Assembly (NCBI RefSeq): GCF_014196965.1
Contig: NZ_JACIEQ010000005.1
Span: forward strand, 124,001 to 188,000
Length of the DNA stretch: 64,000 nucleotides
Reading direction: 5' to 3'
DNA from: Actibacterium naphthalenivorans
GTDB lineage: Bacteria > Pseudomonadota > Alphaproteobacteria > Rhodobacterales > Rhodobacteraceae
Shown here: one piece after another, positions 1-64,000 of the stretch
Layout of the letters: every line of letters starts with the position of its first letter
How positions within the stretch are numbered: position 1 is the first letter of the stretch
Program-made: the position numbers and the translations under genes
The notes under the pieces: generated by a model
The model's database searches: none
Told to the model about the DNA's origin: nothing
Seen by the model: the letters and a program-made list of their open reading frames with translations, nothing else

Positions 1-167
1 CACAGCATCAGGATGCCGAACACCAGCATGAAGACCTGCCAGCCCGGCGCGTCATGCGGGCGCGCCAGCCCGATGTACAGAACGACACCGCCCAAAAGCA
101 GCAGAACACCGATGCCGAACACGCGGCGCGGCAAAGAGGCGGAAACGGTGGCAAGCACCTTGGTCAT
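1..167 (-). CDS. Membrane protein, partial (C-terminus outside window)
   Basis: The reverse strand opens at the ATG at 165-167, with GGAG a few bases upstream, and reads off the left edge of the window. The visible 55 residues begin MTKVLATVSASLPRR, then a hydrophobic helix (FGIGVLLLLGGVVLYIGL), a short loop with RPHDAPGW, and the start of a second hydrophobic stretch (VFMLVFGILML). It is a short cytoplasmic N-terminus followed by membrane helices. No family is recognised from this fragment. Confidence 0.6.
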   Translation of the reverse strand, partial: MTKVLATVSASLPRRVFGIGVLLLLGGVVLYIGLARPHDAPGWQVFMLVFGILML

Positions 168-230
168 CGGGGTCTCCTGAAAGGTCCGCCGCCGGTTTAG
201 CCGCCGCCGCGCGAAAGATCGAGAGGGCGT

Positions 231-1433
231 TCACCCGACGACGAACCGGTGCTGGGTATCAGAGGGCAGCGGCAGGCGCAGCCAGATCGGCATGTGATCG
301 GAAAAATCATGCTCGAACCGGGCGTATTCAGGCGCGCCATCCGGCCCCCGCCCCGGCCCGGCCTCGACGAACAGCCGGGTGAAATCGAACATGCCATAGT
401 CGAACCCGTCGGGGCCCAGCGTGCCGGCCAGCCCGTTGTGCCGCCCGCGCGGCAGCCGGTCGTCCAGCGCGACCCAGGCGATATGGTCAAAGGTTTCGTC
501 CTTGCGCGCATTGGTGTGCAGGCCACCGTCCAGGAACGGAAAATTCACCTTGGCCGTCAGCCCCCTCTCGGCGTTCAGGTCGGTGATGTAGGTCTCGATC
601 CCCCGTCTGCGACGGTCGAGGCTGGATTCGAAATCAAGGTTCAGATCGGCCATCAGAAGATAGATCTTGCCATCCCGCACCACCGTCTGCGCGCTGTCGA
701 TCAGCAGCCATTCGAGCAGGGCAAAGAATTCCTGCTCGCGCTCGCGCTTGTTCTTGCCCGACACCAGATGCGCGTTGACGCAATAGAACGCGTAGCTGCC
801 CTGCGGCCCGTCGATCACGAATTCCACAAGATGCGGCGACCGGATGAACTGCACGAAATTATCCAGCCGGTCGGCGGCCAGCCGGGTGGTGCCGCTGATC
901 CAGTGCAGGGCACGGTCCAGAAACCCCGGATCGGCCGTCTCGCCAAGCTGATTGGCGATCGAGGTCGCCATCGCCGCGTTGATGTTGGACAGGATCGCGG
1001 TACGGTCATAGGATAGATCCGACGCCAGATCGCCGCGCCGCACCCGCGCGGTATTGAACAGAAACGCGCTGCGTTCGGCCATGCCCTTGCGATTGCGCGT
1101 CGGCGCCCGGCCCGTCACGTCGGAAATCACCAGCGCATAGGCGCCCCCCGCCGCGTTCAGCCGGTCGCGCAGCGCGTAGATCGAGCCGGTATCGCTCTGC
1201 ACCTCCTGTATCGCCACAAGGTCGCATTCCCGGCAGAACCGTTCAATCATCGCAAAGGCGCCGGGGCTTTTCTTCGGCCCGGTGCCATCGGCGAGCGCGC
1301 CGAACTTGCGGATGTTCCACGAGGCCAGAACAACCGATCCCGCGCGCCGTTCGGGCATGCCATAGGCCGCCGGGCCGGCCTCGAGCGTCATGTTGATGCG
1401 TTGCCATTCGGCGGCTGAAAAAGGTGCGGCCAT
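231..1433 (-). CDS. Endonuclease/exonuclease/phosphatase family protein
   Basis: The protein of 400 aa begins MAAPFSAAEWQRINMTLE; the ATG at 1431-1433 has GGGAG 7 bases upstream, so the longer open frame to 1556 is not used. Motifs of the metal-dependent EEP fold (DNase I/Mg phosphoesterase) are visible in order: VLASWNIRKFG near residue 35, LVAIQEVQSDTG (catalytic Glu) near 75, ADLNLDFESS near 265, FDHIAW near 315 and HDFSDHMPIW (catalytic Asp-His) near the C-terminus. It probably hydrolyses a phosphodiester or phosphomonoester; the substrate cannot be told. No signal peptide is evident. It is divergent from the lipoprotein gene at 1607. Confidence 0.85.
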   Translation of the reverse strand: MAAPFSAAEWQRINMTLEAGPAAYGMPERRAGSVVLASWNIRKFGALADGTGPKKSPGAFAMIERFCRECDLVAIQEVQSDTGSIYALRDRLNAAGGAYALVISDVTGRAPTRNRKGMAERSAFLFNTARVRRGDLASDLSYDRTAILSNINAAMATSIANQLGETADPGFLDRALHWISGTTRLAADRLDNFVQFIRSPHLVEFVIDGPQGSYAFYCVNAHLVSGKNKREREQEFFALLEWLLIDSAQTVVRDGKIYLLMADLNLDFESSLDRRRRGIETYITDLNAERGLTAKVNFPFLDGGLHTNARKDETFDHIAWVALDDRLPRGRHNGLAGTLGPDGFDYGMFDFTRLFVEAGPGRGPDGAPEYARFEHDFSDHMPIWLRLPLPSDTQHRFVVG

Positions 1434-1606
1434 CTGAAATCTCCCGAAACAATGCCCCCATTCTGCCTGCCCCGGCGATTCCCGCAAAGCCCGGCGCACG
1501 CCCGCCCCGGCCTTGCGCGATGTTCCGGCACACCTGCGCCGATGGCCGGGCAGCATCGCCTTGCCCGCGCCCCCCGGGGCGGGCTAAGGTCACGCAGGTT
1601 TCGCCA

Positions 1607-1909
1607 ATGGACATCATGCCCCGCGCCACGTTCTTCCTGTTTTTGTGCCTTCTCGGCAGTTGCGCGCGGTTTCCCCAGATCACGGCGGCGGTCGGCGAGG
1701 GCGCCAAGAACGCCCCCTTCCCCGCGATCCAGCCGATGGATGCGGTGCTGGCAGACGCGGCGCAGGTGCAAACCGACGATGAGACAGGCGCCCGCCTTGC
1801 CGCCCGCGCCGAAACGCTGCGCCGCAGGGCCCGCGCCCTGGGCGGCCCCGTTCTTAGCCGGACCGAACGCCGACAGCTGCTGGACGCGGTATCACGTCAT
1901 GCGCTTTAG
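1607..1909 (+). CDS. Small lipoprotein of unknown function
   Basis: A 100-residue product starts MDIMPRATFFLFLCLLGSCARF. The hydrophobic stretch ends in a lipobox-like LLGSC, so Cys19 would be lipidated. The rest is Ala/Arg-rich and likely helical (ETLRRRARALGGPVLSRTERRQLLDA). The start could be the ATG at 1607 or at 1616; neither has a strong ribosome site. It sits between the divergent EEP gene and hom. No family is recognised. Confidence 0.6.
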   Translation: MDIMPRATFFLFLCLLGSCARFPQITAAVGEGAKNAPFPAIQPMDAVLADAAQVQTDDETGARLAARAETLRRRARALGGPVLSRTERRQLLDAVSRHAL

Positions 1910-1985
1910 GCGCAGCCGCGTTGCAAGCCCCGCCGCAACACGCTAACACCCGGTCGATCGCGGCACATCTGCAGGAGTTTCCCTC

Positions 1986-3272
1986 ATGTCCACCCCCCTG
2001 CGGCTCGGCCTTGCCGGGCTTGGCACCGTCGGCACCGGCGTCGTCAAAATCATTCAGAACCATGCCGGTCTGCTGGCCGCCCGCGCCGGGCGGCCGGTCG
2101 AGATTTCGGCGGTCTCGGCCCGTACCCGCGGCAAGAACCGGGGCGTTGATCTTTCGGACTATGGTTGGGAGGATGATCCGGTGGCGCTGGCCACCCGTGA
2201 CGATGTGGACGTGTTCGTCGAACTGATGGGCGGCGCCGACGGGCCGGCCAAGGCCGCGACAGAGGCCGCCATCGCCGCGGGCAAGGATGTGGTCACCGCC
2301 AACAAGGCGATGCTGGCGACCCACGGTCAGGCACTGGCCGAAGCGGCCGAGGCGCGGGGCGCGCTGATCCGTTTCGAGGCGGCCGTGGCCGGCGGCATCC
2401 CGGTGGTCAAGGCCCTGACAGAAGGGCTGGCCGGAAACAGGATGTTGCGCGTCATGGGCGTGATGAACGGCACCTGCAACTATATCCTGACCCGGATGGA
2501 AAACGCCGGCCTGCCCTATGCCGAGGTGTTCGAAGAGGCCAGCGCGCTTGGCTATCTCGAGGCCGACCCGACGCTGGACGTGGGCGGCATCGACGCGGGT
2601 CACAAGCTGGCCCTGCTGGCCTCCATCGCCTTTGGCACCCGCGTGGCCTTCGATCATGTGGAACTGGAGGGGATAGAGCGGATCTCGATCGACGATATCC
2701 GCCATGCCGCCGATATGGGCTTCCGCATCAAGCTTCTGGGTGTGGCGCAGATGACGGGCCGGGGGCTGGAACAGCGCATGTCGCCCTGCCTCGTGCCCGC
2801 GGGCTCGCCGCTGGGCCAGCTTGAGAACGCCACCAACATGGTCGTGCTGGAAGGCGATGCGTCGGGCCAGATCGTGCTGCGCGGCGCCGGCGCGGGCGAA
2901 GGCCCCACCGCTTCGGCGGTGATGTCCGATGTGCTGGACATCGCGCGCGGGATCCGCCTTTCCACCTTCGGACAACCGGCGGCCACGCTGGCCGCGCCGA
3001 TCCCGGCCAGGGCCACCGCCGCCGCGCCCTATTATCTGCGGATGGTGCTGCAGGACAAGCCCGGCGCGCTGGCCAAGGTGGCCACGGTGCTGGGCGAGGC
3101 CGGGATTTCGATCGACCGGATGCGCCAGTACGACCATGCCGACACCACCGCCCCGGTGCTGATCGTCACCCACAAGACAACGCGCGACGCGCTGGATCAC
3201 GCAATGGGCGGTTTCGCAGCCACCGGTGTTGTCGTGGGGCACCCTGTGGCCATTCGCACCGAAACGCTCTGA
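1986..3272 (+). CDS. hom: Homoserine dehydrogenase
   Basis: It reduces aspartate semialdehyde to homoserine with NAD(P)H, the branch point to threonine and methionine. The 428-residue protein opens with a Rossmann dinucleotide site (GLAGLGTVGTGVVKI, residues 7-21). It then carries VVTANKAMLATHG (near 100) and the catalytic region GGIDAGHKLALLASIAFG (near 200). A C-terminal ACT domain follows (from about 345, YYLRMVLQDKPGALAKVATVL), typical of feedback regulation by threonine. Length is normal for the monofunctional enzyme. AGGAG precedes the ATG. glpX and recJ follow on the same strand. Confidence 0.95.
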   Translation: MSTPLRLGLAGLGTVGTGVVKIIQNHAGLLAARAGRPVEISAVSARTRGKNRGVDLSDYGWEDDPVALATRDDVDVFVELMGGADGPAKAATEAAIAAGKDVVTANKAMLATHGQALAEAAEARGALIRFEAAVAGGIPVVKALTEGLAGNRMLRVMGVMNGTCNYILTRMENAGLPYAEVFEEASALGYLEADPTLDVGGIDAGHKLALLASIAFGTRVAFDHVELEGIERISIDDIRHAADMGFRIKLLGVAQMTGRGLEQRMSPCLVPAGSPLGQLENATNMVVLEGDASGQIVLRGAGAGEGPTASAVMSDVLDIARGIRLSTFGQPAATLAAPIPARATAAAPYYLRMVLQDKPGALAKVATVLGEAGISIDRMRQYDHADTTAPVLIVTHKTTRDALDHAMGGFAATGVVVGHPVAIRTETL

Positions 3273-3346
3273 CCCGCGCCTTGTGTCACCCCCCCGTCAC
3301 CGGCTAGGTGTATGGGCAAACCGCTTTCACGTCACAGGATTTCATC

Positions 3347-4312
3347 ATGTCGCAACCCATCGATTTCAATGACCGCATGCTCTCGCTGGGTCTGGCCCGC
3401 GTTTCCGAAGCCGCAGCGATGGCTTCGGCCCGTCTGGTCGGCCATGGCGACGAGAAGGCCGCCGATCAGGCCGCGGTGAATGCCATGCGCGACCAGCTCA
3501 ACAAGCTGGATATCCAGGGCGTCGTCGTTATCGGAGAGGGCGAACGGGACGAGGCGCCGATGCTCTATATCGGCGAAGAGGTCGGTTCGGGCACCGGCCC
3601 TGCGGTCGACATCGCGCTGGACCCGCTGGAAGGCACCACCCTGACCGCCAAGGACATGCCCAACGCGCTGACCGTCATCGCGATGGCGCCGCGCGGCACG
3701 CTGCTGCACGCGCCGGACGTGTATATGGACAAGCTGGCGATCGGGCCGGGCTATCCCAAAGACGTCGTGTCGATGGAGATGTCGCCATCCGAGCGTGTCG
3801 CCGCACTGGCCAAGGCGCGCGGCTGCGCGATGAGCGACATCACACTGTGCGTGCTGGAGCGCCCGCGCCACGAAGACATGATCGCCGAGCTGCGCGAAAC
3901 CGGCGCCGCGATCCGCCTGATCACCGATGGCGATGTGGCCGGCGTGATCCATTGCGCCGAGGCCGAGATTACCGGCATCGACATGTACATGGGCTCGGGC
4001 GGGGCGCCCGAAGGCGTGCTGGCCGCTTCGGCGCTGAAATGCATGGGCGGGCAGATGTGGGGCAAACTGTTGTTCCGCAACGATGATGAACGCGGCCGCG
4101 CCGCCAAGGCCGGGATCACCGATCTGGACCGTATCTATTCGCGCGACGAACTGGTCACGCAGGACGTGATCTTTGCCGCCACCGGCGTGACGGACGGGTC
4201 GATCGTGAGGGGCATCAAGCGCGAGCCGGGCTATCTGACCACGGAAACCATCCTGATGCGCTCCAAAACCGGCTCGGTCCGCCGGATGATCTATCGCAAC
4301 CCGGTGAAGTGA
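3347..4312 (+). CDS. glpX: Class II fructose-1,6-bisphosphatase
   Basis: It dephosphorylates fructose 1,6-bisphosphate in gluconeogenesis; in this group the class II enzyme may also act on sedoheptulose bisphosphate. The 321-residue protein starts MSQPIDFNDRML; this ATG was chosen over the upstream one at 3308 because AGGA precedes it and family members align here. Metal and substrate motifs seen: GEGERDEAPMLYIGE (near 60), DPLEGTTLTAKDMPNALTV (near 88), ITDGDVAG (near 190) and GSGGAPEGVLAA (near 212). It lies 74 bp after hom and 85 bp before recJ, probably in one transcription unit. Confidence 0.95.
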   Translation: MSQPIDFNDRMLSLGLARVSEAAAMASARLVGHGDEKAADQAAVNAMRDQLNKLDIQGVVVIGEGERDEAPMLYIGEEVGSGTGPAVDIALDPLEGTTLTAKDMPNALTVIAMAPRGTLLHAPDVYMDKLAIGPGYPKDVVSMEMSPSERVAALAKARGCAMSDITLCVLERPRHEDMIAELRETGAAIRLITDGDVAGVIHCAEAEITGIDMYMGSGGAPEGVLAASALKCMGGQMWGKLLFRNDDERGRAAKAGITDLDRIYSRDELVTQDVIFAATGVTDGSIVRGIKREPGYLTTETILMRSKTGSVRRMIYRNPVK

Positions 4313-4397
4313 TCCGCCCCGCGCGCGCATCCGGCCAGGCGGGCGTCTTCGCGGATCTGCGCGAGGAAAGCCCGCGAGCGCCTGAGGGGCGCCCGGC

Positions 4398-6164
4398 GTG
4401 GCCTGGCGCCGCTTCATGACCGGGCGTGCCTTCCTGAATGTCGAATGCTCGGCCACCGGCCGGCGCTGGGTCGGCCCCAGCGGCGAGGATGACCGGCTGT
4501 CGCAGGCGATGGAACAGATCACCCGCCTGCCCGCCGCCGTCTGCCGCATCCTGACCCGCCGGGGCGTGGCCCCGGACGAGGCAGAGGCTTTCCTGGCCCC
4601 TGCCCTGCGCGATCTGCTGCCCGACCCGCTGACGCTGCGCGACATGCACCGCGCCGCCGAACGGTTCCTGCGCGCGGTGGACCGGAACGAACGTATCGCG
4701 GTCTTCGCCGATTATGACGTGGACGGCGGCGCCTCTGCCGCGCTGCTGCTGAGCTGGCTGCGGCAGATGGGCCGCGACGCCACGCTTTATATCCCCGACC
4801 GGATCGATGAAGGCTATGGCCCCAACGTGCCCGCGATGCAGGCGCTGGCACGGGATCACGATCTGATCATCTGCGTCGATTGCGGCACGCTCAGCCATGA
4901 GCCGATCGCGGCGGCGCGGGGGGCCGATGTGGTAGTGCTGGATCATCACCTGGGTGGCGAAACCCTGCCCCCCGCGCTGGCGGTGGTGAACCCCAACCGG
5001 CAGGACGAAACCGGCGATCTGGCGCATCTCTGCGCGGCCGGCGTGGTGTTCCTGATGCTGGTCGAGGCCGGGCGTCAACTGCGCATCGCGGGGCGCAAGG
5101 GCCCGGATCTGCTCGGCTTTCTCGATCTCGTGGCGCTGGCCACCGTGGCCGATGTGGCGCCTCTGACCGGCGTCAACCGCGCGTTGGTACGCCAGGGGCT
5201 GACGGTGATGGCCCGGCGCCAGCGCCCCGGTCTCGTGGCGCTTGGCGATGTGGCGCGGATGGATACCGCGCCCACGCCCTATCACCTGGGCTTTCTGCTG
5301 GGGCCGCGGGTGAACGCCGGCGGGCGCATCGGCAAGGCCGATCTGGGGGCGCGGCTGCTCTCCACCGACGATCCGGCCGAGGCCGCCGCGCTGGCCGAGC
5401 GGCTGGATCAGCTCAACACCGAACGGCGCGAGGTCGAGGCCGCCGTGCGCGACGCCGCGCTGGCGCAGGCTGAAACTCGGGGGCTGGACGGGCCGCTTGT
5501 CTGGGCCGCAGGCGAAGGCTGGCATCCCGGCGTGGTCGGCATTGTCGCCTCGCGGCTGAAAGAGGCCACCAACCGCCCGGCCATCGTCATCGGCCTGGAC
5601 GGGGACGAGGGCAAGGGCTCCGGCCGCTCCGTTTCCGGGGTCGATCTGGGCGCGTCGATCCAGCGGCTCGCGGCTGAGGGGCTGTTGCTTCGCGGCGGCG
5701 GGCACAAGATGGCCGCCGGCCTGACCGTGGCGCGCGACAAGCTGGAACCGGCCATGGCGCGCTTGGCCGAGCTGCTGCACAAACAGGGCGCCGGTACCGC
5801 CGGCCCCGCCGACCTGCGGCTCGACGGGGTTCTGATGCCCGGCGCCGCCACGGTGGAGCTGATCAGCCAGATCGAGGCGGCGGGCCCCTTTGGCGCGGGC
5901 GCGCCGGCGCCGCGCTTCGCCTTTCCCGACGTGCAGATCGCCTTTGCCAAGCGCGTCGGCGACAGCCATCTGAAGATCAGCTTCGGCGACGGGCTCGGCA
6001 CCCGGATTGACGCCATCGCCTTTGGCGCCTTCGACACCGGGCTCGGCCCGATGCTGGAGCAGCACGGCGGCGCGCGCTTTCACCTTGCCGGGCGGCTGGA
6101 GATCAACACCTGGGGCGGGCGGCAGCGGCCGCAATTGCGCCTGGAAGACGCGGCCCCGGCCTGA
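4398..6164 (+). CDS. recJ: Single-stranded-DNA-specific exonuclease RecJ
   Basis: This 5'-3' ssDNA exonuclease of recombination and mismatch repair acts in the cytoplasm. The 588-residue frame has DHH-superfamily motifs: FADYDVDGGASAALLL (near 97), VDCGTLSHEPI (near 158), VVLDHHLGG (near 176), the DHHA1 motif RGGGHKMAAGL (near 433) and a C-terminal OB-like region. The frame opens at GTG 4398, which has GAGGGG 8 bases upstream. An in-frame ATG at 4416 (MTGRAFLNVECSATGRRWVG) matches the usual N-terminus of relatives and is the alternative start. Confidence 0.93.
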   Translation: MAWRRFMTGRAFLNVECSATGRRWVGPSGEDDRLSQAMEQITRLPAAVCRILTRRGVAPDEAEAFLAPALRDLLPDPLTLRDMHRAAERFLRAVDRNERIAVFADYDVDGGASAALLLSWLRQMGRDATLYIPDRIDEGYGPNVPAMQALARDHDLIICVDCGTLSHEPIAAARGADVVVLDHHLGGETLPPALAVVNPNRQDETGDLAHLCAAGVVFLMLVEAGRQLRIAGRKGPDLLGFLDLVALATVADVAPLTGVNRALVRQGLTVMARRQRPGLVALGDVARMDTAPTPYHLGFLLGPRVNAGGRIGKADLGARLLSTDDPAEAAALAERLDQLNTERREVEAAVRDAALAQAETRGLDGPLVWAAGEGWHPGVVGIVASRLKEATNRPAIVIGLDGDEGKGSGRSVSGVDLGASIQRLAAEGLLLRGGGHKMAAGLTVARDKLEPAMARLAELLHKQGAGTAGPADLRLDGVLMPGAATVELISQIEAAGPFGAGAPAPRFAFPDVQIAFAKRVGDSHLKISFGDGLGTRIDAIAFGAFDTGLGPMLEQHGGARFHLAGRLEINTWGGRQRPQLRLEDAAPA

Positions 6165-6336
6165 ACGCGGGACGCAGATCGGAGCCTGCCCACGCCCGCG
6201 TTCCGACACCCTGCGGCGGGCCTGAACCTGCCGCGCGACGACGCTCTCAGGTACATTGGAAATTCGCGCAATAATTCGAAAAACCCCCTTGCGCCCCCCG
6301 CTCAATTTCCCTAATTACCGCGTCACGCCAAGGCAT

Positions 6337-6411
6337 GGCCCGTTCGTCTATCGGTTAGGACGCCAGGTTTTCAACCTGGAAAGAGGGGTTCGATTCCCCT
6401 ACGGGCTGCCA
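6337..6411 (+). tRNA. tRNA-Glu (anticodon TTC)
   Basis: A 75-base cloverleaf with an encoded CCA end. Acceptor GGCCCGT pairs with ACGGGCT (6401-6407), followed by discriminator G and CCA. The anticodon stem CCAGG/CCTGG (6363-6367/6375-6379) closes loop TTTTCAA, giving TTC at 6370-6372. The T arm contains GGTTCGATTCC. The accessory region begins just downstream, so it is a possible integration site, although no repeat of its 3' end was found. Confidence 0.95.
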
Positions 6412-6799
6412 CTTCGCTTTGTAAGATATTGATTTTACTCAATACTCCAAAAAGTCGAACATCTCCCCCACAATCTACCCACGACGGGGTGACCCTTAAA
6501 ATCGGATATTCAGGCGTTGCGACAGGCTGGAAATGATCGCGCATTCGTGAACGCCCCGCTTGCCCTGCCCGGCGGTTGCGCTGCATAGTCGGCGCAACAT
6601 TTGTCGAAAGGTTGTTGTAGGATGATGTCCCGATGCGACCAATCGCGAAACCTTAACCTATACGATGAAAGCTAGAGCATATCGGTCTTGATAGCAGCGC
6701 GAAGTCAGAGCCGCGCCCAAATGGACCGGGTGCTCATGCGAATTCTCCGCCCGATTGCTCATCCAGCGGCCGGTATGCTGCCAAGATCCTTGAGCTTAG
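6412..6799. other. Gene-free stretch between tRNA-Glu and the IS701-type element
   Basis: About 390 bases of lower GC than the flanks. A reverse-strand open frame (6371-6586) crosses the tRNA and is not credible. A forward frame from 6688 runs into the IS left end and is not credible either. I see no gene, no terminator with a T run and no copy of an attachment site. It is probably debris of an earlier insertion. Confidence 0.5.
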
Positions 6800-6819
6800 C
6801 ACTACTTTGGCAGAATTTT
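6800..6819 (+). repeat. IS701-type left terminal inverted repeat
   Basis: CACTACTTTGGCAGAATTTT, identical over 20 bases to the inverted right end at 10180-10199. The target duplication TTAG lies immediately outside. Confidence 0.9.
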
Positions 6820-6900
6820 GCTGATCTGATAATCTCCGGATTCACGGGAGGCGTTTTGAGTGATTCATAGGGAGCCAGCTTTGAGGGAGGCTGGCGGTTT

Positions 6901-8196
6901 ATGGGGAACTGGCGGAGCGATCTGGAAACCTGGCTGGCGCCGTTTGTAGCGGCGCTTGGACACAAGACGCGGGGGCGGATGTGTCCGGCCTATATTGCCG
7001 GGCTCATTGGGCCGGGTGATCGCAAGAGCGTGCAGCCGATGGCGGCGCGGGACGGGGCGGTCGGCTATGACCAACTGCATCATTTCATCGCCGACGGGGT
7101 CTGGGACAGCGCGCCGCTGGAGGCGGCCTTGCTGGCCGAGGCCGACAGGCTGGTTGGTGGCGAGGACGCCTTTCTGGTCATCGATGATACCTGCCTGCCG
7201 AAGAAGGGCAAACGCTCGGTCGGGGTTGCGCCACAATATGCCTCATCGCTGGGCAAAACCGCGAATTGTCAGTCCCTTGTCTCGGTAACGCTGGCCTCCC
7301 GCGAGGTGCCGGTGGCGGTGGGGTTACGGCTGTTTCTACCAGAGGTCTGGACCAACGATCCCGACCGCATGGCCCGGGCCCGGGTGCCGAATGATCGGCA
7401 AACGGCCCTGAGCAAACCTGCGATTGCCATCGAGGAGATCGACCGGGTGAGGGCTGCGGGTGTCCGCTTCGGCTGTGTGCTGGCCGATGCGGGTTACGGA
7501 TCGAGCGGGCCTTTTCGCCAGGCTCTGAGCGCGCGCGGTCTCGCTTGGGCGGTCGGCCTGTCACGGCGGCAGAACGTTTATCCGGCAGATGTCGGGCTGG
7601 TCTTTCCCGAGGCCAGGCGCGGCCGACGCCGCAAATATCACCTCCCAGACCGCATTGCCGTTTCCGCCGAACAGATGCTGGATCACGGTAAATGGCGGAA
7701 GGTCAGCTGGAGACGAGGGACCAAAGGCAGGCTGAATTGCCAGTTCGCCGCAACCCGCGTCCACATCGCTGATGGCCACCGGCATCGTATGGCAGATGGC
7801 CGTGTGCAAGCCATGCCGGGTGACGAGGAGGCTTGGCTGATCGGCGAACGCCGTGCGACCGGCGAGCGGAAATACTACGCCTCGAACCTGCCAGCCGACA
7901 CCAACCTCAAGGCGCTCGCCGCCGCCGTCAAGGCCCGATGGATCTGCGAACAGGCGCATCAACAACTCAAGGAGGAGCTTGGTCTCGATCATTTCGAGGG
8001 GCGGTCCTGGACGGGTATTCACCGACACGCGCTGATGACGATGATCGCCTACGCCTTCCTGCAATCCCGCCGCCTCAAGGCCGCGGGACGGAAAAAAAAG
8101 AAGGGGTGTATCCCCTTGACGCAAGTTTTGCCCCCCCCCCTGAAAGAACCTTTCACGCCGTGCCCTAAATGTTCTGCCCTCACGATTAACGATTGA
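6901..8196 (+). pseudogene. IS701-family transposase, 3' end displaced by an IS1595-type insertion
   Basis: The frame encodes an IS701-type DDE transposase. The first catalytic Asp lies in FLVIDDTCLPKKGKRSVGV (residues 91-109, D95/D96), the second in VLADAGYG (D196), and the Glu is probably in WICEQAHQQLKEELGLDHF (E350 or E358/359). The native sequence stops at 8102 within GRKKK; everything after codon 400 (GCIPLTQV onward) is read from the inserted element. The original tail resumes at 10058, after the right-hand target duplication. The 5' part is full length and otherwise intact. Start ATG 6901 follows a GGGAGG-type site about 13 bases upstream. Activity without the native C-terminus is doubtful. 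Confidence 0.88.
8103..8126 (+). repeat. IS1595-type left terminal inverted repeat
   Basis: 24 bases starting GGGGTGTATCCCC and ending GACGCAAGT, identical to the inverted right end. The first 13 bases are themselves palindromic (GGGG-TGTAT-CCCC). A run of ten C residues follows at 8131-8140. Confidence 0.93.
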
Positions 8197-8227
8197 CTCC
8201 CCTGTCGTGAGTGCGCATCTGACACTC

Positions 8228-8743
8228 ATGGAACATTCAGCATCCGACATCCTTGTGAACCGTTTGCGCGAGATTGACGCGACGATTTCTGACCTTGAGA
8301 AGGAGCGAAGCGAAATCAAGGTGGCGCTAAGTGTTGTGGCACGATATGTCACGACGCCAAATTCAAGTGCAGCAGAAAGCGTTGTCGAGCGCAAGGGTGA
8401 TACAGATGAACCCACTGCAGGCGCGCCACGCCCTGACGGAATTCCTACACTGTGGGAAATGGCGCGCGAATACCTTTCTTCACGTCAGTCCGCGACAGCG
8501 GCGCAGGTGGTGGGATTCATTGACGGTAAGTATTGGCCTGGCGTGGTTCACGCCCAAGTCGGGCCGAGCCTGTATCGCTTTGTGAATGAGGGGCGCTTGA
8601 AAAAGGTCGGTCGGGGAGAGTTTTCGCTCCCCTCCGAAGAGAATGAGCCGCCCGAGGGCGGCTCAGAAACCGGGGAAGGTGACACTTCCTCAGAACATTT
8701 TGATCGAGACGACCTAGAGGACTCGATCAAACAACTCATCTGA
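8228..8743 (+). CDS. IS1595 passenger protein, coiled coil plus putative winged helix
   Basis: From the ATG at 8228 the product has 171 residues (an in-frame GTG at 8207 would add seven). Residues 1-40 (ILVNRLREIDATISDLEKER) look like a coiled coil. Residues 45-72 are a polar linker. Residues 73-135 (TLWEMAREYLSS ... AQVVGFIDGKYWPGVVHAQV ... LYRFVNEGRLKKVGRGEFSLP) have the helix-helix-helix-beta pattern of a small winged-helix domain. The C-terminal 35 residues are very acidic and probably disordered. I do not recognise a named family. Lying inside the IS ends it is cargo; a DNA-binding helper or regulator role is inference only. Confidence 0.7.
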   Translation: MEHSASDILVNRLREIDATISDLEKERSEIKVALSVVARYVTTPNSSAAESVVERKGDTDEPTAGAPRPDGIPTLWEMAREYLSSRQSATAAQVVGFIDGKYWPGVVHAQVGPSLYRFVNEGRLKKVGRGEFSLPSEENEPPEGGSETGEGDTSSEHFDRDDLEDSIKQLI

Positions 8744-8925
8744 TCCTCTCAGACCAGACCCGGCACTGGAAGATGCCGGGAACTTAGCTGGGAGGTGGTT
8801 CTATGGAACCATTAACTCCCCTCCGGGCGGTGTGCGATGCTTTCATGGCTATCCGCTCGCAGCCCCCGTAAGGTGGGGTATCCCGCTAAAGGGACGGTGG
8901 GGCGGCTTTCGGGCCGCCCCATTCG
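8744..8925 (+). ncRNA. Hairpin-rich candidate structured RNA inside the IS1595-type element
   Basis: Several inverted repeats follow one another. CCCGGCA/TGCCGGG (8759-8765/8774-8780). GGGAG/CTCCC (8790-8794/8816-8820) enclosing TGGTTC/GAACCA (8796-8801/8806-8811). TGCGA/TCGCA (8833-8837/8857-8861). TCCC/GGGA (8881-8884/8891-8894). GGGGCGGC/GCCGCCCC (8899-8906/8913-8920). No credible frame covers the stretch. It begins at the stop codon of the passenger gene, so it could be a structured 3' UTR or an independent RNA. Folding energy was not computed. Confidence 0.4.
8899..8920 (+). terminator. GC-rich hairpin, possible terminator of the passenger gene
   Basis: Perfect 8-bp stem GGGGCGGC/GCCGCCCC with loop TTTCGG. 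The following bases are ATTCGTC, not a T run, so termination efficiency is uncertain. Confidence 0.45.
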
Positions 8926-8986
8926 TCATGCGGAAATTCTTATGCTACAATAGATTACAAGTCAAGAATCTTGGAGCAAATCCATC

Positions 8987-9175
8987 ATGTTATCTCTATC
9001 TAAAGCGCAAAAAACCGGGAAATTAGAAGAGTTTATAGCTCAGGAAGAAGCGCGCGGCGTCGGCCAGATCAGCGCGGCGGAGTTCGATGAAACAGCCGCT
9101 ACTGTGATCAAAACGCCGCTACAAGACGATCAAACATCAGGTTCGCTTCCCAGCGATGGTTCGCCCGGAAAGTGA
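8987..9175 (+). CDS. Small IS1595 passenger protein
   Basis: A 62-residue protein (MLSLSKAQKTGKLEEFIAQ ...) with an ATG at 8987 and GGAG about 10 bases upstream. The first 35 residues are charged and helical; the tail is polar (DDQTSGSLPSDGSPGK). Its last 68 bases overlap the 3' end of the transposase gene on the other strand, so the pair is tail-to-tail. Small convergent ORFs of this kind accompany some IS1595 transposases, from memory. The role is unknown. Confidence 0.6.
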   Translation: MLSLSKAQKTGKLEEFIAQEEARGVGQISAAEFDETAATVIKTPLQDDQTSGSLPSDGSPGK

Positions 9176-10001
9176 ACTCGTCCAAATACCGGCGCATGTG
9201 CTTCTGGCTGATCGAAACATGAGTGCCACGGATCGAATGTTTGAAGTGACGCCAGAAGCTTTCAACATGGTTTGTATGGTGCAGCGTGTCGGTGTCGGCA
9301 TCATACACGGCCCACTCTTTCGCTCCATGCTTCACCGCAACATGCGAATATCCATGCTCTTTCAGTAAGCGGTAGCTGTAGAGTTCATCGGTCGATACGG
9401 TCGAGCCAGCCTCAACGGTTTTGAGTGTTTCGGCCCGAAGGGTTTTCAGTTTCACGTCAGGGATAATCTCGGTCACGAGACGCCCGCCGCGTTCCTTGAA
9501 GCCCATGACAATGGTTTTGCCAGCGGCACCGCGCCCACGTTTGCCGGGGCGCTTGCCGCCCACGTAAGCTTCATCAATCTCGACATGACCTTGAAGCATG
9601 GCTTTCAGGTCGTGCTTGTCCATCTGCTCACGGATTTTGTGACCGATCCGCCATGCGGTCTTATAGGTCACCCCAAGTTGACGTTGCAGTTCCTTGCCGG
9701 AAACCCCGTGCCGCGTCGTGACAAACAGGTAGATCGCATAGAACCAAACCTGGAGCGGCGTCCGGGTATCTTGGAAAATGGTGCCAGCCGTAGGGTAGAC
9801 ATGATCACCACAGGCGGCACAGGCCCACGCACGGCGGTTGCTCATGCGGTGGAAGGTGCTTTCAACACCGCAGGCTTGGCAAACGTGACGATCCCCGAAG
9901 CGAACGCGGAAGATGTGTTCAAGGCAGGCTTCATCATCGGGGAAGCGCTTGAAGAAATCGCGGACACTAAAGTCGGGGGATGCTGATTTGCTCTTTTCCA
10001 T
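9108..10001 (-). CDS. IS1595-family transposase
   Basis: This 297-residue ISXO2-like transposase has an N-terminal zinc ribbon (C41-x2-C44 and C61-x2-C64), a helical DNA-binding region (GVSGKELQRQLGVTYKTAWRIG, about 99-120) and a DDE-type core: VEIDEAYVGGK (D143), VSTDELYSYR (D205) and TNHVESFWRHFKHSIRGTH (E247). It looks complete, ending MFDRLVAAF. The start lies about 48 bp inside the right inverted repeat. All catalytic residues are present, so the inner element may still be mobile. Confidence 0.93.
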   Translation of the reverse strand: MEKSKSASPDFSVRDFFKRFPDDEACLEHIFRVRFGDRHVCQACGVESTFHRMSNRRAWACAACGDHVYPTAGTIFQDTRTPLQVWFYAIYLFVTTRHGVSGKELQRQLGVTYKTAWRIGHKIREQMDKHDLKAMLQGHVEIDEAYVGGKRPGKRGRGAAGKTIVMGFKERGGRLVTEIIPDVKLKTLRAETLKTVEAGSTVSTDELYSYRLLKEHGYSHVAVKHGAKEWAVYDADTDTLHHTNHVESFWRHFKHSIRGTHVSISQKHMRRYLDEFTFRANHRWEANLMFDRLVAAF

Positions 10002-10025
10002 GCATCATATATAGCAAATCGGCTT

Positions 10026-10049
10026 ACTTGCGTCAAGGGGATACACCCC
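10026..10049 (-). repeat. IS1595-type right terminal inverted repeat
   Basis: Perfect inverted copy of 8103-8126, followed directly by the second copy of the target duplication AAAAAGAA (10050-10057). Confidence 0.93.
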
Positions 10050-10057
10050 AAAAAGAA

Positions 10058-10197
10058 TCCCCGGACCGCCGCCGCAACCAACCATGCCAGCCGTCAGGCA
10101 AGCCATCCTCGACGCCTTCGCGAGACCACCACCAGGACGCTGCCCCCATTGTGAAAGGCTCATCGCAGAACGCCCAAAAAAAATTCTGCCAAAGTAG
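10058..10197 (+). pseudogene. 3' remnant of the IS701-type transposase gene
   Basis: Rejoining 8102 to 10058 restores the original IS701 sequence. In the transposase frame it reads KKKNPRTAAATNHASR and stops at TGA 10152-10154. In the frame reached by skipping one base at the A8 run (8092-8099) it reads RIPGPPPQPTMPAVRQAILD, then PGRCPHCERLIAE, and ends at TAG 10195-10197 inside the right inverted repeat. The second reading looks like the true C-terminus, so an indel or a frameshift event is implied. Confidence 0.65.
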
Positions 10198-10199
10198 TG
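10180..10199 (-). repeat. IS701-type right terminal inverted repeat
   Basis: Inverted copy of 6800-6819, followed by the second TTAG duplication at 10200-10203. Confidence 0.9.
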
Positions 10200-10329
10200 T
10201 TAGCCCCCAGGATCGCAGGCGGCCCGTCATAATCATACAGTCATGACCATACCGGTTTAGTTATTTATTCAATAATTTCAATGCCGATTCGCGATCCCGG
10301 CGCTTCATGACTTCGCTTTCCAGCATCGC

Positions 10330-11448
10330 CTATGCCTTCCCACCGCGTCCGCGGACGGGTGCTGATCGGGCGAGTGAAAGCTCGGCATCCGAAAACCTCC
10401 AGGGGCCGCGAACGCCGGGGATGCCATCGGGCGTGATCCGCAAACCTCGCGCAAGAACTTGGGGGTCGGCGAACACCTGTTCCATCGTGTTGATTGGCCC
10501 GGCGGGGACATTGGTGCGTTCGAGCGCCTCCAGAATTCGGGCAGAGCTCCAGCCGGCGATTGCAACCGAAAGCAACTCGGTCAACAAATCGCGGTTCTGC
10601 ACCCGCTCGGCATTGGCGGCAAACCGGGCGTCACCAGGAAGCTGATCCAGCCCCAACACTTGGCAGAACCGGCTGAATTGGCCGTCATTGCCCACTGCGA
10701 CGATGACGTGACCGTCAGCCGTGGCGAAAACCTGGTAGGGTGCGATATTGGGATGGCTGTTCCCCCGCCGGACAGGCGACTGTCCGGTGACGAGGTAGTT
10801 CATCGCCTGGTTCGCCATCGACGCGACCGCGCAATCGAGAAGCGACATGTCGATATGCTGGCCCCGCCCGGAGGTGTGGCGTTGCTCGACTGCGGCAAGA
10901 ATACCGACCGCCCCATAAAGACCGGTCAGAATGTCGGTCACGGCGACACCCACCTTCTGTGGCTGTCCGTCCGGTTCGCCGGTGACAGACATCAGCCCCG
11001 ACATCCCTTGAATTAGGAAGTCGTATCCGGGCCGGTCGGCATAAGGCCCGGTCTGGCCGAATCCCGTGATCGAACAATAAATCAGTTGCGGGTTCAACGC
11101 CGAGAGGCTGTCGTAGTCGAGGCCGTATTTCACCAGCCCGCCCCGTTTAAAGTTCTCGACCAGAACGTCGGCTCCGGCGACCAGTTCTCGCACCGCACGG
11201 CGGCCTTGTTCAGTTCGGAAATCGGCGGTGATAGAACTCTTGCCCCGATTGGCCGCGTAAAAGTAAGCCGCCGACCGGTCGCCCTCGCGCTCGATGAAGG
11301 GCGGGCCCCAGCGCCGCGTGTCGTCGCCCTCCGGCGCCTCCACCTTGATTACTTCGGCCCCCAGATCAGCCAGAATCTGGCCAATCCATGGGCCGGCGAG
11401 GATTCGCGCCAGTTCGACGACCCTCAGCCCAGCGAGTGGCCCCCCCAT
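10330..11448 (-). CDS. CaiB/BaiF family CoA-transferase
   Basis: The 372-residue protein is a class III CoA-transferase: N-terminal LAGLRVVELARILAGPWIGQ, LADLGAEVIKVE, NRGKSSITAD, GFGQTGPYADRPGYDFLIQG, and the region with the conserved Asp (GRGQHIDMSLLDCAVASM, about 190-207). The start overlaps the stop of the GcdH-like gene by one base (TGATG), so the two are translationally coupled. By analogy with succinyl-CoA:glutarate CoA-transferase beside GcdH it may activate a dicarboxylic acid, but the donor and acceptor are not shown. It is the last gene of a leftward operon that starts with a truncated gene. Confidence 0.88.
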   Translation of the reverse strand: MGGPLAGLRVVELARILAGPWIGQILADLGAEVIKVEAPEGDDTRRWGPPFIEREGDRSAAYFYAANRGKSSITADFRTEQGRRAVRELVAGADVLVENFKRGGLVKYGLDYDSLSALNPQLIYCSITGFGQTGPYADRPGYDFLIQGMSGLMSVTGEPDGQPQKVGVAVTDILTGLYGAVGILAAVEQRHTSGRGQHIDMSLLDCAVASMANQAMNYLVTGQSPVRRGNSHPNIAPYQVFATADGHVIVAVGNDGQFSRFCQVLGLDQLPGDARFAANAERVQNRDLLTELLSVAIAGWSSARILEALERTNVPAGPINTMEQVFADPQVLARGLRITPDGIPGVRGPWRFSDAELSLARSAPVRGRGGKA

Positions 11449-12662
11449 CAGAAAAATGCCTGCAGCCCGGTCTGTGCGCGGCCGAGGATCAGGGCGTGTA
11501 CATCATGGGTGCCTTCATAGGTGTTTACCGTCTCGAGGTTCAGCATGTGGCGGATGACTTGGAATTCCTCGGAAATGCCGTTCCCGCCATGCATGTCACG
11601 GGCCATACGGGCGATGTCCAGCGCCTTGCCGCAGTTGTTGCGTTTGATCAGGCTGATCATCTCGGGGGCGGCGCGGGCATTGTCCATCAGCCGGCCCACC
11701 TGCAATGCACCCTGAAGCCCGAGTGTGATCTCGGTCAGCATATCGGCCAGTTTCTTCTGGAAAAGCTGGGTCTGTGCCAGCGGCTTCCCGAACTGCTTGC
11801 GGTCCAGCCCATATTGACGCGAGGCGTGCCAGCAGAATTCCGCCGCGCCCAACACGCCCCAAGCGATGCCATAGCGAGCGCGATTGAGACAGCCGAAAGG
11901 CCCCTTCAATCCCTCGGCATGGGGCAGGAGTGCGTCTTCGCTCACCTCGACGCCGTCCATCACGATCTCGCCGGTGGTGGAGACACGCAAAGAAAGCTTT
12001 CCACCGACCTTGGGCGCCGACAGACCCTTCATGCCCTTTTCAAGAATGAAACCTCGGATCTTTCCGCCGTGAGCCTCGGATTTCGCCCAGACCACGAAGA
12101 CATCGGCGAAGGGGCTGTTAGAGATCCACATCTTGCTGCCGGTCAGGCGATAACCGGTCCCGGTCTTCTCGGCGCGGGTCTTCATTGAGCCGGGGTCGGA
12201 GCCGGCGTCAGGCTCGGTCAAGCCGAAACAGCCGACTAGTTTTCCCGAGCACAGGCCAGGCAGATATCTACGGCGCTGCTCCTCGCTGCCATAGGCGTAG
12301 ATCGGATAGATAACCAGGCTCGACTGCACCGACATCATGGAACGGTAGCCCGAATCCACCCGCTCGATCTCACGCGCGATGAGACCATAGGTGACGTAAG
12401 AGGCGCCAAGCCCGCCATATTCCTCGGGCACGGTAGCGCCCAGAAGACCCGCCTCGCCCATCTCTAGGAACAGCTCCGGCGCACTGATCTCGTTGCGGTA
12501 GGCCTCGATCACCCGCGGCTGAAGCATATCTTGCGCGAACACCCGCGCCGCATCGCGCAGCATGCGCTCATCTTCCATGAGTTGGTCCTCGAGACGGAAG
12601 GCATCCTCCCAATCGAAGCGCGACATATCGGGAGCGTCTTTAGTGGGCAGCGTATCTTTCAT
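11448..12662 (-). CDS. gcdH: Acyl-CoA dehydrogenase, glutaryl-CoA dehydrogenase-like
   Basis: This FAD-dependent dehydrogenase of 404 residues has family signatures: [20 protein letters not shown] (about 93-112), [18 protein letters not shown] (flavin and substrate loop), [22 protein letters not shown] and [23 protein letters not shown]. The C-terminus [20 protein letters not shown] contains the region of the catalytic Glu in glutaryl-CoA dehydrogenases. The overall sequence fits GcdH better than short-chain dehydrogenases. It lies between the DUF4387 gene and the CoA-transferase on the same strand. AGGTAAGG precedes the ATG. Confidence 0.87.
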
Positions 12663-12671
12663 GGCCTTACC

Positions 12672-12998
12672 TCATGCAGTCGTATCGATTTCGAGATCGA
12701 GGAAGGGAGCATATTGCTGGGCGCCGAAAATGTCACCGTCGCCCGGGCTTCCGCTGGGGCGATCGCGCAGGATCGTGAACTTGATCGCATAGGCCGGATC
12801 GTATTCGACGAAATCGGTTATCCGCTGTGGATCGATTCGCAGAACTGCAGCCACCGTTTCGCGGCTTAGCGCCCCGGAGCGTTTCACCAATTCATACGCA
12901 TCGAATTCGCGGAAGATCACATCGAACGTGATCTTGTCGGTTCCGGCATTCTTGCTACGGATGGTCTTGGCCAGATCGGAGAGTTTCTTAGTGGACAT
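12672..12998 (-). CDS. DUF4387 family protein
   Basis: The 108-residue protein MSTKKLSDLAKTIRSKNAG ... ITDFVEYDPAYAIKFTILRD ... GDIFGAQQYAPFLDLEIDTT matches my memory of DUF4387, a small domain found next to, or fused to, AtuA-family (DUF1446) proteins. The ATG at 12998 was chosen over the frame opening at 13025 because family members begin here. It overlaps the end of the AtuA-like remnant by 11 bases, as in intact operons. The biochemical role is unknown. Confidence 0.75.
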   Translation of the reverse strand: MSTKKLSDLAKTIRSKNAGTDKITFDVIFREFDAYELVKRSGALSRETVAAVLRIDPQRITDFVEYDPAYAIKFTILRDRPSGSPGDGDIFGAQQYAPFLDLEIDTTA

Positions 12999-13266
12999 TG
13001 GTCGTCTCCGCGATTTCGACACCAATTTCGGCGGTGTGGAGGGGGAAAAGCTCTAGCGGTTCATCGACCGCCATGGTGTGGTTGACGGTCCAGCGATGGG
13101 CCGGGCTGGCCAGCATTACCTCATCGAACACGAACGAGACGCCACCGGCGGTGCCCTTTACGTCGGGCAGGCGGGCATAGAACAGCTGCCGGGTGCCGAT
13201 CATGGCGACCTCCTCGGCCATTTCACGGGTTGGCGCCACGCCCTGAACACGTCGATCTCGGGGCAT
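12988..13266 (-). pseudogene. AtuA-family (DUF1446) protein, C-terminal remnant
   Basis: The open frame encodes about 80 residues resembling the C-terminus of acyclic-terpene-utilisation AtuA-family proteins: APTREMAEEVAMIGTRQLFY, ARLPDVKGTAGG, HRWTVNHTMAVDEPLELFPL, HTAEIGVEIAETT. Intact members have around 450 residues or more, so most of the gene and the operon promoter are missing. Similarity fades upstream of about 13240 and the sequence to 13511 is unrelated. The remnant overlaps the DUF4387 start, confirming the original operon order. Confidence 0.7.
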
Positions 13267-13511
13267 CGCAGACGATGTTGCTTTCCTCGCGTTGAACGAC
13301 GCGCGTCTGATCTCCCTGCGGGTGGCGGCTCAGGGCACCGACCGCGCGATCCATGGCCGCAATCTATCTTGCGCGTTCGATATCGGTTTGGATGCAATCT
13401 GAATTCTGCCGCTTTGCTTGAGAATGACGCGACAACCGACCCGGTGATGCGCCAGCCCGGGAAGCCCGAGATTTCCTGCGCCCTCTCGGGGCACCCGGCG
13501 AGAACACCCCT
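13267..13511. other. Orphan stretch between the truncated operon and the GH13 gene
   Basis: No complete gene. On the + strand one frame stays open from about 13264 to a TGA at 13400-13402 and reads DDVAFLALNDARLISL then RVAAQGTDRAIHGRNLS. It looks like a gene 3' end without its start. I cannot name it. The join between this stretch and the AtuA remnant is probably a deletion or recombination scar. Confidence 0.4.
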
Positions 13512-15275
13512 TTAAAGCGCGCCCTCACCCGCGGGCCGGTTGGTGATCCAGCGGCACTGATAGGGGCGCATCAGGATATCCGGCCCGGCGGCTGAAATCC
13601 TCTCTCCGCTCAGCAGATCCACCCATTGCTCGCCGCCGATCAGGTTGATCGACAAGGGCGGCACCGTCAGCTCGTCCTTGCTGACGTTGTGCAGCGCGAA
13701 AATCGATTGGTCGCGGTTCAGGCTCTGGCGCCAGATCCCGAAGATACGCTCGTCCAGATGCAGGGTGAACTGGGTGGCGTTCGGGTGAAACGCGGGTTGG
13801 CGGCAACGCACCTGTATCCGCTGCCGCATGCCGCTGAGAACCTGCGCGTGCAGGCTGTCGGGATCGTCAAGCTGGGCGCGCAGCGTCGGGTAATCCCAGC
13901 GGTGACGGTTGATCGCCCGGTTGATGCCGGTCTTGGCGACCCCCTCGTAATCGTTCGGCGTGGCCAGAAGCGAATGGATGTAGAAGGCCGGTATCCCCTC
14001 CAGCGCCATGGCGATGGTCTGGCTGCACAGAAAGCGATCGACCTGCCATTCATCCTCGCCCTCGAAGGTGCCTTTCATCGCGTCGAAGAAGGTGATGTTC
14101 AGCTCATAGGGCGACTCGCCGCCACCGGCCAGCGCGCGCATCGACACCTTGCCGCCAAAGCGTTTGACCGTGTCGATCACCTTGAGCGTCTGTTCGGTAT
14201 CCAGAATACCCTCGGCCGGGCGCATCCCGATCCCGTCATGCGAGGCGGTGAAGTTCAGATAGGCACAGCCCAGCTGCGCCGGCGGCATCGACACCTGCCA
14301 GCGCTTGAGATGCTCCGCCGTTCCGCTCAGAAGCGCGTGCAGCAACAGCGGCGGCAGCGAGAAGTTGTAAACGGCGTGCGCCTCGTTGCGGTTGCCGAAA
14401 TAAGACAGGTTTTCCACATTCGGCACGTTGGTCTCGGTCAGCAGGATCAGCGGCTCGACCGCGAAATCGCATAGGATGCGCATGAGCTGCACGATGGCAT
14501 GAGTCTGCGGCAGGTGGATGCAGGGGGTGCCGATTTCCTTCCAGATGAAGGCCACCGCATCCAGCCGGATGATCCGCACGCCATGGTCGATGTGCAGCCG
14601 CATGATGCGCAGGAATTCCAGCAGCACCTCGGGGTTGCGGAAATCCACATCGACCTGGTCATGGCTGAAGGTACACCACACGTGGCGGGTGCCGCTCGCC
14701 GTCTCGACCTCGCGCAACAGCGGGCTGGTGCGGGGCCGCACGACACTGCTCAGGTCATCCTCGGGGGTGGCTTCGAAAAAGAACTTGTCGAACGGTTCAT
14801 GCCCCTGACGGTATTCGTTGAACCACGTGCCCTGGCTCGAGACATGGTTCAGCACCAGATCCGACATCAGCGTGAATTCATCCGAGATGCGCCGGATATC
14901 GGCCCAGTCGCCCAGATGGCTGTTGACCGTGCGGTAATCGGTGACCGCGAAACCGTCATCCGAAGTGAACGGAAAGAACGGCAGGATATGCACCGAATTG
15001 ACGCTGCCCTTGAGATAGCGGTTCAGGAAATCATTCAACAGGTCCAGCGGCTTGTGCACACCGTCGATCAGTGAATTGCCATAGGTGATGACCATGGCGT
15101 CGCCCGACGACCACAACCGGTTGCCCGGCATCCGCGAGCGTTTGCGGCGGCTGCTGCCTTCGGGCCAGAAGGCATCGATAACCTGGGTGGTCAGGATGTC
15201 CTGATTGAGATCGGGATAGATGCGGCTGATCAGATCGGCCAGCTTGACGCTGAGGGTCGGCGGAGTGTTGGTCAT
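13512..15275 (-). CDS. GH13 subfamily 18 phosphorylase (glucosylglycerate or sucrose phosphorylase-like)
   Basis: This 587-residue alpha-amylase-superfamily protein has SVHILPFFPFTSDDGFAVTD (near 94-113), LVLNHVSSQG (139-149), IIRLDAVAFIWKE with nucleophile D239, LLTETNVPNVENL with acid/base E281, and NFTASHDGIGMRP with the transition-state Asp (D347). Segments such as AFIWKEIGTPCIHLPQTHAI and AHAVYNFSLPPLLLHA resemble the E. coli YcjM glucosylglycerate phosphorylase more than classic sucrose phosphorylases, which are shorter (about 490-500 aa). It would release glucose 1-phosphate by phosphorolysis. The glycerate kinase gene lies 126 bp upstream on the same strand, which favours glucosylglycerate. 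Substrate is inferred. Confidence 0.82.
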   Translation of the reverse strand: MTNTPPTLSVKLADLISRIYPDLNQDILTTQVIDAFWPEGSSRRKRSRMPGNRLWSSGDAMVITYGNSLIDGVHKPLDLLNDFLNRYLKGSVNSVHILPFFPFTSDDGFAVTDYRTVNSHLGDWADIRRISDEFTLMSDLVLNHVSSQGTWFNEYRQGHEPFDKFFFEATPEDDLSSVVRPRTSPLLREVETASGTRHVWCTFSHDQVDVDFRNPEVLLEFLRIMRLHIDHGVRIIRLDAVAFIWKEIGTPCIHLPQTHAIVQLMRILCDFAVEPLILLTETNVPNVENLSYFGNRNEAHAVYNFSLPPLLLHALLSGTAEHLKRWQVSMPPAQLGCAYLNFTASHDGIGMRPAEGILDTEQTLKVIDTVKRFGGKVSMRALAGGGESPYELNITFFDAMKGTFEGEDEWQVDRFLCSQTIAMALEGIPAFYIHSLLATPNDYEGVAKTGINRAINRHRWDYPTLRAQLDDPDSLHAQVLSGMRQRIQVRCRQPAFHPNATQFTLHLDERIFGIWRQSLNRDQSIFALHNVSKDELTVPPLSINLIGGEQWVDLLSGERISAAGPDILMRPYQCRWITNRPAGEGAL

Positions 15276-15401
15276 GGCTCGGACTTTGCGGATTTCCGCC
15301 CAACTTGCCGAATATCCGAAGGGTTACAAGCCCTTCCCGCGCCGTTGCCGGTTCTGATTCGCAGCTTTTGCTTCAATGCAACGGTCTGCGCCGCGCGGTG
15401 C

Positions 15402-16685
15402 TCAGCCGTCGGGCGGCAGGATCATGATCGCCCGGAAATCGTTCACATTGGTCAGGGTCGGGCCGGGGGCGACCTGATCGCCCAGCGCCGCGAAAAAGCC
15501 GTGGCTGTGGTTGCGCTCAAGCTCCGCCTGCGGGTCCAGCCCCAGCGCTGCGGCGCGGGCCAGCGTATCGGGCGTGACCACCGCCCCGGCGACATCGGCC
15601 GCCCCGTCCACCCCGTCGGTGTCGCAGGCGATGGCGAAGATCCCCGCCGCCCCGTTCAGCGCCAGCGCCAGCGACAGGCAGAATTCGGCATTCGGCCCGC
15701 CCACCCCGTCGCCCCGCCGCGTGACGGTGCATTCCCCGCCCGACAGCAGCAGCACCGGCCGGTCGCCCTTTGCCATGGCCGCGGAAATGTCCAGCGCGCG
15801 CCGGGCCTGCGCCATGGCAACCTCGCGCGCCTCGCCCTCGATCGCGTCGCCCAAAAGCTCCACCCGCGCGCCCGCTGTCTCCGCCGTCGCCCTTGCCGCG
15901 TCCAGCGACTGGGCCGGGGCGGCGATGACCCGGTTTTCCACCTTCGACAACGCCGGCGCCTCGGGGGGCAGCACGCCCGTCGGCCCGCCCAGCACCGCCG
16001 CGACAGAGGCCGGCGGGGTGATGGCGCAGCGCGCCAGAATGGCGCGCGCATCGGCGGGGGTGGTGTGATCGCCCACCGTGGGCCCCGACGCGATGAAGGC
16101 CGGGTCATCACCCGGCACATCGGAAATCATCAGCGCCAGCATCCGCGCCGGATAGGCCGCCGCCGCCAGCTGCCCGCCCTTCACCCGCGAAAGATGCTTG
16201 CGCACCGTGTTCATCGCCAGAATGGGCGCGCCCGAGGCCAGAAGCGCGGCATTCACCGCCTGCTTTTCCGCCAAGGTGATCGCGCCGGCGGGTTGCACCA
16301 GCAGGGCCGAGCCTCCGCCCGAAATCAGCGCCAGCACGAATTCCTCCGGCCCCAGGCCGCCCAGCAGGCCCAGCATCCGCGCGGTCGCGTCGCGCCCGGC
16401 CGCGTCAGGCACCGGATGGGCGGCTTCGACGATCTCGATCTTCCGGGTGGGCCGCCCGTAGCCATAGCGGGTGATCACCAGCCCCTCGACCGGCCCCCAG
16501 GCCCGTTCCACCGCTTCGGCCATCCGGGCCGAGGCCTTGCCCGCCCCGATCACCACCACCCGTCCCGCAGGGCGCGGTGGCAGGGCGGCAGGCACGCAGA
16601 GCATCGGGTCAGCGGCGGCAACCGCGGCATCGAACAGGCCACGCAGAAAAGCGGCGGCATTGCCGCCCGCCCAGGTTCCGGTCAT
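15402..16685 (-). CDS. Glycerate kinase, MOFRL/TtuD type
   Basis: It phosphorylates D-glycerate, in this family at C2, to feed lower glycolysis. The 427-residue product from the ATG at 16683-16685 (MTGTWAGGNAAAFLRGLFDA) shows VVVIGAGKASARMAEAVE (about 44-61), LISGGGSALLVQPAG, NTVRKHLSRVKGGQLA, MISDVPGDDPAFIASGPTVG, LLSGGECTVTRRGDGVGGPN and the MOFRL tail DTDGVDGAADVAGAVV. A longer frame to 16832 is overlapping sequence. It is upstream of the GH13 phosphorylase on the same strand; together they could convert glucosylglycerate to glucose 1-phosphate and phosphoglycerate. Confidence 0.88.
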   Translation of the reverse strand: MTGTWAGGNAAAFLRGLFDAAVAAADPMLCVPAALPPRPAGRVVVIGAGKASARMAEAVERAWGPVEGLVITRYGYGRPTRKIEIVEAAHPVPDAAGRDATARMLGLLGGLGPEEFVLALISGGGSALLVQPAGAITLAEKQAVNAALLASGAPILAMNTVRKHLSRVKGGQLAAAAYPARMLALMISDVPGDDPAFIASGPTVGDHTTPADARAILARCAITPPASVAAVLGGPTGVLPPEAPALSKVENRVIAAPAQSLDAARATAETAGARVELLGDAIEGEAREVAMAQARRALDISAAMAKGDRPVLLLSGGECTVTRRGDGVGGPNAEFCLSLALALNGAAGIFAIACDTDGVDGAADVAGAVVTPDTLARAAALGLDPQAELERNHSHGFFAALGDQVAPGPTLTNVNDFRAIMILPPDG

Positions 16686-16776
16686 GTCGTCAGATCTGGC
16701 TGTCACCCCGGCCTCCGCCTTCGCATTGTCACCGGTTTTAGAATGCCGGTACCGCGAAGAGAAGCCAGAACCCGGA

Positions 16777-17211
16777 TCAGCGCAAGAGCAGCGCTTGTTC
16801 CAAAGGGGTGTTTTCGGCGACGAGATCGGCAAGGCTGACCTTGTCGAGCGAGCTGTAGAACGCCGTCAGCGCATCCGACAACACGCCCCGCAAACGGCAG
16901 CAATCGATCAGCGGGCAGGTGTTGGTGTCATTGGCGAAGCATTCGGCAAAGGGCACACCGGCCTCCAGCTTGCGAAACACCGTGCCGACGAAAACCTGAT
17001 CCGCCGGCTGTTCCAGCGTCACCCCGCCGTGGCGGCCGCGCGTGGTCTTGACCAGCCCGAACCGGCTGAGCGAATTGATCACCTGCGCCATATGGTTCTC
17101 TGACGTGTTGCACGCCTGGGCGATATCGGATTTGCGCACGACGCGCCCGGCATTCACTGCGCAGTACATCAGCGCGCGCATGGCGATATTTGTGCGGGTC
17201 GTCAATCGCAT
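16777..17211 (-). CDS. nsrR: Rrf2-family regulator, NsrR-like
   Basis: A 144-residue winged-helix repressor: MRLTTRTNIAMRALMYCAVN, recognition region IAQACNTSENHMAQVINSLS and wing LVKTTRGRHGGVTLEQP. Three cysteines C91-x7-C99-x4-C104 (with C105) can hold an Fe-S cluster as in NsrR, so NO or redox sensing is likely by family knowledge. It is divergent from the flavoprotein operon at 17493, and the 281-bp gap contains a perfect 19-bp palindrome and two FNR-type sites. Whether it is a true NsrR or another Rrf2 member cannot be settled. Confidence 0.8.
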   Translation of the reverse strand: MRLTTRTNIAMRALMYCAVNAGRVVRKSDIAQACNTSENHMAQVINSLSRFGLVKTTRGRHGGVTLEQPADQVFVGTVFRKLEAGVPFAECFANDTNTCPLIDCCRLRGVLSDALTAFYSSLDKVSLADLVAENTPLEQALLLR

Positions 17212-17282
17212 GGGAACCGGCCTTTCGAGGCTGTTTGCGGCAAATGGTCCATTGTGGATATAACATTTGCCATGCCGAAAAC

Positions 17283-17296
17283 TTGATCGAGATCAG
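17283..17296. promoter_or_regulatory. FNR/CRP-type box near the Rrf2 gene
   Basis: TTGATCGAGATCAG matches TTGAT-N4-ATCAA at nine of ten positions. It lies 72 bp upstream of the Rrf2 start and could act on either divergent promoter. Confidence 0.5.
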
Positions 17297-17354
17297 ACAT
17301 GCCAAGTGTAGCGGCAAAAATCCGGATCAGGGCGTCAACCTCGGCGCTTCACTG

Positions 17355-17373
17355 ATATGAACGATGTTCATAT
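17355..17373. promoter_or_regulatory. Perfect 19-bp palindrome, operator candidate
   Basis: ATATGAACGATGTTCATAT has 8-bp arms and a 3-bp centre, 119 bp upstream of the flavoprotein start codon. The natural candidate ligand is the adjacent Rrf2 protein, although ATGAAC/GTTCAT arms also recall ArsR-family operators. Confidence 0.5.
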
Positions 17374-17423
17374 GTCGATTGCCCCCTCCCCGCCTCCTCA
17401 TCGGCGCAGAGCAACACGCGGGT

Positions 17424-17439
17424 TTTGACTTGGGTCAAA
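17424..17439. promoter_or_regulatory. FNR/Dnr-type palindromic box upstream of the flavoprotein operon
   Basis: TTTGACTTGGGTCAAA is a perfect 6-4-6 palindrome of the TTGAC-N4-GTCAA kind bound by FNR/Dnr/NnrR-type regulators. It ends 53 bp before the start codon, a position compatible with activation. Confidence 0.55.
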
Positions 17440-17492
17440 GCAGCCGTCCGAAAAACGTGCAGGAAAGACTAAACTTTTTCAGGAGGAGTCGC

Positions 17493-18809
17493 ATGTCCCA
17501 TCTCACGCAAATTCCAGCCTCTCGCAGGGCCTTTCTGGGGCTGGCTGCGGGGGGCCTCGCGCTGGCGGCGGCCGGCGCACCCGCGCAGGCGGCAAAGGTC
17601 AGGACATCGGCAAGGATCGTGATCCTGGGCGCGGGCGCCGCCGGCACCGCGCTGGCGAACCGGTTGGTGGAACGGCTGGAGGGGGCCAGCATCACCCTGA
17701 TCGACGGGCGCAAGCAGCACCTCTATCAGCCGGGCTTCACCCTGATCGCCGCCGGGCTGAAACCCGCCGATTACTCGGTGTCGGAGACGGGCGGCTGGCT
17801 TCCGAAAGGCGCAAGCTGGATCGAGGAACCGGCAGCGGAGATCGACCCCGAGGCCAAGATCGTGACCACCGCGTCGGGTCAGAAAGTGGCCTATGACTAT
17901 CTGATCGTCGCCACCGGGCTGACACTGGATTATGATCAGATCGAGGGCATGTCGCTGGATCTGGTCGGCCGCGAGGGCATCGGCTCTGTCTATGCCGGGC
18001 CGGATTACGCCGCCAAGACCTGGGCCTTGATGGACAGGTTCACCGACGAGGGCGGCATCGGCCTGTTCACCCGCCCGGCGACGGAAATGAAATGCGCCGG
18101 TGCGCCGTTGAAATACACCTTCCTGACCGACGATTACGCCCGCAGAAAGGGCACACGCGGCAAGGTCGAAATCAACTATGCGGCGCATGGCGGCAGCCTG
18201 TTCTCGGTTCCGATCGTGAATGAAAAGGTGCGGATGCTCTATGAGGATCGCGGCTTCAACACCGTTTACAACCACGTGATGAAGGCTATCGACCCCGGCA
18301 AGAAGATCGCCACCTTCGCCACGCCCGAGGGCGATGTGGAAATGCCCTATGATTTCACCAACGTGATCCCGCCGATGCGCGCGCCCGACGTGGTGATCAA
18401 CTCCCCCCTGCCCTGGGCCGACAGATGGGTCGGCCAGGGCTGGGTCGAGGTGGACCAGTACAAGCTGCGCCACCGCCGCTATCCCGAGGTGTTCGCGGTG
18501 GGCGACATCGCCGGGGTGCCGAAGGGCAAGACGGCGGCCTCGGTCAAGTGGCAGGTGCCCGTGGTCGAGGAACAGCTTGTGGCCCAGATCGAAGGAAAGG
18601 ACAGCGACGAGCTTTATAACGGCTACACCTCCTGCCCCCTGATCACCCGTATCGGCCGGGCGATGCTGGTGGAGTTCGACTACAACAACAACCTGACCCC
18701 CTCTTTCCCCGGCGTGATCGCACCGCTGGAAGAGCTGTGGATTTCCTGGCTGATGAAAGAGGTGGCGCTGAAGGCCACCTATAACGCCATGCTGCGCGGC
18801 AAGGCCTGA
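17493..18809 (+). CDS. Tat-exported FAD oxidoreductase, sulfide:quinone oxidoreductase/flavocytochrome c-like
   Basis: The 438-residue protein begins with a twin-arginine signal (ASRRAFLGLAAGGLALAAAG, residues 9-28), then an FAD-binding Rossmann motif (RIVILGAGAAGTALANRLV, 41-58), YDYLIVATGL (134-142) and AVGDIAGVPKGKTAA (335-349). Cys201 (KCAGAPLKYTF) and Cys381 (YTSCPLITRIG) match the two catalytic cysteines of SQR/FccB proteins, so periplasmic oxidation of sulfide or a similar sulfur compound is the best guess. GGAGGAG precedes the ATG. It is followed at 15 bp by a small membrane protein and then a SLAC1-like channel. FNR-type boxes upstream suggest low-oxygen or NO control. Confidence 0.85.
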   Translation: MSHLTQIPASRRAFLGLAAGGLALAAAGAPAQAAKVRTSARIVILGAGAAGTALANRLVERLEGASITLIDGRKQHLYQPGFTLIAAGLKPADYSVSETGGWLPKGASWIEEPAAEIDPEAKIVTTASGQKVAYDYLIVATGLTLDYDQIEGMSLDLVGREGIGSVYAGPDYAAKTWALMDRFTDEGGIGLFTRPATEMKCAGAPLKYTFLTDDYARRKGTRGKVEINYAAHGGSLFSVPIVNEKVRMLYEDRGFNTVYNHVMKAIDPGKKIATFATPEGDVEMPYDFTNVIPPMRAPDVVINSPLPWADRWVGQGWVEVDQYKLRHRRYPEVFAVGDIAGVPKGKTAASVKWQVPVVEEQLVAQIEGKDSDELYNGYTSCPLITRIGRAMLVEFDYNNNLTPSFPGVIAPLEELWISWLMKEVALKATYNAMLRGKA

Positions 18810-18824
18810 GAGGAGGGCGAGGAT

Positions 18825-19190
18825 ATGAAAGACCTGACGTTTCAAACCCTGATCGCGGTGTTCGAAGAGATCTTCGGCTTCTGGCTGTTCTGGGGCATGG
18901 TCGCCGCCGCCGTGATCGTCACGCTGGCCTATATCTACGTGCTTGTCCGCGACCGGTCACTGTCGATGCGCAAATTCTTCCTTGCACAGCTGTCGATGCC
19001 CTTTGGTGCCGTCGCGGCCGTGTGGTTCGTGATGGTCATGACCCATTCCCATGTCAGCGACATCGGCGGGCCGGTCGATGTGATCGTGTTCCTCGGCGTT
19101 GCCGTTCTGGGTGCGATCGGCTGCGCGATCCTCGTCTATACCCTGCAATCGCTGATGCGCGGCAAGGGTGATACAAGCTCTGATCTCTAG
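18825..19190 (+). CDS. Small three-helix membrane protein (DUF5368-like)
   Basis: A 121-residue protein with hydrophobic segments at about 17-41 (FGFWLFWGMVAAAVIVTLAY), 56-72 (LSMPFGAVAAVWFVMVM) and 83-107 (VDVIVFLGVAVLGAIGCAIL), joined by short charged loops. The DUF5368 label is from memory. It lies between the SQR-like flavoprotein and the SLAC1-like channel with gaps of 15 and 9 bp and strong ribosome sites, so it belongs to the same unit. It could anchor or deliver quinone to the exported flavoprotein, but that is speculative. Confidence 0.75.
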   Translation: MKDLTFQTLIAVFEEIFGFWLFWGMVAAAVIVTLAYIYVLVRDRSLSMRKFFLAQLSMPFGAVAAVWFVMVMTHSHVSDIGGPVDVIVFLGVAVLGAIGCAILVYTLQSLMRGKGDTSSDL

Positions 19191-19199
19191 GAGGCTCTC

Positions 19200-20180
19200 A
19201 TGAGCAGTTCAGACATTCCCGGCAGCGCGGCGCACAACCGGCTGGAAGAATACCCCATCACCTTCTTCGCGATGGTGATGGGGATGCTGGGGCTGACGCT
19301 GGCCCTGCACGGCGCCGAACGTGCGTTCGGCTGGGGCAGCGGGATGTCGGATGTGGCGCGGGGGCTCTCGATCGTGCTGTTCGTCGCGGTGGCAACGGGC
19401 TACGGGCTGAAGACGCTGCGCTATCCGGGCCATGTGGCGGCGGAATGGAAACACCCGGTGCGGCTGGCGTTCTTCCCCACCGTCTCGATCTCGCTCCTGC
19501 TGCTCGCGATCGCCACCCTGGCGGACTGGCCCGCCCTCGCCCGTGCCCTGTGGATCGCGGGCGCGGCGCTTCAGGGCGTGCTGACCCTCGCGGTGATTTC
19601 CGGCTGGATCGGCACCCGCAGCTTTCAGCACGGGCACCTGTCGCCCGCGTGGTTCATCCCGGCGGTGGGCAATGTGATTGTGCCGGTCGCAGGAATGCCG
19701 CTGGGCTATGTCGAGCTGAGCTGGCTGTTCTTTTCGGCCGGCATGATCTTCTGGGTGATCCTGCTGACGCTGGTGTTCAACCGGCTGACCTTTCACGACC
19801 CGCTGCCGGGCCGGCTGCAGCCGACGCTCGTGATCCTGATCGCACCGCCCTCGGTGGCGTTCGTGGCCTGGGTCCGGATGACGGGCGGCGTGGATCCCTT
19901 CGCCCATGTCCTGCTCAGCCTCGGCTATGTCTTCGCGGCGCTGGTGGCAACACAGCTGCCGCGCATCCTGCGGCTGCCCTTCGCGCTGTCGTTCTGGGCG
20001 CTGTCCTTCCCGCTGGCGGCGCTGTCGATCGCCAGCTTCCTCTATGCGCAAGAGGCCGGATCGGCGGCGCACAGGGCCATCGGCGCCGGGCTTCTGGCGC
20101 TGCTCTGCGTGGTGATCGCAGCGTTGCTGGGGCGCACGGCGCTGGCGATTTCGCGTGGCGAGATCTGCCAGCCGGAATGA
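19200..20180 (+). CDS. SLAC1/TehA-family anion channel or exporter
   Basis: This 326-residue polytopic protein has about ten hydrophobic helices and SLAC1-type features (EYPITFFAMVMGMLGLTLAL near the N-terminus, SPAWFIPAVGNVIVPVAG, YVELSWLFFSAGMIFWVILL and LILIAPPSVAFVAWVRMTG). The family includes TehA, sulfite exporters and plant SLAC1. Being the third gene of the SQR-like operon it may export an anionic product such as sulfite, though this is inference. The gene is convergent with znuB, separated by only four bases, and no terminator was seen between them. Confidence 0.85.
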   Translation: MSSSDIPGSAAHNRLEEYPITFFAMVMGMLGLTLALHGAERAFGWGSGMSDVARGLSIVLFVAVATGYGLKTLRYPGHVAAEWKHPVRLAFFPTVSISLLLLAIATLADWPALARALWIAGAALQGVLTLAVISGWIGTRSFQHGHLSPAWFIPAVGNVIVPVAGMPLGYVELSWLFFSAGMIFWVILLTLVFNRLTFHDPLPGRLQPTLVILIAPPSVAFVAWVRMTGGVDPFAHVLLSLGYVFAALVATQLPRILRLPFALSFWALSFPLAALSIASFLYAQEAGSAAHRAIGAGLLALLCVVIAALLGRTALAISRGEICQPE

Positions 20181-20184
20181 TGGT

Positions 20185-20970
20185 TCAGCTTCGGCGGGGA
20201 AGCACCAGCATCCCCGCGAAGATCAGCGCCGAAACGGCAACGATGCTGGGCCCCGCCGGCGTGTCATAGGAGAGTGACGCCCAAAGCCCGCCCAGCGCCG
20301 ACACCGCCCCGACGACGACGGCCAGCACCGCCATGCCCTCGGGCGTGCGCGACGGGCCGCGCGCGGCGGCCGCGGGGATGATCAGCATCGCCACGATCAA
20401 AAGCGCCCCCACCACCTTGATCGCCACCGCGACCACAAGCGCCAGCGCCAGCGTCAGCACCATACGCTCGCGCCCCGTGTCGATGCCGCTGGCATGGGCC
20501 AGCTCCTCGTTCAGCGTAGAGGTCAGCAGCGCCGACCAGCGCCACGCCAGCAGCGCCAGCACCGCCAGCGCCCCGCCCCAGATGAACCCGAGATCACTGC
20601 GGCTGACGGCCAGAATGTCGCCGAACAGATAGGCGGTCAGATCGACCCGCACCCCCTGCAGGAACGACACCCCCACCAGCCCGAAGGCCAGCGCCGCATG
20701 GGCCAGCACGCCCAGCGTGGTATCCATCGCCAGCCCGCGCCCCGCCAGCGCGCTGACGGTCAGCGCCATCAGCAGCGCAACAACAAGCGTGCCGACAAAG
20801 ATATTGACCGAAAACGCCAGCGCCAGCGCCACGCCAAGGATCGCGGCATGTGATGTCGCCTCGCCGAAATAGGCCATGCGCCGCCAGACCACGAAACATC
20901 CCAGCGGCCCTGCGGCCAGCGCCACGCCAAGCCCGGCCAGCGCGGCCCGCGTCAGAAAATCATCCAGCAT
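20185..20970 (-). CDS. znuB: Zinc ABC transporter permease ZnuB
   Basis: A 261-residue inner-membrane permease of the metal-type ABC-3 family (MLDDFLTRAALAGLGVALAA ...). Characteristic stretches are GPLGCFVVWRRMAYFGEATS, ATSHAAILGVALAL, VKVVGALLIVAMLIIPAA-like AIKVVGALLIVAMLIIPAAA and a C-terminal hydrophobic end. The ATG at 20968-20970 overlaps the end of znuC by 11 bases. It forms an importer with ZnuC and the periplasmic ZnuA. Confidence 0.92.
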   Translation of the reverse strand: MLDDFLTRAALAGLGVALAAGPLGCFVVWRRMAYFGEATSHAAILGVALALAFSVNIFVGTLVVALLMALTVSALAGRGLAMDTTLGVLAHAALAFGLVGVSFLQGVRVDLTAYLFGDILAVSRSDLGFIWGGALAVLALLAWRWSALLTSTLNEELAHASGIDTGRERMVLTLALALVVAVAIKVVGALLIVAMLIIPAAAARGPSRTPEGMAVLAVVVGAVSALGGLWASLSYDTPAGPSIVAVSALIFAGMLVLPRRS

Positions 20971-21721
20971 GGCCCTGCCCCGCGTGATCTTCGCCGTGAT
21001 CATGATCGCAATTGTCATGCGCGTGATCATGCGCGTGCTGATACAGCGCAAAGGCGCCGCCGGTGCCAAGCCCGAACAGCGCCCGGTATTCCGGCGCGTT
21101 CGACACAACGGTGGGCGTGCCCTGGCAGCAGACATGGCCGTTCAGACAGATCACCCGGTCGGACGCGCTCATCACCACATGCAGGTCATGCGATACCATC
21201 AGGATCGCACAGCCGGTTTCCTGCCGCACCTCTTCGATCAGGCGATAGAACGCGGCGGTGCCGGGCTGGTCCAGCCCCTGTGTGGGTTCGTCCATGATCA
21301 GGATCTGCGGATGCGCCAGAAGCGCCCGCGCCAGAAGCACGCGCTGGAACTGCCCGCCCGACAGCGCGTCCATCTGCTGTTCCTCGACACCGGGCACCCC
21401 GACCCGCTCCAGCGCGCCGGCCACATCCCGTGGCGCGCGGCGCACCGGCAGCGACAGGAACCTGCGCACGGTCAGCGGCATCCGGCCATCCAGCGTCAGG
21501 CGCTGGGGCATATAGCCGATGGTCAGACCGGGCAGCCGCCGCACATGCCCGGCCGATGGCGGGCGCACCCCCAGAAGCGCGCGCAGCAGCGTCGACTTCC
21601 CCGATCCGTTGGGGCCGACCACGGTAACGATCTCGCCCGGTTCGATGGTGAAATCCACGTCGCGCAGAACGGTGTCACCGCCGAAGCGGACGCTCATGTT
21701 TTCGGCGGTGATCAGGCTCAT
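20960..21721 (-). CDS. znuC: Zinc ABC transporter ATP-binding protein ZnuC
   Basis: A 253-residue ATPase: Walker A VVGPNGSGKSTLLRALLG (about 34-51), signature ALSGGQFQRVLLARALL, Walker B ILIMDEPTQGLD and switch His MVSHDLHVVM. The C-terminal tail is His/Asp-rich (HAHDHAHDNCDHDHGEDHAG), as in many ZnuC proteins, and may bind zinc. The start at 21719-21721 has GGAGG upstream and overlaps the zur stop by four bases, so zur-znuC-znuB is one translationally coupled operon. Confidence 0.94.
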   Translation of the reverse strand: MSLITAENMSVRFGGDTVLRDVDFTIEPGEIVTVVGPNGSGKSTLLRALLGVRPPSAGHVRRLPGLTIGYMPQRLTLDGRMPLTVRRFLSLPVRRAPRDVAGALERVGVPGVEEQQMDALSGGQFQRVLLARALLAHPQILIMDEPTQGLDQPGTAAFYRLIEEVRQETGCAILMVSHDLHVVMSASDRVICLNGHVCCQGTPTVVSNAPEYRALFGLGTGGAFALYQHAHDHAHDNCDHDHGEDHAGQGHAG

Positions 21722-22206
21722 GCGCCCTCCTGGCAGGCGGGGCACAGGCCCGCCGCTTCGATGTTCAGCCGCTCGATGCGAAAGCCGACGGCCCTGGCCG
21801 CATCGCCCATTGCCGCCGCCACGCCCCCGCCCGGCGCCTCGGCCACCTGATTGCAGCCGGTGCAGATGAAAAAGGCCGGGCTGTGCGCCTCGCCCGGGTG
21901 CATGCAGGCGGCAAAGGCGTTCAGGCGGCGGATGCGATGGGCCAGCCCGTGTTCGACCAGAAACTCCAGCGCGCGATAGGCCACGGGGGGCTGCGTGCCG
22001 AATCCGTCTTCGGCCAGCCGCGCCAGCACGTCATAGGCACCCATGGCCTGGTGGCTTTCCAGCAGGATCTCCAGCGCCCGGCGGCGCACCGGGGTCAGGC
22101 GCAGCCCCTGCGCCCGGACCATATCCTCGGCACGCGCCAGCACGTCGGTGCTGCAGCAACTGTGATCATGCTCGGCAAAGGCAAGCGGTGTTTCGGCTTC
22201 GGTCAT
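21718..22206 (-). CDS. zur: Zinc uptake regulator Zur (Fur family)
   Basis: A 162-residue Fur-family repressor: RLTPVRRRALEILLESHQAM, AYDVLARLAEDGFGTQPPVAYRALEF (winged helix), HRIRRLNAFAACMHPGEAHS and structural zinc cysteines in FFICTGCNQV and GLCPACQE. The N-terminus carries an additional EHDHSCC motif. With zinc bound it would repress znuA and its own operon; a Zur-box candidate lies 16 bp upstream in the shared intergenic region. Confidence 0.92.
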   Translation of the reverse strand: MTEAETPLAFAEHDHSCCSTDVLARAEDMVRAQGLRLTPVRRRALEILLESHQAMGAYDVLARLAEDGFGTQPPVAYRALEFLVEHGLAHRIRRLNAFAACMHPGEAHSPAFFICTGCNQVAEAPGGGVAAAMGDAARAVGFRIERLNIEAAGLCPACQEGA

Positions 22207-22221
22207 GGTTCCGCTCTTGAC

Positions 22222-22243
22222 TTGTTACGATATAACATAACAA
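22222..22243. promoter_or_regulatory. Zur box candidate between zur and znuA
   Basis: TGTTA-CGATA-TAACA (22223-22237) nested in TTGTTA ... TAACAA (22222-22243). The AT-rich palindrome matches the TGTTA/TAACA half-sites known for alphaproteobacterial Zur, and it sits between the divergent start codons. Confidence 0.7.
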
Positions 22244-22281
22244 TAGTATCCACCCGGATGCAACAACCAACAGGTTTCACG

Positions 22282-23247
22282 ATGCGCTTGCCCATTTCCC
22301 TCGTTACAATGCTTTTGTCCACCCCCGCGCTGGCCGACGCGCCCGCCGTGGTAACGGATATCCCGCCCGTGCATTCGCTGGCCGCACAGGTCATGGGCGA
22401 TCTCGGGACGCCGGTGCTGCTGCTGGACAAGGGCAGCGACCCGCACCATTTTCAGCTCAAACCGTCGCAGGCCCGCGCGCTGTCGGACGCCGATCTGGTG
22501 TTCTGGGTCGGGCCCGAACTGACCCCCTGGCTGGAGCGTGCCCTCGACGGGATCGGCCCCAAGGGGAAGGCGGTGGAGCTGATCGAACTCACCGGCCTGA
22601 CCCTGCATCACTTCGGCGAAGAACACGCACATGAGGTAGAGCACGCGGCGGAGGAAGACCACGCCGGCGACGGCGGCGGCGATCACATGGCAAAGGAAGA
22701 GCATGACCATGACCATGACCATGACGGGCTGGACCCGCACGCCTGGCTTGATCCGCACAATGCCCGGCTCTGGGCCACTTACATGGCCGATGCGCTGGCC
22801 CAGGCCGACCCGGAAAACGCCGCCACCTATGCCGCGAACGCGGCCGCGGCGCTGGCGGGGATCGACCGGACAGAGGCAGAGGTGCGCCAAACGCTCGCCC
22901 CGGTTTCCGGCCGGCCGATCGTGGTGTTCCACGATGCCTATACCTATTTCGCCGAAGCCTTTGACGTGACCATCGCCGGCGCGGTGACGGTCGGCGACGC
23001 CGCCAGCCCCGGCGCGGCGCGGCTGCGCGCGATCCGGCAGGAACTGGGCGATGATGGTGCGGTCTGCATCTTCCCCGAGGTGCAGCATGACCCGGCCTAT
23101 ATCGGCGCCGTGATCGAAGGCAGCGGCGTGCGGCTGGGCGGGGCGCTCGATCCGTCGGGCTCGTCATTGCAGCCCGGCCCCGGGCTCTATGCCGATCTCA
23201 TGACCGGCCTTGCCCGCACCATCGCCGATTGCGCGACGCAGGAGTGA
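22282..23247 (+). CDS. znuA: Zinc ABC transporter substrate-binding protein ZnuA
   Basis: This periplasmic zinc-binding protein of 321 residues starts MRLPISLVTMLLSTPALA (signal peptide). Metal ligands are in DIPPVHSLAAQVMG (His near 32), GSDPHHFQLKPSQ and FHDAYTYFAEAF. A His/Asp/Glu-rich loop spans about residues 112-155 (HHFGEEHAHEVEHAAEEDHA and EEHDHDHDHDGLDPHAWLDP), encoded partly by a GACCAT repeat. An in-frame ATG at 22258 could extend the N-terminus by eight residues; 22282 puts the signal peptide at the start. Confidence 0.93.
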   Translation: MRLPISLVTMLLSTPALADAPAVVTDIPPVHSLAAQVMGDLGTPVLLLDKGSDPHHFQLKPSQARALSDADLVFWVGPELTPWLERALDGIGPKGKAVELIELTGLTLHHFGEEHAHEVEHAAEEDHAGDGGGDHMAKEEHDHDHDHDGLDPHAWLDPHNARLWATYMADALAQADPENAATYAANAAAALAGIDRTEAEVRQTLAPVSGRPIVVFHDAYTYFAEAFDVTIAGAVTVGDAASPGAARLRAIRQELGDDGAVCIFPEVQHDPAYIGAVIEGSGVRLGGALDPSGSSLQPGPGLYADLMTGLARTIADCATQE

Positions 23248-23306
23248 CCCCGGTTTCCCGCGCCGCGCCGATACGCTATCCCAAGGCGCGACGCACGGAG
23301 GGTACC

Positions 23307-24131
23307 ATGGCGGAAACTGCAACAGACTGGGTCGCGGCCATCGCCGAGGGCGCCGACCTGCGCCTGATGGCGATGGGCGCGGGCGGCACGGTTCTGGCAA
23401 CCGGCCGGGCCGCGCCGGAGGCCCTGCGCCGCAGCGTGGCAGAGCTGACCGGCGCGCTGCCGCCGGTGGTGGCCTGTGGCCTTGGCCAGGCCGGGCTGCG
23501 CAAGGTGCCGTGCAGGCCGCTTGACGACACGCTTGTGCAACGCCCGGTTCACGGCGTGCAACTTGCCGCCATCCCCGGCCTCGCGCAGGAGAGCCCGGCC
23601 CATGTGATGCAGGGGCCCGAAACCGCGATCGCCGGGTTTCTGGCCCTGAACCCGAAGTTCGACGGCGTTCTCTGCCTGCCCGGCGAAACCACCGTCTGGG
23701 CCCATATCTCCGCCGAAGAGGTGGTAAGCTTCGTCAGCTTCCTCACCGTCCCGCTGGCCCGAACCACCGCCCGGCTGCTGGGTCTTGACGGCGGCTGGGA
23801 TGCGGCGGCGTTTTCGGATGCCCTGTCCGACATGATGGCCAAACCCGAGCGGCTGGCCGAACGGCTCGCCTCGCTCCGGGCCGAAGCGCAGTTGCGCGGG
23901 CCGCCCGAAGGCACCGCGCGGGCCCGGCTCTGGGGTGGCTTTCTGGGCGCGGAGCTGGCCGCCGCGCGGCCCTACTGGCTGGGCCAGCAGGTGGCGGTGA
24001 TCGGAACCGGCGACATCGCGCAGCATTACGCGGCGGCGATCGCGGCACAGGGCCTGCCCCCGGCCGAGGCAGATGGCGCGGCGATGCGCCTGCACGGCCT
24101 GGGCCAGGCGCGGCTGTTGCTGAAACCCTGA
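23307..24131 (+). CDS. 2-dehydro-3-deoxygalactonokinase-like protein, degenerate N-terminus
   Basis: The 274-residue product resembles DgoK kinases (2-keto-3-deoxygalactonate + ATP). GLGQAGLRKVPCRPL, HVMQGPETAIAGFLALNP, GVLCLPGETTVWAHI and FLTVPLARTTARLLG follow the family order. The usual N-terminal phosphate-binding motif (DWGTTNLR-like) is not present: the start reads TDWVAAIAEGADLRLMAMG, and the LPG-H-K-W segment has changed to LPGETTVW. It is shorter than most DgoK proteins. GGAGGG precedes the ATG. There are no galactonate genes nearby; it may be a divergent paralogue with another job or reduced activity. Confidence 0.65.
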   Translation: MAETATDWVAAIAEGADLRLMAMGAGGTVLATGRAAPEALRRSVAELTGALPPVVACGLGQAGLRKVPCRPLDDTLVQRPVHGVQLAAIPGLAQESPAHVMQGPETAIAGFLALNPKFDGVLCLPGETTVWAHISAEEVVSFVSFLTVPLARTTARLLGLDGGWDAAAFSDALSDMMAKPERLAERLASLRAEAQLRGPPEGTARARLWGGFLGAELAAARPYWLGQQVAVIGTGDIAQHYAAAIAAQGLPPAEADGAAMRLHGLGQARLLLKP

Positions 24132-24145
24132 CGCAGCGCCCGGCG

Positions 24146-25375
24146 CTACCCCTCGACCGCAGCCCGGTACCAGGCGACAATCGCCCGCCGCTCCTGATCT
24201 TCCATGTAGGATACGTTCGCCGGCGGCATCGCATGGCTTGCCCCGGCCTGCAGGAAGATCTGCCTGGCATGGCGCGCAACCTCGGCCTCGGTCTCCAGCA
24301 CCACGCCCTTCGGCGCGTGGCGCATCCCTTCCCAGCCCGGCTCTTGCGCGTGGCACATCGAACACCGCCCGAGCACGGTGTAATACACATCCTCGAACCC
24401 CTCCGCCGCGGCAAACCTCTGCTCGGCGGGGGTCAGCGCGGTTTCTTCCTGCGCGTCACCGGAATACAGCGGCACCATCGACAGCGCCATGATCGCGAGG
24501 AACAGCACCAGCGTGGCCGCCCATGTCCACAGCGGGTTGCCCTTGCGGGCGTGGACCGTGTTGAAATAATGCCGGATCGTCACGCCCATCAGGAACACCA
24601 GACTGGCGATCAGCCAGTTGTATTCCGTGGCGAAGGCCAGCGGGTAATGGTTGCTGAGCATCAGGAACAGCACCGGCAACGTCAGATAATTGTTATGCGT
24701 CGATCTCTGCTTGGCGATCTTGCCGTATTTCGGATCGGGCACCCGGCCCGCCTTCAGATCGGCCACCACCACCTTCTGGTTGGGGATGATGGTGAAAAAC
24801 ACGTTGGCGGACATGATCGTGGCGGTGAACGCGCCCAGATGCAGCAACGCCGCCCGCCCGCTGAACACCTGGCTATAGCCCCAGGCCATCACCACCAGCA
24901 CGACATAAAGAAACAGCATCAGCCGGGTGTTATCGTCGCCAAAGCGCGACTTGCAGATCATGTCATAGGCCAGCCAGCCGAACCCGAGCGAGCCGAGCGA
25001 GATCAGGATCGCGCCCCAGACCGGAAGATCCAGCACCTCGGGATCGACGAGAAACAGATCCGCGCCCAGATAATAGACCAGCACCAGCATCGCGAACCCC
25101 GACAGCCAGGTGGCATAGCTTTCCCATTTGAACCAGACCAGATGCTCGGGCAGGCTGTCGGGCGCGACCAGGTATTTCTGGATGTGATAAAAGCCGCCGC
25201 CATGCACCTGCCACTCTTCGCCATCGGCGCCGCTGGCAAGGTTGCGGTCACGGTGCAGCCCCAGATCGAGCGCGATGAAATAGAAGGACGAGCCGATCCA
25301 CGCGATCCCGGTGATCACATGCAGCCAGCGCACGGCGAATTGCGCCCATTCCTCGACCAGCGCCAGTTCCAGCAT
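24146..25375 (-). CDS. puuD: Urate hydroxylase PuuD (membrane urate oxidase with cytochrome c domain)
   Basis: It oxidises urate to 5-hydroxyisourate using a fused cytochrome c rather than oxygen-dependent uricase chemistry. The 409-residue protein has an N-terminal membrane region of about eight helices (WLHVITGIAWIGSSFYFIAL, HGGGFYHIQKYLVAP, PEHLVWFKWESYATWLSG, SANVFFTIIPNQKVVVADL) and a C-terminal c-type heme domain with GRCSMCHAQEPGW (near 345) and an axial-type Met (SHAMPPANVSYM). The ATG at 25375 is preceded by GGGA. It is divergent from the other purine genes together with uraH. Confidence 0.9.
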   Translation of the reverse strand: MLELALVEEWAQFAVRWLHVITGIAWIGSSFYFIALDLGLHRDRNLASGADGEEWQVHGGGFYHIQKYLVAPDSLPEHLVWFKWESYATWLSGFAMLVLVYYLGADLFLVDPEVLDLPVWGAILISLGSLGFGWLAYDMICKSRFGDDNTRLMLFLYVVLVVMAWGYSQVFSGRAALLHLGAFTATIMSANVFFTIIPNQKVVVADLKAGRVPDPKYGKIAKQRSTHNNYLTLPVLFLMLSNHYPLAFATEYNWLIASLVFLMGVTIRHYFNTVHARKGNPLWTWAATLVLFLAIMALSMVPLYSGDAQEETALTPAEQRFAAAEGFEDVYYTVLGRCSMCHAQEPGWEGMRHAPKGVVLETEAEVARHARQIFLQAGASHAMPPANVSYMEDQERRAIVAWYRAAVEG

Positions 25376-25518
25376 GCCCGTTCCCTTTCGTTCCTTTTCC
25401 GCCACGCTAACCCGCGCATGGCGGGCTTGTTAATATCCGCTGGCCCGGACGGCGTGAAAACCGTGAAAACCGGGCGGATCTGTGCGTTTTTCCGGCAGTT
25501 CACGCATGCGCGGCGCGC

Positions 25519-25878
25519 TCAGCTTCCGCGATAGGTGGAATAGCCGAAGGGCGACAGAAGCAGCGGCACATGGTAATGCGCCCCGGCATCGCTGATGCCA
25601 AATCGGATCGGCACCGCATCCAGAAACAGCGGCGCATCGCCCGCCTGCCCGGTGGCGCGCAGGTAATCGCCGGCGGAAAAGACCAGTTCATAGATGCCGG
25701 GCGCGAAATCACCCGGCGGCAGGATCGGCGCATCGGTGCGGCCATCGGCATTGGTCACCGCCTCGGCAATCCTGTCGCGGCCGTCGCCCGACACACGGTA
25801 AAGCGCGATCGCGATCCCCGGCGCCGGAACCCCGCGCGCCGTGTCCAGAACATGCGTCGTCAGATAGCCGTTGCTCAT
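25519..25878 (-). CDS. uraH: 5-hydroxyisourate hydrolase
   Basis: The 119-residue transthyretin-like enzyme converts 5-hydroxyisourate to OHCU. Family markers are the N-terminal LTTHVLDTARGVPAPGI, DGRTDAPIL, IRFGISDAGAHYHVPLLLSP and the diagnostic C-terminal YRGS. The length is typical. It lies upstream of puuD on the same strand and is divergent from the PuuE-OHCU decarboxylase fusion, with a 137-bp shared promoter region. Confidence 0.95.
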   Translation of the reverse strand: MSNGYLTTHVLDTARGVPAPGIAIALYRVSGDGRDRIAEAVTNADGRTDAPILPPGDFAPGIYELVFSAGDYLRATGQAGDAPLFLDAVPIRFGISDAGAHYHVPLLLSPFGYSTYRGS

Positions 25879-26015
25879 TGCCGCTTCCCCGGTTGCCCGC
25901 GCTCAGGCTGGGCGAATTGGCCGCCGCTGGCAATGCCAAATGCGCCCGGCCTGGCCCCTCTTGCGTTGCTGCGCCAATAGGGCCAGATTCGCGCCAGCAG
26001 CACAGGAACTCGCCC

Positions 26016-27443
26016 ATGACAGACACCGCCCCCCGGTACCAACGCGACATGCTGGGATACGGCGCCACCCCGCCCGATCCGAAATGGCCCGGCGGCGCCC
26101 GCATCGCCGTGCAATTCGTCATCAACTATGAAGAGGGCGGCGAAAACTGCATCCTGCACGGCGATGCCGCGTCAGAGGCATTCCTGTCGGAAATCGTCGG
26201 CGCCGCGCCCTGGCCGGGGCAGCGCCACTGGAACATGGAATCGATCTATGAATACGGCGCCCGCGCCGGGTTCTGGCGCCTGCACAGGCTGTTCACCGGC
26301 GAGGATGTTCCGGTCACCGTTTACGGCGTCGCCACGGCGCTGGCCCGCGCGCCCGCCCAGGTTGCGGCGATGCAGGACGCCGGGTGGGAGATCGCCAGCC
26401 ACGGCCTGAAATGGATCGAATACAAAGACGCCGCCCCCGAAGACGAACGCGCCGACATGGCCGAGGCGATCCGCCTGCACACCGAAGTCACCGGCGAACG
26501 CCCGCGCGGCTGGTACACCGGCCGCTGTTCGGTCAACACCGTCGATCTGGCCAGCGAGGAAGGCGGGTTCGATTATATCGCCGACATCTATTCCGATGAT
26601 CTGCCCTATTGGCGCCGCCACAAGGGGCGTGACCAGCTTCTGGTGCCCTATACGCTCGATGCCAACGACATGCGCTTCGCCACGCCGCAGGGGTTCAACT
26701 CGGGCGATCAGTTCTACACCTACCTGAAAGACAGTTTCGACGCGCTGTATGCCGAGGGCAGCCATGACCGGGCCAGGATGCTGTCGATCGGGCTGCATTG
26801 CCGGCTGATCGGCCGCCCCGGCCGGATCGAGGCGCTGCGCCGCTTCATCGAATATGCCAAACGCCATGCCGGCGTCTGGTTCGCCCGGCGCATCGACATC
26901 GCCGAGCACTGGGCCGAAAACTTCCCGCCAGTGCCCTTCGACCGCCCGTCGGAGATGACGCGAGAGGCCTTCGTCCAGGCCTTTGGCGGCATCTTCGAAC
27001 ATTCCCCCTGGGTCGCCGACCGCGCCTTCAATCTGGAACTCGGCCCCGCCCATGACTGCGCCATCGGCGTTCATTCCGCGCTCTGCCGCGCCTTCCGTTC
27101 CGCCACGGCTGATGAGCGGCTGGGCGTGCTCGCCGCCCATCCCGATCTTGCCGGCAAACTGGCCACCGCCAAACGCCTGACCGCCGAAAGCACGGCCGAG
27201 CAGGCCGCCGCCGGGCTCGACGCCCTGACAGAGGCCGAACGGGCCGAATTCACCCGGCTGAACGATGCCTACACCGCGAAATTCGGCTTTCCCTTCATCA
27301 TCGCCGCCCGCGACAACGACAAGGCCGCCATTCTGGCCGCCTTTCGCGCCCGGCTGGACAATGACTACGATTCAGAGTTCAACACAGCCTGCCGGCAGGT
27401 CGAGCGGATCGCCCTGCACCGCCTGAAAGATCTGCTGAAATGA
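26016..27443 (+). CDS. puuE: Bifunctional allantoinase PuuE / OHCU decarboxylase UraD
   Basis: A 475-residue fusion. Residues 1-305 are a polysaccharide-deacetylase-like allantoinase: RDMLGYGATPPDPKWPGGAR, VQFVINYEEGGENCILHGD, EIASHGLKWIEY and SIGLHCRLIGRPGRIEAL. Residues 310-475 are OHCU decarboxylase: SEMTREAFVQAFGGIFEHSP, LGVLAAHPDLAGKLA, FTRLNDAYTAKFGFPFIIAA and FNTACRQVERIALHRLKDLL. One protein would therefore turn OHCU into S-allantoin and then allantoate. AGGA precedes the ATG at 26016, and the stop overlaps the next gene by four bases. Confidence 0.93.
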   Translation: MTDTAPRYQRDMLGYGATPPDPKWPGGARIAVQFVINYEEGGENCILHGDAASEAFLSEIVGAAPWPGQRHWNMESIYEYGARAGFWRLHRLFTGEDVPVTVYGVATALARAPAQVAAMQDAGWEIASHGLKWIEYKDAAPEDERADMAEAIRLHTEVTGERPRGWYTGRCSVNTVDLASEEGGFDYIADIYSDDLPYWRRHKGRDQLLVPYTLDANDMRFATPQGFNSGDQFYTYLKDSFDALYAEGSHDRARMLSIGLHCRLIGRPGRIEALRRFIEYAKRHAGVWFARRIDIAEHWAENFPPVPFDRPSEMTREAFVQAFGGIFEHSPWVADRAFNLELGPAHDCAIGVHSALCRAFRSATADERLGVLAAHPDLAGKLATAKRLTAESTAEQAAAGLDALTEAERAEFTRLNDAYTAKFGFPFIIAARDNDKAAILAAFRARLDNDYDSEFNTACRQVERIALHRLKDLLK

Positions 27444-28282
27444 ACCGTCCCGAGCCCGCCCCCCGCACCTATTACGCGCCCACCGGCGGCCTGCCGGACC
27501 AGAACCAGCGCGCCCGTGAACATGCGCATTTCACCAATGCCTATGCCGTGATCCCGCGCGGGGTGATGTCCGACATCGTGACCAGCCTCTTTCCTGGCTG
27601 GACCCGCACCCGCGCCTGGGTGCTGGCCCGCCCCCTCAGCGGCTTCGCCGAGACCTTCGCCCAGTATATCGTCGAGGTGTCGCCCGGCGGCGGATCGGAT
27701 CATCCCGAACCCGAAACCGGCGCCGAGGCGGTAATCTTCGTGCTGGCCGGCCACCTGCGGCTCGTGATCGACGGCGTCGGCAACGAGATGGAGCCGGGCG
27801 GCTATGCCTTCATCGGGCCCCACACCCGCTGGAGCGTGGCCAATGACAGCGACACGCCCACCACATTCGTCTGGATCCGCAAGCAATACGAGGCCGTGGA
27901 CGGGATCGAACCGCCGCCGTCTTTCGTCACCAGCGACGACGCGGTCGAGCCGCTGGGCATGCCGGACACGGTCGGTTTCTGGTCCACCAGCCGCTTCGTG
28001 GACCCTGACGATTTGCGCTACGACATGCATGTCAACATCGTCACCTTCCTGCCGGGTGGCACGATCCCCTTTGCCGAAACCCATGTGATGGAACACGGGC
28101 TTTACGTGTTGCAGGGGCGCGGCGTCTATCTGCTCAATCAGGATTGGGTCGAGGTGGCCGAGGGCGATTTCCTGTGGCTGCGCGCCTTCTGCCCGCAGGC
28201 GTGCTATGCGGCCGGGCAGCGGCCGTTCCGCTATCTGCTCTACAAGGATGTGAACCGGCACCCGAGGCTTCAGCTTCGCTGA
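27440..28282 (+). CDS. (S)-ureidoglycine aminohydrolase-like bicupin
   Basis: The 280-residue protein has two cupin halves: FAQYIVEVSPGGGSDHPEPE and EAVIFVLAGHLRLVIDG first, then YDMHVNIVTFLPGGTIPFAE, THVMEHGLYVLQGRGVYLLN and EGDFLWLRAFCPQACYA. The second cupin has the His/Glu metal ligands. This organisation matches YlbA/UglA proteins that release ammonia from ureidoglycine. The start overlaps the puuE stop (ATGA) and the stop overlaps the allA start (TGATG), so three genes are translationally coupled. Confidence 0.87.
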   Translation: MNRPEPAPRTYYAPTGGLPDQNQRAREHAHFTNAYAVIPRGVMSDIVTSLFPGWTRTRAWVLARPLSGFAETFAQYIVEVSPGGGSDHPEPETGAEAVIFVLAGHLRLVIDGVGNEMEPGGYAFIGPHTRWSVANDSDTPTTFVWIRKQYEAVDGIEPPPSFVTSDDAVEPLGMPDTVGFWSTSRFVDPDDLRYDMHVNIVTFLPGGTIPFAETHVMEHGLYVLQGRGVYLLNQDWVEVAEGDFLWLRAFCPQACYAAGQRPFRYLLYKDVNRHPRLQLR

Positions 28283-28791
28283 TGGCCGGCGTGCTGATCC
28301 TCCTTCAACCGCTGACGGCCGCGGCCTTTGCCCCCTTCGGCGATGTGCTGGAGTGCGAAGGCGCGCCCGACAAGATCATCAACCAAGGTCTTTGCGGCCG
28401 CTACCACGACCGCGCGCGGATGGATTTCGGCCCGCAGGGCCGCGCCGGGCTGAGCCTGTTCCGGGCAGAGCCCCGCCAGTTGCCCCTGACGCTCGACATG
28501 GTCGAGCGTCACCCCGACGGAAGCCAGGCCTTCATCCCGATGAGCGCGCATCCCTTCGTGGTGATCGTCGCGCCGGACGAAAGCGGCAGGCCCGGCCGCC
28601 CGCTGGCCTTTCTGACCGCGCCGGGGCAGGCCATCAACTTTCACCGCGGCACCTGGCACGGCGTGCTGACACCGCTGCACGCGCCCGGCCTTTTCGCCGT
28701 GGTCGACCGCATCGGAAACACCGAGAACCTCGAAGAATACTGGTTCGACACGCCCTATCGCGTCGCTCCGGCAGGCGCAGACGCGCCGTGA
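28282..28791 (+). CDS. allA: Ureidoglycolate lyase
   Basis: This 169-residue enzyme splits ureidoglycolate into glyoxylate and urea. Family features are LTAAAFAPFGDVLECEG, KIINQGLCGRYHD, ERHPDGSQAFIPMSAHPFVV, VAPDESGRPGRPLAFL, GQAINFHRGTWHGVLTPL (metal-binding His) and FAVVDRIGN. The ATG at 28282 shares a base with the preceding stop. It closes the degradative operon; the permease gene lies 270 bp further on. Confidence 0.92.
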   Translation: MAGVLILLQPLTAAAFAPFGDVLECEGAPDKIINQGLCGRYHDRARMDFGPQGRAGLSLFRAEPRQLPLTLDMVERHPDGSQAFIPMSAHPFVVIVAPDESGRPGRPLAFLTAPGQAINFHRGTWHGVLTPLHAPGLFAVVDRIGNTENLEEYWFDTPYRVAPAGADAP

Positions 28792-29061
28792 CCCGCCGGG
28801 GCGCTCCGCCGGCCCCACCCGGAAATTCGCCCAAATATTAGGCGCGCGTGCGAAACCATGACCAAATTGTGTCGCCACCGCACCACTGCGCCCCCCTCCG
28901 CCCCGCCGGATCGCCACAGGGTTTGGTGCGCCGACGCTCATCCCGTTCACTCTGTTCGTATCACGGCACGCAGGCCGCACGAGGGACAGCACACAGCCAT
29001 TGCGGCACCGGCCTGACGCCAAGACCCGAGTTCACGAAACGATCAGAACGGAGTTCCGCCA

Positions 29062-30432
29062 ATGACCAGCAAACCCGCGTCGGCCAGTTCCCTGATATAC
29101 AAGCTGGATGATACCCCGCCACCGGGCCCCAGCCTGCTGGCCGCGATCCAGCATATCCTTGCGTCGATCGTCGGCATCGTCACGCCGACCCTGATCATCG
29201 GCGGGGTGCTCGGGCTCGGGGCCCATATCCCCTATCTGATCGCCATGTCGATGTTCGTGTCGGGCGTCGCGACCTTCATCCAGTGCAAGACGATCGGCCC
29301 CGTCGGCTCGGGCCTGCTCAGCCTGCAGGGCACCAGCTTTGCCTTTCTGGGTGCCCTGCTGGCGGCCGGATTCGCGGTAAAGGGCCAGGGCGGCACGCCG
29401 GAGGATATTCTGGCGATGCTGTTCGGCCTGTGCCTTGTCGGCTGTCTGGTCGAGATCATGCTCAGCCAGTTCATCGACAAGCTCGGCAAGGTCATCACCC
29501 CGACCGTCACCGGCGTCGTGATCACGGTGATCGGGCTGAGCCTGATCAAGGTCGGCTTCACCGATTTCGCCGGCGGTGCCACGGCGGGCGAAACCCTGGG
29601 CGCGCCGGTCAACCTGATCATGGGCTCGATCGTCGTGATCGCGATCCTGACCCTGACCTTCTATGGCGGCCCCCTTGTCCGGATTTCGGCGATCATGCTT
29701 GGCCTGCTCGTCGGCTTCGTGGTTGCCGCCGCACTCGGCAAGGTCGATTTCTCGGCTTTTGGCAACGCGCCGATGTTCGCCCTGCCGGTGCCGTTCAAAT
29801 TCGGCTTCGCCTTTGATCTGACCCTGTTTGTGCCGATCGCCTTCATCTATCTGGTGACGGCGATCGAAACCAGCGGCGACCTGACGGCGAATTCCGTCAT
29901 CTCGGGCCAGCCGGTCGAGGGGCCGCTCTACATGAAACGCATCAAGGGCGGCATCCTGGCGGATGGCGTCAATTCCGGCATCGCCGCGATCTTCAACACC
30001 TTCCCCAACACCACCTTTTCGCAGAACAACGGCGTGATCCAGATGACCGGCGTGGCCAGCCGCCACATCGGGATCTATATCGCCGGCATCCTGGTGCTCA
30101 TGGGCTTCTTTCCGATCATCGGGTCGGCCTTCCTGCTGATCCCCAAGCCGGTTCTGGGCGGCGCGACGCTGGTTCTGTTCGGCACCATCGCCGTGGCCGG
30201 CATCCGCATCCTCGCCACACAGGAGATGGACCGCCGCAAGGTCTATATCATGGCGGTTTCCTTCGGCCTCGGCCTCGGCGTCACGCTGGTGCCGGAGGCC
30301 ACACAGCACCTGCCGACCTTCCTGAAACAGGTCGTGGCAACACCGATCACCCTGTCGGGCCTGTCGGCGATCATCCTGTCGCTGCTGCTGCCCGAAGACG
30401 GCACGCCGCTGCTGGACCCGTCGATCGACTGA
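29062..30432 (+). CDS. NCS2 xanthine/uric acid permease
   Basis: The 456-residue transporter has about fourteen hydrophobic segments and NCS2 motifs: LAAIQHILASIVGIVTPTLI (the QH motif of TM1), PVGSGLLSLQGTSFAFLGAL, FIYLVTAIETSGDLTANSV (motif with the conserved Glu in TM8) and FNTFPNTTFSQNNGVIQMTG (conserved NNG, TM10). In this context it would import urate or xanthine for the pathway upstream. The 270-bp gap after allA suggests its own promoter. A hairpin follows the stop codon. Confidence 0.9.
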   Translation: MTSKPASASSLIYKLDDTPPPGPSLLAAIQHILASIVGIVTPTLIIGGVLGLGAHIPYLIAMSMFVSGVATFIQCKTIGPVGSGLLSLQGTSFAFLGALLAAGFAVKGQGGTPEDILAMLFGLCLVGCLVEIMLSQFIDKLGKVITPTVTGVVITVIGLSLIKVGFTDFAGGATAGETLGAPVNLIMGSIVVIAILTLTFYGGPLVRISAIMLGLLVGFVVAAALGKVDFSAFGNAPMFALPVPFKFGFAFDLTLFVPIAFIYLVTAIETSGDLTANSVISGQPVEGPLYMKRIKGGILADGVNSGIAAIFNTFPNTTFSQNNGVIQMTGVASRHIGIYIAGILVLMGFFPIIGSAFLLIPKPVLGGATLVLFGTIAVAGIRILATQEMDRRKVYIMAVSFGLGLGVTLVPEATQHLPTFLKQVVATPITLSGLSAIILSLLLPEDGTPLLDPSID

Positions 30433-30440
30433 GCGCCCAA

Positions 30441-30462
30441 GGGCGGGCTATCCGGCCCGCCC
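30441..30462. terminator. GC hairpin between convergent permease and oxoprolinase genes
   Basis: GGGCGGGC-TATCCG-GCCCGCCC, a perfect 8-bp stem placed at the meeting point of two convergent genes. It partly overlaps the 3' end of the reverse gene and has no T run. Confidence 0.5.
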
Positions 30463-33400
30463 CCACCCGCCGCCGCCGGGTGTCAGCATTTCGAACAGGC
30501 CACCCGCGGGCAGCTCGATTTCGTCATTGCCGCCCAGCACCACCCGGCGTCCGTCCGGCAACTCGGCGGCATTGCGCCCCACCGCGCCCGGCAGGCCGCC
30601 ATCGACGCCGAAGGGCGGCACCTTGCGGTGTGAACACAGCGTCGTCACCGTCACCGGCACCAGAAACCGCAGCCGCCGCACCGCGCCGTCGCCCCCGTGC
30701 CAGCGCCCCGCCCCGCCAGAGCCCCGGCGGATGCCGAACGCCTCCAGCCGCACCGGGAACCGCTTTTCCAGCACTTCGGGATCGGTCATCCGGGTGTTGG
30801 TCATGTGGCTTTGCACAGCGTCGCAGCCATTGAACCCCGGCCCGGCGCCGGTGCCGCCGGCGATGGTCTCGTAGTTCTGGAAATCGTCATTGCCCCAGAT
30901 GAAATTGTTCATCGTGCCCTGGCTGCCCGCGATCACCCCCAGCGCCCCGTAAAGCGCGTTGCACGCCGCCTGGCTGACCTCGGTATTGCCCGCGATCACC
31001 GCCGCCGGCCAGGCCGGGTTCAGCATCGAGCCTTCCGGCGCGATGATCCGCAACGGTTTCAGGCAGCCCTCGTTCAGCGGAATATCGGCCCCCACCAGCG
31101 TGCGGAACACGTAAAGCACCACCGCCCGGCAAATCGCATAGGGCGCGTTGTAATTGCCCGGCTGCTGCGGGCTGGTGCCTGTGAAATCAATCACCGCCGC
31201 CCGCGCCGCGCGATCCACCCGCACCGCCACCTCGATCAGCGCGCCATTGTCCATCGGATAGCTGAAACGCCCGTCGCGCAGCCGGTCGATGACGCGGCGC
31301 ACGCTTTCCTCCGCATTGTCCTGAACGTGGTTCATGTAGGCCGACACCACATCGCCGCCATAGCCCGCCACCACTTTCAGCAGTTCCCGCCGCCCAGTTT
31401 CATTGGCCGCCACCTGCGCCTTCAGGTCGGCCATGTTCTGCGGAATGTTGCGGCACGGATAGGGCCCCCCGCCCAGCAGCGCCGCCACGGCCTCTTCCCG
31501 AAAGCTTTCCTGATCGACCAGCCGGAAATTGTCGATCAGCACGCCCTCCTGCTCGATATGCGAGCTGTCGGGCGGGGCCGATCCGGGGGTGCGCCCGCCG
31601 ATATCGGCATGATGCCCGCGCGAGCCCAGCCAGAACCGGATATCCTCGCCGATGAACACGGGCGTCACCACCGTGACATCGGGCAGATGCGTGCCGCCGT
31701 TATAGGGCGAATTCAGCATGAAAGCATCACCGGGCCGGATCGCCCCCGCATTCTGGCGCATCACCGTCTTGATGCTGTCGGACATGGAGCCGAGGTGCAC
31801 CGGCACATGCGGCGCATTGGCCACCAGATCGCCCGCCGCATCGAAGATCGCGCAGGAAAAATCCAGCCTTTCCTTGATGTTGACCGACCATGACGTGTTG
31901 GCCAGGGTCGCGCCCATCTGATCGGCCACAGACATGAACAGGTTGTTGAACACCTCCAGCAACACAGGGTCTGCCCCCGTGCCCGCCGCGTGCGGGCGGG
32001 CCTTTTGCGCCACCCGCTCCAGGATCAGATTGCCCAATCCATCCACCCGCGCCGCCCAGCCGGGTTCCACGATATTGGTGCCGGTCGCCTCGGTGATGAT
32101 GGCCGGGCCGGTGATGCGCGCCTCCGCGCCGATCCGCGCGCGATCAAACAGCGGTACATCGCGGAACGTGCCGTCAAAACATACCGCGATCCGGTCGATC
32201 GCCTCGGCCCCGCCGCCGGGGGCACTGCCGGCCGGAGCCTCTCCGGTTTCGCCGATTGCCTCGACGCTGACCATATCGAAGAACAGTGCACGTTCAGGAG
32301 AGGTGAAGCCGAAACGTTTCTGATGCACCGCCTCGAACGCGGCCTGCATGTCCGCCGGGGGGCCAAACGGCACCTCCAGCGTCTGGTGAGAGCCTTCATA
32401 GCGCAGATGCGCGCGCGCCTCGGTGCGGATGGCGGCGGCAGGCACACCCTGCGTTGCGACCTCGGCGATCGTCGCGTGCCGCAGCGCCTGCAGCGCCTCG
32501 GCGGCGGCTTCGGCATCGGACAGCGCGGCGTCCACCTGCCGCTCCTGCATCGTGCGGATCTCGGCCAGGCCCATGCCATAGGCCGACAATACCCCCGCGA
32601 AGGGATGCAGGAACACCCGTTTCATCCCCAGCGCGTCGGCCACGAGGCAGGCATGCTGCCCGCCCGCGCCGCCGAAACATTGCAGCGTATAGCCGGTCAC
32701 GTCATGGCCGCGCTGCACGCTGATCTTCTTGATCGCGTTGGCCATATTGTCGACCGCGATGCGCAGAAACCCTTGGGCCACCGCCTCGGGCGTTTGCGGC
32801 GCGGCGCCGGTTTGCGCGGCGATCCGCGCGGCCAGCGCCGTGAATTTCTCGCGCACCACTGCAACATCCAGCGGCTGGTCGCCCTCCGGTCCGAAAACCG
32901 CCGGGAAATGCGCCGGTGTCAGCTTGCCCAGCATCACGTTGCAATCGGTCACCGTCAGCGGCCCGCCCCGGCGATAGCAGGCGGGTCCGGGATCGGCGCC
33001 CGCGCTTTCCGGCCCGACCTGAAAGCGCCCGTCGCGGAAGCTGCAGACCGACCCCCCCCCGGCCGCGACCGTGTGAATATCCATCATCGGCGCGCGCATC
33101 CGAACGCCGGCCACCTCCGTCTCGAAGCTGCGCTCATACTCGCCCGCGTAGTGGCTGACATCGGTAGAGGTGCCGCCCATGTCGAAGCCGATCAGCCGGT
33201 CGAACCCCGCCATCCCGGCGGTCTTGACCATGCCGACGATCCCGCCGGCGGGGCCGGAAAGGATGGCGTCCTTGCCCTGGAACAGCGCCGCGTCCGTCAG
33301 CCCGCCGCCGGATTGCATGAACAGCAGCCGTTCGCAGGCCCGCCCCATGTCCAGCGCCCCTGCGACCTGATCGACATAGCGGCGCAGGATCGGCGAAAGA

Positions 33401-34041
33401 TAGGCGTCGACCACGGTGGTATCCCCCCGCCCCACCAGCTTGATCAGGCGCGACGTACGGTGGCTGGCGGAGATCTGGGTAAACCCGACTTCGGCGGCAA
33501 TCTCTGCCACGCGCGCTTCGTGAACGGGGTTCAGATAAGCGTGAAGGCAGGCGACGGCCACTGCCCGGATACCCGTGTCAAAGGCGGCCTGCAGCGCGGC
33601 ACGGGCGGCGCCTTCGTCCAGCGGGCGCAACACGCGGCCTTCGGCATCCAACCTTTCGGACAATTCGGCAACCGTTTCATACAGTTGGTCCGGTCTGCGG
33701 ATCTCCAGGTCGAACAGGCGCGGCCGGGTCTGATAGCCGATGCGCAGCAGATCTGCGAAGCCCTCGGTGATCAGCAGCAGCACCCGCTCGCCCTTGCGCT
33801 CCAGCAGCGCGTTGGTGGCGACGGTGGTGCCCATCTTGACCGCGCCGATCGCGCCTTCGGGGATCGCATCGCCAAGGGCAAGGCCCATCGCCGTGCGGAT
33901 GCCGTGAACCGCCGCATCGCGGTAGCGTTCGGGGTTTTCCGAAAGCAGCTTGTGGGTGCTCAGCCGGCCGTCCGGGTGGCGCGCCACCACATCGGTGAAG
34001 GTGCCGCCCCGGTCGATCCAGAATTCCCACTCCGCGCCCAT
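30448..34041 (-). CDS. ATP-dependent 5-oxoprolinase / hydantoinase, HyuA-HyuB fusion
   Basis: The roughly 1197-residue protein joins both subunits of the hydantoinase/oxoprolinase family. The HyuA part (1 to about 690) has [60 protein letters not shown] and [20 protein letters not shown]. The HyuB part (about 700 to the end) has [39 protein letters not shown] and [20 protein letters not shown]. This is the eukaryotic-like 5-oxoprolinase layout that opens 5-oxoproline with ATP. ATGs at 34062, 34053 and 34041 are in frame; 34041 aligns best with MxxWxFWIDRGG starts. A link to the neighbouring purine pathway is unproven. Confidence 0.85.
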
Positions 34042-34105
34042 CGCAGCCCCCATGAAACCCATACAGGAAGTCGGGGATGGGGGCCGGAATGTCAATCAGA
34101 GGAAC

Positions 34106-34125
34106 GGGGCGCAGCCTTGCGCCCC
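34106..34125 (-). terminator. Hairpin downstream of cydX
   Basis: GGGGCGCA-GCCT-TGCGCCCC, a perfect 8-bp stem starting 11 bases after the cydX stop codon on the reverse strand. Only short T-containing sequence follows. Confidence 0.55.
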
Positions 34126-34135
34126 GCCGCGGGCA

Positions 34136-34258
34136 TCAGGAGACGGGCGCGTCATCCTCTGCCAGATGGCGGTCTTCCTGCAGCTCCAGCCACATCGCGT
34201 TGACGACGGCGAACATGGCGGCCAGCAGAACCCCCAGGATCCAGGCGAAATACCACAT
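34136..34258 (-). CDS. cydX: Cytochrome bd oxidase small subunit CydX
   Basis: A 40-codon gene on the reverse strand, 15 bases after cydB, encoding MWYFAWILGVLLAAMFAVVN then AMWLELQEDRHLAEDDAPVS. The MWYFAWILG start, a single transmembrane helix and the acidic tail are typical of CydX/YbgT proteins, which stabilise the CydAB heme centres. AGGGA sits upstream of the ATG. It is short enough to be missed by automatic gene calling. Confidence 0.9.
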   Translation of the reverse strand: MWYFAWILGVLLAAMFAVVNAMWLELQEDRHLAEDDAPVS

Positions 34259-34273
34259 GTCAGGTCCCTTTCC

Positions 34274-35425
34274 TCAGTACAGGCTCTCAGAGTTGCTGGT
34301 GACATCATCTTCCGTCACCTTGCCCCACAGCACTTTATAGACCCAAGCGGTATAGAGCAGGATCAGCGGCACGAAGATCACCGTCACCACCAGCATCACG
34401 AACAGCGTCAGATGCGACGACGAACTGTCCCAGACCGTCAGGGAGGACCGCGGATCGATTGTCGAGGGCAGGATGAAGGGGAACATCGTCAGCCCCACCG
34501 AAGAGATGACGCCGAAGATACCCAGCTTCGACCACAGCAGAGTCGAGACCTCGCGCCCGGCGCGCAGCCCGCGCATGGCCATCGCCATGCCGACAAAGCC
34601 CAGCAGCGGTGCGATCGCGATCCACGGGCGCGCGGTGTAGGACGCGCCCCAGCTCACACCCTTTGCAACTTCGGAATGCAGCGGGTTCGACGGGCCGTTG
34701 CGCACCACGTCATCGACCAGCGTATAACCGTCGATCCCGAACAGGAGCCACACACCCGCCAGCGCATAGCCGGCCATCGCCACGATGCCCGCGACACTGC
34801 CATAGGTACGGGCGCGTTGGGACACCGGCCCTTCGGTCTTCAGCGTCAGCCAGGCGGCGCCATGCTGCAGCAGCATCGCCACCGAAACCGCCCCCGCCAA
34901 CAGCGCGAAAGGGTTGAGCAGGCCGAAAAAGCCCCCTTCATACATCGCCCACAGATCATCCGTCAGGCGGAAGGGCACGCCCTGCAGCACATTGCCCACA
35001 GCCACGCCGAAGATCAGCGCCGGCACCGCGCCGCCGACGAAAAGCGCCCAGTCCCACGCCGTGCGCCAGGTGGTGTCTTCGCGTTTGGAGCGGTAGGTGA
35101 AGGCCACCGGGCGCAGGATGAGCGCGGCAAGCACCACGAACATCGCCAGATAGAAGCCCGAGAAGCTGACCGCGTAGAGCGAGGGCCATGCCGCGAAAAT
35201 GGCGCCGCCCCCCAGGATGAACCACACCTGGTTGCCTTCCCAGACCGGGCCGACCGTGTTGATCACCACGCGGCGCTCGGTGTCTGTCTTGGCGACGAAG
35301 GGCAACAGCGCGCCCACGCCCAGGTCGAACCCGTCGGTCAGGGCGAAGCCGATCAGCAGGACGCCGAGCAGAAGCCACCAGATGACGCGCAGGGTGTCGA
35401 ATTCGATCAGTTCATGAAGGATCAT
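34274..35425 (-). CDS. cydB: Cytochrome bd ubiquinol oxidase subunit II
   Basis: A 383-residue membrane subunit with about nine helices. It opens MILHELIEFDTLRVIWWLLL and has GFALTDGFDLGVGALLPFVA, RRVVINTVGPVWEGNQVWFI and LILRPVAFTYRSKREDTTWR, all conserved in CydB. It pairs with CydA in the high-affinity quinol oxidase used at low oxygen. It follows cydA with a five-base gap and precedes cydX. Confidence 0.95.
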   Translation of the reverse strand: MILHELIEFDTLRVIWWLLLGVLLIGFALTDGFDLGVGALLPFVAKTDTERRVVINTVGPVWEGNQVWFILGGGAIFAAWPSLYAVSFSGFYLAMFVVLAALILRPVAFTYRSKREDTTWRTAWDWALFVGGAVPALIFGVAVGNVLQGVPFRLTDDLWAMYEGGFFGLLNPFALLAGAVSVAMLLQHGAAWLTLKTEGPVSQRARTYGSVAGIVAMAGYALAGVWLLFGIDGYTLVDDVVRNGPSNPLHSEVAKGVSWGASYTARPWIAIAPLLGFVGMAMAMRGLRAGREVSTLLWSKLGIFGVISSVGLTMFPFILPSTIDPRSSLTVWDSSSSHLTLFVMLVVTVIFVPLILLYTAWVYKVLWGKVTEDDVTSNSESLY

Positions 35426-35430
35426 CAGAC

Positions 35431-37044
35431 TTACTCCGCAGGGGTTTCGGCAAACGGGCCCTTGCCGTCATGGGTCCGCAGGCGATGCGTGTGCCGCTCT
35501 GTCCAGACGTCGGTTTCGGCGACGTCCATATAGGGGCCCTTGCGGATGTATTTCAGCATCAGCCCCATCTCGATCACGAAGAGCACGGTATAGAGCGTCA
35601 CGAACCCGGCAAGCGTCAGCAGCAGGTCGCTCACGCTCAGATGGCTGACGGACATCGCCGTGGGCAGCACGCCGTCCACCGTCCAGGGCTGGCGGCCGAA
35701 TTCGGCCACGAACCAGCCAAGCTCTGCCGCGATCCAGGGCGCGGGGATCATGATCACCGCGAGCCGCAAGGCGGGGCGCGGAAAGCGCATGCCCCTGAAG
35801 CTGGCCATGAAGAAGAAATAGGTCATCGTGGCGATGAAGCCGAAACCGAGCGCTACCATGAACCGGAACGCCCAGAACAGCGGCCAGACCTGCGGCACGG
35901 TATCGTTCGAGGCGATGGCGATCTGCTTGTCGGTGGCATCGCGCGGATCGTCGACGTAGCGGCGCAGCAGGAAGGCGAAGCCAAGATCGCCGCTGTGCTC
36001 TTCGAAGGTTGCCACCACATCGGCGGGCGCGTCATCGCGCAACTCGCGGATCTGGGTCAGCGCGTCATAGGCGATGATGCCCGACCGGATGCGCGCCTCG
36101 GCGTTTTCCACCAGCTCGGCAATGCCCGGAATTTCGGTGGTCAGCGAACGCGTGCCGATCAGCCCCATCGCCCAGGGAACGTGGATGGCATAATGCGTCT
36201 CGCGCGCCTCGCGGTTGGGGAAACCCACCAGCGTGAAAGAGGCCGGCGCGGGCTGGGTGTGCCACATCGCCTCGATTGCGGCGAGTTTCATTTTCTGGCT
36301 GTGGGTGGCGGAATACCCGGATTCGTCACCAAGAACGACAACCGACACCGCGGAGGCCAGGCCAAAGCTGGCCGCGACCGAGATCGAGCGCCGGGCCAGT
36401 TCGGTGTGGCGCCCTTTCAGCAGGTACCAGGCCGAGACGCCCAGAACAAAGACCGCGGCGGTGACGTAGCCGGCCGAAACCGTGTGCACGAATTTGGCCT
36501 GCGCGACCTCGTTGAACATGACCTCGAAGAAGCTGGTCATCTCCATCCGCATGGTCATCGGGTTGAATTCCGCGCCCACGGGGTTTTGCATCCAGCCGTT
36601 GGCGATCAGGATCCACAGCGCCGAGAGGTTGGAGCCGAGCGCGACCAGCCAGGTGACAGTCAGGTGCGCGCGCTTGCTCAGCTTGTCCCAGCCGAAGAAG
36701 AACAGCCCCACGAAGGTCGCCTCGAGGAAGAAGGCCATCAGCCCCTCGATCGCCAGCGGGGCGCCAAAGATATCGCCCATATAATGGCTGTAATAGCTCC
36801 AGTTCATGCCGAACTGGAACTCCATGGTGATGCCGGTGGCGACACCAAGAACGAAGTTGATCCCGAAAAGCGACCCCCAGAATTTGGTCATCTGGCGCCA
36901 GATCGGCCGGTTGGTCATCACATAGACCGTCTCCATGATCGCGACGAGGACCGACAGGCCCAGCGTCAGCGGCACGAAGAGGAAGTGATACATGGCTGTC
37001 ATCGCGAATTGCAGTCGCGACAACTCGACAATGTCCAGTTCCAT
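35431..37044 (-). CDS. cydA: Cytochrome bd ubiquinol oxidase subunit I
   Basis: The heme-bearing subunit of the bd quinol oxidase, 537 residues. MELDIVELSRLQFAMTAMYH (heme b595 His near 20), FLFVPLTLGLSVLVAIMETV, FFLEATFVGLFFFGWDKLSK (conserved Glu pair region), AEFNPMTMRMEMTSFFEVMF and WPLFWAFRFMVALGFGF are conserved features. Length suggests the long Q-loop form. The ATG at 37044 follows AAGGAG. An exact FNR box lies 81 bp upstream, so the cydABX unit has its own promoter although cydDC lies just upstream. Confidence 0.95.
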   Translation of the reverse strand: MELDIVELSRLQFAMTAMYHFLFVPLTLGLSVLVAIMETVYVMTNRPIWRQMTKFWGSLFGINFVLGVATGITMEFQFGMNWSYYSHYMGDIFGAPLAIEGLMAFFLEATFVGLFFFGWDKLSKRAHLTVTWLVALGSNLSALWILIANGWMQNPVGAEFNPMTMRMEMTSFFEVMFNEVAQAKFVHTVSAGYVTAAVFVLGVSAWYLLKGRHTELARRSISVAASFGLASAVSVVVLGDESGYSATHSQKMKLAAIEAMWHTQPAPASFTLVGFPNREARETHYAIHVPWAMGLIGTRSLTTEIPGIAELVENAEARIRSGIIAYDALTQIRELRDDAPADVVATFEEHSGDLGFAFLLRRYVDDPRDATDKQIAIASNDTVPQVWPLFWAFRFMVALGFGFIATMTYFFFMASFRGMRFPRPALRLAVIMIPAPWIAAELGWFVAEFGRQPWTVDGVLPTAMSVSHLSVSDLLLTLAGFVTLYTVLFVIEMGLMLKYIRKGPYMDVAETDVWTERHTHRLRTHDGKGPFAETPAE

Positions 37045-37095
37045 GTCGTTCTCCTTGCTGGCGAGGATAAACTTGCCTCGCAAATACCTATTTAT

Positions 37096-37146
37096 GCATA
37101 TGCGACGATCGGCTGTGCCCAGCCTTGATATGGATCAAGCATATGC
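37096..37146. promoter_or_regulatory. cydABX promoter region with FNR box and repeated palindrome
   Basis: TTGATATGGATCAA (37125-37138) is a perfect TTGAT-N4-ATCAA FNR site. Two copies of the palindrome GCATATGC lie at 37096-37103 and 37139-37146, flanking it. FNR control of cytochrome bd is well established; the role of the GCATATGC pair is unknown. Confidence 0.75.
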
Positions 37147-37160
37147 AGAAAATGTAATAT

Positions 37161-38816
37161 CTACCCGACGCAAATCGTCGCCCCGGCCCATGCCCGCTCG
37201 GTGGCATTATGCGAGGCGATCAGGATCGCCGCGTCGGGAAGATAACCGCGCAGGCCGGCGAGAACCCGCATTGCCGTTTCAGCGTCCAGCCCCTCGGTCG
37301 GCTCGTCCAGCAGCAGAACGTCGGGCCGGCGCAGCAGAACCCGCGCCAGCGCCAGCCGCCGCTGCTCGCCCCCCGAAAGGCCGGCGCCCGCTTCGCCCAG
37401 CCGCCAGTCAAGGCCGCCCTTGGCGCGGAGCGTCTGCTCCAGGCAAACCGCGCGCAGCACCTCCCACGCGGCGCTGTCGGGCAGATCCGGGCAGGCAAGC
37501 GACAGGGCCTCGCGGATGCTGCCCGACATCAGCGCGCTGCGCTGCGGCAGCAGGGCCAGATGGCGGCGCAGGGCCTTCGGCGACCAGGCATCGACGGGAT
37601 GGCCCAGCACGCGGACCGTACCGCCCTGAGGTGTCAGCAGCCCGGCGAGGATCAGCAACAGCGTGCTTTTGCCGCGCCCGCTCGGCCCTTCCAGCGCCAC
37701 GGTCTGGCCAGGCATCAGACAGAGCGAAAATCCGTTCAGCACCGGCGCGCCCGCCGCACCACGGCTGAAACACACGCGCTCAAGCTCGATCGCCGGGGCC
37801 CCGGCGGCGGGCGTGGTCTGGCCCTGACCGGGGGCCGGGCCGGCGTCCGGCACGAGGGAATGCTCGACGCGCCGGGCGGCATCGCTCATCCGGCCCATCT
37901 CGGCCGCGGTGCGGCGCAGCGGGGCGATGGATTCCGCGAGCGCCAGCGCCATGAACACCCCAAGTGCTGCCACAGGCGCCTGAAACACCCCGGCACGCAC
38001 CAGCCAGGCGCCAAGCAACAGCGCGCCCGCCACCACGAGCGTGCCCGTCATCGCCAGCAGCGCCCCGGCAAACCGCTCTGTCCGGTCCAGCCGCGCCCGT
38101 TCGGCGCCGCGCCGCCGGTCGGCGTCCAGCACGGCCTCGCGCTGATCGCCCAGCCGCCCATAGACCGCCAGATCATCGCGCGCGCGCAGCAGGTCGATCA
38201 GCCGGGCGCGGAACGCCTGCCGGGCCCGCTCGACCCGGCGCGAGGGTTTGTCGGCCGTGCGCGCCGCCCAGACCAGAATTGCACCGGCGGCAATCACATA
38301 TGTCGCCACGACCCAGACCGCGACGCGCAGATCCACCAGCAGAACAAGCGCGGCAAAGCTGACCAGATGCGCCACCAGCGCCGACAGGATGGGCAGCGCA
38401 AAGCGCAGCGGGATGGCATCCAGCGCATCGACATCAGCCATCAGCCGGTTCAGCGCCAGGGCGCCGCGCAGCCGCACGAGCCGGTCATGGGGCGCCTGCG
38501 ACAGGTGGCGCAGCAGCAGCGCGCGCAAATCGGTCAGGGCGCGCAACGTGGCATCATGGGTCAAGAGCCGTTCGCCGTAGCGCGCCGCCGTCCGGCCAAG
38601 CGCCAGCATCCGCACGGCCGCGGCGGGGCGGAACACGTCGAACACCGCCCCTGCCCCCACCAGCCCGGCCGCGGCGGCGGCGGTGATGAACCAGCCCGAA
38701 AGCCCGAGCAGCGCCACGCCGGCCAGCAGCACCACCACGCCAAGCAGCGCGCCGCGCAGCATCACGCCGGGCCGGGACGCCATGATCAGGCGCAGAATGC
38801 GGAACAGGGCGCGCAT
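37161..38816 (-). CDS. cydC: Heterodimeric ABC exporter CydC (cytochrome bd assembly)
   Basis: A 551-residue half-transporter: about six N-terminal membrane helices (MLRGALLGVVVLLAGVALLG, LSGWFITAAAAAG) followed by an ATPase domain with Walker A ALEGPSGRGKSTLLLILAG, signature GAGLSGGEQRRLALARVLL and Walker B VLLLDEPTEGLD. The LSGWFITAAAAAG stretch is characteristic of CydC. With CydD it exports thiols (cysteine/glutathione) needed for cytochrome bd assembly. Its start overlaps the cydD stop by one base. Confidence 0.92.
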   Translation of the reverse strand: MRALFRILRLIMASRPGVMLRGALLGVVVLLAGVALLGLSGWFITAAAAAGLVGAGAVFDVFRPAAAVRMLALGRTAARYGERLLTHDATLRALTDLRALLLRHLSQAPHDRLVRLRGALALNRLMADVDALDAIPLRFALPILSALVAHLVSFAALVLLVDLRVAVWVVATYVIAAGAILVWAARTADKPSRRVERARQAFRARLIDLLRARDDLAVYGRLGDQREAVLDADRRRGAERARLDRTERFAGALLAMTGTLVVAGALLLGAWLVRAGVFQAPVAALGVFMALALAESIAPLRRTAAEMGRMSDAARRVEHSLVPDAGPAPGQGQTTPAAGAPAIELERVCFSRGAAGAPVLNGFSLCLMPGQTVALEGPSGRGKSTLLLILAGLLTPQGGTVRVLGHPVDAWSPKALRRHLALLPQRSALMSGSIREALSLACPDLPDSAAWEVLRAVCLEQTLRAKGGLDWRLGEAGAGLSGGEQRRLALARVLLRRPDVLLLDEPTEGLDAETAMRVLAGLRGYLPDAAILIASHNATERAWAGATICVG

Positions 38817-40504
38817 CAGCCAGCCTCCAGCGATACTTGCCTGTCCATCCGTGCGGCCAGCGCCGCGTCATGGGTGGCCACGATCAGCGTGGCCCCCGCG
38901 CGCGACAGGGCCATCAGCCCGTCGGCCACGGCCCGCGCCGTTTCGGCGTCCAGATCCGCGGTGGGTTCGTCCGCAAGCAGCACATCCGCGCCGGCATAGG
39001 CCGCGCGCGCCACCGTCAGCCGCCGCCCCTCGCCGCCCGACAGGCCGCCGCCGGCCTCGCCCAGCCGGGTCTGCAGCCCGCGCGGCGCGGCCGCCACCAC
39101 ATCGCCCACCGCCGCCGTTGCCAGCGCGCCCGACAGGCGGGCGGGATCGTATAGCGCGCCAAGCGTGACATTGCGGCGCAGGCTGGCGTTCAGAAAACGC
39201 GGCGCCTGGGGCACCCAGCCAAGCCGCGCGCGCCAGGCGTCGGCGGTGTCGTCCGTCAGCGGCCGCCCGGCGACCAGGATCGCCCCACCCGCAGGCTGTT
39301 GCAGACCGGCCAGAAGTGACAGCAACGTGGTCTTACCCGCCCCGCTCGCCCCTGTGATGGCAATGGATGTGCCCGCCGGAATATCCAGATCGGGAAACCG
39401 CAGGTCACGCCCATCCGGAAGCCTGAGCGTCAGCCCGCGCAGCGCGATATGCGCCGGGCCCGTCAGGGCCGGTTGCGGATCGCCGGTGCCAAGGATCTGA
39501 CCGGCCCCGGCTTCGTGCCAGCCTGCAAGTTCCCCGGCCACCGCCTCGGCCGAGGCTTTATCGTGCCAGGCGGCGGACAGATCGCGCATCGGCTGAAAAT
39601 AGTCCGGCGCCAGCAACAGCAGAAAGATCCCCTCGGCCGCGGTAAGGGGCGTGGCATAGGCGCCGAAACCAAGCTGCCCCAGCAGGCTGAACCCGACATA
39701 GACCGCAACCATGGCCACGCCGATGGCCGAGAACAGCTCCAGCACCGTAGAGGACAGAAACGCGATGCGCAGCACCTCCATCGTGCGCTGGCGCAGGCTG
39801 TCGGCCTCGTGCCGGAACCCGGCGACGACCGCATCGCCCGCATCCAGCAGCCGGATGTCGACCAGCGCCGACAGACGCTCTGACAGCAGATCGTTGAGCG
39901 ACCCGATCTTCTGCATCTGCCGTTCGCTAGCCTCTTTGGCGGCCATGCCGACCAGCGCCATGAAAACCGGGATCAGCGGCCCCGAGACCAGAAGCACGAG
40001 CCCCACCGCCCAGGACAGCGCGAACGCGATGGCCAGAATCACAATCGGCACGACCGCCACGCGCATCCGGGCCGGGGCATAGCGTGTCAGATAGGGCTCG
40101 ATCAGATCGAGCTTTTCAGCAGCCAGGGCGGCGATGGCGGCGGAGCCCGCGGTGCCGTTCCGGCGGCGCAGGCTTTCGCGGGCCACGATCTCTTTTCTCC
40201 GGGTCACGACGATCTTTTCGGCCGCACGAAAGGAAATCCCCTCGGCCACGAACCCAAGCCCCGCACGGATCAGGCCGATCAGGGCAAAGCCGCCCGCCGC
40301 GATGGCGGCCTCGACCATACCGCCTGGCGCCAGCAGGGCCGACAGCGCCCAAGCCACAAACGCCGCCTGCGCGATCCACAGAAGACTTGCGAAAACAGAC
40401 AGTGCCGACGCCGCCTGAAGCGGCCGCCGGACCGGCAGCGCCATCGCCGCGAGCATGCGCCCTGCGTTTTTTCCATCACTCTGATCGGGATCGGCCACGT
40501 GCAT
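38816..40504 (-). CDS. cydD: Heterodimeric ABC exporter CydD (cytochrome bd assembly)
   Basis: A 562-residue half-transporter. The membrane domain contains WIAQAAFVAWALSALL, VVPIVILAIAFALSWAVGLV and LSERLSALVDIRLLDAGDAV; the ATPase has Walker A AITGASGAGKTTLLSLLAG, signature GGGLSGGEGRRLTVARAAY and Walker B VLLADEPTADLD. The ATG at 40504 is used here; a TTG at 40510 or an ATG at 40456 are alternatives and none has a strong ribosome site. It is the first gene of cydDC, with an FNR-like box 53 bp upstream. Confidence 0.92.
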   Translation of the reverse strand: MHVADPDQSDGKNAGRMLAAMALPVRRPLQAASALSVFASLLWIAQAAFVAWALSALLAPGGMVEAAIAAGGFALIGLIRAGLGFVAEGISFRAAEKIVVTRRKEIVARESLRRRNGTAGSAAIAALAAEKLDLIEPYLTRYAPARMRVAVVPIVILAIAFALSWAVGLVLLVSGPLIPVFMALVGMAAKEASERQMQKIGSLNDLLSERLSALVDIRLLDAGDAVVAGFRHEADSLRQRTMEVLRIAFLSSTVLELFSAIGVAMVAVYVGFSLLGQLGFGAYATPLTAAEGIFLLLLAPDYFQPMRDLSAAWHDKASAEAVAGELAGWHEAGAGQILGTGDPQPALTGPAHIALRGLTLRLPDGRDLRFPDLDIPAGTSIAITGASGAGKTTLLSLLAGLQQPAGGAILVAGRPLTDDTADAWRARLGWVPQAPRFLNASLRRNVTLGALYDPARLSGALATAAVGDVVAAAPRGLQTRLGEAGGGLSGGEGRRLTVARAAYAGADVLLADEPTADLDAETARAVADGLMALSRAGATLIVATHDAALAARMDRQVSLEAG

Positions 40505-40556
40505 GCCCAAAGATGTATCTCACAACCTTCTTTAATGAGACAACACCCTTGATGAC

Positions 40557-40570
40557 CTGATCTGAATCAA
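40557..40570. promoter_or_regulatory. FNR-like box upstream of cydD
   Basis: CTGATCTGAATCAA differs from TTGAT-N4-ATCAA by one base. Its position fits oxygen control of cydDC in parallel with cydABX. Confidence 0.6.
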
Positions 40571-40671
40571 GCCCGGCCAACTCTGTCACTGCCATCGGAA
40601 CGGGCATGGCCCCACAAAGCATTCGCGGCCGGGCATGGCGCGAATGGCTGACAAATCCATGCGCCGGGCGG

Positions 40672-41352
40672 TTACTTTCCGGTTCGGTTCAACACCGCGC
40701 CGACGGTTTTCAGCATGATCGCGCAATCAAAAAGGAAGGATCTTTTCTCGAGATACTCCGCATCCATGCGCACCCGTTCATCATAGCTGACATCATTGCG
40801 GCCCGAAACCTGCCAGACCCCGGTCACGCCGGGTGTGGCGGCAAGGTAGGCCCATTGATAACCGCCGTATTTGACCAGCTCGGCTTCGATGATCGGGCGC
40901 GGCCCGACAAAGCTCATCTCGCCCTTCAGAACGTTCCAGATTTGCGGCAGCTCATCCAGGCTGGATTTGCGCAGAAACCTCCCAAGTTGCGTGATGCGGG
41001 GGTCTTTCTCCAGCTTGAAGTCCTTGGCCCATTCGGCCGCAGCGTCGGGGTTTTGCTCCAGATGCGCCTTAAGCTTCTTTTCGGCATCCACCACCATGCT
41101 GCGGATCTTCCAGCATTTGAATGCCTTTCCGTTCTGGCCGATGCGCACGTGCCCGAAAAATCCCGGCCCGCCGTCACATTTGGTGAGCGCCCACAGAAGC
41201 CCTGTTACGGGCAGCGCAACCGGAAAAAGCAGCAGCGCAAAAACGATGTCGAACAAACGCTTTCCGAATTTCGCATAGACGCCGTTCAGTTCTTGAGAAT
41301 CGATGGGTCTTTCGAGCGAAACATCGACGCTCCGCCAACTTAAATGCTCCAT
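40672..41352 (-). CDS. Exopolysaccharide priming sugar transferase, ExoY-like
   Basis: The 226-residue bacterial sugar transferase (undecaprenyl-phosphate hexose-1-phosphate transferase) has one N-terminal membrane segment (FGKRLFDIVFALLLFPVALP) and the catalytic block: GPGFFGHVRIGQNGKAFKCW, KIRSMVVDAEKKL, LGRFLRKSSLDELPQIWNVL, KGEMSFVGPRPIIEAELVKY and PGVTGVWQVSGRNDVSYDER. It starts the lipid-linked repeat unit. The length matches ExoY (single membrane segment) rather than WbaP. It stands alone on the reverse strand, with a 527-bp gap upstream. Confidence 0.93.
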   Translation of the reverse strand: MEHLSWRSVDVSLERPIDSQELNGVYAKFGKRLFDIVFALLLFPVALPVTGLLWALTKCDGGPGFFGHVRIGQNGKAFKCWKIRSMVVDAEKKLKAHLEQNPDAAAEWAKDFKLEKDPRITQLGRFLRKSSLDELPQIWNVLKGEMSFVGPRPIIEAELVKYGGYQWAYLAATPGVTGVWQVSGRNDVSYDERVRMDAEYLEKRSFLFDCAIMLKTVGAVLNRTGK

Positions 41353-41879
41353 AATGCTACCCCCGAGGCGGCCAATGGCCTCCGCGTAAAATTCAGTGTT
41401 CCAACAGCGCTAATAGGACTTCAAATAAACAAGACACCGAAGAACACACGAAGACGTGCTTCCCCTCCCAATTGAGAGTCTTCCGTTTTTTGGGCCCAGA
41501 GGACCAAGGACCGATCAAGTCGACTTGTACTTTAGGACAGCCTACAGGATGCACCCGCAGCAAGACACAGCGGGGGCGGTATTAGCGCCATTTTTTACAA
41601 AAAATTTAATTATCCCGCCCCGATAGAGCGGTTCTGCGCATTTTTTGCGCGCCCCAACACGCCCTTCGCTTCGCATTCGCAGCACGAACTGATTCTGCGG
41701 ACGCGAGCGCGCCGGCGATTTGCCTCAAAAAGGCGCCGCTTTCACCTCATTCGGGCACTGCTTTTCCGATAGGCCGGTGTTGAAAACGCGCCGTCCCGGG
41801 GGTGCGCGACCTGTCCCAGGCGCGCCGGGGAAAAACGCCCGGCGTCGTGCGCCCTTGTCTCCACGCGGGGTAACTCAGG
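41353..41879. other. Gene-free 527-bp region upstream of the ExoY-like gene
   Basis: It separates two divergent genes and contains an AT-rich core (41590-41615, with ATTTTTTACAAAAAATTTAA) and a hairpin GCGCA-TTTTT-TGCGC (41636-41650). A forward open frame from 41720 that runs into the next gene is a frame shadow. It is probably a long regulatory region; no known operator was recognised. Confidence 0.45.
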
Positions 41880-42416
41880 ATGAAGCGAAAACCGGTGATC
41901 TTGCCGCCCGAAGACCCATGCGATGCTGGCGCCGGCTCGGCCAGAGGGCTCTGGCGTGGCGCGGCGCTGCTGATCCTGAGTACCGCACTGGCGTTTGCCC
42001 CTGCCGCGCCACCGGTTCAGGCCGCACAGGCTGCGGCCACGCCGCGCGGCAATGTCATTGTCATCACCGACGATCGTGGCGGGCAGGTCGGCGCGCGTGC
42101 CGCCGAGATCGAGCGCCTTCGCGCCAAGGGTGATCGGGTTGAAATTCGCGGGGGGGTCTGTCTTTCTTCCTGCACGATGTACCTAGGCCTACCGAAGGCC
42201 TGTGTGACGCCCGGCACTCGTTTCGGGTTTCACGGACCATCCTATTTCGGCGCCAAACTCAGCCCGCGGGATTTTGAATACTGGTCCAACGTGATCGCAT
42301 CGCATTACCCGGAACCGCTGCGGTCCTGGTATATGCAGGAAGGCCGCACCCGGATCACGACCCATTTCCTGTTGCGCGGGCGGGATCTCATTCGCATGGG
42401 AATCCCAAGGTGCTGA
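41880..42416 (+). CDS. Exported ClpP/crotonase-fold-like protein of unknown function
   Basis: The 178-residue product has an N-terminal hydrophobic segment (LWRGAALLILSTALAFAPAA, residues 24-43) ending in a signal-peptidase-like AQAA site. It then has GNVIVITDDRGGQVGARAAE and a CLSSCTMYLGLPKACV segment (94-109), followed by TRFGFHGPSYFG. The G-x-C-x-S-x-C-T pattern and the downstream His resemble predicted periplasmic proteins of the COG3904 type with a ClpP-like fold, where Ser96 or Ser97 and His118 could be catalytic. Four cysteines lie in the mature part. It is near exopolysaccharide genes but no functional link is shown. Confidence 0.7.
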   Translation: MKRKPVILPPEDPCDAGAGSARGLWRGAALLILSTALAFAPAAPPVQAAQAAATPRGNVIVITDDRGGQVGARAAEIERLRAKGDRVEIRGGVCLSSCTMYLGLPKACVTPGTRFGFHGPSYFGAKLSPRDFEYWSNVIASHYPEPLRSWYMQEGRTRITTHFLLRGRDLIRMGIPRC

Positions 42417-42536
42417 ACAGCGCAAATCTATACTCGGGCGACTGAGCGCATCACCGCTTGGGCCGTCCCGCGAGTATCTGATACCGGGCGGCCGGCAGAA
42501 TCCGAAAACTCCGCCATAGCCGATCGCACGAGGGGA

Positions 42537-42779
42537 TCAGCCCCCCGTGGTGCTTGTCGTGCTGGTGGTATTCGTCGTATTTGTCGTGCCAGAGGCACCG
42601 GCGAGCAGCCCCGCAACGCCGCCACCCGAGGAGGCCGGCGAAAGGGAGCCGATAAAGTTCGTCGCACCCGCTGCCGGGGGCAGCTTCAACAGCTCATCGG
42701 AACTCGAAACGCTCTGCGCCGTCGCCGGCGCCACTGAGACGATCAAAACCAGCCCGGCAATAACATTCTGAATGTTCAT
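42537..42779 (-). CDS. Small secreted Ser/Thr-rich protein
   Basis: An 80-residue product with a clean signal peptide (MNIQNVIAGLVLIVSVAPAT, then AQS), a short segment SSSDELLKLPPAAGATNFIG, a Gly/Ala/Ser stretch and a C-terminal low-complexity tail TTNTTNTTSTTSTTGG. GGAG is seven bases upstream of the ATG, supporting a real gene. No family is recognised. It sits upstream of, and divergent from, the Wzc-like gene and may be a surface or matrix component. Confidence 0.6.
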   Translation of the reverse strand: MNIQNVIAGLVLIVSVAPATAQSVSSSDELLKLPPAAGATNFIGSLSPASSGGGVAGLLAGASGTTNTTNTTSTTSTTGG

Positions 42780-43309
42780 GGCAATCTCCGGTATCTATTT
42801 TCGCTTTCTGTATATCAGAAATCTGGCCCGCAAGACAGCGAATCACACGCGTAAAGCAGATAATTTTTCGCCGAAATTCCGCGCGCCGGCCGCCAATCTG
42901 CAACCTTATTGAGCAGTTTCGCCCAAACACCGTTTTCTACGATTTGGCCGCAGCCCTGCGCCGCGGCATCCAACATGGTATCTGCGCCCTCACCCCCCGG
43001 GGCAGCCACCCGAAGCTGCACCTAACACCGGCGGGCTCCTTCGCCGCATTATTCCGGCAGCTTTCCCCCAGAGCAGCAGGCCCGACGCCACGATAAAGAC
43101 GCGCCCTGCCCGCCCTAGCCCGTTGGCGCGGCCGTCTGTGGAAATCTTTGCAAATGCAGCGTCCAGCCACTTTTGCTCTCTTTCTTACGCGCCATAATTG
43201 CAGCATAGTAAATGAAAAATTGACCCTGCAACGGCTCTGGGCCACGTTTACAGTGTCTGTTGATCGTGCGTGAATTCATGCGCCCCTAACGAAGGCCCCT
43301 CAGTTTTCC
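42780..43309. other. Gene-poor 530-bp region before the Wzc-like gene
   Basis: A reverse frame (42815-43021, 68 codons) encodes a Cys-containing peptide without a clear ribosome site and is left uncalled. The stretch 43190-43270 is AT-richer and is the likely promoter of the Wzc-like gene. No operator was identified. Confidence 0.4.
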
Positions 43310-45463
43310 ATGACACAGAATTTTCAAAACTTCAGCCCCAAGCTTTCGGCGCAGACGCAACCCGAAGATGCAGATGTGATCGATCTCGGCGCGTTGCTGG
43401 CAGCGTTATGGCGCGGGAAGTGGCTGATCATCCTGGTCGCCGCGATCGCCGTTCTGATCGGCGGCTATTTCGCGTTTTTCGTCGCAACGCCGCTCTACCG
43501 ATCAACCGCCGTCGTCATTCTGGAAACCCGGGAAGAGAGCATTGTAAACCTAGACAGTGTGCTGGGCGGGCTGTCCGATGAGACTTCGGTGGTGAATTCC
43601 GAAGTCGAGGTGCTTAAATCGCGCGGGCTGATGGGGAAGGTCGTGCAACGGCTCGACCTGACCAATGATCCGGAATTCAACACCACGCTGCAGACGCCGA
43701 AACTGTCAAGCAGGATCAAAGGCGGGCTGTCAAGCCAGATCAAGGGCCTGCTGCGGCTGTCGCAGCCGGCGGCGGCGCTGCCCAGTGAAGATGTGGCCAA
43801 ACGCACCACCGACAGCACCATAGACACGCTGCTGGGCAAGGTCAGCATTCGCAATGTCCCGGCCAGCCTTGTGTTCCAGATCACGGTTGAATCGGAAGAC
43901 GCCCGGAAAGCGGCCCGGATCGCCGATACGATCGTGGATGTCTACATCCTCAATCAGCTGGAGGTGAAGTTCGAGGCGACAGAGCAGGCCACGAGCTGGC
44001 TGTCGGATCGCGTGGCGGAACTGCAGGTCGAGCTGGAGGCCTCCGAAGCCAAGGTCAAGGATTTCAATGCCGACGCGGATCTGATCTCGGTCGAGGCGCT
44101 TCAGGGCCTTGAGCGGCAGTTGAAGGAGCTGCGGGATCGCGTCAACTCTGCCGCCATCACCGAAGAAAACGCGCGGCAGCGTGTTGCCGCGCTCAGGGCC
44201 GCCACATCGCGTCCCGCACAGGCCGAGGTTGCCGATGACACCCAGTTGGACCGCTTGATTGCCCGCGCCGATACGGACCCTGCCACCGCGCAGGCTTTCG
44301 ACACCCGGTTCGCACAGATCGAGATTCGGGCCGAACTCGAAGCATCTCGCGCGCTGAGCCAGCTCCGGGCGCTGAGAACGTCACAGGCAGAGCTTGAAGC
44401 TCAGATCGAACGTCAGAGTCAGGATCTGATCACCTTGCAGCAACTGACCCGTGAAGCCGAGGCCAGCCGTATCCTCTATGAGTATTTCCTGGCCCGCCTG
44501 AAAGAGACCTCGGCGCAGCAGGGCATCCAGCAGGCCGACAGCCGCGTCCTGTCGAACGCGGTGGTGCCCCGGGGCCCGTCGGCGCCGCGCGAATCCCTGA
44601 TTCTGGCGATGTCGGGCATTCTGGGCCTGATGCTCGGCAGCGGCACGGTACTGCTGCGCGAGGCGCGTAACAATTCGTTCCGGTCGTCGCGCGAGCTGGA
44701 GCAGCACACAGGCTATACGGTGATGGGGCAAATCCCGCTTATTCCGGCACGAAACCGGAAAAGCGTTCTGAGCTATCTGGCCGAGAAGCCCACCTCCGCC
44801 GCGGCGGAAGCGGTGCGAAACCTGCGTACTTCGATTCTTTTGTCGAATGTCGACACACCGCCCAAGGTTATCCTCGTGACCTCGTCCCTGCCCGGCGAGG
44901 GCAAGACAAACAATTCCATGGCGCTTGCGCAAAACCTTGTCGGGATGGGCAAGAAGGTTCTGCTGATCGAGGGCGACATCCGGCGGCGGGCATTCAGCGA
45001 GTATTTCGAAGGCGTGCCCGAGCGCGGCCTGATTTCAGTGTTGTCCGGCGAGGCCAGGCTGGAGGATGTGCTGCATCACGACAGCAGGCTGGGGGCCGAT
45101 CTTCTGGTCGGCGAGCGGACAACGACCAACGCCGCCGATCTGTTTTCATCGGAAAGCTTCCGCTCTTTCATCCGGGACATGTCGGCGCGCTATGATTTTC
45201 TGGTCATCGACACGCCGCCGGTTCTGATTGTTCCGGACGCGCGGGTGATCGCGCAGGTGGCCGATGCGATCCTGTTTACGGTGAAATGGGATTCCACCTC
45301 GAAACAGCAGGTGGAGGAAGCGCTGCACATGTTCGAAAGCGTCAACCAGAAGGTGACGGGCCTGATCCTGAACCAGATCGATCCCAAGGGGATGAAGCGT
45401 TATGGCTATGGCGGCAAATACGGATCCTATGCCGCCTATGGCACGAAATACTACCGCAACTGA
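43310..45463 (+). CDS. Polysaccharide co-polymerase / tyrosine autokinase (Wzc/ExoP-like)
   Basis: The 717-residue inner-membrane protein controls polymer length and export. An N-terminal Wzz domain begins after VIDLGALLAALWRGKWLIIL (membrane helix at about 32-62). A periplasmic coiled coil follows (about 210-420), then PRGPSAPRESLILAMSGILG (second helix, about 425-445). The cytoplasmic BY-kinase has Walker A SSLPGEGKTNNSMALAQNL (about 525-543), KVLLIEGDIRRRAFSEYF and FLVIDTPPVLIVPDARVIA. The C-terminus is a tyrosine cluster (GYGGKYGSYAAYGTKYYRN) for autophosphorylation. It is convergent with the Wza-like gene. Confidence 0.93.
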   Translation: MTQNFQNFSPKLSAQTQPEDADVIDLGALLAALWRGKWLIILVAAIAVLIGGYFAFFVATPLYRSTAVVILETREESIVNLDSVLGGLSDETSVVNSEVEVLKSRGLMGKVVQRLDLTNDPEFNTTLQTPKLSSRIKGGLSSQIKGLLRLSQPAAALPSEDVAKRTTDSTIDTLLGKVSIRNVPASLVFQITVESEDARKAARIADTIVDVYILNQLEVKFEATEQATSWLSDRVAELQVELEASEAKVKDFNADADLISVEALQGLERQLKELRDRVNSAAITEENARQRVAALRAATSRPAQAEVADDTQLDRLIARADTDPATAQAFDTRFAQIEIRAELEASRALSQLRALRTSQAELEAQIERQSQDLITLQQLTREAEASRILYEYFLARLKETSAQQGIQQADSRVLSNAVVPRGPSAPRESLILAMSGILGLMLGSGTVLLREARNNSFRSSRELEQHTGYTVMGQIPLIPARNRKSVLSYLAEKPTSAAAEAVRNLRTSILLSNVDTPPKVILVTSSLPGEGKTNNSMALAQNLVGMGKKVLLIEGDIRRRAFSEYFEGVPERGLISVLSGEARLEDVLHHDSRLGADLLVGERTTTNAADLFSSESFRSFIRDMSARYDFLVIDTPPVLIVPDARVIAQVADAILFTVKWDSTSKQQVEEALHMFESVNQKVTGLILNQIDPKGMKRYGYGGKYGSYAAYGTKYYRN

Positions 45464-45491
45464 TAGCTGCCGCGTTCGTCAGATCACGGCC

Positions 45492-45516
45492 GCGCCGCCC
45501 CGGCTGGTGGCGGCGC
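45492..45516. terminator. Hairpin between convergent Wzc-like and Wza-like genes
   Basis: GCGCCGCC/GGCGGCGC, a perfect 8-bp stem with a 9-base loop, placed in the 65-bp gap between two convergent genes. There is no T run. Confidence 0.5.
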
Positions 45517-45528
45517 CCGGTTGATCCG

Positions 45529-46887
45529 TTACCGCGTCGCCGCGACGGACGTGCTCAGCAGCGACGGTGTAAGCTGTTGAATCACGCGGTTCCAACGCGT
45601 GATCGGCTGTTCGGCAACGAAGACCACATCGTTGGGGCGCAGCTCGAACCGCGTTGCCAGCAGAAAATTCGCCGCATTGCGCCCGTCAAGCTGCCACGCG
45701 GTAACCGAGGCGAACTCTCGCGGGTCGGCCGAACCGCGCAGCACATAGATTTCACGCACATTCCCGGTTTGTGTCGGAATGCCACCGCCTTCGTTGTAAA
45801 GCGCGTCGGCTAGCGTCGCCTGCCGATCGAAGGGAAGCGGAAAGCGGCTCTGGTTGCCGACTTCGCCGGTCAGGTAGACATAGTCCCGCGCGACCGCATC
45901 CAGATCGAGCTGGGTCTGATAATTGCTGCGTGCCTCTTCCAGCGCGGCGCGGCGCAGCGTCACCTCGGCGCTCAGTTCGGTCAGGGCATCGGTGCGCGCC
46001 TTCTGACGGAACTCGGCAATGCGGATCTGCTCCTCGAAATAGGCCTGTGCCTGTTCGAGCCTGTATTCGGTATCGACGAAGATACTGTCGCCATCCACCA
46101 GCTGGATACGCTGCAACCCGCTGCGGGCGTAAAGCTCGGACAGCGGGATCTGATAGAGTGTACCCTGGCGGTACAGCCGGACCGAGGCGTAATCCTGATC
46201 GGTCACCGTGACCCCGCCAGCCGCCGCCAGCGCGGCGTCGAGATACAGAGGGGTCAGCGCGATTGGCGCAACCGTGGGCGAGGCGACCGCCCCCCCGATC
46301 GAGACCTTCTTGGAATTGAATTCGGCAATCTCGAGGCTGAACGACGGGTCGATCTGATTTTCCACCAGGCGCTGGAACAGTTCGGCCTCGGCCTCTTCCA
46401 GCGTCATGTCGGCGATGTGGATCCGCCCGACATCGGGAATGGCGATCGCGCCATCATCCTGAACGGTATAGCCCTGACGGCGGTTCTGGGCGGCCAGCAA
46501 CCCGGAAAGCTCCTCGATCGTGGTACCCGCCTGCGGCGTCGCCAAAAGCACCACATCGCCCACGCCGATCTTATAGGGGCCGGGATCGGCGGGCGGCGGA
46601 ATTCGGGTTTCGAGCGCCGCGGGGCGGTTTTCTGCCTGGAACGCCGGTTCCGGCAGGGCGCCCGCGCCGCGCAGGGTGCCCGCGGATCCCGCCGTCTGAG
46701 AGAACACCCCCGGCAGGGCCAGCGGCCGATAGGCCGACTGGTTCGCAAGCATCACGCTTTCCGACGTGATGGGCACAACGCGCACCTTCGATGCCTCGCC
46801 CGCGCCGCTTCTCACGGCGGGGCTTTGATATGCCAAGCCACAGCCCGAGAGAAGAAGAGCGAGACAGGAAACAGTCAGAATACGCAT
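45529..46887 (-). CDS. Polysaccharide export outer-membrane lipoprotein (Wza/SLBB family)
   Basis: A 452-residue export channel protein. MRILTVSCLALLLSGCGLAY is a lipoprotein signal with Cys at the LSGC lipobox. The polysaccharide-export domain follows (PGPYKIGVGDVVLLATPQAG, YTVQDDGAIAIPDVGRIHIA, NQIDPSFSLEIAEFNSKKVS), then SLBB repeats (VSIGGAVASPTVAPIALTPL, YLTGEVGNQSRFPLPFDRQA), a coiled segment and NDVVFVAEQPITRWNRVIQQ at the end. The ATG at 46887 has GGAGG upstream. It is the outer-membrane partner of the Wzc-like protein. Confidence 0.9.
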   Translation of the reverse strand: MRILTVSCLALLLSGCGLAYQSPAVRSGAGEASKVRVVPITSESVMLANQSAYRPLALPGVFSQTAGSAGTLRGAGALPEPAFQAENRPAALETRIPPPADPGPYKIGVGDVVLLATPQAGTTIEELSGLLAAQNRRQGYTVQDDGAIAIPDVGRIHIADMTLEEAEAELFQRLVENQIDPSFSLEIAEFNSKKVSIGGAVASPTVAPIALTPLYLDAALAAAGGVTVTDQDYASVRLYRQGTLYQIPLSELYARSGLQRIQLVDGDSIFVDTEYRLEQAQAYFEEQIRIAEFRQKARTDALTELSAEVTLRRAALEEARSNYQTQLDLDAVARDYVYLTGEVGNQSRFPLPFDRQATLADALYNEGGGIPTQTGNVREIYVLRGSADPREFASVTAWQLDGRNAANFLLATRFELRPNDVVFVAEQPITRWNRVIQQLTPSLLSTSVAATR

Positions 46888-46981
46888 GAGCAAGACCTCC
46901 GCGAAGGGTAAGAGCAGGCACGCCGCCTGATCAAAAATATAGCGTAAAAACAGATACTTTGCAAAATCGAACCGAACCGCA

Positions 46982-47620
46982 TCATCTCAGCACCTGTCTG
47001 GATGCCAAAGGACCGATTTCCGCGCCGGCCCATTGGCGGGATTGCATGATTTCCCCCCGCCCCGGATCGACCCAGTATAGGTTCTGGAAAGACTGATCCG
47101 CGCCCTGGCAACGTTCCTGCATCAGCCGGGTCGCGACCACGCGCTTGCCCAGATCCACGTCGCGGGCGCCGCGGCTGGCGATCTCGCAGACGTAGGTTCG
47201 GATCTCGACCTGATCCTCGCCGCCGAGATAGCTGTGGAACCGTTTCGCGGTGCCGGCCCGCCCCGACAGAACCAGCGCGCGCGATTGCGCGACGTCCGCC
47301 GTCATGAGATCGCCGCCCAGCCCGCGTGACCCGACCAGGAATCCGGAGCGGAAATCCAGGCTCACCTCATCCGCGCTGATCCAGTTCTCCACCCCGTCGC
47401 GCCTGACACGCCGCAGGAAGACGGCGGTCTGCTCGCGATCCTCGACCGCGACGATCAACGCCGGCACACCGGATTGAGAGAGCGCTTCGAACTCGGCCGA
47501 AAAATCCGAAACGTCATCATCCTGCGACAGCCACTTGCGGAGCTCGGGATTGACACCTTCCGTAGAGGAGCACCCCGCAAGGCCCGCCGCCAGCATCGCC
47601 AGAAGGAAAAGCTGTCTCAT
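46982..47620 (-). CDS. YjbF/GfcB-like lipoprotein
   Basis: The 212-residue protein starts MRQLFLLAMLAAGLAGCSST with a lipobox (LAGC). ALIVAVEDREQTAVFLRRVR, RDGVENWISADEVSLDFRSG, FLVGSRGLGGDLMTADVAQS and HSYLGGEDQVEIRTYVCEIA fit the YjbF/GfcB family of outer-membrane-linked polysaccharide proteins. The start overlaps the stop of the YjbH-like gene by four bases (ATGA), the order found in yjbEFGH and gfcABCD operons. The ATG at 47620 was chosen because the signal peptide begins there. Confidence 0.8.
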   Translation of the reverse strand: MRQLFLLAMLAAGLAGCSSTEGVNPELRKWLSQDDDVSDFSAEFEALSQSGVPALIVAVEDREQTAVFLRRVRRDGVENWISADEVSLDFRSGFLVGSRGLGGDLMTADVAQSRALVLSGRAGTAKRFHSYLGGEDQVEIRTYVCEIASRGARDVDLGKRVVATRLMQERCQGADQSFQNLYWVDPGRGEIMQSRQWAGAEIGPLASRQVLR

Positions 47621-49731
47621 CGCCAGAACCTTCCCCAATGTTCCTGCAGCTCGGGGGCGTGATAGCCGCGCGTGACCTCATAAAGCCGGTTGCGCACATC
47701 AAGCCGCGCGCCACCGTCGCGCGTTACCGGGCGGATCACGGTGCCGAACCCGCGCTGCGACGGCTCGCCAGAGAGCCGGGACAGCGGAATCTGAATGCGT
47801 ATGCCCTTGTCGAAGGAGCCTTCCCCGAACTCGTCAGAGGATACATCCGTCAGCGTGAAAAAGGCCCCCACCCGGATCCCGTTTCCGAATTCGCGGTCTA
47901 GGCTGAATGTCGCGCCCCAGTCGCCGGCAAGGTAGCGGCCGACATCGACCTGCCCCAGATAGCCCGCGCCCAAATCGTAATAGGCAGAGGCGTGGCCGGT
48001 CATGACATCGTAATCCTGAAAGCCGAAATCGATGTCATAATCGCGTTTGACCGCATAGTTCAGCTCTGCCCCGAGGGCGAGCGGCCCGGTCACCGGCTTC
48101 CACAACAGTTCGGTGGAAAGACCGCCGTACATGCGCTCAAGATACCCCGCCGTTACCCGCCCATAGAGATTTTCGCCCGGTCGAAAGAAGTACTCCTGGG
48201 TCAGATGCGTCAACTCGAGATCCGACTGGGTGTTGTAGAGCACCACGTCCGACCGCACATGCGGCAGAACCGAGTCGGAGACACGCGTCGCCTCATCCAG
48301 GTTGCCGATGATCGGCTGACGCAAACTCCCCGAGTAGACCAGCCCCCGCATCGGCGCGAAGGACGCGCTGAGTTCGGCGCCGATATCGGCCCGGACCGGA
48401 TCATCGGGATCGAACAGCGACGGGGAAAGATAACCGTTCAGCCCATAGGCGAAACGCGGATAGACCCCGGCAAGAGCCTCGGTCCGGTCCAGCCCGCCCG
48501 CATCCGAAATGTCGGCGCGCACATAGCTTTTCCAGCTCCCGTCCAGCTCATGCTCCAGCTCTTCGAGATCGCGGCGTTTGATCGTGACGCTGGACATCGG
48601 CACGCCGTTTGCCACCGGCACGATGGTGAAGGTTTCAACAGACGGCGGCAGGGTGTTGGCCAGCACCCGCGCGGCACGCCCGATGGCCTGCGCGCCCACG
48701 TCATAGCGCCAGTTGGCCAAATGCACCGTGGCGGAACCGGCGCTCAGATCCAGCGCTTCGAGCGCCATCCCCTGACGCGCGAGCGCCGATCGCAGGCGCT
48801 CCTCCCCCTGAGAAAGTTCCTGCCTGCCCGTCACGCCCCAACTCGCCGCCGCGATCGCGTCGCGCGGCAGGATCGCCGGCGGGGCCTCTTCGATGCCGCC
48901 CGGATAGGGCGCGCTCTTCGGATCCAGGGTGTAGCTCAGCACCAGACCAAGCTCTGAGCCATACATATAGTAGGCGCCCAGATCGAACCCGTTCTTGAAG
49001 CTGTAGTTGGCGCCGAAGTTGAACGGGGATCGGTGATCCAGGCCCATGTTCCTGACTTCGCTGACGTTGTCATCGGATGAATATTCGAACAACAGCGCCA
49101 GTTGATCCGAATAGTCCCATTGCACGCCACCGAAAAAAGCAGCGTCACCGCGGAAAAACCGGCCCGTCTCGACCTCGCCGGTTCCGGCCCATGGTGGGCG
49201 ATTGTCGAACCGGTCGGAAAACACGGATAATGGATTTGAAAAGCCACCATAGGTGCCCAACCGGCCCCAACCGATGCCGCCCGAAAGCTTTACCGATGGC
49301 GTGAGATGCCGGGTCGCGACAAAATATTCCGCCCCGTATACGCCCGTTCCGCCGAAATCGCGAAGCCCGAGGGCCACCGCCGGAAAATACCGCCCCTCGT
49401 CGGCAAAGCGGTACTGAAGGTCAAAGCTTCGGTCATAAAACGTGTTTGTGCCGTCCCGATACCCGTCGAGAGTGGCATACCGGAAGCTGCCGGAAAGCCG
49501 GGGGGTGATCTGAAAGCTCAGGGTATTTCGCAGAGTCTCGCCGAAATGCCCGACGGTGAGCGTCAACGCACCGTCAGGCATGCTTTCCGCCGTGGGCGTG
49601 TCCATCAGGCCGGTGGTGCCGTAGAACGACAACACCGGACGAGACTGCGCGCCCCCCCAGTCGGAGGGTATGCCAAGGGTTAGAATGCACGCCATGCCTG
49701 CCCAACTGGCGCGTCGATAGAAAATGGCCAT
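47617..49731 (-). CDS. YjbH/GfcD-like outer-membrane beta-barrel protein
   Basis: A 704-residue exported protein. The signal peptide is MAIFYRRASWAGMACILTLG, followed by SRPVLSFYGTTGLMDTPTAE and SMPDGALTLTVGHFGETLRN, typical of the YjbH domain. Alternating hydrophobic strands with aromatic ends continue to EHWGRFWR, as in large barrels. YjbH-like proteins help secrete exopolysaccharide together with YjbF/GfcB lipoproteins. It is the first gene of this reverse-strand pair and has a long AT-rich upstream region. Confidence 0.85.
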   Translation of the reverse strand: MAIFYRRASWAGMACILTLGIPSDWGGAQSRPVLSFYGTTGLMDTPTAESMPDGALTLTVGHFGETLRNTLSFQITPRLSGSFRYATLDGYRDGTNTFYDRSFDLQYRFADEGRYFPAVALGLRDFGGTGVYGAEYFVATRHLTPSVKLSGGIGWGRLGTYGGFSNPLSVFSDRFDNRPPWAGTGEVETGRFFRGDAAFFGGVQWDYSDQLALLFEYSSDDNVSEVRNMGLDHRSPFNFGANYSFKNGFDLGAYYMYGSELGLVLSYTLDPKSAPYPGGIEEAPPAILPRDAIAAASWGVTGRQELSQGEERLRSALARQGMALEALDLSAGSATVHLANWRYDVGAQAIGRAARVLANTLPPSVETFTIVPVANGVPMSSVTIKRRDLEELEHELDGSWKSYVRADISDAGGLDRTEALAGVYPRFAYGLNGYLSPSLFDPDDPVRADIGAELSASFAPMRGLVYSGSLRQPIIGNLDEATRVSDSVLPHVRSDVVLYNTQSDLELTHLTQEYFFRPGENLYGRVTAGYLERMYGGLSTELLWKPVTGPLALGAELNYAVKRDYDIDFGFQDYDVMTGHASAYYDLGAGYLGQVDVGRYLAGDWGATFSLDREFGNGIRVGAFFTLTDVSSDEFGEGSFDKGIRIQIPLSRLSGEPSQRGFGTVIRPVTRDGGARLDVRNRLYEVTRGYHAPELQEHWGRFWR

Positions 49732-50330
49732 ACGGATCTGCCCCGATCCACCTAATTCTTTTCTCCACCCTAACAAAGCGACAAACAACCGCCCCCTCTT
49801 TTCGGGCAGATGCGGGCCGCTATGCCGGCGAATGTGATATTATTGATATTATCGCGGCACTTTCTAACGCCTGCATATCTGTCGAACCCTCAGGAAGCGC
49901 TAAAAAAGATTCACCTGCGTCTAAAAATTAGACAAAAACTCAAGCGCGCCCGCGAAAACCGCACTCTCGCTCTGAACCACCCGATTTCCCGGCGTGCAAC
50001 ACAGTTCGGTCGCGGCCTGCGACCGGTCGTCCCCGGGGACCAGCCGGCCAGGCGGAAACGATGAAGACACGGCGGGGGCAATCGCCGGACGCCGGATATG
50101 CCAAGGCGAACATGCCGAAGCCCGGATGCGCAGCGCTGCAGCGCCGCATTGACGGAGGCGCCGGCCCTGCTAGCCCGAATCCCGCCCGAGGCAAGGCGCG
50201 ACATCCTATTTTTTGAGTGCCGCCAGACTCTTACACCTTACTTTCCAATACCATGCGCAATTGACATCGCCCTTCAAAGCTGGAAACGTCCGCATGACAA
50301 AAATCTTGCAGCTTTGGGGGGGAGCCGTGA
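49732..50330. other. Gene-free 599-bp divergent regulatory region
   Basis: It lies between the YjbH-like gene and the TRAP operon. Visible are an AT-rich tandem (GATATTATTGATATTATC, near 49841-49858) and the palindrome TCTAA-AAA-TTAGA (49920-49932). The rest is GC-rich with only low-quality frames. No known operator is recognised. Confidence 0.45.
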
Positions 50331-50831
50331 ATGCTCATTCGTCTGATCGACGGAATTAACGAGATCGTGGGGCGTATCGTTTCACTGGTCGCGATCATCT
50401 TTGCCGCGATGATCATCTACGATGTCGTCATGCGCTATGTCTTCAATGCGCCCACCCGCTGGGCCTTTGACGTGACGAGACAGCTCTATGGCTTCTATTT
50501 CATCATGCTTGGCGGATACGCGCTCCGGCATCAATCCCATGTGCGGGTCGATCTGCTGATTGAGCATCTTTCCGCCGGCGCACGCCGCTGGGTGGAGATC
50601 GCGGGCTACTTCATCTTCTTCTTTCCGTTCACCTGGGTTTTCCTGACCCGTTCCATCGAATTCGCGCAGCGATCGTGGAACCAGGGGGAAACCACGTATG
50701 GTTCGGTCCAACTGCCGGTATACCCGCTGAAAATCGCAATGGCCGTGGCCGCCGGGCTCTTGTTCATCCAGGGCATCTCGGAGGTGCTGAAGCTCGTTCT
50801 TCACAAGGAGGCCAAAAATGATTTCGCCTGA
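50331..50831 (+). CDS. dctQ: TRAP transporter small permease (DctQ)
   Basis: The 166-residue membrane protein has four helices: IVGRIVSLVAIIFAAMIIYD, LYGFYFIMLGGYALRHQSHV, IAGYFIFFFPFTWVFLT and PLKIAMAVAAGLLFIQGISE. VVMRYVFNAPTRWAFDV and HQSHVRVDLL are DctQ hallmarks. A GGGGGGGAG ribosome site precedes the ATG. The 3' end overlaps dctM by 14 bases. Confidence 0.9.
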   Translation: MLIRLIDGINEIVGRIVSLVAIIFAAMIIYDVVMRYVFNAPTRWAFDVTRQLYGFYFIMLGGYALRHQSHVRVDLLIEHLSAGARRWVEIAGYFIFFFPFTWVFLTRSIEFAQRSWNQGETTYGSVQLPVYPLKIAMAVAAGLLFIQGISEVLKLVLHKEAKNDFA

Positions 50832-52146
50832 GCTTATCGCCATCGTCATGTTCGGCCTGCTTGTGATCGGGCTGTTCATGGGCCATCCGCTGGCCTTCGT
50901 TCTGGGCGGCACCGCGGTTCTTGGCGCGGTCATCGCCGGCAAGCCGATGGTGCTCGGCATCATCATCAACCGCATCTTCGGCGACGTGCTGGATAACTTC
51001 ACCCTGATCGCCATTCCGCTATTCGTGCTGATGGCACGGTTTTTGTCGGATTCCGGCGTGACCGACAAAATGTTTGAATCGCTGCGGCTTTTGCTTGCGC
51101 AGGTGCGCGGCGGTCTGGCGCTGGCGGTGGTGTTCATCTCGATCCTGCTCGCCGCGACGACGGGCATCATCGGCGCTTCGATCACCGTGATGGGCGTGAT
51201 GGCGCTGCGTCCGATGCTGCAATATGGCTACAGCCCGTCGCTGACCGCGGGTGTCATCGCATCTTCGGGGTGCCTCGGCATTCTCATTCCGCCGTCGATC
51301 ATGCTGATCCTGATGTCCAGCTACTCGCCGCTGTCGGTGGGCGAGCTTTTCGCCGGCGCGATGGTGCCCGGTGTTCTGCTGGGCCTGCTGTACGCCGGCT
51401 GGGTGACGATCGTGGCGATCGTCCGCCCCGACATGGCCCCCGCCGTACAGCCCGATGAAAAGATCAGCCGCGGCGCCCTGTGGCGCATGCTGGCCGTCGA
51501 GGCGGTGCCGCCCCTGGTGCTGATCATCGGCATTCTGGGCACCATGCTTGCCGGTGTCGCCACGGCGACCGAAGCCTCGGCCATCGGCGCGGCGCTGGCG
51601 CTTGTCATCGTGATCATGCGCCGGAAGTTCGAGTGGAAGACCTTCTATGGCGCGCTTCTCGAAACCGGGCGCACCTCGGCCATGATCCTGTTCATCGTGG
51701 TCGGTGCCACGGCCTTTACCGGGGTGTTCAACATCACCGGCGGCCTGCGAGCGGTGCAGGACGTGATGCGCGGCCTCGACATGGCGCCTTGGATGCTGAT
51801 CGCGGTGATGATGTTCATCGTCTTCATTCTGGGCGCGTTTCTGGACTGGACGGGGATCGTGCTTTTGTCGTTCCCGATCTTCCTGCCGATCGTGCAGGAG
51901 ATGGGGATCAGCCTGCTGTGGTTCGTCGTGCTGATGGCGATCGTGCTGCAGACCTCGTTCCTGACGCCGCCATTCGGATATGCGCTGTTCTATCTCAGGG
52001 CCATCGCGCCCTCCAGCGTGAAGACATCCGAGATTATCGCCGGTGTGATGCCGTTCATCGGCCTCATCATCGCGATGTGCCTTCTGGTCGCCTTTTTCCC
52101 GTCCCTTGTGACCTGGCTGCCGGAAAATCTCTACGGACCCAAATAA
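50818..52146 (+). CDS. dctM: TRAP transporter large permease (DctM)
   Basis: The 442-residue permease has about twelve hydrophobic helices. Family motifs include GLFMGHPLAFVLGGTAVLGA, DNFTLIAIPLFVLMARFLSD, AATTGIIGASITVMGVMALR, SSGCLGILIPPSIMLILMSS and FILGAFLDWTGIVLLSFPIF. It couples substrate import to a sodium or proton gradient and works with DctQ and the binding protein encoded 15 bp downstream. Confidence 0.94.
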   Translation: MISPELIAIVMFGLLVIGLFMGHPLAFVLGGTAVLGAVIAGKPMVLGIIINRIFGDVLDNFTLIAIPLFVLMARFLSDSGVTDKMFESLRLLLAQVRGGLALAVVFISILLAATTGIIGASITVMGVMALRPMLQYGYSPSLTAGVIASSGCLGILIPPSIMLILMSSYSPLSVGELFAGAMVPGVLLGLLYAGWVTIVAIVRPDMAPAVQPDEKISRGALWRMLAVEAVPPLVLIIGILGTMLAGVATATEASAIGAALALVIVIMRRKFEWKTFYGALLETGRTSAMILFIVVGATAFTGVFNITGGLRAVQDVMRGLDMAPWMLIAVMMFIVFILGAFLDWTGIVLLSFPIFLPIVQEMGISLLWFVVLMAIVLQTSFLTPPFGYALFYLRAIAPSSVKTSEIIAGVMPFIGLIIAMCLLVAFFPSLVTWLPENLYGPK

Positions 52147-52161
52147 ACGGAGGAGGAAGAC

Positions 52162-53256
52162 ATGACTATCAAAACCGGAATTCTTGCGGGCGCGGCCTTT
52201 GTGGCCACGCTTTGCGGCCCGGCCATGGCCCAGCAAAGCTGGACCATGACCAGCACCTGGCCGTCGTCGCTCGAACTGATCGAGATGGACAAGCACTTCG
52301 TCGATCTGGCGAACAAGCTGGCCGGTGACGAGGTGAAAATCGACTTCTACGAGGGCGGCAGCCTGGTGCCGGCAGGCGAGGTGTTCGGCGCGGTTGAATC
52401 CGGCACCATTCAGGCCGGGGCTGACTGGCCCGGCTATTGGGCCGGACGCGACCCCGCGTTCTCGCCCCTGGCGACGCACGCCAGCCTGTTCAACGCCGTC
52501 GATTACGTGAACTGGATCCAGCAATGGGGCGGTGCCGACATCTATAACGAGGTCTACGGCCGTTTCGGCATGGTTTACCTGCCCTATACCGTCACCAACA
52601 ACGAATCGGGCTTCCGCACCAACGCGCCGATCCGCAACACCGCAGATCTGAAGGGCAAGCGCCTGCGCCTGTCCGGGCTTGAACAGGGGCAGCTGCTGGA
52701 GCGGCTCGGCGGCAACCAGGTTTCGATGGCCGGCGGAGAGATCTATCAGTCGCTCGAGCGCGGCGTGATCGACGGGGCAGAATTCTCCACCCCGAATGTC
52801 GACTATTCCGGCGGCTTCCACCAGGTGACGAAATACTGGTCGACACCGGGCTGGCACCAGTCCTCGTCGGTATTCGGCGTGATGATCAACAAGGCCGCGT
52901 GGGACGCCCTTTCGCCCGGCGCGCAGGAAAAGCTGAAGATCGCCGCTGACGCGACGATGCTGTGGTCGCTCGCGTTCACCGAGAAGCGGGCCACCGAAGC
53001 CTATGGCAAGTTCCAGGAAGCCGGGGTCGAGATCACCCGTATGGATGATGAAACCCTTGCCGAAATCCAGACCATCGCCAATTCGGTGATCGAGGATGCC
53101 GCCTGCGCCAGCCCCACCTCGGCGAAGGTCTATCTCAGCCAGCTCGAGTATCTGAACGACTATAAAAGCTGGCGCGATGCCTCGGCCCCGTTCAACCTGG
53201 GCCGCACGCCGAACGGCCCGGATATCGAAAAGATCCGCGCCTGCGCCGGTCAGTAA
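52162..53256 (+). CDS. dctP: TRAP transporter substrate-binding protein (DctP)
   Basis: A 364-residue periplasmic protein with signal peptide MTIKTGILAGAAFVATLCGP (then AMAQ). Typical features are QSWTMTSTWPSSLELIEMDK, EGGSLVPAGEVFGAVESGTI, ADLKGKRLRLSGLEQGQLLE and MAGGEIYQSLERGVIDGAEF. The family uses an Arg (here in RLRLSG) to bind a carboxylate, so the ligand is probably an organic acid; the aromatic-rich pocket region (ADWPGYWAGRDPAF) resembles the 2-oxoacid-type (TakP-like) subgroup. It ends just before a strong terminator. Confidence 0.92.
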   Translation: MTIKTGILAGAAFVATLCGPAMAQQSWTMTSTWPSSLELIEMDKHFVDLANKLAGDEVKIDFYEGGSLVPAGEVFGAVESGTIQAGADWPGYWAGRDPAFSPLATHASLFNAVDYVNWIQQWGGADIYNEVYGRFGMVYLPYTVTNNESGFRTNAPIRNTADLKGKRLRLSGLEQGQLLERLGGNQVSMAGGEIYQSLERGVIDGAEFSTPNVDYSGGFHQVTKYWSTPGWHQSSSVFGVMINKAAWDALSPGAQEKLKIAADATMLWSLAFTEKRATEAYGKFQEAGVEITRMDDETLAEIQTIANSVIEDAACASPTSAKVYLSQLEYLNDYKSWRDASAPFNLGRTPNGPDIEKIRACAGQ

Positions 53257-53275
53257 CGGCCTTTGAATGACACGG

Positions 53276-53304
53276 GGGCCCGCCGTTTTCGGCGGGCCCT
53301 TTTT
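53276..53304 (+). terminator. Rho-independent terminator of the TRAP operon
   Basis: GGGCCCGCCG-TTTT-CGGCGGGCCC, a perfect 10-bp stem, directly followed by TTTTT. It lies 20 bases after the dctP stop codon. Confidence 0.95.
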
Positions 53305-53393
53305 CATGCGGCGAAAACGCCCGCCAATCAGCGGCATTCCGGCAATTCCCTCTTGACGCCCCCCCGTCCCTCGCTTACCTAGCCCTCGCTCTT

Positions 53394-53470
53394 GGCGGAG
53401 TAGCTCAGTTGGTTAGAGCAGCGGAATCATAATCCGCGTGTCGGGGGTTCAAGTCCCTCCTCCGCTACCA
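53394..53470 (+). tRNA. tRNA-Met (anticodon CAT)
   Basis: A 77-base cloverleaf with encoded CCA. Acceptor GGCGGAG pairs with CTCCGCT (53460-53466), then A and CCA. The D arm is TAGCTCAGTTGGTTAGAGCA. The anticodon stem GCGGA/TCCGC closes loop ATCATAA, giving CAT at 53428-53430. The body matches elongator tRNA-Met of alphaproteobacteria rather than initiator or Ile2. The hairpin ATCCC-CTCAA-GGGAT with a short T run follows. Confidence 0.94.
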
Positions 53471-53820
53471 TATCCCCTCAAGGGATTTTCCCCATAAAAT
53501 CGAAGCACTTGGGCGATTCATCGCCCACTGACCCAGCGCTTCGCGGGGGGTGTCATATCACCCTAAACTGGCCCATTGGCGCTGACGTCAGACAGTCAAA
53601 CTATTTTCCGGGTTGGTCAATGTGATCGGGCTTAGCCTGATCGGCCTTCTGCGCTGCGGCATAACCTGCCACGGGATTTTCCCTCCAGCGTCGACTAGAG
53701 TCCGCCCCAATCTGAGGACGAACAATAACCCAAGAGAAAGGCGCAGCAGCCAAAGCCCGAACGCACTCACCAAAACACTGGACCGGCGGAACAGACGTTC
53801 CACCGCAATGTCTCTCAAGC
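53471..53820. other. Gene-free stretch between tRNA-Met and the glycan cluster
   Basis: A small hairpin (53472-53486) probably terminates the tRNA. Beyond it are a GGGTG/CACCC hairpin near 53547-53565 and a reverse 78-codon frame (53588-53824) that abuts the glycosyltransferase stop and lacks a ribosome site; it is not called. It may be a scar of island insertion next to the tRNA. Confidence 0.4.
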
Positions 53821-55050
53821 TCATCCTCTTATGCTGATGACCTCCTCAAGCACTTCGATCACGTGTGCGCAATGGGTCTCTGGCGACGCGGCATAGTGCA
53901 CGCGCCGGGCGTAGGCCGCCCGCGACATCGCAGCGACGGTCGCGGTATCGCGCAACCTACCGAGCGCCCCGGCGAGCGCCTCGCGCCGATCGTAGACAAT
54001 CCCATTAACACCATCCTCGACCATTTCGTGGGCAGCAGACCACTTTCCGACAATACATGGAACGCCCACACCAAGCGCCTCGCATGTCACTAGCGGGTAA
54101 CCTTCGTACCACAGGCTGGGGAACACTAGCGCCCGTGCGCGCGCCAGCCACTGTGCAACCTCGGCGGGGCTGACCCAGCCCGCCAGCTCGGCCTCGGGAT
54201 TGGCGGCGCGGATCTCGGCCTCCTGCGGGCCTGAACCCAGAAACACCGCCCGCACCCCTGCCACCTTTGCCGCGCGGGCAAAATCCAGCGCGCCCTTCTC
54301 GGGCATCAGCCGACCGATGAACAGGAAGACGTCATTGTTCTCGGCCGCGACGCGCGGGGCGTTCAGGTCGATCTCGACCGGGTTCAGAATATGATGTAGC
54401 TGCGCCCCTGCGGGCAGGTAGGGACGCATCGCAGCCAGCTGCGTTTCCGAAATATAGGCGATATGGCGCAGCTTGCGCGGCAATCCACCCGGCCCCCACA
54501 GCGCAACCTGCCGGGCCACCCGCCACCCTTTTTGCAGCCCCGACCGAGCGTCGCAATTGGTGCTCATGCAGCGCGGACCAAGCGGACGACGGGTGCAGAT
54601 CTCTTCCTTGCGATAATCGTAAAACCCGCCATTCGGGCAGGCGAGGAAATATTCGTGCATTGTGAAAAGTGAGGGGAACCCCGCTCCGGTCAGCACGGGT
54701 CCGAGCGCAGGAGAAAGCGCGCGAGAGAAGCTGTGCGCATGAATCGCGGTGCGCACGGGGTCGAGTGGGGCAAGAGTAGCGCGCAGGGCACGCGCCGCCC
54801 CCACGTTCCAGATCCCGCGTCGCATCGCGCGCAGGCGGTTCGGATCATCGAGCACGTCTGGTTCGTTAAGGCAGATCACTTCCACGCCGCTTGCCGCAAG
54901 ATCGGGGTCGACCGGACCGGTGGGGGCGAAGAAGATCACCCGGTAACCCATCGCCACCAGCCCCTTTGCCTCGATGAATGCCACCTTTGCAGTACCGCCG
55001 TTGAGGCGGGCGCTGTCGGTGGCAATGACGATGGTGTCCAACTGCGCCAT
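53821..55050 (-). CDS. Glycosyltransferase, GT4 family
   Basis: The 409-residue enzyme (MAQLDTIVIATDSARLNGGT ...) has the GT-B layout. N-terminal SARLNGGTAKVAFIEAKGLV; HSFSRALSPALGPVLTGAGF and LFTMHEYFLACPNGGFYD in the first half; VFLFIGRLMPEKGALDFARA in the second; and the E-x7-E motif in FPSLWYEGYPLVTCEALGVG. A CxxxNCDAR segment (CMSTNCDA) and nearby cysteines are unusual. The ATG at 55050 is used; the upstream frame is not supported. It is the last gene of a coupled leftward operon. Confidence 0.87.
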   Translation of the reverse strand: MAQLDTIVIATDSARLNGGTAKVAFIEAKGLVAMGYRVIFFAPTGPVDPDLAASGVEVICLNEPDVLDDPNRLRAMRRGIWNVGAARALRATLAPLDPVRTAIHAHSFSRALSPALGPVLTGAGFPSLFTMHEYFLACPNGGFYDYRKEEICTRRPLGPRCMSTNCDARSGLQKGWRVARQVALWGPGGLPRKLRHIAYISETQLAAMRPYLPAGAQLHHILNPVEIDLNAPRVAAENNDVFLFIGRLMPEKGALDFARAAKVAGVRAVFLGSGPQEAEIRAANPEAELAGWVSPAEVAQWLARARALVFPSLWYEGYPLVTCEALGVGVPCIVGKWSAAHEMVEDGVNGIVYDRREALAGALGRLRDTATVAAMSRAAYARRVHYAASPETHCAHVIEVLEEVISIRG

Positions 55051-55051
55051 G

Positions 55052-55747
55052 CTAAGTGTTCCCGAAACGGTCGTGGTAAATAAGGAAATCATCCGCGTAG
55101 AGGTTTTCGAGAAAGGTCTTGGCCTGAGGTCCGAGCGCAAGGTCGCGGGGGCGTTTGGACTTGTTGCTGTGGGTCGGGGCATACGTCTTGCCAAGACGCG
55201 TTGCGATTTCGCTCATACTCTCGTCGAAGGTTTCAACGCGGCCAATGTAGTCTACGATAACCTTGCTCTGGCGATCGGTAAGGTACCAGGCTTGAGGGGT
55301 AAAATGGACCCAGGACATGATCCTTGCCCGCAGGAACGGGTTCCGTGCCATTGCAGTCAAAAGAGCGTCGGGCGTGTCGAAGGCAGAGAGATAGCGAGCC
55401 GCGAAAGCGTTATCTTTATCGGTCAAAGCCCCAGTTTTAAGATAGTAAAATGCAGAAAAAAAGCGATCTGTTGGATCCCGCATCAGAGAAAAGGTGAAAA
55501 GACGCTCAAAGCGCTCAACGTCACGTGAGCGCCAACCGATTGCCGGGGCATGGCCGAACAATTGGTCGGTGTTGTACACAGCTTCGCAGACACTTATCCC
55601 CGCCGTTTTGGGAATGTGAACGAAAATTGCGCCGGAAACATCTTGTACCTCGCGGGGCGCGGCGTAAATCGGCAGGCCCCGTGACCAAAAGGCTATGAAA
55701 TAGCGTCGTCCGAAGCCAGTAAGATGGGCTAACTCTCTCGGTCTCAT
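55052..55747 (-). CDS. Sulfotransferase family protein (Sulfotransfer_2-like)
   Basis: The 231-residue protein carries a 5' phosphosulfate-binding motif, GAIFVHIPKTAGISVCEAVY (near 39-58), and a 3' phosphate-binding motif, LFTFSLMRDPTDRFFSAFYY (near 83-102). Both are typical of PAPS-dependent carbohydrate sulfotransferases. No membrane helix is evident. Its start overlaps the stop of the upstream glycosyltransferase by four bases, and it is followed one base later by another glycosyltransferase, so it is embedded in a glycan assembly operon. Confidence 0.8.
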   Translation of the reverse strand: MRPRELAHLTGFGRRYFIAFWSRGLPIYAAPREVQDVSGAIFVHIPKTAGISVCEAVYNTDQLFGHAPAIGWRSRDVERFERLFTFSLMRDPTDRFFSAFYYLKTGALTDKDNAFAARYLSAFDTPDALLTAMARNPFLRARIMSWVHFTPQAWYLTDRQSKVIVDYIGRVETFDESMSEIATRLGKTYAPTHSNKSKRPRDLALGPQAKTFLENLYADDFLIYHDRFGNT

Positions 55748-56862
55748 GATAACTCCTTGCCGCGATCAACCGAGGCAAGACTCACCAACCGATCGATCAA
55801 GTCATTGAAGTTACGCGCGGCATCGAAGTGCGCGTGGGCATGTTTTAGCGCAGCATCGCCCATCTGCCGTGCAAGCCTCCGATCTTCGGCAAGGCCCCCT
55901 AATGCCTGGACGAACCCAACATCGTCCGCAGCGTCAGGCGTGAACCCGGTCTGGCCATCAATCACCAGATCGGGAATGCCACCGATGGCGCTTGCCACTG
56001 CCGGGAGGCCCGCCGCTGCCGCTTCGGCCAGCACCTGTGGCGACATATCGGACCGCGTGGGCAGGCAGAGCACGTCCATCGACGGCAACAGCTCCCCAAC
56101 CAGCCGGTCGTTCGGCACCCGGCCATGCACGATCGCATGATCCGCGAGGGATCTGGAGGCCGGATCCCCGGACACGATATGCAGCTCGGCCATATCAGCC
56201 AGCGGTCCCTTGATCCACTCGACGAGACGGGCCGCCCCCTTGCGACGGATATCGTTGCCAATGAAGACTACCCGCAACTTGCCCGGCGCGTTGTCTGATC
56301 TGGCCTCTGGTCGGAACCGCTTCAAATCAATGGACGGCGGCATCACGGTGATCGCCGTATCCGCTACGCCACAATCGTCGCGCAACGATCCGGCCGCCCA
56401 GCGGCTCATCGGAAACATGTGGGCGGCGCCCCGCAGGAGTGCAGCCTCACGTGCCATGTCTTTCGGATTCCAGGCGTCGCGCGGCAGGTCACGCTCGATA
56501 CCGGCGCGGGTGTTGTCGAGTGTGACTGTGAAAGGGGGCGCCGCCGGGGCCTGGGCGATGGCGGCAGCGGGCCAGTGCGCCGCAAAGTGCACGGCATCAG
56601 GTGAGAAAGTGCTCAACATGGCGCGGACGGTGCGCCCACTTCGCCCCGAAAAGGCGTCGATCGGGTCGATCCGCCGGAACAGATGGTCGCGTTGGCGCAT
56701 GTTGTTGCGTTTGTGCAGGAGCGTATCCCAACGGCTGAGCGAGACCGAAACCACCCGCGCTTCGATATCCTCGCGCCCACGCAGCACCCGCTCGAGCTGG
56801 GCGCGATAGGTCCGCCATCCAAGCGCATCCTGAAGCACAAAGGCGAGGCGCGGGCGGTTCAT
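55744..56862 (-). CDS. Glycosyltransferase, GT4-like
   Basis: The 372-residue GT-B enzyme starts MNRPRLAFVLQDALGWRTYR (ATG at 56860-56862; the longer frame to 57180 lies over the flippase gene). LRVVFIGNDIRRKGAARLVE (donor domain start) and VLCLPTRSDMSPQVLAEAAA are visible. In the usual E-x7-E pair the first acid is Asp (DMSPQVLAE). It overlaps both neighbours by four bases (ATGA), showing tight coupling. Confidence 0.82.
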   Translation of the reverse strand: MNRPRLAFVLQDALGWRTYRAQLERVLRGREDIEARVVSVSLSRWDTLLHKRNNMRQRDHLFRRIDPIDAFSGRSGRTVRAMLSTFSPDAVHFAAHWPAAAIAQAPAAPPFTVTLDNTRAGIERDLPRDAWNPKDMAREAALLRGAAHMFPMSRWAAGSLRDDCGVADTAITVMPPSIDLKRFRPEARSDNAPGKLRVVFIGNDIRRKGAARLVEWIKGPLADMAELHIVSGDPASRSLADHAIVHGRVPNDRLVGELLPSMDVLCLPTRSDMSPQVLAEAAAAGLPAVASAIGGIPDLVIDGQTGFTPDAADDVGFVQALGGLAEDRRLARQMGDAALKHAHAHFDAARNFNDLIDRLVSLASVDRGKELS

Positions 56863-58124
56863 TTCAGCCCGTCCGCGTCGGTTTCGAATGGCAGGCCAAC
56901 AAGCGCCCGGCCCAGCAGAACGCCTTGCAGCAAAGATGCGATGATCATGCCTGTGATCACTCCGGAAAGACCGGCGTAATATGCGCCTGCGGCAGTCAGC
57001 GCCACTATCGCGCAAAAGGTTACAATGCGAATTTGAAGATTGATCCCGAAATTGCGGGTAGCCAGGAGCCCTGATTGCAAAATCGTGGCGGAGGCAGATA
57101 CGCCCGCAGCCACCAGACATAGGGCAAGCTGGATGGCCAGTCCGGTATAGGCCGGCCCGAACACCGTCACCAGCACCCATTCCCCAATGACCAGCGCCAC
57201 AACAGCCCCGGCGGCGGTAGACCCGGCGATCAGGGCGACAAGCTGGCGCAGGGTACGGCCGAATGCACGTTTGTTTCCGACAACCGAATAGTGCGCCAAG
57301 CGGGCAACGATGGACTGACCGATGGCCATGGTGACTGTCGTTACAGCCTGCATCGCATAGGCGACCACGGTGAACTGACCAAGCGCCGCAAGACCAAGGA
57401 GATGGCCGATCATGTAGCGCGGGGTCGAGGCCTGAAGCGCCGAAAGTAACGCGTTGAAGGCAAGTGGCAACGAGGTGACGGCAAGCAAGCGCACCTTTTG
57501 CGCTCGCAGCAATCCGTTGTCACCAGTAGCACGGGCCAGCCGCCCCGCGCTGCCAAGATCGAGACCGAGGGTGATCAGCGCCCACGCAACCAGCAACCCG
57601 CCGTAGGCGGCGGTGGTGGAGCCTGTAAGGACGATCACCCCCCAGAACAGAGCCGCTCCTCCAAACCCGCGCAAGATTAGCGAACGGGCCACATAGTTCA
57701 TCCGCTCGCCCTTTTGGAACATGCCGTAACACAGATCGGAGAAAGTCTCGATGCCCTTCGCCGCGCCCAAGACAAGCATCACCGGCCGCATTTCCGGCCC
57801 GACGAAAACAAGCACTATGGCAACGATGATACCGTAGGCGACAGCGCTCGCGACGATTCGCAACATCCTGAATTCGCGGAAGCTGAATTCGGAGCGCGCG
57901 TCAGTCGCTTGATTTGCGCGAACGCCAAGATTGAAGAACCAGTAAATCGGCAGGATGATTGCGCTGGCAAGGCCGAAGCGCCCGACATCTTCCACGCTGG
58001 CAAACCGCGCAAGAGCAACAAGGATGAGGAACTGGCAGACGACATAGGAAATTTGCCCCAGCAGCCCCCATCCGACCAGCCTGCGCAGTCTGACCTTCGC
58101 CTCTCCTGAAGGGACGTCAACCAT
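56859..58124 (-). CDS. Polysaccharide flippase (Wzx/MATE-like)
   Basis: A 421-residue membrane protein with about twelve hydrophobic segments. LRRLVGWGLLGQISYVVCQF, LVALARFASVEDVGRFGLAS and LIYWFFNLGVRA-like ILPIYWFFNLGVRANQATDA resemble the N-terminus of Wzx-type repeat-unit flippases. ILQSGLLATRNFGINLQIRI lies in the last third. It would translocate lipid-linked units across the inner membrane. The ATG at 58124 (AGGG upstream) overlaps the preceding sulfotransferase gene by eight bases. Confidence 0.83.
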   Translation of the reverse strand: MVDVPSGEAKVRLRRLVGWGLLGQISYVVCQFLILVALARFASVEDVGRFGLASAIILPIYWFFNLGVRANQATDARSEFSFREFRMLRIVASAVAYGIIVAIVLVFVGPEMRPVMLVLGAAKGIETFSDLCYGMFQKGERMNYVARSLILRGFGGAALFWGVIVLTGSTTAAYGGLLVAWALITLGLDLGSAGRLARATGDNGLLRAQKVRLLAVTSLPLAFNALLSALQASTPRYMIGHLLGLAALGQFTVVAYAMQAVTTVTMAIGQSIVARLAHYSVVGNKRAFGRTLRQLVALIAGSTAAGAVVALVIGEWVLVTVFGPAYTGLAIQLALCLVAAGVSASATILQSGLLATRNFGINLQIRIVTFCAIVALTAAGAYYAGLSGVITGMIIASLLQGVLLGRALVGLPFETDADGLK

Positions 58125-58917
58125 GGGTCTGCCCTGGCTTGAAATACGCATCCCAGATGGCGATATCCGGTGCGCAAAGCTTGCGCACTTGCTCCATCAG
58201 TTCGGGTGTGATTGTGGACTTCCGCGTGTCTTTTGACTGACGCCCCTTGTTTTCATGACCGACACGCACTCGCACGCCCAGCTCGCGCTTCAGGTCGGCA
58301 GTAAAGCCCGGAAGATCCTCAAGGCGACCCACCACGCTAAACTTTTCGCGCAGATTGGCGATTGCCTTTTTGATCAGAGCGGGGTCGGCAAGATCGGGAG
58401 CTTTCGGTTGTCCGGAATAGTACTCGACATAGCTCGCCCCGAGACGCCGCGCACGGTCCGTTTGCAGAAAATCGGCAAAACCCTCGTCAATGATGGCATG
58501 GTCGCCCTGTTTGCCGTAACTCCAAAAGTAATGTGACACAAAACGCGCCACGGGCTCACGCAGAATGGTCACGAACTTATAGCGATCGTAAAAACGCTCA
58601 TACGCGACATCCGAAAAGGCCACGTGCAGAGAGATGCAGCGCACGTCGTCGAAAAGATGGTAGAGCAACATTTGCTCGCGCAGGTCCGCTACATCGATCA
58701 GCATAGCCGCACGGTCAGAACGCGCAGAAAACGCCTCAAAAGCACGAAAACTTTCATCAGGCCTTACTGTCGCCTGCGAAAGAATATATCGCTTGCGCAG
58801 CGCCCTACCCACCGAGGTTCCTCCGCATTTGGGGACATGATGAAAGACAAGGCGCGTTGGTATCGCGGCATCGGCCAGAGCTAAACGCACATTTTTTGCT
58901 GTGTCGACAATTCCCAT
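58117..58917 (-). CDS. Sulfotransferase family protein
   Basis: The 266-residue protein shows PTRLVFHHVPKCGGTSVGRA (5' phosphosulfate loop, near 20-39) and YKFVTILREPVARFVSHYFW (3' phosphate motif, near 113-132). It differs from the 55052 protein in length and in the loop (VPKCGGTS versus IPKTAGIS), so the two are distant paralogues. It is the first gene of the coupled sulfotransferase-flippase-glycosyltransferase-sulfotransferase-glycosyltransferase operon. Confidence 0.8.
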   Translation of the reverse strand: MGIVDTAKNVRLALADAAIPTRLVFHHVPKCGGTSVGRALRKRYILSQATVRPDESFRAFEAFSARSDRAAMLIDVADLREQMLLYHLFDDVRCISLHVAFSDVAYERFYDRYKFVTILREPVARFVSHYFWSYGKQGDHAIIDEGFADFLQTDRARRLGASYVEYYSGQPKAPDLADPALIKKAIANLREKFSVVGRLEDLPGFTADLKRELGVRVRVGHENKGRQSKDTRKSTITPELMEQVRKLCAPDIAIWDAYFKPGQTHG

Positions 58918-59474
58918 TGGATATCAGATCCCAAATCCCCGACCGAAAGGTCCACATGGAGCTTTGCGGCAAGTTGCTTGTCTACGTCACTAAGCGCCCC
59001 TTGAGAGCAATCATCGATGCCTATTCTTTCACAACTAAAGGAGGCAACGCTCGGTGTACAGTTTGGCGGCGCCAAAGTCGCGTATTTTCAAAAAATTCCA
59101 CCTAGTGAGCACAGTAATTTGGCGGAAACTCCGGAAAGGTAGCGGCGCCCCGACAACTCGCGCGGTGGTCAAGCCCCTCGGGCCAGAGTCGAGGTGCAAT
59201 CAGCTCCACCAAAGAAGGGTGCCGGAGGCTTGGAAACTGATTGCGAGCTGACCGTAGCGGGGCGGGCTGCGGCGCCAATCCGCAAGATAGCAGAAGGCGT
59301 GTGATACCCGAATCCTCTCGATGCAGGCACAGACCGGGATATCGTTTGTGAGCACATCCAGGGGATGAAACCATAGCACTAAGGCGCAACGCCCCGGCAG
59401 GATCTGCACTTTCATCTGCGATGAGCCTGTTCACGCGGCATCTGGCAAAAGTCAGAAGGCCATATGAACACCAC
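58918..59474. other. Gene-poor 557-bp gap with possible gene debris
   Basis: It separates two leftward glycan genes. A short + strand ORF (59017-59142) is listed separately. A reverse frame from 59415 to 59200 starts MKVQILPGRCALVLWFHPLD and stops after 71 codons; it has no ribosome site and no recognised match. The mixture of short frames looks like decayed genes. Confidence 0.4.
59017..59142 (+). CDS. Short ORF of unknown function, possible gene remnant
   Basis: A 41-codon frame MPILSQLKEATLGVQFGGAK then VAYFQKIPPSEHSNLAETPE, stop at 59140-59142. Its composition looks protein-like. An in-frame stop lies five codons before the ATG, and only a weak GAGAG precedes it. It is the only rightward frame in this leftward cluster. 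It may be a small protein or the end of a lost gene. Confidence 0.3.
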   Translation: MPILSQLKEATLGVQFGGAKVAYFQKIPPSEHSNLAETPER

Positions 59475-60551
59475 CTATTCAGCATACACCTCGGCAACTT
59501 CCCGAAAAAGCCTATCCATCGAGTAGCGAGCCCCATACAGCGCACTGCAGTTTGCACGCATCTCACGCAAACTGTGCTTGTTCAGGCTCATCAAGGTTTT
59601 CGCCAAGGCCTCGTCGTTCGCCTCAAAGGCGATGCCTGATTTTCCTTCCTCAAACAATTGTTCCATCCCGCAGCGCCGCGAGGTGATAACAGGTGTGCCA
59701 TTGCGCAGGGCTTCTGGAATGACAAGTGGCAGCCCCTCCCAGCGTGACGGCACCACCAATGCGTCCGCAGAGGCGTACCAACTGTCGATATCCCGCCGAT
59801 CGACCCAACCGACCATGTCTACCCCGTCCGGAACCTCAGGTTGATCCGCCTCACGTACCGCCGCTCCGATCACATGCAATACAATATCCGGGCGCTTTTC
59901 CCGGATTTTTCTTAACGCTGCGAAAAGAATATCGAGCCCTTTCTGTCGGTCGAACCTGCCAACAAACAAAAGATGAAGCTTGTCTGGTTCGCCTGCAAAC
60001 AAGTCGGATCTCACATCGGCGGCAGGCGGCGGTACGGCATTTTCTATGAGTATCTGACGTCCGCCGTAGTTCCCTGTCGTTGCCACTTCGAGATCATGGA
60101 TCGAAACGTTCACTACCACGTCCGCCAAACCACACAGCCGGCCCTCGATCGCCCGTACCACGCGGGCGCGAAAACTCTCGCCATACTGCAATGCGGCCCA
60201 TCCATGGGCACAATATATCGTGCGTGGAAGCCCACCCAAAACTCGCATGGCCAATAAGACAGGCAATGAAAATGAGGAGTGGAAGAAGGCCACGTCGGGG
60301 CGCTGCGTGCGAGCCAGATTCCGGAAGGCTCGGATTTGCGCAAAAATCGCCATCGCCCCCCGCTTTTTCAGCGGATAGGTTATCACCCTCGACTCGTCAC
60401 CCATGATAGCAGCATGTTTCGCGGGCATGAGAAACACCTGATCGAAAGCGGATGCATCCATCTCGGCGAGGCCTTTTTGGTAGGTGCCCACGCCGCCCAT
60501 AGCGGTTTCGCAGAAATGGAGCACTTTGATTCGGTCTCGTGACGATCTCAT
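59475..60551 (-). CDS. Glycosyltransferase, GT4 family
   Basis: The 358-residue GT-B enzyme has KVLHFCETAMGGVGTYQKGL at the N-terminus (acceptor domain, GGxxxY-type loop). It then has YCAHGWAALQYGESFRARVV, HLLFVGRFDRQKGLDILFAA (donor domain) and the E-x7-E motif in VPSRWEGLPLVIPEALRNGT. The length and order are normal for GT4. It stands apart from the coupled operon, with gaps of over 300 bp on both sides, so it may have its own promoter. Confidence 0.88.
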   Translation of the reverse strand: MRSSRDRIKVLHFCETAMGGVGTYQKGLAEMDASAFDQVFLMPAKHAAIMGDESRVITYPLKKRGAMAIFAQIRAFRNLARTQRPDVAFFHSSFSLPVLLAMRVLGGLPRTIYCAHGWAALQYGESFRARVVRAIEGRLCGLADVVVNVSIHDLEVATTGNYGGRQILIENAVPPPAADVRSDLFAGEPDKLHLLFVGRFDRQKGLDILFAALRKIREKRPDIVLHVIGAAVREADQPEVPDGVDMVGWVDRRDIDSWYASADALVVPSRWEGLPLVIPEALRNGTPVITSRRCGMEQLFEEGKSGIAFEANDEALAKTLMSLNKHSLREMRANCSALYGARYSMDRLFREVAEVYAE

Positions 60552-60889
60552 GTTCTATCTCCAGCTATACTCAGGTGTAGGTAAGAGTCGCGCCCCCCGC
60601 TTGGCTAGCAAAAGTTGAGATTGCTTACCCCTCAGCGCGTCGCTTCGCTCTTGCTGCCGCGTCTTTCGCAGACAGGGTTCCGCGACCGCACAATCTTTAC
60701 ACATGATGGAATGGGTTCAAGTTGGTGTTGGGCGCGAAGAGCCACGAGGGCACTGGCTCGGCCAAGTTGAGCCATGTGGGCCGGGCGTTCCAGCGCCAGC
60801 GCCTTCATACGATCCCCAACCGCCTGCGGTGGCAGGCTTACAGCTTGATGCTCCCTCCAGACTAGAGCGGAAGGATGGCTAAGTGGCAT
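60552..60889. other. Gene-poor 338-bp gap
   Basis: A reverse frame (60632-60889, MPLSHPSALVWREHQAVSLP ...) fills most of it but has no ribosome site and low-complexity Ala/Leu/Arg content; GC is higher than in the AT-rich gene next to it. It may be a decayed insertion-sequence fragment. Nothing else is recognisable. Confidence 0.35.
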
Positions 60890-62173
60890 CTAAGAAGTAG
60901 AAAGGTTATTGCTTCTTTGAAACGCTGGCATTGGTGGATACGAAAGAGATAATCGCTTGATATGCTTTTGTTTCTGAAAAACGATGATTTCGCAGCATGC
61001 GAATCCAAACAACACGAAAAGATGACGCCAGTGCAAGGAGTCAACAACCACGCTGCTTGCAAACTGCCCGACAATAGCGGCTAAAACAGCAATACGAATG
61101 GGTTGGCGATCATCTTGCGCCTTTATGCTCCGGAACAACAAATATATAAGAACGCATATAGCACCAAAAAAAGTTGCGAAGCCAAACCAGCCATTTTCCA
61201 CAGCGACCTTTAGATAGATATTATGGGTAGCAAGTCCAAAGTCACTATCTGGGAAATGGGTTCTTCCAACGTAATGGCCAGGCCCGACACCTAGTGGCTT
61301 TCTTTCAACTACTTGCAATGCGTTCGCCCAGTTTTGAAAGCGATGACTGTCATATGATTGGAGTTGGAACCGCTTAAACAGAAAGTCCACCAAATTTAGC
61401 TTCTCCAACATGTATACACCGGCGCTGATAGCAGCGGCACTTCCCACCGTACTCAATGCAATAAATGTTACTAGCGTCTTGCGCCTTCTTGCAAATAGCA
61501 AAATCAAAGTTGACATGACAAAAATAGAAACACCTGTACCCAGCCAAGCGCCGCGGGAGAATGTCAAGAACATCATACCAAGTAGAAAGAATGAGGATAT
61601 GAGCCTTAACGCTTGCCTGCCCACATCGGGACGAAGGGCGTTCCCCAACATCAGCAGCCCGGCAGACCCCATAAAGGGACCGTAGACATTTGGATCCTTA
61701 AAAAGAGGGGAAAGCCTCAGCCCGTCATCCGCCTTGAAGTACAAAGTTATTGGTCCGGGGGCCACTCGAAAAACCGCCAACATGCCGATGAACCCAGACA
61801 CGCCAGCTGCAATGAAGAAAAACTTGTAAAACTTCTCTACGGCGTCTTCACCCAAAGCGTCGGTAAAGTGCGCCATCAGAAGTGGTATAAGAAGCATATA
61901 TATCGTGATCGCGACATATCGACCACCAAAAGTTGCGCTTTTCCACGCGAAACTAGAGACTAAGTTGGCGAACAGATAGGCGGCGACAAGGTAAAAGAAG
62001 AATTTTAGATACCTGCTGACGAAAATCCGACCGGACAGCAAGAGAGCCAGAAAGGAGACCACAAAAGCAAGATCCGATGGAGCTGGCTCAATTATAACCA
62101 CGAACAAAGAAATAAAGAAAACCAGAAGGAAACTATATGAAGTTAACTGCAATCTGGCTTGTATAAGATTCAT
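60890..62173 (-). CDS. O-antigen ligase/polymerase-like membrane protein (Wzy/WaaL family)
   Basis: A 427-residue protein with ten or more hydrophobic helices. The large periplasmic loop segment FQNWANALQVVERKPLGVGP, GHYVGRTHFPDSDFGLATHN and IYLKVAVENGWFGFATFFGA is the Wzy_C signature (P-x-G-x-G ... THN-x-Y ... E-x-G). SGFIGMLAVFRVAPGPITLY and GMMFLTFSRGAWLGTGVSIF are further family features. It probably polymerises or ligates the repeat unit. The gene is clearly more AT-rich than the surrounding genome, a sign of transfer. Confidence 0.85.
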   Translation of the reverse strand: MNLIQARLQLTSYSFLLVFFISLFVVIIEPAPSDLAFVVSFLALLLSGRIFVSRYLKFFFYLVAAYLFANLVSSFAWKSATFGGRYVAITIYMLLIPLLMAHFTDALGEDAVEKFYKFFFIAAGVSGFIGMLAVFRVAPGPITLYFKADDGLRLSPLFKDPNVYGPFMGSAGLLMLGNALRPDVGRQALRLISSFFLLGMMFLTFSRGAWLGTGVSIFVMSTLILLFARRRKTLVTFIALSTVGSAAAISAGVYMLEKLNLVDFLFKRFQLQSYDSHRFQNWANALQVVERKPLGVGPGHYVGRTHFPDSDFGLATHNIYLKVAVENGWFGFATFFGAICVLIYLLFRSIKAQDDRQPIRIAVLAAIVGQFASSVVVDSLHWRHLFVLFGFACCEIIVFQKQKHIKRLSLSYPPMPAFQRSNNLSTS

Positions 62174-62572
62174 TTTCTGCCCTCAAAAATCCTAATTTAT
62201 ATGCTATACACATCTGCTCAAAATCACCAACATTCGATCATACTAAGCTTGCCCACACAACGCAGTTGCACATCAATTTGCTCACGAGTTGGGCAGAAAT
62301 GTGCTCATCGCTACGACGCCAGGGCGCATTCTGCCCGTTTGGTTAAGAATGCCAGCGCTACTTTATATTGCTGATCTAGGCCATGCGGGCCGATGAAAAC
62401 TCGGAAGATCCGGTCGACGGCGCAGATGGATGATGCGGAACAAAACGCGCGAAGGTACCAGCTTGCCGATTGCCAAAACGAGGATGCCAACATGCGGCAC
62501 AGGCGCGGCCGCGTCCTCCGCAACAGGCAGGCCGCGCCGGGCATCACCGCATCGCACCAGGCAGGCTACGGC
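62174..62572. other. Gene-free 399-bp stretch at the right edge of the glycan cluster
   Basis: The first 120 bases are AT-rich like the adjacent gene; from about 62290 the composition returns to host-like. A reverse frame (62311-62547) ending DQQYKVALAFLTKRAECALA may be a transposase-related scrap, but I cannot confirm it. This is the likely boundary of the transferred cluster. Confidence 0.4.
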
Positions 62573-63649
62573 TTACAACCGAATAAGATGGTTGTCCCAG
62601 GCGACCCGGTGGCTTTCGGCCCCCAGAACCCGGCCCTGCTCCATATGGATCACGGTGCCGTTTCCTGTCGTCGCCACAAACCCCTCCGGCCCCGCGTTGA
62701 TACCACAAACGTCCCCTTGCGGCAGTTCGGCCGCGAAAACCGCGGTGTCCGTGTCGAACATCTGAATGGCGCCGCCCCGGGGCGAGGTGATCGCAACCGA
62801 ACCGCCGTCCGACGAGATCGCAACGCTGCCGGCGTAGCCCTCCATCCGGCGGTGCAAATCGTCCGGCGCCTGCAGCAGCAGCACGTCGTCGCCATCACGG
62901 TGCAGGCCCAGAAGCGGCGGGTGAACCGCGCCGTCGCCCTGCCACTGCATGGCGAATGCCACCAGACCATCGTCCCGCACCGCCAGATGACGGATCGAGT
63001 TCAGGTGCAGATCGGCGTTCAGTTCGATCTGGCCGGTGACCTGCCCCATGCCATCCAGATAGGTCAGGTTGGGCCGCATCACCGGCAGGTTCAGCTTGGC
63101 ACGGCCCGCATCCGGGTGGGTCTCGATCCCGCCGTTGGCCACGACCATGGTATCGGTTCCGGGCAGCCGGGCGATGTCATGCGGGCCGACCCCGCCCGAG
63201 GAAAACTCATCAATACGGATGTAATCCGTGCCGGCCTGCCAGACGCCGATACGGCCCTGCCCCGCCTCGTAGTCGTTCTCTGGCGTGAACAGCAGCGATC
63301 CGTCGGCGGAGAACACCCCGTGGCCGTAGAAATGCCGCCCCTCGGGCGCCTCCATCCGCGACCGGATGCCGCCGGAGATACAATCGAGCACGATGGCGAA
63401 GGTCCCCGGGCGGCGGGCAAAGGCGACCGCTTCGGGCCGGGAGGGATGCGCGGCAGCGGCGTGCCCCCTGTCGGGCAGCGGAACACTGAAAAGCGGTGCT
63501 CCCAACTCGTCCAGCCCGTACAGGTGATAGCTGCCGTCAGGCCGTTTCGCGGCGGACAGATAGGCCGGGTTTCCGGCATCGGCCCAGCTTGGTTTCGGCG
63601 CCAGCCCGGTGGCCAGCATGCCTGCCATGAATCCCCGGCGTGTGGTCAT
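62573..63649 (-). CDS. DUF1513 family protein, Tat-exported beta-propeller-like
   Basis: The 358-residue protein starts MTTRRGFMAGMLATGLAPKP, a twin-arginine signal. The mature part has repeated blade-like segments (FYGHGVFSADGSLLFTPEND, VGPHDIARLPGTDTMVVANG, GYAGSVAISSDGGSVAITSP, DVCGINAGPEGFVATTGNGT). The family (DUF1513) accompanies imelysin and thiol-oxidoreductase-like genes in iron-related loci. The ATG at 63649 has GGAG upstream and lies one base after the imelysin gene's stop codon, so it is the downstream gene of that operon. Confidence 0.85.
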   Translation of the reverse strand: MTTRRGFMAGMLATGLAPKPSWADAGNPAYLSAAKRPDGSYHLYGLDELGAPLFSVPLPDRGHAAAAHPSRPEAVAFARRPGTFAIVLDCISGGIRSRMEAPEGRHFYGHGVFSADGSLLFTPENDYEAGQGRIGVWQAGTDYIRIDEFSSGGVGPHDIARLPGTDTMVVANGGIETHPDAGRAKLNLPVMRPNLTYLDGMGQVTGQIELNADLHLNSIRHLAVRDDGLVAFAMQWQGDGAVHPPLLGLHRDGDDVLLLQAPDDLHRRMEGYAGSVAISSDGGSVAITSPRGGAIQMFDTDTAVFAAELPQGDVCGINAGPEGFVATTGNGTVIHMEQGRVLGAESHRVAWDNHLIRL

Positions 63650-63650
63650 G

Positions 63651-64000
63651 TCAATCTCCATCCAATGCGTTGAATCCCGCCGCGACGCCAAGCGCCGGGC
63701 CAAGGTCGGCTGCCGCAATCTCTCTGATCCGCCCGATCGACTGTTGCAGCGCCTCGACGCGCAGCCGGCCCTGCGGGTCCGCCACCCCGGCGAAAACCGG
63801 ATCGTCGAGCCGCTCGGTCAGATCGAGAGACTGGGCGAAGGCCGCGTCGAGCGTCGCCGACGCCTCGGGCGAGATGGATGCAAGGCGCTGCGCCAGATCC
63901 CGCAGGGCGATCAGCGAGAGCTGCACATGGCGCAGGGAACGGCCGGCGCGGCGGGCCTCGGCGCGGGTGGGGCGGGGCTGATCGAACGTGCCCAGCGGCC
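63651..64000 (-). CDS. Imelysin-family protein, partial (N-terminus outside window)
   Basis: The reverse frame is open to the right edge and gives the last 115 or so residues: PLGTFDQPRPTRAEARRAGR, SLRHVQLSLIALRDLAQRLA, FAQSLDLTERLDDPVFAGVA and a final LGPALGVAAGFNALDGD. The helical pattern and the GFNxxDGD end match imelysin-like (EfeO/IrpA-related) periplasmic iron-uptake proteins. The neighbouring DUF1513 gene supports the call. Confidence 0.8.
   Translation of the reverse strand, partial: PLGTFDQPRPTRAEARRAGRSLRHVQLSLIALRDLAQRLASISPEASATLDAAFAQSLDLTERLDDPVFAGVADPQGRLRVEALQQSIGRIREIAAADLGPALGVAAGFNALDGD

Follow-up and report, generated by a model that had tools for sequence, protein, structure and literature searches.

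An IS1595-family transporter element with an exchangeable cargo slot and a structured RNA region containing a translatable-looking mini-ORF

The element and its two cargo proteins

A complete IS1595-family element of 1,947 bp occupies positions 8103-10049 of the window (the whole stretch of DNA analysed, 64,000 nucleotides), as judged from its inverted repeats, its single copy in the draft genome and the family of its transposase. The 24-bp terminal inverted repeats, at 8103-8126 (+ strand, cargo end) and 10026-10049 (- strand, transposase end), are 100% complementary, and directly outside them lie the two copies of an 8-bp target duplication, AAAAAGAA (8095-8102 and 10050-10057), 8 bp being the duplication length of the IS1595 family. 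The transposase (9108-10001, - strand, 297 aa) has an N-terminal zinc ribbon and a DDE domain, as expected of the family; the Pfam profiles DDE_Tnp_IS1595 (156 bits) and zinc ribbon (47 bits) both exceeded their cut-offs, and the NCBIfam profile transpos_IS1595 scored 204 bits against a cut-off of 75. Genes without a role in transposition lie between the ends, as in a transporter IS. The original prediction of an IS1595 element with two cargo genes is thus borne out by the perfect ends, the duplication, the transposase profiles and the two ORFs described here.

The first cargo ORF (8228-8743, + strand) encodes a protein of 171 aa, or 178 aa if the GTG at 8207 is the start codon, with an N-terminal helix, a winged helix and an acidic tail. 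Its AlphaFold2 model, for which the mean pLDDT was only 60, contains a helix at residues 5-42 and three helices with two strands at residues 75-133; the tail is modelled with low confidence and is probably disordered. Residues 72-136 of the model (8441-8635) were matched to the wing domain of a linker histone (Z 9.7, rmsd 1.7, 64 residues aligned). A coiled coil followed by a winged helix had been proposed from the sequence, with residues 73-135 singled out for structure prediction, and the predicted fold supports an N-terminal helix plus a winged helix. Neither this protein nor the 62-aa protein matched a Pfam or NCBIfam profile at E≤1, and the 171-aa protein matched no PADLOC defence family at E≤0.01. 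Searches with tblastn in the plasmids, phages and genome_contigs sets returned no relative of it; in one of these searches 70 pattern stretches came up, none of which was confirmed. One weak match (E 7.6e-4) was found among 291 other genomes of the order.

The second cargo ORF (8987-9175, + strand, 62 aa) is convergent with the transposase gene and, as had been noted at the outset, overlaps its 3' end; the overlap is 68 nt. A promoter-like sequence, TCGTCA-17-TACAAT, precedes it at 8923-8951 on the same strand. Of the 47 elements with a relative of the small gene, 46 show this overlap with the matched 3' end of the transposase gene; its strand is not an independent finding because only HMM matches on the strand opposite the transposase were retained. 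Outside the transposase overlap, the frame gave a mean pN of 0.23 and a mean pS of 0.74 (ratio 0.32), compared with ratios of 1.26 and 1.65 for the other two frames over the region; these values come from 28 pairs in 8 of 9 elements (L018 was missed by the search pattern), with pS near saturation. The ratios indicate selection at the protein level on the part of the 62-aa frame that does not overlap the transposase gene.

Relatives with a near-constant rear half and an exchangeable slot

To delimit related elements, 88 loci were examined for ends: 1 lacked a transposase match, in 7 no ends were found, and 80 had candidate ends, of which 57 were kept. Seven loci were removed by name, comprising four duplicates (L011, L076, L077 and L078) as well as L044, L046 (partial transposase) and L119 (contig end), and 16 further loci with candidate ends fell short of the end criteria. 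L044 is a simple element of 1,034 bp with 27% identity, which speaks against universal cargo in the wider family. Besides the transposase, every one of the 57 bounded elements kept (1.65-4.56 kb in size) has a further frame of 100 aa or more. The duplication matched at 8 of 8 bases in 47 of these relatives, duplication being one of two routes to inclusion, and relatives of the 62-aa protein were detected by HMM in 47 of the 57 elements, so that the transposase and the convergent small protein form a nearly fixed rear half.

The remainder of the element is exchanged. Between the window element and its closest relative, L010, whose transposase is 97% identical, 86% of the DNA is identical over 1,027 bp, and beyond this block alignment resumes only at the last 26 bp, which contain the end repeat. 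Restriction, GmrSD or PIN/ImmA-type genes occupy the slots of other elements, and defence-library matches were obtained in 7 of the 16 elements chosen for a cargo scan, the window element not being among the 7. The window element and L018 have the RNA in common and differ in the protein, whereas L015 and L018 have the protein gene in common and differ in the RNA; RNA and protein are therefore exchanged independently. These comparisons show the window element to be a mobile transporter IS of the IS1595 family, belonging to a clade in which the rear half is almost constant and the cargo slot, which often holds defence- or toxin-antitoxin-type genes, is exchangeable. The idea that protein, RNA and small protein form one conserved three-part set is not supported by this comparison: the 62-aa type is nearly fixed, unlike the 171-aa protein, and RNA and protein are swapped independently.

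The same data bear on whether the cargo only regulates transposition of the element, with the winged-helix protein bound to the transposase promoter or to the ends and the 62-aa gene transcribed antisense into the transposase gene. The overlap of the small gene with the transposase 3' end fits such a role. Replacement of the 171-aa protein elsewhere by unrelated restriction- and PIN-type genes is unlike regulators of this kind, however, and the explanation accounts for the 62-aa gene better than for the remainder; we consider it very unlikely. The transporter ISs of the IS1595 family (Siguier 2009, as cited in PMC8496243) share with the window element the transposase family, terminal repeats, 8-bp duplication and passenger genes. 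The present clade differs in its single exchangeable slot, in a convergent small protein that is nearly fixed and in a structured mini-ORF RNA, which 17 of the 57 bounded elements carry. A literature search on IS1595 together with structured RNA found none within its scope.

The structured RNA region and its mini-ORF

The gap between the two cargo genes is part of a structured RNA region (8640-8970), recognized by folding, a mini-ORF and motif counts, with the + strand tentatively favoured. The 243-nt gap, originally described as hairpin-rich, folds at -102.5 kcal/mol (z -3.87), and none of 200 shuffles folded as well, which upholds that description. The structure also takes in part of the 171-aa gene at its 3' end, and a 326-nt segment gave z of -5.3 on the + strand and -4.6 on the - strand. 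On the + strand, a motif written from the window, L018, L020 and L134 (CCAGACCCNGNNCTGGNAGNNNCNGGNA, 8754-8781) is followed by a Shine-Dalgarno-like GGGAGG (8790-8795), the mini-ORF MEPLTPLRAVCDAFMAIRSQPP (8803-8871), in which UUA is codon 4 and the start codon is at a hairpin loop, and a strong hairpin without a U run (8898-8921). A further hairpin in the 3' end of the 171-aa gene (8645-8664) is terminator-like when read on the - strand (8665-8644), and a promoter-like TTGACT-18-AAGAAT reads into the region on that strand (8936-8965).

At the gathering score, Rfam 15 had no match in 14 relatives (8 of them RNA-class), and the window was below gathering too; the candidates BjrC1505, PtaRNA1 and Sso133 all scored far below it, and the first two were rejected. 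An attC-like integron site, to which there is a resemblance only, was dropped, as were a group II intron, a CRISPR repeat and a retron.

We compared 22 RNAs, from 17 IS1595 elements (L028, L079, L098 and L112 being included on account of the core) and 5 viral contigs. The arrangement seen across them is a Shine-Dalgarno sequence followed by a short ORF that has the rare codon UUA in frame with its start codon; in the long ORFs of the window, UUA makes up 25 of 16,299 codons. With start codons chosen by hand, UUA occurrences in frames 0/1/2 numbered 21/0/1, and UUA was in frame in 20 of the 22 RNAs, 9 to 24 nt from the start in 19 of these. An out-of-frame UUG precedes the chosen start in L033, L080 and L106, the start is UUG only in L079 and L128, and in L022 the UUA lies at 66 nt with no stop in the stretch used. 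The Shine-Dalgarno/start/in-frame UUA motif was found in 13 of the 17 RNA-class elements against 0.39 expected from shuffles (L022, L079, L098 and L124 were negative), and in 2 of 30 other elements against 0.9 expected; the Shine-Dalgarno variants were defined after viewing the sequences, with the same rule applied to the shuffles, and a stretch from further upstream was supplied for L030, L079 and L111. L134, added afterwards, fits the motif (GGAGG, then ATG CCC TTA) and by eye has wing-type cargo; its mini-ORF coincides with the last part of a 77-aa frame, and a second UUA is out of frame. Column identity over the whole RNA was 32% in an alignment of 13 sequences. Comparison thus shows that the slot of the window element holds, next to a predicted winged-helix protein, a structured RNA region whose mini-ORF looks translatable.

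Which strand is the product was addressed by folding and covariation. Among 15 of 16 segments folded (L106, in which the anchor was not found, was left out), z ranged from -3.4 to -6.0 on the + strand and from -0.3 to -5.6 on the - strand, the + strand being lower in 12 of 15. Covariation was thin: compensatory pairs numbered 5 of 17 on the + strand in 6 sequences (term +0.34), 6 of 20 on the reverse strand (term +0.56) and 1 of 5 in the viral-type core. On the - strand, 10 of 14 elements have TTGAC at a matching position, with a best spacing of 17 in 8 and 18 in 2, and the second hexamers match at only 2-4 of 6 positions; the mean promoter score was 8.2 of 12 on the - strand, about 7.1 on the + strand and 6.4 for background. 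Together with the terminator-like hairpin, this box suggests that a - strand antisense RNA may be the real product of the region, which counts against a + strand mini-ORF RNA.

Such an RNA, running from about 8965 to 8665-8644 and fully overlapping a + strand mini-ORF mRNA, would resemble one half of a type I toxin-antitoxin pair, and the mini-ORF on the + strand and the - strand promoter-like and terminator-like sites are as this explanation would have them. Type I systems pair a short hydrophobic toxin ORF with an overlapping antisense RNA. The present RNAs are alike in the tiny ORF and the possible antisense RNA, but their peptides, 6-22 residues long in 21 of 22 RNAs, have no hydrophobic stretch evident by eye, and an additional DNA-binding-type protein is present. 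The site counts in the window element are also within the range of shuffles (promoter-like, 2 against 1.1 expected; terminator-like, 3 against 2.1), and we regard a type I-like pair as improbable. Alternatively, the region could be a plain structured regulatory RNA or a recombination hot spot, with hairpins that serve as bidirectional terminator and cassette junction and a mini-ORF that is incidental. Cassette breakpoints do fall beside the RNA region, and in several elements there is little to choose between the two strands in folding. A terminator, however, needs neither UUA in frame nor the motif at the frequencies observed, and the RNA core occurs in viral contigs without a transposase match, making this explanation decidedly improbable.

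Viral contigs, tmRNA-like domains and a candidate mechanism

The RNA core was found in five viral contigs, and none of the stretches fetched from these had an IS1595 transposase match at E≤1e-3. The two checks set at the outset, on cargo homologues outside IS1595 ends and on a function named by profile search, had a divided outcome: no profile names the protein, and what does occur outside such ends is the RNA core and not the protein. A wider core pattern recovered the same five contigs, and the L033-type core gave one viral match, in the contig of L106. Plasmids contained neither the L033 core nor that of L130, and two partial phage matches to the latter (E about 4) were taken as chance. Neither the WIN-type hairpin nor the tRNA-like pattern was found in viral contigs. 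In 385 genomes of the class, the RNA pattern matched once, in the already known L074 element. The sole viral match to the window RNA pattern (L136) has no tRNA and lies in overlapping reading frames with no evident Shine-Dalgarno/start/UUA arrangement; it was set aside as chance.

These contigs bear on a further explanation, a leader-peptide attenuator, in which a ribosome stalled at UUA would alter downstream hairpins and so permit expression of the 62-aa gene or a second small-protein gene. In the IS1595 elements the RNA is followed by a small gene, as it also is in two viral contigs, L129 (HMM E 8e-7) and L131. In the window the strong hairpin stands between the mini-ORF and the 62-aa gene, and T-rich tails follow the hairpin in L015, L020 and L022. 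In contig L127, however, the sense strand behind the core offers frames of only 26 aa (from 198 nt) and 82 aa (from 567 nt) and an HNH gene is antisense, leaving nothing obvious to be led. Contig L130 is ambiguous, since a sense frame of 157 aa behind its core is overlapped by an antisense frame of 361 aa. Moreover, the window hairpin lacks a U run, and a promoter-like site lies between it and the 62-aa gene. Attenuation is thus an unlikely explanation, if one to be taken seriously.

Adjoining the core in L030, L074 and L127 is a tRNA-like domain with G3-U70 and A73. It was detected in 2 of the 17 RNA-class elements against 0.000 expected from shuffles, with none on the antisense strand, and was absent in the other 15. 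The Rfam tmRNA model (RF00023) matched L074 (E 2e-10, skipping the middle of the model) and L127 (E 2.6e-5), both below the gathering score and both in short stretches picked after the domain had been seen; when L127 was searched more widely at E≤1 nothing came up, and the L030 domain was not called tmRNA. ARAGORN called no tRNA or tmRNA in 19 loci. L074 and L127 resemble tmRNA in the tRNA-like domain with G3-U70, A73 and a T arm, but the present RNAs appear to lack the mRNA-like part and have an ORF with its own Shine-Dalgarno sequence and start, and the window lacks the domain. A standard tmRNA was rejected for the window copy, as the tmRNA model had no hit at E≤5 between 8600 and 8990.

A further parallel is the lambda bar-type minigene, which the RNAs resemble in the Shine-Dalgarno sequence, the very short ORF with a rare codon near its start, and the phage context. 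The rare codon of the bar minigene is AUA, in place of UUA here; the present RNA is also larger and structured, has ORFs of 6-22 codons and a winged-helix partner, and its toxicity is putative. We infer that the RNA could be a ribosome-directed minigene on which ribosomes load and meet the rare UUA within the first codons. There the ribosome would either sense a shortage of the UUA-reading tRNA or, through stalling and drop-off of peptidyl-tRNA, bring one about. The winged-helix protein, which may dimerize through its N-terminal helix, would restrain the module by binding its promoter DNA or the RNA, and release of the RNA on infection or loss of the element would slow translation, so that the protein and RNA would together form a defence or addiction module ensuring that the host keeps the transposon. 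The 62-aa protein would serve the element itself as an accessory factor and be produced alongside any cargo aboard. Drawn from sequence comparison, this reading of a defence/addiction-type module, with an RNA acting on the ribosome through a hungry-codon minigene and held in check by the winged-helix protein, is the one we tentatively prefer, at rather less than even confidence. More doubtful is a hitherto undescribed family of structured, ribosome-directed RNAs with a Shine-Dalgarno-led mini-ORF around UUA, in some cases next to a tmRNA-like domain of the alanine type, that would pass as an interchangeable module between phages and the IS1595 elements of alphaproteobacteria; coupled in transposons to a winged-helix controller, these would be tmRNA-like or minigene-like and serve defence or addiction.

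If the module is as proposed, one of the smaller transposon types would serve to deliver whatever occupies its one swappable defence/addiction slot, and its payloads would include a translation-targeting RNA class without an Rfam 15 match. The prediction is sharp, as it concerns a single rare codon in the mini-ORF. Even without the mechanism, the layout of fixed rear and exchangeable slot, together with a small protein under selection on the strand opposite the transposase 3' end, would help to annotate hypothetical genes beside IS1595 transposases.

The window element and its relatives

The IS1595-type element at 8103-10049, originally proposed from the sequence alone, is real and complete, with perfect 24-nt inverted repeats and an 8-bp duplication, AAAAAGAA, at both flanks. 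Pfam and NCBIfam profiles bore out the IS1595 assignment of its transposase (9108-10001, -), and the 171-aa (8228-8743, +) and 62-aa (8987-9175, +) frames are present as that prediction described them; neither protein had a match at E≤1 in Pfam or NCBIfam. The host genome, a draft assembly of 49 contigs, contains the element once. The insertion splits an IS701-type transposase gene in its 3' part (6901-8196, then from 10050), the frame at 6901-8196 being assigned by NCBIfam transpos_IS701 (409 bits). A tRNA-Glu(TTC) at 6337-6411 (+), ~0.5 kb ahead of the IS701-type gene, marks a possible integration neighbourhood. The host genome also contains a divergent IS1595 transposase match (37% identical; G000:C1:68438-69289) and matches in two pieces that are likely one broken gene (G000:C1:1577060-1577630). 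Transporter ISs of the IS1595 family with passenger genes are already known, as stated in a passage of PMC8496243 citing Siguier 2009, and the window element is a member of this group.

Relatives were gathered with the transposase as query and came from 38 loci in genome contigs and 18 in viral contigs. They were found in 24 of 385 class genomes (the window's own included), 4 of 398 phylum genomes (one of them the window's, another a class genome already found) and 2 of 292 order genomes (again with the window's own); from plasmids, two of 117 records were taken. Element ends were searched by script in 88 loci, and 57 elements were kept on the basis of repeats of at least 18/24 with a duplication of at least 6/8, or repeats of at least 21; L044, a simple 1,034-bp element with 27% identity, was seen and left out of the set. 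Transposase identity among the 57 is 36-100%, and in 47 the 8-bp duplication is perfect. None is as small as a simple IS: sizes run from 1,646 bp (L104) to 4,557 bp (L101), and each element contains, in addition to the transposase, a frame of 100 aa or more. Two loci, L010:246-2681 in a Tateyamaria contig and L011:310-2745 in a Parvularculaceae MAG contig, hold one and the same element; the flanks compared, of 245 and 691 bases, are identical, and the two are probably one locus, mis-binned.

A profile trained on 20 small-protein sequences from kept elements, with transposase-strand matches excluded, detected the 62-aa-type protein in 47 of the 57 elements at E<0.05 (the two weakest at E ~0.001), and its gene overlaps the matched transposase end in 46 of these 47. 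Outside the overlap, in eight close elements whose pS is near saturation, pN/pS was 0.32 in this frame versus 1.26 and 1.65 for the two alternative frames, and the 62-aa frame is therefore a real protein.

Cargo of the IS1595 elements

The transposases of the window element and its relative L010 are 97% identical in protein, and the DNA of the two elements aligns over 1-1027 at 86% and beyond that in the last 26 bp only. The parts of the element other than the transposase and small protein are exchanged. The slot behind these two genes holds GmrSD/HEC-06 in L024, PIN DUF4411 with ImmA/IrrE in L012 (L023 is similar, at 78% DNA identity), a type IIG restriction-type enzyme in L084, DUF5343/PDC-M34A in L028, PDC-S45 in L089 and L100, a RecG-C/pAgo-like match in L027, NYN in L033 and Peptidase_M78 in L025. 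PADLOC matches were obtained in 7 of 16 elements scanned, the cargo of these 16 having been chosen by us; the 171-aa window protein had no PADLOC match. Among 34 elements with other cargo, 25 have a small gene that overlaps the neighbouring frame or lies within 14 nt of it.

A recurrent two-gene cargo of ~170 + 255 aa was grouped by clustering in L010, L013, L017, L019, L025, L031 and L032, and recognized by eye in L075, L097, L099 and L107; it mostly ends overlapping the small gene. No match was found for the pair from L010 (Pfam, PADLOC) or L019 (PADLOC), and it resembles a toxin-antitoxin or defence pair, one not described so far.

Coiled-coil plus winged-helix-like cargo, judged by reading the sequences, occurs in 13 elements (the window's, L015, L018, L020, L022, L030, L033, L034, L074, L080, L106, L111 and L124) and also in L079 and L134. 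The winged helix predicted for the 171-aa protein was recovered by AlphaFold2, run with five related sequences, at 75-133 with pLDDT of ~60-78; the whole model had a helix at 5-42, mean pLDDT of 60 and pTM of 0.35. Residues 72-136 superpose on the winged helices of linker histone, BlaI, MecI and Z-alpha (VIA-align, Z 8.6-9.7). The winged-helix fold is a common one; it makes nucleic-acid binding plausible and says nothing more.

Structured RNA and mini-ORF

A gap of 160-642 nt separates cargo from small gene in 12 of the 13 coiled-coil/winged-helix elements, L124 having an intervening frame. Folding z of the gap ranged from -0.6 (L015) to -8.5 in these 12 and from -0.2 to -5.9 in nine other-cargo elements with gaps of at least 60 nt, four of which, later assigned to the 17-element class carrying the mini-ORF RNA, gave -1.3 to -5.9. 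Longer RNA segments from 15 elements out-folded shuffles on both strands (+, -3.4 to -6.0; -, -0.3 to -5.6).

The RNA core, which in the window lies within the structured region 8640-8970, was first spotted by eye and tested afterwards. It comprises a Shine-Dalgarno sequence (8790-8795), a start codon placed within or at a hairpin, and a short frame (8803-8871) with an in-frame UUA, a codon used 25 times among the 16,299 codons of the long frames in the window. The mini-ORF is conserved: across 22 typed RNAs (17 elements, 5 viral contigs), with start codons picked by us, UUA was in frame 21 times and out of frame once, and 20 of the 22 have an in-frame UUA, positioned 9 to 24 nt past the start in 19. 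L022 has its UUA at 66 nt, and the typed stretch contains no stop for that frame; the mini-ORFs of L079 and viral L128 have UUG instead. A mechanical test for the Shine-Dalgarno/start/UUA motif found it in 13 of the 17 RNA-class elements (0.39 expected) versus 2 of 30 others (0.9 expected). Of the 13 elements selected by protein alone, 11 have the motif. It is present too in L134, retrieved afterwards from a further genome of this family, where the mini-ORF doubles as the end of a 77-aa frame.

RNA and protein modules move separately. The window element and L018 have the RNA in common (78% DNA, ~180 bp) and not the protein (21% identity); L015 and L018 have the protein gene in common (74% DNA over 372 bp), and their alignment stops short of the RNA. 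Pattern scans also located the core in 5 viral contigs, and none of the five fetched viral stretches, which are not always whole contigs, had an IS1595 transposase at E≤1e-3. In L129 a small-protein relative lies immediately behind the core (E 8e-7) and a tRNA-Arg(CCT), unusually long at 97 nt (3775-3871, -), directly ahead of it. L131 has another small protein behind the core, past 11900 (+); this second family (VSTLASKVLSG..KPT...RTLAASALSQD-like, by eye) was also seen by eye after the RNA in the cargo regions of L030, L111 and L079.

A tRNA-like domain with a 7-bp acceptor stem, G3-U70, discriminator A and a T arm lies beside the mini-ORF RNA, on the cargo (+) strand ahead of the core, in L030 (~5706-5790, -), L074 (2247-2320, -) and viral L127 (8450-8522, -); in L030 and L074 it is embedded in the winged-helix gene, at its 3' end. 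A strict scan of the 17 elements found 2 such domains versus 0.000 expected, and 0 on the other strand. The Rfam tmRNA model matched short stretches, chosen afterwards, of L074 (E 2e-10) and L127 (E 2.6e-5). Neither match reaches the gathering score, since each lacks the middle of the model. In these two loci the domain is tmRNA-like, and in all three it comes without the mRNA part. A search of 901 bases of L127 at E≤1 had earlier returned nothing, the L030 domain matched only tRNA-Sec in Rfam (E 0.43), and the window RNA region had no Rfam tmRNA match at E≤5 over 8600-8990.

The in-frame UUA and the tRNA-like domain favor the cargo strand, as do a pair at columns 34-69 kept as G-U, A-U or G-C (6/6) and lower folding z in 12 of 15 elements. 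Favoring the other strand are a TTGAC box that recurs at one position in 10 of 14 elements, a mean promoter score of 8.2 versus 6.4 for background (cargo strand, ~7.1), a terminator-like hairpin at 8665-8644, and a number of compensated pairs equal to that of the cargo strand (6/20 versus 5/17). Both strands may be made.

A possible minigene module

We tentatively suggest a defence or addiction module in which a ribosome-directed minigene RNA would be controlled by the winged-helix protein. This reading draws on the defence-type cargo found in sister elements, the core's presence in viral contigs, the features for ribosome binding and the domain resembling tmRNA. Leader attenuation ranks next, as a somewhat less probable reading. 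If the minigene reading is correct, the RNA would be transcribed and its mini-ORF translated, ribosomes would stall, and the controlled module would be of benefit. Inhibition by a rare-codon minigene is known from lambda bar, as indicated by titles in the reference list of PMC8012679, and on this reading the RNA would work in a similar way.
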